Source of the DNA: a virus
Reading direction: 5' to 3' (one strand)
Virus record (IMG/VR): IMGVR_UViG_3300008012_000263
Location: 1-20,370 of that record
Length of the DNA: 20,370 bases
The notes beneath the pieces are model-generated. The model saw nothing but the letters and a program-made list of their open reading frames with translations, was not told the DNA's origin and made no database searches. Position 1 is the first letter of the stretch. Each line of letters starts with the position of its first letter. The position numbers and the translations under genes were made by a program. Positions 1 through 20,370 of this stretch are shown here, in pieces.

Positions 1-268
1 CAAGTTTCATTGGATCCCTACAAAGGAAAAGAAGATATGGCGCGAAGCATTGGCCGGTCGCATGGTTCCGAATAATGCCGTAGTCCGCCTATCCGGCGCA
101 ATGGTCGACGGCGAAGCGCCTAAATCTTTCCACAACACTTCAACAGTGCACAAAGACAACGCGGCAATCGGCCATGAGTGTCCGGCACCAAGCCAGGGCG
201 GAAAGTGTGGCGATTGTCGCGCTTGCTGGAATCCCGAAATTCAAAACGTCTCCTACAAAATGCACTAG
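1..268 (+). CDS. GP88-like phage protein, C-terminal fragment
   Basis: The reading frame is open from the left edge (first full codon at base 2) and ends at a TAG at 266-268, so this is the last 88 or so residues of a longer protein. The end carries a cysteine cluster, CPAP then CGDCRACW, followed by NVSYKMH. A Cys-rich C-terminus of this shape is what I recall from the 'gene product 88' family found in many tailed phages. That family has no established biochemical role that I know, and the cysteines could bind zinc or an Fe-S cluster. A TTG inside the frame at 50 is unlikely to be the true start because coding continues upstream. It is the only + strand gene left of the divergent region at 1.7 kb, and a GC-rich hairpin follows 10 bases after it. 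The family assignment is from memory of the motif and is moderate. Confidence 0.6.
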   Translation, partial: KFHWIPTKEKKIWREALAGRMVPNNAVVRLSGAMVDGEAPKSFHNTSTVHKDNAAIGHECPAPSQGGKCGDCRACWNPEIQNVSYKMH

Positions 269-278
269 TTTCCTCTGG

Positions 279-308
279 CGCGGCGGCTATTTATTAGTCG
301 CCGCGTTT
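279..308. terminator. Hairpin between convergent genes, likely bidirectional terminator
   Basis: CGCGGCG at 279-285 pairs perfectly with CGCCGCG at 299-305 around a 13-base AT-rich loop, and three T residues follow. It lies between the + strand gene ending at 268 and the minus-strand nuclease gene ending at 350, where a terminator for one or both is expected. The T-run is short, so efficiency is uncertain. Confidence 0.6.
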
Positions 309-341
309 CCCCATTCATGCTACTTTCTGATATGACCAAGC

Positions 342-448
342 CGCAAGTTTCAAGGCGCAAGTCGCAAGGCGCAAGCTATGCAATCCGCAAGACTTGTGCC
401 CCGAAACACGGGTCTCGGGTCTGGATTTGACAAGTCGCAAGCCGCAAG
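342..448 (+). repeat. Cluster of seven CGCAAG hexamers
   Basis: CGCAAG occurs at 342, 356, 363, 370, 386, 436 and 443, including two copies of AAGGCGCAAG and two of AAGTCGCAAG. The first four are spaced 7-14 bases apart. Most of the cluster overlies the 3' end of the minus-strand nuclease gene, where it reads as Leu/Arg/Ala codons. The same hexamer is scattered over the + strand genes from 2.4 to 5.4 kb. Function unknown. Confidence 0.6.
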
Positions 449-745
449 ATGCACCGCGTCACCGCCTTCAAATAAAAATAGGTCGCCCTTCGAGGGGCGT
501 GAAACTAAGAAAAAAGAAATACCCCCAGCCGCAGAATAACTCATATTCCAAGCAATCTGGGAGGGTCTGGGGTTTATTTTGTTTCCTTTTGCTATTTTTA
601 ACTCGACGAAACAGCAAGCCCCGTCATGGCACAAATGAACGTCAGGACAGCCCGAACCTGCGCGGTTTTCAATCCTCGTCGCATGGGTCTTCGGCGGCAG
701 TGATTTCTTTAATCGTGTCCATAGGTTGCGCTCTGGTGTCGGCAT
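350..745 (-). CDS. PD-(D/E)XK nuclease, VRR-NUC-like
   Basis: A 131-residue protein with the nuclease core in its first half: RIEN (Glu26), then GCPD (Asp35), then FVELK (Glu48 and Lys50), the G-x-P-D...E-x-K pattern of VRR-NUC and Holliday-junction-resolvase-like enzymes. Proteins of this size usually act on structured or branched DNA in replication, repair or packaging; the substrate here is inferred only. The ATG at 743-745 is preceded by GAGGAAG at good spacing, although it lies inside the terminase small-subunit gene. The two genes overlap by 77 bases in different frames and are probably translationally coupled. The 3' end is rich in CTTGCG repeats. A convergent hairpin at 279-305 lies just downstream. 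Confidence 0.78.
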   Translation of the reverse strand: MPTPERNLWTRLKKSLPPKTHATRIENRAGSGCPDVHLCHDGACCFVELKIAKGNKINPRPSQIAWNMSYSAAGGISFFLVSRPSKGDLFLFEGGDAVHLAACDLSNPDPRPVFRGTSLADCIACALRLAP

Positions 746-1262
746 CTTTCACTTCCTCAAACTCGCCCTCGATAAACGCGGCGGGGTGTTCTTGCCGCAA
801 GTTCTCAAGCTGGGCGACAATCTCCTCACGGCTCATGGCATCATACTTGTGAACGTGTTGGTTCTCGCGGCGGTCAACTGTCAGACCACCAAGCGAGGCG
901 CGTATCTTCTCGGCGTTGATGGCGGCGGAAAACTGTCCGCCTTCTTCAGCAGCAAGTGATAACTCGGTCAGACGTTTCAGCTGGCCTATCAAGCTCACAC
1001 CATACTTGCGCTCTTTCTCTTGACGGAGGTCGGCTATTAACTGGGGGACAAGTGGGAAGTCTCGCCCGTTCAAAAGTTTTGAGGCATACGTGTTCGCGCT
1101 ATCTTCCGAATACCCCGCACGGCGAGCGCATTCGGTGTTGGAGTAAACGCCTTCGACAATAAGCTTGGCAAACTCACGTTGCCGATTGCTCAAGCGGGTG
1201 CTTTTTCCTTCTTTCTCGTCGGAGGTGTTTACAGTCTGGTCATATAGACTATTTTTACTCAA
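669..1262 (-). CDS. terS: Terminase small subunit
   Basis: Basic N-terminal region SNRQREFAKLIVEG, then a helix-turn-helix-like stretch (TECARRAGYSEDSANTYASKL) typical of phage small terminases, which bind the packaging site and hand the DNA to the large subunit. A helical middle and an acidic C-terminus (EEFEEVKDAD, then DPCDED) follow. The frame is open back to a GTG at 1337, but a TTG at 1260-1262 has AAGGA seven bases upstream, so I choose it (197 residues). This start also leaves the TGTAAACAC repeats outside the gene, as expected for a control or packaging region. The PD-(D/E)XK nuclease gene begins inside the 3' end. No large terminase gene is visible in the window. Confidence 0.75.
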   Translation of the reverse strand: MSKNSLYDQTVNTSDEKEGKSTRLSNRQREFAKLIVEGVYSNTECARRAGYSEDSANTYASKLLNGRDFPLVPQLIADLRQEKERKYGVSLIGQLKRLTELSLAAEEGGQFSAAINAEKIRASLGGLTVDRRENQHVHKYDAMSREEIVAQLENLRQEHPAAFIEGEFEEVKDADTRAQPMDTIKEITAAEDPCDED

Positions 1263-1440
1263 CTCTAAATCCTTGTAATAAAAAGCAAATTGGTGCGCCC
1301 TCAAAGGGGCTAACTTTTTGTAAACACTTGTAAACACTTGGGTGTTTACAGATTACCTTAATAAAAACAACACTTTAAGCATGTTTTTCGCTCTGTAAAC
1401 AGTAAACACCTCAGCTGAAAAAGTTTTGGTGAAACACTTG
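1222..1440. repeat. Array of TGTAAACAC boxes, direct and inverted
   Basis: TGTAAACAC occurs at 1319-1327 and 1329-1337, a direct repeat one helical turn apart. It is inverted at 1342-1350 and at 1225-1233. Degenerate copies lie at 1394-1401 and 1401-1409, with a shortened one, TGAAACACTTG, at 1430-1440. Copies 1329-1337 and 1342-1350 form a perfect 9-bp inverted repeat around TTGG. GAGGTGTTTAC (1222-1232) is the exact reverse complement of 1402-1412. The array fills most of the stretch between terS (start 1262) and the next gene (end 1464). It could be a regulator operator, a replication iteron set or a terminase recognition site. Nothing else coding is seen in 1263-1463. Confidence 0.7.
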
Positions 1441-1463
1441 AGCAAAAAAACCCTATATACGTG

Positions 1464-1688
1464 TCAAAATTTGTTCATCACTTCAATCTTCATACCCGTG
1501 CTAGTCTCCAGCAGCCTGACCGACTGCTTCTGACCATGTATCCAGACGCTGCGCCATTGCATGTCGAACTCGTTGCCGACTACATGAACGAGGGGCAGGG
1601 CATCTTCATCGACTAGCGGCTGTTCTTCCGGCTGTGTCACCGTCAAACTAATTTCGTTTTCCATTATTTTAATGCTTGTATTATCCAT
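1464..1688 (-). CDS. Small acidic protein of unknown function
   Basis: 74 residues with no family I recognise. The N-terminus is acidic with Glu/Pro (TQPEEQPLVDEDALPLVHVV), followed by a likely beta-rich part (MQWRSVWIHGQKQSVRLLE). The ATG at 1686-1688 has GGAG about nine bases upstream, which supports translation. It is the first gene of the minus-strand unit leading to terS and sits back to back with the early + strand operon, so it may be an early regulator or small inhibitor, but nothing in the sequence proves it. Confidence 0.6.
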   Translation of the reverse strand: MDNTSIKIMENEISLTVTQPEEQPLVDEDALPLVHVVGNEFDMQWRSVWIHGQKQSVRLLETSTGMKIEVMNKF

Positions 1689-1753
1689 CGGTTTACTCCA
1701 TTATGGGTATAGTCCCAGTTGATGTGGGACATTTTAACAGAGTGGAGTAAATT
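1689..1753. promoter_or_regulatory. Divergent control region with palindrome GTCCCA-N7-TGGGAC
   Basis: The 65 bases between the minus-strand gene starting at 1688 and the + strand operon starting at 1754 hold a perfect inverted repeat (1712-1717 with 1725-1730). It is flanked by a -10-like TATAGT (1708-1713, reading right) and a -10-like TAAAAT on the other strand (1731-1736, reading left). Both genes have GGAGTAAA-type ribosome binding sites. Recognisable -35 boxes are weak. The palindrome would overlap both transcription starts, which fits an operator. Confidence 0.45.
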
Positions 1754-1978
1754 ATGAAAGTTGAAAAAGGAAACAGCACCAAGTTCCAAGTCACGGGCTG
1801 CGAGGCACAAGCTTCGACATCCGAGGCTGAAGTGATTGCCCAACAGGCTTTTGATTCTTGGGTCTTGGCTATGGAAGCATCGGAGGAGGTCATTGCTGCA
1901 TTGAGCTTGCGCGACCTCGCCCGTGTGAAGATTGAGCAATCGCGTTCGGCGCGAGCAAGAGCGGAGGGACGTGAGTAA
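1754..1978 (+). CDS. Small helical protein of unknown function, first gene of early operon
   Basis: 74 residues, Ala/Glu-rich and predicted largely helical after residue 25 (AQQAFDSWVLAMEASEEVIAAL), with a basic Arg-rich tail (SRSARARAEGRE). No family recognised. GGAG lies eight bases before the ATG. The stop shares a base with the next start (TAATG at 1976-1980), so the two genes are probably coupled. As the first gene after the divergent control region it is likely transcribed early. Confidence 0.6.
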   Translation: MKVEKGNSTKFQVTGCEAQASTSEAEVIAQQAFDSWVLAMEASEEVIAALSLRDLARVKIEQSRSARARAEGRE

Positions 1979-2304
1979 TGTTGATTCAGCAAATACGAGA
2001 ACAACTTGAACACATTCAGTGGTGCATTGATGAAGGAGACGCCGCTGCTAAATCGCCGGAAAGGTTGCGGGAAGAAGTTTACCGGATGCTGCAAATAATC
2101 GCCAATCATGAGGAAAGCAAGCGTGAGGCAGGTGGAAAAAAATTCCGGATTGTTGCGACGCAGCTTGAGCATCTTCAAATATGTGTTGACGCTGAGAACG
2201 CAGACGACGCCGTGGAGCAAATCAACATGGCTGGCTGGGAGGATGTCCCGCACAGTTCGAAGATGGATTTCCAGATTGAAAGCATTGAGGAGGTGACAGC
2301 GTAA
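1978..2304 (+). CDS. Two-part small protein with C-terminal beta-alpha-beta module
   Basis: 108 residues. The first half is helical and charged (REQLEHIQWCIDEGD through MLQIIANHEESK). The second half starts KKFRIVATQLEHLQICVDA and continues with ADDAVEQINMAGWEDV and then an acidic end (FQIESIEEV). This F-x-V...V-x-A...DA..A pattern, a strand, strand, helix, strand order, recalls the small DpnD/PcfM-type domain, but the match is by eye. A similar opening recurs in the genes at 3165 and 3397. GGAGG precedes the ATG, and the stop overlaps the next start by one base. Confidence 0.6.
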   Translation: MLIQQIREQLEHIQWCIDEGDAAAKSPERLREEVYRMLQIIANHEESKREAGGKKFRIVATQLEHLQICVDAENADDAVEQINMAGWEDVPHSSKMDFQIESIEEVTA

Positions 2305-2762
2305 TGGGACTGGATATGTATTTACAAGCGCGGAAGTTTATCCGCACACAATATGTCGGCACGGGCGACGAGTTTCGCGCTTTGCCGAAAGAGAAGATGG
2401 ACGACGTGTTTGAGATTTCGCACATGACGTCGGACGTGTTGCAGTGGCGCAAGAACCATTGGGTTCATGGCTTCATTGTCGAAAACTTTAGTGAAGATGG
2501 TGAAGACAACTGCGAAGAAATCCACATGGATTGCGAGAAGTTGGAAGAACTTGCCAAGACGCTGGAAGCGTGGGCGGAGAACCCGCACTATTTGGATGCC
2601 ACCGAAGGATTTTTCTTTGGGTCGAAGGATGAAGAGTGGAAGGCCATGTGCCGTGAGCGCATACCTGAAGACATTCTGGCAATTCGCAAGGCATTGCTGT
2701 GGTTAGAAGAAGAGGACTTCGATAAAGAGTGGCGCGAAGTCTATTACCAAGCAAGCTGGTAG
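2304..2762 (+). CDS. Conserved phage protein of the MGLDMYL family
   Basis: 152 residues opening with MGLDMYLQARKF, the hallmark start of a small family common in phages and prophages whose function is unknown. The family-typical QWRKNHWVHGFIVENF (residues 47-62) and a Cys-containing acidic segment (DNCEEIHMDCEKL) follow, then helical, Trp-rich text to the end. The length is usual for the family. The ATG overlaps the previous stop and has GAGGAGG upstream. It sits among other small early genes, so a role in host takeover or regulation is possible but only inferred from position. Confidence 0.75.
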   Translation: MGLDMYLQARKFIRTQYVGTGDEFRALPKEKMDDVFEISHMTSDVLQWRKNHWVHGFIVENFSEDGEDNCEEIHMDCEKLEELAKTLEAWAENPHYLDATEGFFFGSKDEEWKAMCRERIPEDILAIRKALLWLEEEDFDKEWREVYYQASW

Positions 2763-2774
2763 GAGGAGGAGACA

Positions 2775-2858
2775 ATGACGACGACATTTTTAATGGGTTT
2801 CTTTGGCGTGATATTCGCCTTGGCAATCTGGGTTGCGATGGGAGGCCGCGATGATTAA
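2775..2858 (+). CDS. 27-residue single-span membrane protein
   Basis: MTTTFLMGFFGVIFALAIWV followed by AMGGRDD: almost the whole peptide is one hydrophobic helix with a short polar C-terminus. A very strong ribosome binding site (AGGAGGAGGAG) lies directly before the ATG, and the stop overlaps the next gene by eight bases, which fits the coupling seen all along the operon. No family can be assigned at this length; it may modify the host inner membrane or a membrane protein. Confidence 0.6.
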   Translation: MTTTFLMGFFGVIFALAIWVAMGGRDD

Positions 2859-3165
2859 GGAGCAAGAGAGCCAGCGCACACCGGGCGGGGAAGTATTGTA
2901 TCCGCGTTCGTGTGTGGTGTGTGGCGATGGTATGCAAGAGGGTTTTCTCGCCGAAGGTGGAGACACGATTTGTTCGCAAACCTGTCTCTTTGACGAAGAC
3001 CAAAACTACACCGCAAAAGACTACGAAAAGGATTATGCGGATGGCACGTGTTTCTTCACCGACTGGGAATGGAACGATAACTGGGGCGAGATGTGGACGA
3101 AGGGTGGCACACGCTACCTATGGAACGAAGCATCTGGCACATGGAAAAAAGAGGAGACTGAATAA
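2851..3165 (+). CDS. Small zinc-ribbon-like phage protein
   Basis: 104 residues from the ATG at 2851, chosen over an upstream TTG because GGAGG sits five bases before it. CVVCGDGM (about residues 20-27), then ICSQTC about 15 residues later, gives a CxxC...CxxxC metal-binding knuckle, followed by an acidic, aromatic-rich half (FFTDWEWNDNWGEMW). Small proteins with CxxCG-x-GM-x-EG and a second Cys pair are frequent in phage early regions, without known function. It overlaps the tiny membrane protein at its start and the next gene by one base at its end. Confidence 0.68.
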   Translation: MIKEQESQRTPGGEVLYPRSCVVCGDGMQEGFLAEGGDTICSQTCLFDEDQNYTAKDYEKDYADGTCFFTDWEWNDNWGEMWTKGGTRYLWNEASGTWKKEETE

Positions 3166-3404
3166 TGGACGCAGAAGATATCCATGAATTTTATTACGAG
3201 GATGGTCACGGCCAAGCCGTGCCGAGGATGTATCGCGTCAGCTTCATCCCCGTCGAGACTTCGCAACGTGAGTATGTTGTCGAGGCGCAAGACGAGGACG
3301 ATGCCTACTACGCAGCCAAGCTATTGCTGCAGGAAGATATCGGCTGGGACGCGGCGAAAGATTTTCAATTACGTGATTTAGATGAGGAGGTAAAAAATGC
3401 CTAA
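3165..3404 (+). CDS. Small acidic beta-alpha-beta protein
   Basis: 79 residues, strongly acidic. After a short tail comes YRVSFIPVETSQREYVVEA, then DEDDAYYAAKLLLQEDIGWD and an acidic end. The strand-strand-helix-strand order with VEA before a DA-containing helix is the same plan as the second half of the protein encoded at 1978. A weak resemblance to the DpnD/PcfM-type domain is possible. The ATG overlaps the previous stop and has GAGGAG upstream. Function unknown. Confidence 0.6.
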   Translation: MDAEDIHEFYYEDGHGQAVPRMYRVSFIPVETSQREYVVEAQDEDDAYYAAKLLLQEDIGWDAAKDFQLRDLDEEVKNA

Positions 3405-3672
3405 ACAATTCAGAGTTATTACTCGCACTGAGTTAATCAGCAGCTACATCGTTGAGGTGCCGGACAAGGTTTACCCAGACGACTATCCCTTGGAGAAGCT
3501 GTTCGGTTCAAATGCGTGGGAGAAGTATATCTTGGGCTGCGTTTACGATGATGACGTGGGTTCGAGTGGGGCAATCGAAGCCTATGCGCTCAAAGAACCA
3601 GTCACGCAAGATGACCCCAAGTTTTTCGATTACTCGAACGATGGCGAAACAGTCTGGATGGAGAACGACTAA
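3397..3672 (+). CDS. Small acidic protein of unknown function
   Basis: 91 residues, acidic. It opens KQFRVITRTELISSYIVEVPD, a strand-strand opening like that of the preceding gene, then a Tyr/Asp-rich middle (VYPDDYPLEKLFGSNAWEKY) and an acidic tail. GAGGAGG lies six bases before the ATG, and the start overlaps the previous stop by eight bases. I recognise no family. It may share ancestry with its neighbour. Confidence 0.58.
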   Translation: MPKQFRVITRTELISSYIVEVPDKVYPDDYPLEKLFGSNAWEKYILGCVYDDDVGSSGAIEAYALKEPVTQDDPKFFDYSNDGETVWMEND

Positions 3673-3935
3673 TGGCTAGGGAATATCGCTGGATATACAC
3701 AGTCGCATGTTATGACGGGGCAGACCGACTGCCCGTCGACATTACAAGTTTCCAGTCGCAAGACCTGCGTCGCTTCATGCGAAGTTTTGTGGATGAGTTC
3801 CACCCCAAGATGAGCGCGGCTAAGTTCGAGGACGTTCTAGTCAAGCTCGTCTGCGAGCATGACACAGATTTTTTCGAAACTACGGTGGGGGATGTGTTCT
3901 CTGCCAAGCTTGAGTGGAAGGAGGTTGAGGTCTGA
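3672..3935 (+). CDS. Small protein of unknown function
   Basis: 87 residues. EYRWIYTVACYDGADRLPVDI reads as two strands, followed by a helical part (DLRRFMRSFVDEFHPKMSAA) and a mixed end with FSAKLEWKEVEV. No family recognised. It shares one base with the previous stop (TAATG) and one with the next start, and GGAG lies upstream. The size and strand-helix-strand plan resemble the neighbouring small proteins. Confidence 0.58.
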   Translation: MAREYRWIYTVACYDGADRLPVDITSFQSQDLRRFMRSFVDEFHPKMSAAKFEDVLVKLVCEHDTDFFETTVGDVFSAKLEWKEVEV

Positions 3936-4135
3936 TGGCTGGAGTAAGGCGCAAGCTAAAAGCAAAGCACAAGTTTCATGGTCGGATATTCCCGGACAGG
4001 GAGACCGCAGAAATGTGGCTGACCAGAATGAAGAACAAGATGGGGCAGGTGGACTATGTGTTCGGGATTGACCCATGGAGTGACGAAGATGGCAGGGGGT
4101 TTGTCGCCTACCTGCATGGAAAGGAAGACAGTTAG
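3935..4135 (+). CDS. Small basic protein of unknown function
   Basis: 66 residues. The N-terminus is basic (VRRKLKAKHKFHGRIF), followed by DRETAEMWLTRMKNKMG and a C-terminal strand around GRGFVAYLHG. It is the most basic member of this run of otherwise acidic genes, so nucleic-acid binding is possible but unproven. AGGAGG lies about ten bases before the ATG, and the start overlaps the previous stop. The next gene's GTG overlaps its stop. Confidence 0.58.
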   Translation: MAGVRRKLKAKHKFHGRIFPDRETAEMWLTRMKNKMGQVDYVFGIDPWSDEDGRGFVAYLHGKEDS

Positions 4136-4290
4136 TGGACTACGAAAGAGCAGATGAGATTATGGAGGCAGTCATGACATTTGTTTATGACTACCTCAAA
4201 GATTTTCCCGACGAATTAGAAGACGCCATCGGCGCATACATCTCAGCATCAGATGTTGAGGAAGCATTTAGAAAGGTAAAGAACGGATGA
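4135..4290 (+). CDS. 51-residue acidic helical protein
   Basis: A GTG start at 4135, overlapping the previous TAG by one base, with AAGGAAG upstream. The product begins MDYERADEIMEAVMTFVYDY and runs through DELEDAIGAYISASDVEEAF to a TGA that overlaps the next ATG (ATGA at 4287-4290). Both junctions fit the coupling pattern of the operon, and the gene fills what would otherwise be a 150-base hole. It is acidic and mostly helical, with no recognisable family. Confidence 0.55.
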   Translation: MDYERADEIMEAVMTFVYDYLKDFPDELEDAIGAYISASDVEEAFRKVKNG

Positions 4291-4829
4291 GACCATCATG
4301 GATGAAGTTTACGCAAGTGTTGCAACACGAGTGGTGCGACAATGTTGAAGAGGCTGTGAAAGAAATCTCGGCAGAAGACGGCTTGATAGCCGGAGATAGA
4401 AAAGACGATACAATCCGCAAGTCTACGCATAAGTGGATAGACATACACGCTAACCAAGACATTGCGTATCCCGTCAAAAGTTTGATGGAGCAAGCTAACT
4501 CTGCGGAGTTCGGTTTTCATGCAACACTTTTGCACGAGTTGCAATATACCGTGTATAAGCGCGGGGACTTTTACTCAAACCACATGGACATGTTCCCCAT
4601 AAAATCCCCCGACGACCCAGTCTTCGACAGGAAGCTCGGCTGCACTATCATGCTGTCTGATCCCAAAAGTTTTTCTGGTGGTGAGTTGGTTATCATGGGT
4701 GAGGAGATACCTCTCGAACGTGGCTCAGTTGTTGTGTTCCCGTCCTTTGTCCCGCATGAAGTCAAACCCGTGAAGCGTGGAGTTCGCAAGGTTTTGGTTT
4801 CATGGTTGGAGGGCACCCCGTGGCAGTAA
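4287..4829 (+). CDS. 2-oxoglutarate/Fe(II)-dependent oxygenase
   Basis: 180 residues with the double-stranded beta-helix signature of the prolyl-4-hydroxylase/PiuC-type superfamily: YKRGDFYSNHMDMF gives the iron ligands His99 and Asp101, FPSFVPHEVKPV gives the distal His157, and Arg167 (GVRKVLVSWL) is placed to bind 2-oxoglutarate. SGGELVI lies between, as in the family. Such enzymes hydroxylate or demethylate proteins or nucleic-acid bases using O2; the phage substrate is unknown. The start overlaps the upstream TGA (ATGA). The 3' end overlaps the DnaA-domain gene by ten bases. Stand-alone enzymes of this type are common in marine phages. Confidence 0.85.
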   Translation: MRPSWMKFTQVLQHEWCDNVEEAVKEISAEDGLIAGDRKDDTIRKSTHKWIDIHANQDIAYPVKSLMEQANSAEFGFHATLLHELQYTVYKRGDFYSNHMDMFPIKSPDDPVFDRKLGCTIMLSDPKSFSGGELVIMGEEIPLERGSVVVFPSFVPHEVKPVKRGVRKVLVSWLEGTPWQ

Positions 4830-5155
4830 AGAAAGCTACCCTGAAGTCTTTGGCTGAAGCAACAGCTGAGGGCTTTCAGGTTTCTTACAGAGACTTAATG
4901 GGCAAGCACATGAAGGGCTACATCATCAAGCCTCGCCATTCGTTTTTCTACATCGCGCACAAGAAGGCTGGTCACAGCCTCTCTGATATTGGCCGGTTCA
5001 CTGGCAAGTGTCATACGACAGTCTTGTATGGCACCCGGAAGATGAAGCACCAAGTTTCACGTCGCGTGTCTGACGCGATTATAGACAGGGCGCAAGAGTT
5101 AGATGCCCAGAAGAAAGAGACCATTCGCAAGCTAGTAGAGGAGGGGTGGAAATGA
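4820..5155 (+). CDS. Stand-alone DnaA domain IV-like DNA-binding protein
   Basis: 111 residues. VSYRDLMGKH, then PRHSFFYIAHKKAGHSLSDI, then GRFTGKCHTTVLYGTRKM follow the C-terminal DNA-binding domain of DnaA: basic loop, helix-turn-helix, and the signature helix (GGRDHTTV in host DnaA, GKCHTTV at residues 62-68 here). The ATPase domain is absent. A GTG at 4820 with GGAGGG six bases upstream is preferred over an ATG at 4802. In DnaA this domain reads the 9-bp DnaA box. Here it could recognise phage or host boxes, or act as a repressor. I found no perfect TTATNCACA in the window by eye. It overlaps both neighbours. Confidence 0.8.
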   Translation: MAVKKATLKSLAEATAEGFQVSYRDLMGKHMKGYIIKPRHSFFYIAHKKAGHSLSDIGRFTGKCHTTVLYGTRKMKHQVSRRVSDAIIDRAQELDAQKKETIRKLVEEGWK

Positions 5156-5550
5156 TAGGCGAGGCATTGATGTGTATGGCTATGAACATTTACCACGAAG
5201 CTCGGAACGAAAGCACAATAGGCCAGCTTGCGGTTGGTCAGGTCGTGATGAACCGAGTTGAAGACCCGAGATTCCCGGACGATGTTTGCAGTGTCGTCAA
5301 GCAGGGCGGCACGAAACTTCATCGCTGTCAGTTCAGTTGGTATTGCGATGGCGAGTCGGACAGGCCGTTGAACAAAAGGGCTTTTCAGGAATCGCAAGAG
5401 AACGCCATGATTATAATGAACAACTGGTTCGGGACATTCATGGATGGGGCGACCCATTACCATGCTGATTATGTCAGTCCGAAGTGGCGTCATGAGAAGA
5501 CATATATTGTCAAGATTGACAGCCACATATTTTACAGGTGGGACAAATGA
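5152..5550 (+). CDS. SleB-type cell wall hydrolase (Hydrolase_2)
   Basis: 132 residues from the ATG at 5152, chosen over a GTG at 5146 because GAGGGG lies upstream and the start overlaps the previous TGA. NIYHEARNE (residues 12-20, catalytic Glu16), AVGQVVMNRV, then CQFSWYCDG and GATHYHADYVSPKW are the conserved blocks of the SleB/CwlJ lytic transglycosylase family, which cleaves the glycan backbone of peptidoglycan. No signal peptide or wall-binding domain is seen, so export would need a holin or another route. It lies in the early-type operon rather than the late block, where a second lytic enzyme (M15 peptidase) is found. Confidence 0.85.
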   Translation: MIGEALMCMAMNIYHEARNESTIGQLAVGQVVMNRVEDPRFPDDVCSVVKQGGTKLHRCQFSWYCDGESDRPLNKRAFQESQENAMIIMNNWFGTFMDGATHYHADYVSPKWRHEKTYIVKIDSHIFYRWDK

Positions 5551-5714
5551 GTGATGAAAACCTGTTGAGCCTCAAGTCTGCTGCAGACGAGGCGTATGAA
5601 AAAGCGGTTGCTGCCGACTGGAACAACGACCCAAGAGCCGAGTTCCTATGGCGTGAATACTACAGACTGAAAGAAAAGTTAGAGAAAGGAGAGCTTTATG
5701 AGCCAAGATTCTGA
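5547..5714 (+). CDS. 55-residue helical protein of unknown function
   Basis: The ATG overlaps the hydrolase stop (ATGA at 5547-5550). The product begins MSDENLLSLKSAADEAYEKA and ends KLEKGELYEPRF, highly charged and predicted as two helices, possibly coiled-coil. Its 3' end overlaps the next gene by 17 bases. Only a weak GGTGGG lies before the start, so translation is probably coupled to the hydrolase. No family recognised. Confidence 0.52.
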   Translation: MSDENLLSLKSAADEAYEKAVAADWNNDPRAEFLWREYYRLKEKLEKGELYEPRF

Positions 5715-5955
5715 CAAACAATTCGAAGACGACATGAAAGGTGTGTTGTTCAATAACGGCACCGATAACCCGAAGGCACCGAACATCAAGGGCGAGTGCA
5801 CGATTGAGGGCAAGAAGTATGAGATTGCTGGATGGCGCAACACGTCCAAGGCTGGCAAAACATACTACAGCCTCAAGTTTCAAGAACCGTGGGAGCCAGC
5901 GAAACAATTCTCGGATAGCGAGGGGCTGTTCCCGGAGCCGGAGGACTTGGAATAA
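5698..5955 (+). CDS. Small conserved phage protein, DUF736-like features
   Basis: 85 residues. MSQDSDKQFEDDMKG is followed by LFNNGTDNPKAPNIKGECTI, GKKYEIAGWRNTSKAG and KTYYSLKFQ, then a Pro/Glu tail. The alternation of strands with G-K-Y-x-x-A-x-W and G-x-x-Y-x-S-L-x-F recalls small phage proteins related to DUF736, sometimes called ssDNA-binding-like, but I cannot confirm the family. AGGAG lies six to seven bases before the ATG. Confidence 0.62.
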   Translation: MSQDSDKQFEDDMKGVLFNNGTDNPKAPNIKGECTIEGKKYEIAGWRNTSKAGKTYYSLKFQEPWEPAKQFSDSEGLFPEPEDLE

Positions 5956-6308
5956 TGGGTAAGGTAGTAAAGTTTCCTAGCGGTGCGGCAGATTATGACC
6001 CGAAAGATTTGAGGCCGGAAGATGCGGATCTTATTTCTATCTGCCCGATGGACTGGGAGTTCGTTCCTTTGTTCGAAAGCGAGATAAAACATTTGTCGTG
6101 GTGGGGCGTGTCGGGTTTCTGGCACATTGAAGATGATTTGAACATCAAGCTTATTGCTTTGTTCAAGGATAAACGTGACGCGGTTTTATACGCTGTCGGC
6201 AAGAACGAAAGAGTGGAGCCGGACATGCCAGAAGATACATTGGCGGAGCTTCGGTCGGCCATTCTTCATAACAAGGAACCGGAGGAACCTGATGATACCA
6301 TCCATTGA
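5955..6308 (+). CDS. Hypothetical protein
   Basis: 117 residues. The N-terminus has VVKFPSGAADYDPKDLRPED, then an aromatic stretch (HLSWWGVSGFWHIEDD) and a helical, acidic C-terminus (ELRSAILHNKEPEEPDD). No family recognised. GGAGG precedes the ATG, which shares a base with the previous stop, and the 3' end overlaps the next gene by 17 bases. Confidence 0.6.
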   Translation: MGKVVKFPSGAADYDPKDLRPEDADLISICPMDWEFVPLFESEIKHLSWWGVSGFWHIEDDLNIKLIALFKDKRDAVLYAVGKNERVEPDMPEDTLAELRSAILHNKEPEEPDDTIH

Positions 6309-6501
6309 AAATCCACCGCTGGTTTACATGCGGTCACGGGGGGATGGTAAAACACCCGACAAACAATATGTGGCTGAGATAGTCACAGTGTCTAGCGATG
6401 GCACAGCACAGATATGGCCTCTGTCCTTGCGGCAGGTGCTGAACATGACAATAATAGGATTAGGAGAAATGAACCGAAATGGAGTTATCAGTGACGAGTA
6501 A
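6292..6501 (+). CDS. Small hypothetical protein
   Basis: 69 residues from the ATG at 6292, preceded by GGAGG at 6281-6285; the same frame is open further upstream but has no convincing start there. MIPSIENPPLVYMRSRGDGK is followed by YVAEIVTVSSDGTAQIWPLS, a likely beta-hairpin, and a polar end. Function unknown. It overlaps the previous gene and the ribbon-helix-helix gene that follows. Confidence 0.55.
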   Translation: MIPSIENPPLVYMRSRGDGKTPDKQYVAEIVTVSSDGTAQIWPLSLRQVLNMTIIGLGEMNRNGVISDE

Positions 6502-6670
6502 GAAGGTTGGACGCCCACGCATATTTGACAAACGCGTGACACTGAGTTTTGATTTAGATAAATCGTTATATGATTTGTTGAACGCGGAGGCTGAAGCAAA
6601 GGGAACCAGCAAGAGTTCTATTTTGCGTCAGGCAATTAAAGAATATTTAACAATGGAGGATTTAGGATGA
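6491..6670 (+). CDS. Ribbon-helix-helix DNA-binding protein
   Basis: 59 residues from a GTG at 6491 with GGAG six bases upstream; an ATG at 6479 in the same frame is possible but more poorly spaced. KKVGRPRIFDKRVTLSFDLD gives a basic arm and beta strand, then KSLYDLLNAEAEAKGTSKSS and ILRQAIKEYL give the two helices of the CopG/MetJ/Arc fold. Such proteins bind DNA as dimers through the strand and usually act as repressors. As the next-to-last gene of the early operon it is a candidate regulator of the 1689-1753 promoters or of the replication operon. Confidence 0.75.
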   Translation: MTSKKVGRPRIFDKRVTLSFDLDKSLYDLLNAEAEAKGTSKSSILRQAIKEYLTMEDLG

Positions 6671-6894
6671 GATGGCCAAGCAGGGACGGTAGACTGTGGA
6701 CACCTTGGAAGGTGCAGGGTTTGGGGCTTTGGAGCAGGGGGCTACCGAAGTCCCCTGCATGTGACCCCGTCACTTGTGCTGAGTGTCCGGGTGGAGAAAG
6801 GTGCTGCAACTATGCACCACCTTCTCACCCTAGCGACGAAACAACATACGTTAGTTATGATGACGACGGATACCCTGCCCGTCGGAGGCGTTAG
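6667..6894 (+). CDS. Small Cys-rich protein, last gene of early operon
   Basis: 75 residues. Trp/Gly-rich and basic at first (WPSRDGRLWTPWKVQGLGLW), then CDPVTCAECPGGERCCNY, five cysteines in 15 residues that could bind a metal, and a basic end (ARRRR). The ATG overlaps the previous TGA and GGAGG lies upstream. The last 44 bases run over the 3' end of the minus-strand ribbon-helix-helix gene. No family recognised. Confidence 0.52.
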   Translation: MRWPSRDGRLWTPWKVQGLGLWSRGLPKSPACDPVTCAECPGGERCCNYAPPSHPSDETTYVSYDDDGYPARRRR

Positions 6895-7024
6895 CCTGAC
6901 TTGCCTGATGGATTAGAAAACTAATCTGTCGGGCAATGCTTCGCTCATTTTCTTTTGCCAATCGTTTTACCGATTCATATGCCTCAATCGGCAAGGCAAC
7001 ACTTTTATACTTTGTAGTATCCAT
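6851..7024 (-). CDS. Second ribbon-helix-helix protein, Arc-like
   Basis: 57 residues, easily overlooked for its length. KYKSVALPIEAYESVKRLA, then ENERSIARQISFLIHQAS and a basic His/Arg tail, show the strand plus two helices of the Arc/CopG class. AGGA lies about seven bases before the ATG at 7022-7024, inside the last codons of the SNF2 helicase gene, whose stop ends one base away. It is therefore co-transcribed with the helicase and may control the divergent 8.5-kb promoter region. It is antisense to the end of the + strand early operon and carries that operon's hairpin on its opposite strand. Confidence 0.68.
   Translation of the reverse strand: MDTTKYKSVALPIEAYESVKRLAKENERSIARQISFLIHQASQANASDGQGIRRHHN
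6901..6936 (+). terminator. 16-bp hairpin with AAAA loop, likely early-operon terminator
   Basis: Bases 6901-6916 pair with 6921-6936 without a gap: 13 Watson-Crick pairs and three G-U pairs that are valid only in the + strand RNA (they become A-C in the other strand). The loop is AAAA. T-rich sequence follows (ATTTTCTTTT ending about 6956). It begins six bases after the last + strand stop and lies inside the antisense ribbon-helix-helix gene. The T-run is interrupted, so read-through is possible. Confidence 0.62.
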
Positions 7025-7025
7025 T

Positions 7026-8474
7026 TTACTTTCCTACTTTTAACCATTGCCGCATGTCTTCACCGAGAGATGCGCCAGCTAACTTAATTTTATTCTGAAG
7101 GGCGCGAACGATATACTCGTCCACAGTCCCCTCAGAAATCAGGTCAACGTATGTGACCGCTCTTGTTTGACCAATCCGGTGACAACGGTCTTCCGATTGG
7201 ACGCGGGTCTCGAGGTTAAAGTCATTCGAGTAATAGACTACGTTATGCGCGGCGGTGAGCGTAAGCCCATAACCAGCGGTTTGCGGGTTGCCCACAAAGA
7301 ACCGAGTTTCGTGATCCGGGTTTTGAAAGTTCTCGACCAAGGCTTCACGATCATCATCACTTGTGGATCCGTAGTAAGAGCCTACAGACTTTTCGCCATA
7401 GGCTTTCTGCAGGGCTTCGACAATCTTCTCTATGTCACGGCGGAACCGTGCCCAGATGATTACCTTCCCTGACATCTCGTCCAGCACTTCCAACATTGCG
7501 TCGATACGGCGGGACGGGATTTCGTAGAAGTTGCCTTCCTCATCTATAGGCACGTAGCCACAGAGGATTTGCTGCAATCGGAGGAGCTGTGTCATTGCTT
7601 CTTGTGCAGTGATTAGCTCATCATCGAGTATCAGCAGGGCGTTCTTCTTCATATCAGTGTATGCCCGGACTTGTTCCGGGGACAGCGCGACATGGCGCGA
7701 GGTGTATGTTTTTTCTGGCAGGTCGAGGCAGTCTTTCTTCAACACACGGGTTGAGAAGCCGGACACTTTGTCTGCCAGTTCAGGTAAGTTTCGAAAGCCG
7801 ACGACTTTGTTGAATGAGTGAGAACCCATGTGCTGTCGTTTGATAACGGCGTAGCGAGCCTGAAAAGAATAAAAGTTGTTGTAGCCTAGCAGGTTGGCGT
7901 TGAGAAAGTTGCATTGTGCGAACAAGTCCATGGGGCTTTGTGTTACAGGCGACCCAGTCAGGATGCGTCTGTAGTCTGCACGTTCTGCAAGCTTAGTGAC
8001 AATCTTTGTGCGCTTGGCTTTTGGATTTTTGATTGTTGTGCTTTCGTCCACGGCAAACATAACTGTCTGCTGGTTCATAAACTTCTGCACGTACTGAACA
8101 CATTTGGTGCCTACGAATGCTTCGATGTTAACCACGAGGATACGGAGACCGTCGTGATAGTGAAGAGCGTCAGCAAGTTCTTTCTGCTGTGTCTTGTTCG
8201 CGCTGCTGCGCCACGTGAATACTTTATGCGGGATGCGCTCGGGCATATGGATGGGAACTTCTTTCAGAACCCAGTTGCGATACACACCCTTCGGTGCAAC
8301 AATAACCAGAGTCGTGATGCGGCCTTGCTCATACAGGAAAGCGGCGTTGTCGATAAGCACTTTGGACTTACCGCAACCCATCTCCATAAAATACGCATAC
8401 ACACTTTGCTCGCAGCTGCGCTCGAAAGCATCACGCTGGTGCTGGTATGGTTCTGTTTTATATGCGTAGGCCAC
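7026..8474 (-). CDS. SNF2-family DNA helicase/translocase
   Basis: 482 residues, a complete superfamily 2 engine: Q-motif-like YQHQRDAF, Walker A MGCGKS (Lys36), VIVAPKGVYRNW (motif Ia), Walker B DEST (143-146), LTGSPVTQSP (motif III), then the second lobe with VIIWARFRRDIE, GYGLTLTAAHNVVYYS and motif VI SEDRCHRIGQT. This is the compact phage SNF2 type without accessory domains. It uses ATP to translocate on duplex DNA, probably helping replication, recombination or roadblock removal. DEST in place of DEAH is a common variant in phage members. The GTG start has only a weak GGA site. It is transcribed away from the replication operon, with a ribbon-helix-helix gene directly after it. Confidence 0.9.
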   Translation of the reverse strand: MAYAYKTEPYQHQRDAFERSCEQSVYAYFMEMGCGKSKVLIDNAAFLYEQGRITTLVIVAPKGVYRNWVLKEVPIHMPERIPHKVFTWRSSANKTQQKELADALHYHDGLRILVVNIEAFVGTKCVQYVQKFMNQQTVMFAVDESTTIKNPKAKRTKIVTKLAERADYRRILTGSPVTQSPMDLFAQCNFLNANLLGYNNFYSFQARYAVIKRQHMGSHSFNKVVGFRNLPELADKVSGFSTRVLKKDCLDLPEKTYTSRHVALSPEQVRAYTDMKKNALLILDDELITAQEAMTQLLRLQQILCGYVPIDEEGNFYEIPSRRIDAMLEVLDEMSGKVIIWARFRRDIEKIVEALQKAYGEKSVGSYYGSTSDDDREALVENFQNPDHETRFFVGNPQTAGYGLTLTAAHNVVYYSNDFNLETRVQSEDRCHRIGQTRAVTYVDLISEGTVDEYIVRALQNKIKLAGASLGEDMRQWLKVGK

Positions 8475-8497
8475 GATTTATCCCTGAAAAAATGTAG

Positions 8498-8533
8498 TTG
8501 ACATGGGATAGCATGGTCTATATACGTAGTCAA
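8498..8533. promoter_or_regulatory. Overlapping divergent promoters for replication operon and SNF2 gene
   Basis: On the + strand, a perfect TTGACA (8498-8503) is followed after 17 bases by TATACG (or after 15 by TATATA), a good candidate for the replication operon starting at 8674. On the minus strand, TTGACT (complement of 8528-8533) is followed after 17 bases by TATCCC, a weaker candidate for the helicase starting at 8474. The two overlap, so they may compete. Boxes were judged by eye. Confidence 0.55.
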
Positions 8534-8580
8534 GTCATTCAGTTTTTGCTTAGGGGTAAGTTCTCGAAATTGAATGATGG

Positions 8581-8619
8581 TAGCGGGGCAGTTTTCGAGG
8601 ATGGTTAGCTGCCCCGTTA
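8581..8619 (+). promoter_or_regulatory. Structured 5' leader hairpin of replication operon
   Basis: CGGGGCAG (8584-8591) pairs perfectly with CTGCCCCG (8609-8616). The stem extends outward with TAG/TTA (one G-U pair) to 11 bp around a 17-base loop. No T-run follows, so it is not a typical terminator; it more likely sits in the mRNA leader between the 8.5-kb promoter and the AGAAGGAG ribosome binding site at 8660-8667. An AAGCCGACGGG element follows at 8626-8636. The rest of 8475-8673 holds no gene. Confidence 0.55.
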
Positions 8620-8673
8620 CACCCAAAGCCGACGGGCTATAAACGGGAACGTAGAAACTAGAAGGAGTGTCCA

Positions 8674-9231
8674 ATGTCAGGACTATTCGAACAGATGGAA
8701 GCAGACGCATCAGCGTTTGACGAAATCAAAACCGAGGGCGGGTCAAAATTATCCGACCTCATTCGAGAAGCGCAAAAACAATCTTCGCTCCTCGAGCAGC
8801 ACGAGCAAGCTGCCAAAGATGCCAAGAAAGAGTATCAGCGCATTACTCGTGAATTGATCCCCGCAGAAATGGAAGCAATGGGTCTTGAGCGTGTCGATGT
8901 TGACGGTAACTCAATATCGCTCAATCAATTCGTATATGCATCCATCCCCGCAAGTCGCAAGGAAGAAGCTTTTAACTTCCTGCGGTCAGTGGGTGAGGAC
9001 GACATCATCAAGAACGAAGTCACTGTCCAGTTTGGCAAAGGCCAAGACAACAGGGCTGGTGCGTTCTTTGACGATTGTCTGAATCAGGGTTATGACCCAG
9101 CACAAAAGCAGTCGGTTCATCCGATGACGCTAAAAGGCTGGGTAAAGGAACGGCTGCAAGCAGGAGAGGAAATCGACCTCGAAATGTTTGGAGCTTATGT
9201 TGGAACCGAAGCGAAGATCAAAAGGAAGTAA
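8674..9231 (+). CDS. Conserved phage protein with N-terminal coiled coil
   Basis: 185 residues. The first third is helical and charged (SDLIREAQKQSSLLEQHEQA, then KDAKKEYQRITREL), followed by PAEMEAMGLERVDVDGNSIS, a mixed middle, and a conserved-looking end: VHPMTLKGWVKERL, then EIDLEMFGAYVGTEAKIKRK. I have seen this architecture in many phages directly before the ssDNA-binding-like protein, but I do not know a proven function; nuclease-inhibitor-like roles are only a guess. AGAAGGAG precedes the ATG. As the first gene of the replication operon, with a long structured leader, it is likely made early and in quantity. Confidence 0.72.
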   Translation: MSGLFEQMEADASAFDEIKTEGGSKLSDLIREAQKQSSLLEQHEQAAKDAKKEYQRITRELIPAEMEAMGLERVDVDGNSISLNQFVYASIPASRKEEAFNFLRSVGEDDIIKNEVTVQFGKGQDNRAGAFFDDCLNQGYDPAQKQSVHPMTLKGWVKERLQAGEEIDLEMFGAYVGTEAKIKRK

Positions 9232-9236
9232 TCGCT

Positions 9237-10055
9237 ATGTCTCAAACACAAACTAAAGAAGTCGCTGTCAAAGAAGAGAAGACAGCAATCGCATTGCCCG
9301 AAGAAATGTTGGGCGCATTTATGGAAGACGCAGGAGCCGGAACCGAGAACATCGGAGCCGACGACATGAAGATCCCGTTCATTCGGGTGCTTCAGCCAGT
9401 GTCTCCCCAACTCAAGAAAAAGGACTCCGCATACATATCGGGAGCCGAAGCTGGTGACATCTTCAACACTGTCACTGGTCAGGTCTGGAAAGCAGAGGAT
9501 GGCGTGAAAGTTATCCCGTGTGCCTACGTCAAAAAATTCTTGGAGTTCGGACCCTACGAACAGGGTGGTGGGTTCAAAGGTGAGCTTGCCCCGAACAGCA
9601 AGGACGTTCTCGGTGCAGAGCGTGTCGGTAATAAAGACATTCTGCCGAGCGGGAATGAGTTGGTTACGTCTGCACAGCACTATGTGCAGATCCAAGATCC
9701 CAGCACCGGGACTTGGCAAACAGCAATCGTTGACATGAAGTCAACAAGTCTGAAAGTGTCTCGTCAGTGGAACACGCAAATCCAGATGCAGCAAGGTATG
9801 TCGAACGGTAAGGCGTTCAAGATTCCTAGCTTTGGTTGCATTTGGGAGTTGACTACTGATGAGTTCTCGAATGACATGGGTAGCTGGAACGGCTGGAAGA
9901 TTGTTGGCCGTAACGGTTACGTCGAAGATGCGGAGCTCTATAAGAGCTGCAAAGAGTTCGGCCAAATGGTGAACGCAGGGGAGGTTGCTACGGCTTCCGA
10001 CCCAGACTTGGAAGATTCCTCCCAGAAAACCGAGTCATCTGACGTCCCATTTTAA
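9237..10055 (+). CDS. Putative ssDNA-binding protein with SSB-like tail
   Basis: 272 residues. A charged N-terminus leads to the conserved block DDMKIPFIRVLQPVSPQL and YISGAEAGDIFNTVTG, then GVKVIPCAYVKKFLEFGPY and further beta-rich sequence. The C-terminus is disordered and acidic (DPDLEDSSQKTESSDVPF) and ends DVPF, close to the DIPF tip by which bacterial SSB recruits partners. Proteins with this IPF/GDI block are often annotated in marine phages as ssDNA-binding; the biochemical evidence is for the family at best, and I infer it here. AAGGAAG lies before the ATG. Its position directly before primase, helicase and polymerase supports the role. Confidence 0.65.
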   Translation: MSQTQTKEVAVKEEKTAIALPEEMLGAFMEDAGAGTENIGADDMKIPFIRVLQPVSPQLKKKDSAYISGAEAGDIFNTVTGQVWKAEDGVKVIPCAYVKKFLEFGPYEQGGGFKGELAPNSKDVLGAERVGNKDILPSGNELVTSAQHYVQIQDPSTGTWQTAIVDMKSTSLKVSRQWNTQIQMQQGMSNGKAFKIPSFGCIWELTTDEFSNDMGSWNGWKIVGRNGYVEDAELYKSCKEFGQMVNAGEVATASDPDLEDSSQKTESSDVPF

Positions 10056-10097
10056 GCCGACGGGGGTGGGGCTTTTTCCCTCTGTGCCTCACCCCCC
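10054..10097 (+). promoter_or_regulatory. Two alternative hairpins between SSB-like gene and primase
   Basis: AAGCC (10054-10058) can pair with GGCTT (10070-10074), followed by a T-run to 10077, a short intrinsic-terminator shape. A stronger hairpin, 10062-10072 with 10086-10096 (11 bp, one G-U), uses the same GGGC bases and puts the T-run in its loop, so only one can form at a time. The primase ribosome binding site GAGGT follows at 10106. This fits attenuation or a processing site, which would set SSB-like protein above primase. Confidence 0.5.
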
Positions 10098-10115
10098 ACA
10101 TCTTCGAGGTAAACA

Positions 10116-11648
10116 ATGGAAAACATTCAGAGGTTCATGGCTTTGTTCAAAGGGTTTGAACAAGCACATGGACAGACTATAATAAAAGGAACACGCAAAA
10201 GCGGCAAAGAAGAGGCCGACAGTCGTGTTATACGAACTCCTTTAGACGAAGGACACATAGAAAAACATTTTGATGGGGCTGTAGGTGCAGGATCGATTCC
10301 AATCAATGCTGATAATAATTGCCGATTCGGCTGCATTGACGTGGACGTTTACCCTCTTGATCACGGGAGTATTGTTGATGAGTGCAACTCTCGTGGCATC
10401 CCTGCTGTTGTTTGTCGTTCTAAATCTGGTGGTGCTCACGTCTACTTTTTTATCGACGGTATACTCAGTGCTACGGACATGCGCGACAAACTCGGAGAGA
10501 TTGCCGCGTGTCTTGGCTATGGTTCGTCAGAGATTTTCCCGAAACAAGAAAAACTATTAGTCGAACGCGGCGACGTAGGGAACTTTATAAACCTTCCATA
10601 CTTTGATGGTGACCGGACACTGCGTCCGGCTTACGACGACAAAGCTAAAGAGTTGTCGTTGGAAGAGTTCTTGGACTATGCGGAAAGCAAGCGCACACCG
10701 CCGGGTGAGTTCATGGATTTGCAGCTAGGCACTAGCACAGAGTTCATGCCGGAGTGTCCACCGTGCCTTGTGACTTTGACAACCATGGGTATTGGTGAGG
10801 GTCTCCGTAACGAGACGATGTTTAATGTCGGCGTGATGTATCAGAAGATGGATCCCGACAACTGGAGGAGTTTGCTAGAGCAACACAACGCGCAGTATGT
10901 TTCGCCTCCGCTACCTGCCGCCGAGATTGTGCAGCTGCAGCAAACGCTGGAAAAGAAAGAGTATCAATACGGCTGTAAGAAGGCACCGCTTCAAGATTAC
11001 TGCAACAAGTCTCTCTGCTTACAGCGCAAGTATGGCGTAGGTAATGGCAACGGCCAGTCTTTGGAAATCACGGGCATGAGTGTCGTGTTGTCCGAGCCGC
11101 GTGTCTGGTTTGTGGATATCGGTGGTGAGCGTTTGGAGCTGACCAGTGAAGAGGTTCAGATCCAGCAGAAGTTTGGCCGGGCGTGTCTTGACCAGCTAGG
11201 CTGGTTGCCGCCAATCGTAAAGCAGTCGGACTGGACAACTATGATGAATCTTGCCTTGCAAGAGTGCATGAAGATTGAGGTTCCGCCGGAACTAACAAAC
11301 AGAGGCCAGTTCACAGACTTACTTGAGTCATTCTGCACAGGTAGGGTGCAAGCAATGTCTCCAGAGGAATTGATATTAGGTAAGCCTTTCACGGAAGAAG
11401 GCGAGGTGTTCTTCAAGTTGGATGCACTCATGGACTACATGAAGGCAAAGAACTTTACGCAATACACACGTGGTCAGGTGCAGGAGCGTCTGAAAGAACT
11501 AAACAACGGCAGTTCTTCTAGTCACGTTAAATCGTTTCGTGACAAGGCTGGTAAACCCAAAGCAGTGCGCGTTTGGTCTGTGCCGGAGTTTCAAGCAGAT
11601 GTTGATTTACCACATGCAGACATAGCCGGAGAAGGAGTTCCGTTTTGA
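10116..11648 (+). CDS. Archaeo-eukaryotic-type primase (AEP), TOTE-like
   Basis: 510 residues. The primase-polymerase core is in the first 200: FGCIDVDVYP supplies the metal ligands Asp75 and Asp77, RSKSGGAHVYFF supplies His108, and SSEIFPKQEKLLVERGDVGN then FINLPYFDG are typical of the primase of TOTE-type systems. A helical PriCT-like part follows (GLRNETMFNVGVMYQKMDPD), then YGCKKAPLQDYCNKSLCLQ, a Cys cluster that may bind metal. The C-terminal third is unassigned, and the protein ends GEGVPF. It would make primers for the polymerase encoded downstream. No helicase domain is fused to it; the helicase is the next gene, whose TTG overlaps its stop. Confidence 0.82.
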   Translation: MENIQRFMALFKGFEQAHGQTIIKGTRKSGKEEADSRVIRTPLDEGHIEKHFDGAVGAGSIPINADNNCRFGCIDVDVYPLDHGSIVDECNSRGIPAVVCRSKSGGAHVYFFIDGILSATDMRDKLGEIAACLGYGSSEIFPKQEKLLVERGDVGNFINLPYFDGDRTLRPAYDDKAKELSLEEFLDYAESKRTPPGEFMDLQLGTSTEFMPECPPCLVTLTTMGIGEGLRNETMFNVGVMYQKMDPDNWRSLLEQHNAQYVSPPLPAAEIVQLQQTLEKKEYQYGCKKAPLQDYCNKSLCLQRKYGVGNGNGQSLEITGMSVVLSEPRVWFVDIGGERLELTSEEVQIQQKFGRACLDQLGWLPPIVKQSDWTTMMNLALQECMKIEVPPELTNRGQFTDLLESFCTGRVQAMSPEELILGKPFTEEGEVFFKLDALMDYMKAKNFTQYTRGQVQERLKELNNGSSSSHVKSFRDKAGKPKAVRVWSVPEFQADVDLPHADIAGEGVPF

Positions 11649-13201
11649 TTTATTCAAGAGCGTATTTGGGTCCTCCGGGAACAGGGAAGACACACACTTT
11701 GATGCGTTTGGTAGAAGGCTACATCCGCGACAAGAATATTTCTCCGGAGCGTGTGGGCTTTGTGTCTTTCAGCAAGAAGGCAACAGAAGAAGCTCGTAAC
11801 CGTGCGGCGTCGGAACTTGGTTTGGACTACAAGCAAATGCCCCACTTCAGGACATTGCACTCCATGGCGTTCCGGCAGCTGTCGCTGAAGATTGAAGACG
11901 TCATGCGCGGCAAAGACTATCGTGAGTTAGAGCGGTTGTTGGGTATGGAGTTTCAAGCAAGCTCGTCGATGTCGATGAATGACTCGGAGTTTTTCCGTAT
12001 CGGTGGCAAGGGCGACATGTACCTATCTATCTACAACATGGCGCGTGTTCGTGGTGTCGATCCAAAGACCCAGTTTCACCAGCAAGCTAGTTGGAGTTTG
12101 CATGAGGGTGAGTTCTTTCATGTGGTCAGAGCCTATGAGGACTACAAGAAAGCGCTGGATAAGTTAGACTTCACGGACATGATTGTTAATTTTGTTGAGG
12201 CTGGCTTACCGCCGGAACTTGACTTGTTGATTGTGGACGAGGCTCAAGACCTTGTGCCGTTACAGTGGAAGATGATTGATCGTATGGAAGAACACGCCAA
12301 GGACGTGTTCTATGCTGGGGACGATGACCAAGCTATTTACGAGTGGATGGGCGTGAACCCAGCCGACTTTATACGGCGCGTCACGGAAGCGGATGAACGT
12401 GTGCTGTTAGACAAAAGCTTCCGAGTTCCAAAAGCCGTGCATCAGTATGCGACGGACATCTCCTGCCGTATCGGTAGCCGCATTGACAAGGCTTACGCTC
12501 CACGCGAGGACGTAGGCTCTACGCAGCATCACTACAGCTTGGATGAGTTGGACTTGGAAGAAGGTCAGTGGATGGTGTTGGCTCGGACTAACTACATTGC
12601 CAATAAAATAGGCAACGAGATGAAGGCACGTGGTCTTCTGTATTGGCGGTCAGGCAATGGTTGGAGCGTGTCCAACAAGACACTGGAGAATGTTCGTGCT
12701 TTCACACGCTTGTCCAAAGGCGAGTCGCTACCCAGAACCGAGTTTCAAGAAGTTTGGAGCGCGATAAAGGTTGACCGAAAGCTGCGCCGTGCAGGTAACA
12801 AGCTGCTGAAGGAGACGGATCAAATGTCTTTTGACCTTGAGCCGGAAGATGTTCGTTATGATATGCCGCTGCTGTGCCGCATGTTGGGAGCGGATGTGTC
12901 TGAAAAACCTTGGTATATGGTTCTCAACATATCACCACGTGAACGTATTTATATTACCAGCGTCCTTCGTTCGGGCGACAAGTTCAACGAGGACAATCCT
13001 CGTGTTGTGTTGTCCACGATACACAAAGCCAAGGGCGGAGAAGCAGACAATGTCGCTTTGTTCCTTGAATCAACTAAAGCGTGTTGCACAATGGGTGACC
13101 CCGATGGGGAACGACGTGTGTTTTACGTCGGCGCAACTCGTGCCAAAGAAAACCTACATATCATTGACCCCCCATCAGCAAAGTGGAGATTCCAAGTATG
13201 A
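11645..13201 (+). CDS. UvrD/Rep-like superfamily 1 helicase
   Basis: 518 residues, full SF1A motif set: GPPGTGKT (9-16), SFSKKATEEA (Ia), LIVDEAQD (DEAQD 198-202), YAGDDDQAIYEWMG (III), DKSFRVP (IV), then VVLSTIHKAKGGEADNV (V) and FYVGATRAKENL (VI). It is shorter than host UvrD (about 720 residues), mainly by reduced insert domains, as in other phage versions. It unwinds DNA 3'-5' in this family and is the best candidate for the replicative or repair helicase. The start is TTG, overlapping the primase TGA, with GGAG upstream, so translation is coupled. The polymerase start overlaps its stop. Confidence 0.92.
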   Translation: MIYSRAYLGPPGTGKTHTLMRLVEGYIRDKNISPERVGFVSFSKKATEEARNRAASELGLDYKQMPHFRTLHSMAFRQLSLKIEDVMRGKDYRELERLLGMEFQASSSMSMNDSEFFRIGGKGDMYLSIYNMARVRGVDPKTQFHQQASWSLHEGEFFHVVRAYEDYKKALDKLDFTDMIVNFVEAGLPPELDLLIVDEAQDLVPLQWKMIDRMEEHAKDVFYAGDDDQAIYEWMGVNPADFIRRVTEADERVLLDKSFRVPKAVHQYATDISCRIGSRIDKAYAPREDVGSTQHHYSLDELDLEEGQWMVLARTNYIANKIGNEMKARGLLYWRSGNGWSVSNKTLENVRAFTRLSKGESLPRTEFQEVWSAIKVDRKLRRAGNKLLKETDQMSFDLEPEDVRYDMPLLCRMLGADVSEKPWYMVLNISPRERIYITSVLRSGDKFNEDNPRVVLSTIHKAKGGEADNVALFLESTKACCTMGDPDGERRVFYVGATRAKENLHIIDPPSAKWRFQV

Positions 13202-15150
13202 AAAAAGATCAGATGTCGTTCGACGCGAAACTAACTGGCGTATTGCCTGATGAAGATATTCGTGAGGTAGCCTCTATCGCTTTGGATCAGGACTGGACAC
13301 CACCGACAAGTTTTCCAGACCACTATAAAACAGCAAACATTATCTCGATTGACTTGGAAACAAGAGATCCGAACCTGATGACCTTGGGGCCGGGCTGGTG
13401 TCGTGACGATGGCTACATCGTTGGTTTCGCTGTCGCTTTCAATGACTTCGTTGGATACTACCCTATCCGCCACGAAGGCGGCGGCAATATGCCTGAACGT
13501 GCGGTTCTGTCATACATAAAAGAGCTGATGGCCTCCGATGTTCCAAAGGTTATGCACAACGCACAGTATGATTTGGGCTGGCTTCGTTGGGCTGGTATCG
13601 AGGTAAACGGAAAAGTATACGACACAATGATCGCAGCTGCCATGTTGAATGAAAACAGGCGTTGGTATAATCTAAACTCTTTGGCTCGAGACTATTTACA
13701 AGAAGGTAAAAGCGAGCGTTTACTTAAACTGGCTGCAGCGGACTACGGGGTAGACCCCAAGGCGGATATGTGGCGACTGCCCTCTCGCTTTGTTGGCCAG
13801 TATGCTGAGCAGGACGCAGCAGTTACCCGACGCTTGTGGGATCGTCTGCAGCCTGACCTGATTTCGGAAGAAGTCACCAGCATCTTCGAACTCGAGACAG
13901 CCCTTACACCAATGCTCAACGACATGCGTTGGCGCGGGGTTCGTGTGGATGAAGAAGCAGCCGGGAAAGCCCGTGAACTTTTGATGGAAAAAGAGCAGGG
14001 TATTCTAAAACATATTAAAGCCGAGACAAATATCTGGGTTGAGCCTTGGAACGCTACGTCCATTGCACAAGTGTTTGACAGCCTCGAGCTTAGTTATCCG
14101 CGCACAGAGAAGACAGAAGCTCCGAGTTTCACGAAGCAGTTTTTGGGAGCACATGAGCACCCTATCGCGAAACAAGTTGTCCGGTTACGCGAACTAAACA
14201 AAGCTAACACCACGTTTATCGAAAACATTTTGAAGTTCTCCCACAAGGGTAGGATTCATGCGGAGTTCCACGCGTTGCGTAGCGACGATGGTGGTACGGT
14301 CACGGGTCGGTTTTCCTCCTCGAACCCCAACCTTCAGCAGATACCGGCTCGTGACCCAGAAATTAAAGCGCTTATCCGGGGCTTGTTTGTTCCCGAAGAA
14401 GGCGAGAAGTGGGGCAGCTTTGACTACGCGTCACAAGAGCCGCGCTGGTTGGCGCACTATTGCGCGTCGATTACAGGGGTGCATCGGCACCCAAGCATTG
14501 ATGATGTTGTTGAACGCTACGAGGCAGACGATGCCGACTTCCACCAAATGGTAGCTGACATTGCGGGTATCTCTCGTAAAGACGCTAAGACCGTAAACCT
14601 TGGTATTATGTATGGCATGGGCGTCAACAAGATGGCTGGTGTCTTGGACGTTACTGTCCCCGAAGCCAAGGAACTTTTGTCTGAGTATCACAACCGTGTC
14701 CCGTTTGTTAAGGGACTTGCTACCATGACGCAGACACACGCAGAAAAAAACGGCGTCATCAGAACCGTCCTTGGCCGTAAGTGTCGCTTTGATATGTGGG
14801 AGCCGAAGACGTTCGGCATTCATCGCCCGTTGCCTCTCGAGGAAGCTCAAAAAGAATACGGACGTCAGGGTATCAAGCGAGCCTTCACGTACAAGGCTCT
14901 TAACCGTTTGATCCAAGGAACAAGTGCCGACCAGACTAAGAAAGCAATGCTTGATTGTTACGACGCTGGTTACTTACCCATGCTGCAGGTGCACGACGAG
15001 CTTTGCTTTAGTGTCGATGTAGACGAGCAAGGCAATCCTGACGAAGAACAAATACAGGAAATTGCCTCCATAATGGAAAATGCAGTTGAAGCAAAAGTAC
15101 CGTTTAAGGTAGACTGTGCTATCGCTGACAACTGGGGTCAAGTGGACTAA
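13198..15150 (+). CDS. polA: Family A DNA polymerase with 3'-5' exonuclease
   Basis: 650 residues from the ATG at 13198, which overlaps the helicase TGA (ATGA) and has GGAG upstream. Exonuclease: ISIDLETRD (Asp52, Glu54), VMHNAQYDLGWL, and YAEQDAAV. Polymerase: TGRFSSSNPNLQQIPARDP, motif A FDYASQEPR (Asp409, Glu414, Arg416), motif B RKDAKTVNLGIMYG (Arg460, Lys464, Tyr472), motif C LQVHDEL (His599, Asp600). The 5' nuclease domain of bacterial Pol I is absent, as usual in phages. Motif A departs from DYSQIELR at four positions, and Leu468 replaces E. coli Phe762. It is the likely replicative polymerase. Confidence 0.95.
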   Translation: MKKDQMSFDAKLTGVLPDEDIREVASIALDQDWTPPTSFPDHYKTANIISIDLETRDPNLMTLGPGWCRDDGYIVGFAVAFNDFVGYYPIRHEGGGNMPERAVLSYIKELMASDVPKVMHNAQYDLGWLRWAGIEVNGKVYDTMIAAAMLNENRRWYNLNSLARDYLQEGKSERLLKLAAADYGVDPKADMWRLPSRFVGQYAEQDAAVTRRLWDRLQPDLISEEVTSIFELETALTPMLNDMRWRGVRVDEEAAGKARELLMEKEQGILKHIKAETNIWVEPWNATSIAQVFDSLELSYPRTEKTEAPSFTKQFLGAHEHPIAKQVVRLRELNKANTTFIENILKFSHKGRIHAEFHALRSDDGGTVTGRFSSSNPNLQQIPARDPEIKALIRGLFVPEEGEKWGSFDYASQEPRWLAHYCASITGVHRHPSIDDVVERYEADDADFHQMVADIAGISRKDAKTVNLGIMYGMGVNKMAGVLDVTVPEAKELLSEYHNRVPFVKGLATMTQTHAEKNGVIRTVLGRKCRFDMWEPKTFGIHRPLPLEEAQKEYGRQGIKRAFTYKALNRLIQGTSADQTKKAMLDCYDAGYLPMLQVHDELCFSVDVDEQGNPDEEQIQEIASIMENAVEAKVPFKVDCAIADNWGQVD

Positions 15151-15713
15151 TGATAGACAACATAACAAGTGAACGCTGGAAGAACAGCTACAAGAACCTG
15201 CACCAGAAATCTATTGCCTCGATGCTTGGTGAGCAGGTCATGTTCCACGTCTGGGACATTCAAGACTTGTGCCTGAAGTATGAGCCGAAGAAGATACTCG
15301 ACTACGGTTGCGGCAAAGCCTATGCCTACAGGCGACGCAAAGTCCACCGCTTGTTCAATGCGGATATGTTTTTCTACGACATCGGAATTGAGAAGTTTCA
15401 AAACCCCCCGTCTGAAAAAGAGGCGGAGGAGATAGAGGCTGTTGTTAGTTGCGATGTACTGGAGCATATTCCGGAAGACCAGATTGATGCCACGTTTGAG
15501 TTTTGGTATGGCCTCAACCCCAAGTTTGTCTTTGCTACTATTGCTCAGTATCCGGCCATAGCTAAACTACCGGATGGCACCAATGCTCATGTTACTATAA
15601 AACCAGCGGAGTGGTGGGAAGAGAAGATTTCCAAACACATGAACTGCGAGACGCACATCATTTACTGCTTGCCCGGCACTGGACAATACAAAGCAATCTA
15701 CAAAAAGCTGTAG
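15150..15713 (+). CDS. Class I SAM-dependent methyltransferase
   Basis: 187 residues. KKILDYGCGKAYAY (motif I, about 47-60), FFYDIGIEKF (motif II region) and AVVSCDVLEHIPEDQI (motif IV-like) define a Rossmann-fold methyltransferase, and HVTIKPAEWWEEKI follows in the C-terminal half. There is no DPPY or NPPY motif, so it is not an obvious DNA amino-methyltransferase; the substrate cannot be read from the sequence. The ATG overlaps the polymerase stop. It is the last gene of the replication operon and abuts, without a gap, the stop of the convergent late operon. Confidence 0.82.
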   Translation: MIDNITSERWKNSYKNLHQKSIASMLGEQVMFHVWDIQDLCLKYEPKKILDYGCGKAYAYRRRKVHRLFNADMFFYDIGIEKFQNPPSEKEAEEIEAVVSCDVLEHIPEDQIDATFEFWYGLNPKFVFATIAQYPAIAKLPDGTNAHVTIKPAEWWEEKISKHMNCETHIIYCLPGTGQYKAIYKKL

Positions 15714-16121
15714 TTACCGCAGTGGGTTAGACAGGGCGTCTAAGCCCTTCCAAATATCATCAATCTCACGGTTGATTTTTTTGAACCGGCCATTGATGCC
15801 GTCCACTTTTTCTTTGAACTGTTTTACCAGTAGATCATTCTCAACCGTTGTCTTCTCCACCTCGGCAATTCGATCACGCAAATCAAGCAGTTGCTTTTGA
15901 TTTTCCATAATCGTTTCGAGGTTCGTTCCAAGTACAGTCAGCTTTTCGGCTGTCTCACCAGAACCAGCGACTGCGGCCTCCACTGACTCGATCCGCCCGT
16001 AAAATTCCGCTACTGCCCATATACCGCCAGCTAGGGTGGTGCCTATAGATAAGACGATTGCAATCCATACGCCGCGCAGCTTCGTGCCGCCGATTGTGAG
16101 TTCGGTGTCTTCTAGGCTCAT
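15714..16121 (-). CDS. Membrane-anchored coiled-coil protein, holin/spanin-like candidate
   Basis: 135 residues. A polar N-terminus (MSLEDTELTIGGTKLRG) is followed by a single hydrophobic span (VWIAIVLSIGTTLAGGIWAV, about 18-37), then a long charged coiled coil (EKLTVLGTNLETIMENQKQL, then LLDLRDRIAEVEKT). This one-span plus coiled-coil plan is seen in phage lysis helpers and some holins, and in host-membrane proteins. It is the last gene of the late minus-strand block that contains the M15 lysin, which favours a lysis role; assignment is by position and shape only. The ATG overlaps the previous gene's stop. Confidence 0.62.
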   Translation of the reverse strand: MSLEDTELTIGGTKLRGVWIAIVLSIGTTLAGGIWAVAEFYGRIESVEAAVAGSGETAEKLTVLGTNLETIMENQKQLLDLRDRIAEVEKTTVENDLLVKQFKEKVDGINGRFKKINREIDDIWKGLDALSNPLR

Positions 16122-16912
16122 TGGTACAGGTACGCTTGCTGGTCGGCATAGATTGCCTCACCCTCGCCGAGAACTTCGGCAGCTGTTTTGTAGTCACCCA
16201 ACAAGAAGTCATGAAACTCAATGTGTCCAACATTCGCCGCCCACTGGATGGATAGGATGTCGTTGGTGGATGAGTAGGAGATAGAGGCTTCCGTCATAGA
16301 CTGGTCGTAGTCTTGCGCGTGTTGGTCAGAGATGCTGGTAAGCTGCTCATTCTTAGACGCTGCCAAGAAAGCACCAGCCTCACGGGCATTGACCGCGATG
16401 TCTTCTAGCGACTGGTTATATTCGACCACAGTCTCTTGTTTAATTTCGACGTCGTTGACTTCGATAAACTCTTGGACTGCCAGCTGATCTTCCACATTGT
16501 TGGTCGCCTGTGCGGTTTCGGCTACCTCGGCTACCTCCTCTACCACACTGAGTTGAACACTCGCGACAATAAAACTATCAACGGCGTCGGACACAGCAAC
16601 CATCGACTCTTCGTATTTTTCTTCAAGTTTCATTTGAGTGGTAAAGTAAAGGGCATTCTGTACACCTGCCAGCGCGTCATTGTACGCGGTGATGTCGCCT
16701 TCGTTAATGGTGTATTGGTCGTGGTCTACAGCACTGTAATCAATGATGCCGCCGACGGATGCGTAATACTCCGCGCCATAAGCTGCATGGCGTCCCTGCT
16801 CCAGCTTAGCCGAGATTGTCTTACTGGCCTCAACCAGACTATCAATCGTCGTTTCGGAGTGTGCTGCGGTAACGCTCAGAAATGCTGAGATTAGAATCGC
16901 TGCCTTCTTCAT
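16118..16912 (-). CDS. Exported protein of unknown function
   Basis: 264 residues from the ATG at 16910-16912, chosen over an upstream start because AAGGAAG lies before it and it opens with a clean signal peptide (MKKAAILISAFLSVTAAHS, likely cut near residue 19). The mature part is acidic, helical and Gln/Glu/Ala-rich (VEEVAEVAETAQATNNVEDQ) with many Tyr/Ser residues and no cysteine. I recognise no family. The 5' end overlaps the preceding gene by 71 bases. Export and late position suggest an envelope or surface role during lysis, or host modification. Confidence 0.65.
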   Translation of the reverse strand: MKKAAILISAFLSVTAAHSETTIDSLVEASKTISAKLEQGRHAAYGAEYYASVGGIIDYSAVDHDQYTINEGDITAYNDALAGVQNALYFTTQMKLEEKYEESMVAVSDAVDSFIVASVQLSVVEEVAEVAETAQATNNVEDQLAVQEFIEVNDVEIKQETVVEYNQSLEDIAVNAREAGAFLAASKNEQLTSISDQHAQDYDQSMTEASISYSSTNDILSIQWAANVGHIEFHDFLLGDYKTAAEVLGEGEAIYADQQAYLYQ

Positions 16913-17486
16913 CGGTTTCTTCCTTACCAATTTGTAATATCTTATCATAATACGATTTGCGTTCTTTGTAATCTGGGATGAACGTAGACGGGTCTCTTTT
17001 CATGAGAACAGTCGCAGCCCGTCCCACAACTAATCTTCCATTCACGGCCATAGGGCATGGCGTCCCACTTTCAAACATGGCTTTCCACACATCAGGTGAC
17101 TGACACAACCGAGCCACTGCAGCGATGGACATGCCCTGTGCTTTGAGCGCACCGGCGTCTCTACGTCGATTACATTCCACATCTTGCTTATACCCACCAA
17201 GAGACAAGCCAAGCACGTTGACTTGCACACCCATGCCCCGCCCGATAAGGCACGACTCGGAACCACCCGACGGAGCCCCCGGAGCCACCGCAGTTGGAGG
17301 CGGCGTTACATCAGAGGCAGCACCAGCACCATTGTAGTTGTTGGTTGTGGAGTTTGACGGGTTATTGCTGCTGACTGTGCTGTTGATGTTACTGGTGTTC
17401 AAGTCACCAGCTTGTTCATTCTGCGCGTAAGCGCTGCCGATACAGACCGACAGAAACAAAGATATGATTGTGCTTCGAAAAAACAC
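16842..17486 (-). CDS. Exported protein with Asn/Ser/Thr-rich linker and Cys-containing domain
   Basis: 214 residues. Signal peptide MFFRSTIISLFLSVCIGSAY ends about residue 21. A low-complexity Asn/Ser/Thr stretch (NTSNINSTVSSNNPSNSTTN) and a Pro/Ala linker follow, then a small domain with four cysteines: SCLIGRG, DVECNRRRDAG, ARLCQSPD and GTPCPM. That domain (Cys, DxxC, Gly-Met-x-x-AA...LC) resembles one I recall in many marine phages, with no known function. The start is GTG with GAGG upstream. The charged C-terminus overlaps the next gene. A periplasmic or outer-surface location is likely. Confidence 0.7.
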   Translation of the reverse strand: MFFRSTIISLFLSVCIGSAYAQNEQAGDLNTSNINSTVSSNNPSNSTTNNYNGAGAASDVTPPPTAVAPGAPSGGSESCLIGRGMGVQVNVLGLSLGGYKQDVECNRRRDAGALKAQGMSIAAVARLCQSPDVWKAMFESGTPCPMAVNGRLVVGRAATVLMKRDPSTFIPDYKERKSYYDKILQIGKEETDEEGSDSNLSISERYRSTLRNDD

Positions 17487-17495
17487 AAGAACGCC

Positions 17496-17828
17496 TCAAT
17501 TTGGTTTTACTCCATCCACATCCAAGAACAAAAGCTCTGGACTAATCTCGGCGTCCTCAGTCTCGGCAAAGGCTACAGTAGCCACAGCCACGGACATCTC
17601 TTCCTCAGACATCTTACGTGCGAAAGACATCCACGCAGAAAGAGAAGACGACACAATCTCCGACGCAATCAAGGGGTCGGATTTGTGCATTAACGATTTT
17701 ATAGCATAGTTTACAAGAGTAATCGAGACCTGCATATCGTCCTCGAAAGATTCTTCATAGTCGGCCAGCAGGTCTTCCAACTCTGCTATCAACTCATGCT
17801 GTAAAGCTATATTCTTTTCACTATCCAT
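17496..17828 (-). CDS. Acidic helical protein of unknown function
   Basis: 110 residues from the ATG at 17826-17828. A TTG at 17909 in the same frame would add 27 residues and overlap the upstream gene; neither has a good ribosome binding site, so the start is uncertain. ALQHELIAELEDLLADYEES is helical, followed by MQVSITLVNYAIKSLMHK and a Ser/Ala/Glu-rich middle. It is acidic overall with no known motif. It lies between a PD-(D/E)XK protein and an exported protein in the late block. Confidence 0.55.
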   Translation of the reverse strand: MDSEKNIALQHELIAELEDLLADYEESFEDDMQVSITLVNYAIKSLMHKSDPLIASEIVSSSLSAWMSFARKMSEEEMSVAVATVAFAETEDAEISPELLFLDVDGVKPN

Positions 17829-17872
17829 ATGAATATAATGATGGTTGTCTACACCAAGCTCAACCCTTTGTT

Positions 17873-18304
17873 TTAGGTATACAGTAAGGGCTTTATTGCT
17901 TTGCTCCAACTATCCTGTGTCACCCCGCTGTCTGAAAACAGGTGGGCTTTAACTTTGTGCGTCTTCTTTTGCAAGAGATGTTTGGCTTGATAGAATATTA
18001 TTGATTCGTCTTCCAGCCCGACACAGGCAAACACATCAATTTCGTGCTCTAGAAAACGGCGCTTTTCCTTGGAGCCACGGCAAACATTGAACCCATAAAA
18101 GGCCGATCTATTTTTGTACCGGGGATCAAAAGTTTGATGTGCCGTTTTGACTTGTACACGGATAACGACGTCATCGTCGAGTATGGCAAGGATGTCTGTA
18201 GCACCCAGATTCACGATCCGGCAAGGAACGCCCATTTGAAGGAGTCGGTAGTAGCAAAGAGCCTCACCGATATCCCCCGTGTGGATTTCGGTGGAACTAG
18301 TCAT
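17873..18304 (-). CDS. PD-(D/E)XK endonuclease-like protein
   Basis: 143 residues from the ATG at 18302-18304; the frame is open further upstream but overlaps the M15 gene. TGDIGEALCYYRLLQMG (Glu14), GATDILAIL (Asp37), then VIRVQVKTA (Gln51, Lys53) give the E...D...Q-x-K core of the PDDEXK group in which Gln replaces the second acid. Such folds are nucleases or DNA-binding relatives; whether this one cuts is unclear. It lies one base after the M15 peptidase gene in a late operon, an unusual place for a DNA enzyme. It might act on host DNA, concatemers or incoming rivals. Confidence 0.72.
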   Translation of the reverse strand: MTSSTEIHTGDIGEALCYYRLLQMGVPCRIVNLGATDILAILDDDVVIRVQVKTAHQTFDPRYKNRSAFYGFNVCRGSKEKRRFLEHEIDVFACVGLEDESIIFYQAKHLLQKKTHKVKAHLFSDSGVTQDSWSKAIKPLLYT

Positions 18305-18305
18305 C

Positions 18306-18761
18306 TTACTCGATGAGGCCCGGCTTATAGCTTTCACCGTCGTAGGATAAAACCTGACCACGGTTATCATCGTCCGAGCGAACGCTGCAGTGCACCCATC
18401 CGCTGTTGGGATCGACAGGATCGTAGAACTCTAGAATCAACTGATCGAACTCAAGGTTCTGACTAATCCAAGCAGCCAGCTCGTAGTTTGATACACCGGG
18501 AATCTCGAAGTCTGCAGCTTGCCCTTTGGCGTGTTGACTGTTCTTACTACTGCCGATGGCTTCGCACAAAGCTTCTGATCGGTAGCCAGAAGAAGGACTG
18601 AACCCACGGCCAAATGCCGTGCGAACAGGTTCTAGTATCTCGGTGCAAAGAACACTGAGATTGTTTATGTGTTCTTCTGTAGGTGAGTTATCTATTCCCA
18701 GACGTGTAGCAGTCTGACTTTTCGTCATCTCTCGGAGAGTGAAGTTCGGAGAAATTCGCAT
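18306..18761 (-). CDS. M15-family zinc peptidase, endolysin
   Basis: 151 residues. SPNFTLREMTKSQTATRLG is the usual N-terminus, SSGYRSEALCEAIG leads into SQHAKGQAADFEI (zinc ligands His77 and Asp84), and SGWVHCSV holds the third ligand His124. This is the peptidase M15A/D-alanyl-D-alanine carboxypeptidase-like type that cuts the peptide stems of peptidoglycan. It is a single domain with no signal peptide, normal for a holin-dependent phage lysin. The gene directly follows the virion-protein gene. The ATG at 18759-18761 lies just before that protein's stop. Confidence 0.88.
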   Translation of the reverse strand: MRISPNFTLREMTKSQTATRLGIDNSPTEEHINNLSVLCTEILEPVRTAFGRGFSPSSGYRSEALCEAIGSSKNSQHAKGQAADFEIPGVSNYELAAWISQNLEFDQLILEFYDPVDPNSGWVHCSVRSDDDNRGQVLSYDGESYKPGLIE

Positions 18762-20370
18762 TTATTTTTGCCCCCTCAGACGATTAGCGAGTTCCAAGTT
18801 ACGAGCCTGTTCAATCGGGTTGTCACCCAAAAGCGTCGGCGAAGTGCTACTCTGTGGTTCCGTAGCAGGTGTCATAGTAGCGGGTGCCGGTGCGCTAGGC
18901 AACTGTGGAGCCGAGTTAATTTCCTGTTGAGGGAACAATTCACGACCACGGAACTCTCGGAAAATTTCATTGAGCTCGCTTCGTGGCAAGCGTTCAAGCT
19001 GACGATTTTCTTGCTCGCGAGCTTTCTTACGAATGTCCCGAGCCAGTTGTTGACTTGCGCGGTAGGGAGAGAATTCACCCTTCATAATATCTTTGATCTC
19101 TTGATTACCAATATTCGCGTCTTTTAGATTCTTTCTAATCTTAGACTTACTCATTCCAAGACGCTCTGCAGCTTGGACGCTGCGATACAAATCAGCTTGC
19201 AGTCTTTGTAGATCTGTTTGTAGATCACTGAACTCTGCTTGAAGATCTTGCACACTAGTGTCTGCTGCCCGAGCTGTTGTCCTGAAGTTTGACTTAATGC
19301 TATTAGCTGCGTTGCTGTACTCAAAGCCTTTGTAGTCAAGAGCTGTGGTAAGATCAATTTCTTGTTTACGGAAACCCGACATGAGAGACAGTAGTTCTTC
19401 TTGGACAGTGAACTCTTGACCCTGTCGCCCCGGCTCGTCCGTAATCGCACGAACCAAGCGACCCGACTCAAGTTCGCCACGTTTGACATCAACAAGATAT
19501 TTCATAATCGCTGGATTGAAGCCGCCGAGAACATGTGTGAAGCTGCGAGAAAGTTTCTCGCCTGTATCATCACCTTCTCGATAGATCCGAGATCCAAGAT
19601 TTGTGCGGCCACCACGTGTAGTTACGTCCAACAGACGCTCAGTAATCAGCGACTCACTGGCAAACGGTTCAAGTAGATCCATCCCAGCGTTAAAGACCGA
19701 CGCCATAATTGCTTCCCCAGCGCTGGCGTCAATTTCACCTTTCTCAGAAAACGTACGGGCGGCGTTACGTAACGGAGCCATTAGATAATCATACGGCATC
19801 ATGTAACTAAGATCGACATACTCAACCTTACCTTCTGTTACATTAACCGGAGCAAGTATATGACCTCGTTGGAATGGAGCAGCAAACTGATTGATTGCTT
19901 TCATGTCTTCTTCTGTCAAATTGTTTGCTCGCATCATTGCGCCTTGAACAGACAAAGGCACAACCATGGATATAGACGTCAAACCTGCCAGACGTTTCGA
20001 ACCAATTGCTTTTATTTCATTAGCCAGTTTTGCAGCGGCGCGTCTGACTTCTCGTTCGCTCATAGTGGGGTTGGCTGCTTTGATGCCGTCCAGAAAATCA
20101 TCCGCACGAACACCCATTTCTTTCATGGAGCGCTGCAATATATTTGCGCTGTTGCGAATAACTTCGGCAGGAAACGCGATAAAGTTGCCCATCACCGGGA
20201 TACGTCTAATTGCTTTCACCGCTGGCGGTACACGTGAGTAGATAGGCATTGTAGCTTTGGTGATATCTGCAGCCATAACAAAGTCGAACGATATGTCCTC
20301 GTTCAATGCGTTTTTGCGAACAGCAAGTCCCGTGTTAATAAACGAGTCAGCCATGTCAGCCATGTTGTTA
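18762..20370 (-). CDS. Large virion/internal protein, C-terminal part
   Basis: At least 535 residues, open through the right edge, so the ATG at 20361-20363 need not be the start. MPIYSRVPPAVKAIRRIPVM, then FPAEVIRNSANILQRS is amphipathic, and LTSISMVVPLSVQGAM is hydrophobic. A long coiled coil (VQDLQAEFSDLQTDLQRLQA) follows, then a very basic helical part and a disordered Pro/Ala/Thr/Ser stretch before DNPIEQARNLELANRL. Long helical proteins with this mix are typical of the internal or DNA-ejection proteins of podovirus-like phages, but no catalytic motif is visible here. It is the most upstream late gene in view. Confidence 0.6.
   Translation of the reverse strand, partial: NNMADMADSFINTGLAVRKNALNEDISFDFVMAADITKATMPIYSRVPPAVKAIRRIPVMGNFIAFPAEVIRNSANILQRSMKEMGVRADDFLDGIKAANPTMSEREVRRAAAKLANEIKAIGSKRLAGLTSISMVVPLSVQGAMMRANNLTEEDMKAINQFAAPFQRGHILAPVNVTEGKVEYVDLSYMMPYDYLMAPLRNAARTFSEKGEIDASAGEAIMASVFNAGMDLLEPFASESLITERLLDVTTRGGRTNLGSRIYREGDDTGEKLSRSFTHVLGGFNPAIMKYLVDVKRGELESGRLVRAITDEPGRQGQEFTVQEELLSLMSGFRKQEIDLTTALDYKGFEYSNAANSIKSNFRTTARAADTSVQDLQAEFSDLQTDLQRLQADLYRSVQAAERLGMSKSKIRKNLKDANIGNQEIKDIMKGEFSPYRASQQLARDIRKKAREQENRQLERLPRSELNEIFREFRGRELFPQQEINSAPQLPSAPAPATMTPATEPQSSTSPTLLGDNPIEQARNLELANRLRGQK

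Follow-up and report, generated by a model that had tools for sequence, protein, structure and literature searches.

Domain IV, the DNA-binding domain of the bacterial initiator DnaA, is known in complex with DNA from the E. coli (1J1V) and M. tuberculosis (3PVP) proteins. Its base-reading residues at the DnaA box are reported to be R399, P423, D433, H434, T435 and H439 (PMC7561715, citing Fujikawa 2003). Phage and prophage proteins that inhibit DnaA by different routes have also been described: lambda P binds domain III of DnaA, and YfdR binds domains I-II (PMC4776307). In addition, domain IV is encoded by phages as a protein of its own. Many uncultured Caudovirales entries in the structure library carry the UniProt name ‘Chromosomal replication initiator, DnaA C-terminal’, and a profile-guided scan of IMG/VR identified 80 viral domain-IV loci. 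When classified by the length preceding the domain and the lack of a Walker motif, 57 of these were stand-alone, most of them 95-200 aa long. Such proteins, which include those of Caudovirales, of ctOK67 (MW202613) and of Bradyrhizobium phage ppBjS10J-1, are phage-encoded, contain domain IV only and mostly have 90-200 aa. The genes adjoining them match primosomal, replication-initiation, helicase and methyltransferase families, and in ctOK67 the neighbor is a putative replisome organizer. Several of the adjoining genes at IMG/VR loci L090-L168 match primosomal protein families, and four match the GapR DNA-binding domain. In the open-licence literature searched, no paper reporting a functional study of a phage stand-alone DnaA domain IV was found. 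Phage-encoded DnaA domain IV lacking an ATPase recurs and has already been annotated; it is not a new kind of protein, though seemingly an unstudied one.

The locus analysed here lies in a window of 20,370 bases that corresponds to a whole IMG/VR record. An open frame at positions 4820-5155 (+) codes for a 111-aa protein; its coordinates and frame were as given in the earlier note. The listed ORF begins at an ATG at 4802, and the GTG at 4820 is an alternative start within it. This GTG is the likely start, since a GGAGG ribosome site lies about 8 bases upstream. The first 10 bases of the gene overlap the 3′-end of a gene for a 2OG-Fe(II) oxygenase (4287..4829, +; PF13640, 2.7e-14), with which it probably forms one transcription unit. 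At its own 3′-end, the gene overlaps by 10 bases a gene coding for a cell wall hydrolase of the Hydrolase_2 type (5146..5550, +; PF07486, 1.5e-25). The DnaA-like gene and the hydrolase gene both belong to an operon of small genes. A location beside replication-initiation or primosomal genes, common but not defining among stand-alone domain-IV genes, was not found: about 3.5 kb separate the gene from the phage's replication operon. That operon includes an archaeo-eukaryotic-type primase (AEP-TOTE match; 10116-11648), which is common to phages of the HTVC023P group and to Acinetobacter phages.

The earlier note had proposed that this gene encodes a DnaA domain IV without an ATPase, and sequence, synteny and fold all bore this out. 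The protein matched PF08299 (Bac_DnaA_C) with an E-value of 6.1e-14 and 52.2 bits (cut-off 31.5), over profile positions 4-68 of 69. Its best PDB sequence match by phmmer was 1j1v, the E. coli DnaA domain IV-DNA complex (1.1e-7). The NCBIfam profile for the whole DnaA initiator (TIGR00362) aligned only at positions 344-421 of 437 and scored 47 bits (cut-off 344), so that the protein is not a whole DnaA. No AAA+ module, nor domain III with Walker motifs, was found anywhere in the ORF. An AlphaFold2 model built on a 62-sequence alignment reached a pLDDT of 95.6 and a pTM of 0.86 (a two-sequence alignment had yielded a pLDDT of only 45). Comparison of the predicted structure with DnaA domain IV, a check that had been named beforehand, gave as top solved folds the DNA-bound domains 3pvp (Z 13.7) and 1j1v (Z 13.2); other DnaA structures came next, and the first non-DnaA rows appeared only at Z 5-6. 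The domain assignment rests on both the whole-domain profile match and the domain IV fold with its helix-turn-helix. The similarity is far above chance, and the identity of the domain, its fold and the missing AAA+ module are confirmed.

The phage protein and the two bacterial domains share a common fold of about 90 residues (rmsd 2.0-2.1) and the signature SL..IG..F..HTTV, in which H434, T435 and T436 are kept. The segments SLSDIGRFTG, GKCH and HTTV are present as previously described, and the helix-turn-helix spans residues 54-74. The phage protein differs in not being joined to domains I-III, in having a long C-terminal helix (residues 81-107 of the model) and in carrying the changes R399M, P423S, R432K, D433C and H439Y. 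It shares the architecture of the stand-alone class, a phage-encoded domain IV without AAA+. Most other members, however, carry 60-100 residues ahead of the domain and have the canonical set of base-reading residues; their genes are often neighbors of primosomal or initiation genes.

Inspection of related genomes identified IMGVR_UViG_3300030012_002328 (about 56.8 kb; hereafter G001), itself among the 57 stand-alone loci, as the closest relative found. A terminal direct repeat of 101 bp, matching at 100 of 101 bases, suggests that G001 is probably a complete genome, and the 20,370-base record is apparently a fragment of a larger one. PolA of the two phages shows 83% identity, and most of their gene order agrees, while the polA of cultured relatives, including Pelagibacter phages HTVC023P and HTVC027P, shows 46-52% identity. 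The source is a marine-type tailed phage whose genome measures about 57 kb and which is a distant relative of the HTVC023P group. G001 contains the DnaA-like gene in the syntenic position (65% identical), again followed by the cell wall hydrolase, and a distant relative of the oxygenase elsewhere (25287-25811; 27% identity). A viral protein of 109 aa in UniProt, A0A516KZ80, is 66% identical to the phage protein (TM-score 0.92), forms one subfamily with it and may belong to G001's own lineage.

Beyond this, the gene was scarce. Among polA-related records (44 searched whole, many of them fragments), G001 was the only one with a DnaA-like gene, and the same was true of 33 terS-related loci in which the helicase gene delimiting the interval was partly or fully present. 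The hydrolase gene was not found in most relatives and is present in G001 and L184; L184 keeps it and lacks the DnaA-like gene. Viral scans with the single protein and with a two-sequence query detected no relatives besides G001. Weak matches in L218 and in L003/L192 were inspected or judged to be chance, and plasmid records gave weak matches only, many of them within DnaA genes of chromosome-like records. The DnaA-like gene has the appearance of an accessory gene in a single small lineage.

This restricted distribution, together with the four changed base-reading residues, would fit a domain IV that, once captured, had lost these residues and its DNA binding and was now decaying as a remnant. 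The comparison with G001 argues against it. The two copies differ at 29, 28 and 60 nucleotides at codon positions 1, 2 and 3, respectively, third-position changes being twice those elsewhere; dN is 0.29 and dS is saturated. Conservation is highest in the helix-turn-helix, with 26 of 28 residues identical, versus 28 of 49 in the preceding and 17 of 34 in the following segment, and the fold is predicted with confidence. The gene is real, is not drifting freely and is under purifying selection, and decay is very improbable. The fact that the helix-turn-helix is kept more than its flanks suggests that the altered reading surface is under constraint.

At the positions of the six base-reading residues, both this phage and G001 have M, S, C, H, T and Y. 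Two of the six are therefore kept and four changed (R399M, P423S, D433C and H439Y), a departure from the canonical set not seen elsewhere: in the other 79 viral domain-IV sequences, all six residues were kept in 57, one was changed in 17 and two in five, and none had more than two changes. D433 was kept in all 79. In the alignment, M. tuberculosis DnaA has K399 and Y439, so changes at these two positions alone need not abolish reading of the box; the S at 423 and the C at 433 are more telling. Since the altered reading surface is itself conserved, a conserved, non-canonical target site is inferred, and the protein of this phage and G001 probably reads a DNA sequence other than the usual DnaA site.

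The DnaA boxes themselves were consistent with chance. A perfect TTATGCACA lies at 13550 (+), within polA, with 0.8 expected by chance in the window; the earlier statement that the window holds no perfect TTATNCACA was wrong, although the number found is that predicted by chance. The G001 genome has no such perfect sequence, and no box excess was detected in the window or in G001. The same holds for other phages: about 400 kb around stand-alone genes contained 11 TTWTNCACA sequences versus 9.8 expected and two TTATCCACA versus 0.4 expected, which is no clear excess, and none was clear in two whole phage records with canonical stand-alone proteins. A self-target is thus not demonstrated for the stand-alone class.

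These data bear on the suggestion, made in the earlier note, that the protein might block or redirect host initiation. It would do so by occupying DnaA boxes at the host oriC or at DnaA-regulated promoters and, being incapable of forming ATP filaments, by competing with host DnaA. The DnaA-like gene lies among small genes of a kind often acting on the host, and the other stand-alone proteins, canonical and with no box excess near their genes, would suit a host target. Lambda P and YfdR would provide precedents with a comparable outcome, although both bind the DnaA protein and belong to families unrelated to the DnaA-like protein. However, R399, P423, D433 and H439 are all changed in this lineage, and the helix-turn-helix is otherwise preserved. 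With four of six base-reading residues altered, D433 included, blocking of canonical boxes at the host oriC is not favoured, and the lack of a box excess in the window and in G001 likewise offered the suggestion no backing. Host takeover is possible but rather unlikely, and simple occupation of host DnaA boxes is not supported by the residues present.

Of the targets considered earlier, one within the phage and with a sequence unlike the usual box is favoured. The explanation tentatively preferred, at somewhat less than an even chance, is that the protein is a retargeted, ATP-independent DNA binder whose targets lie in the phage's own genome. Domain IV alone would bind double-stranded DNA sequence-specifically, without ATP or filament formation; the site recognized would differ from TTATNCACA; and, on phage DNA, the protein would serve as a local regulator or as a mark for an origin or for assembly, and not as an occupant of the host oriC. 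A role on phage DNA fits the frequent location of such genes beside replication-initiation or primosomal genes in other phages. Against it, the gene of this phage sits outside the replication module.

A rival proposal is that the protein is a transcription regulator that times early or late genes from a single phage promoter or a small number of them, such as those at 8475-8673 or at about 1690-1750. Both regions lie between divergent genes, and DnaA is itself described as a transcription factor (PMC8203912). The first, a second candidate target, is a divergent promoter-like region with TTGACA and TATATA elements (8475..8673; aligned with G001, L003 and L005), and its promoter-like core is conserved with G001. 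This core is, however, partly kept in L003, whose record lacks the DnaA-like gene, and two ribbon-helix-helix proteins of the window are equally good candidates for such a role; the proposal is considered unlikely. The ribbon-helix-helix proteins, encoded at 6479-6670 (+; RHH_1, 4.6e-08) and 6851-7024 (-; RHH_5, 1.8e-07), are likely phage regulators. The 8475-8673 region is located between a SNF2-type helicase gene and the replication operon; besides the TTGACA...TATATA core, an inverted repeat, GCGGGGCAG/CTGCCCCGTTAC, is conserved with G001.

For the retargeted binder, a candidate site emerged when the window and G001 were scanned without bias for clusters of 7- and 8-mers. The top cluster in both phages was formed by GTGTTTACA/TGTTTAC iterons, with six copies in the window (1225..1410) and seven in G001 (51043-51290; L085:11043-11290), upstream of the gene for the terminase small subunit (terS; 669..1337, -; phrog_51, 3.6e-13, and alignments). 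The true terS start is probably internal to this listed ORF. Of the DnaA box, GTGTTTACA preserves T2, T4 and the terminal ACA; positions 1, 3 and 6 are different. No GTGTTTACA array was seen in the other relatives examined. At the corresponding place, the arrays of L175 and L176 are built of other units (GTGTCCGGA; GTGTGACGA), and neither has the DnaA-like gene.

Arrays at this place proved widespread. When an array was considered significant if its 7-mer count upstream of terS exceeded that in all 40 shuffles, 46 of 77 terS loci had one, including L172 and L173 of this lineage. Among the loci of other lineages, 44 of 75 had a significant array of other sequence, and in these 44 no DnaA-like gene was seen in the stretch examined. 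The units differ by lineage (TGATACA, TGTAACA, TGGAACA, TGAGACA) and mostly have a period of 8-9 bp; the period in the lineage of the window is 10 bp. Fixed-place arrays upstream of terS were observed in marine-type phages such as L175, L179, L184, L199, L214, L224 and L252, and GTCCGGA and GTAGTGA are further lineage-specific units beside GTGTTTACA. Because relatives have arrays without a DnaA-like gene in the stretch examined, the array does not require the protein, and the iterons could not be upheld as its clear target. The co-occurrence of array and gene represents one evolutionary event, since both carriers are sister phages. TerS as the sole reader of the iterons was weakened as well: identical TerS recognition helices accompany different units, CGTTACA in L210/L222 versus TGAGACA in L256, and also in L239/L251/L252. 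The early region of nine relatives contained no replacement helix-turn-helix protein, only two ribbon-helix-helix matches. The array might be a packaging site, an origin or an operator. The GTGTTTACA iterons are the best single candidate site of the DnaA-like protein, although the link is unproven, and it is quite improbable that a captured domain IV was re-tooled for them as an ATP-free specificity factor for an origin or packaging site.

Genes for a stand-alone DnaA domain IV are common among phages. What is unusual in this lineage is that four base-reading residues have changed, D433 among them. Since these were altered jointly and the helix-turn-helix otherwise remained fixed, the lineage is well suited to testing cleanly whether the reading head of DnaA can be retargeted. 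If a new site is indeed read, the DNA reader of a bacterial initiator would be usable as a free-standing module for phage control.
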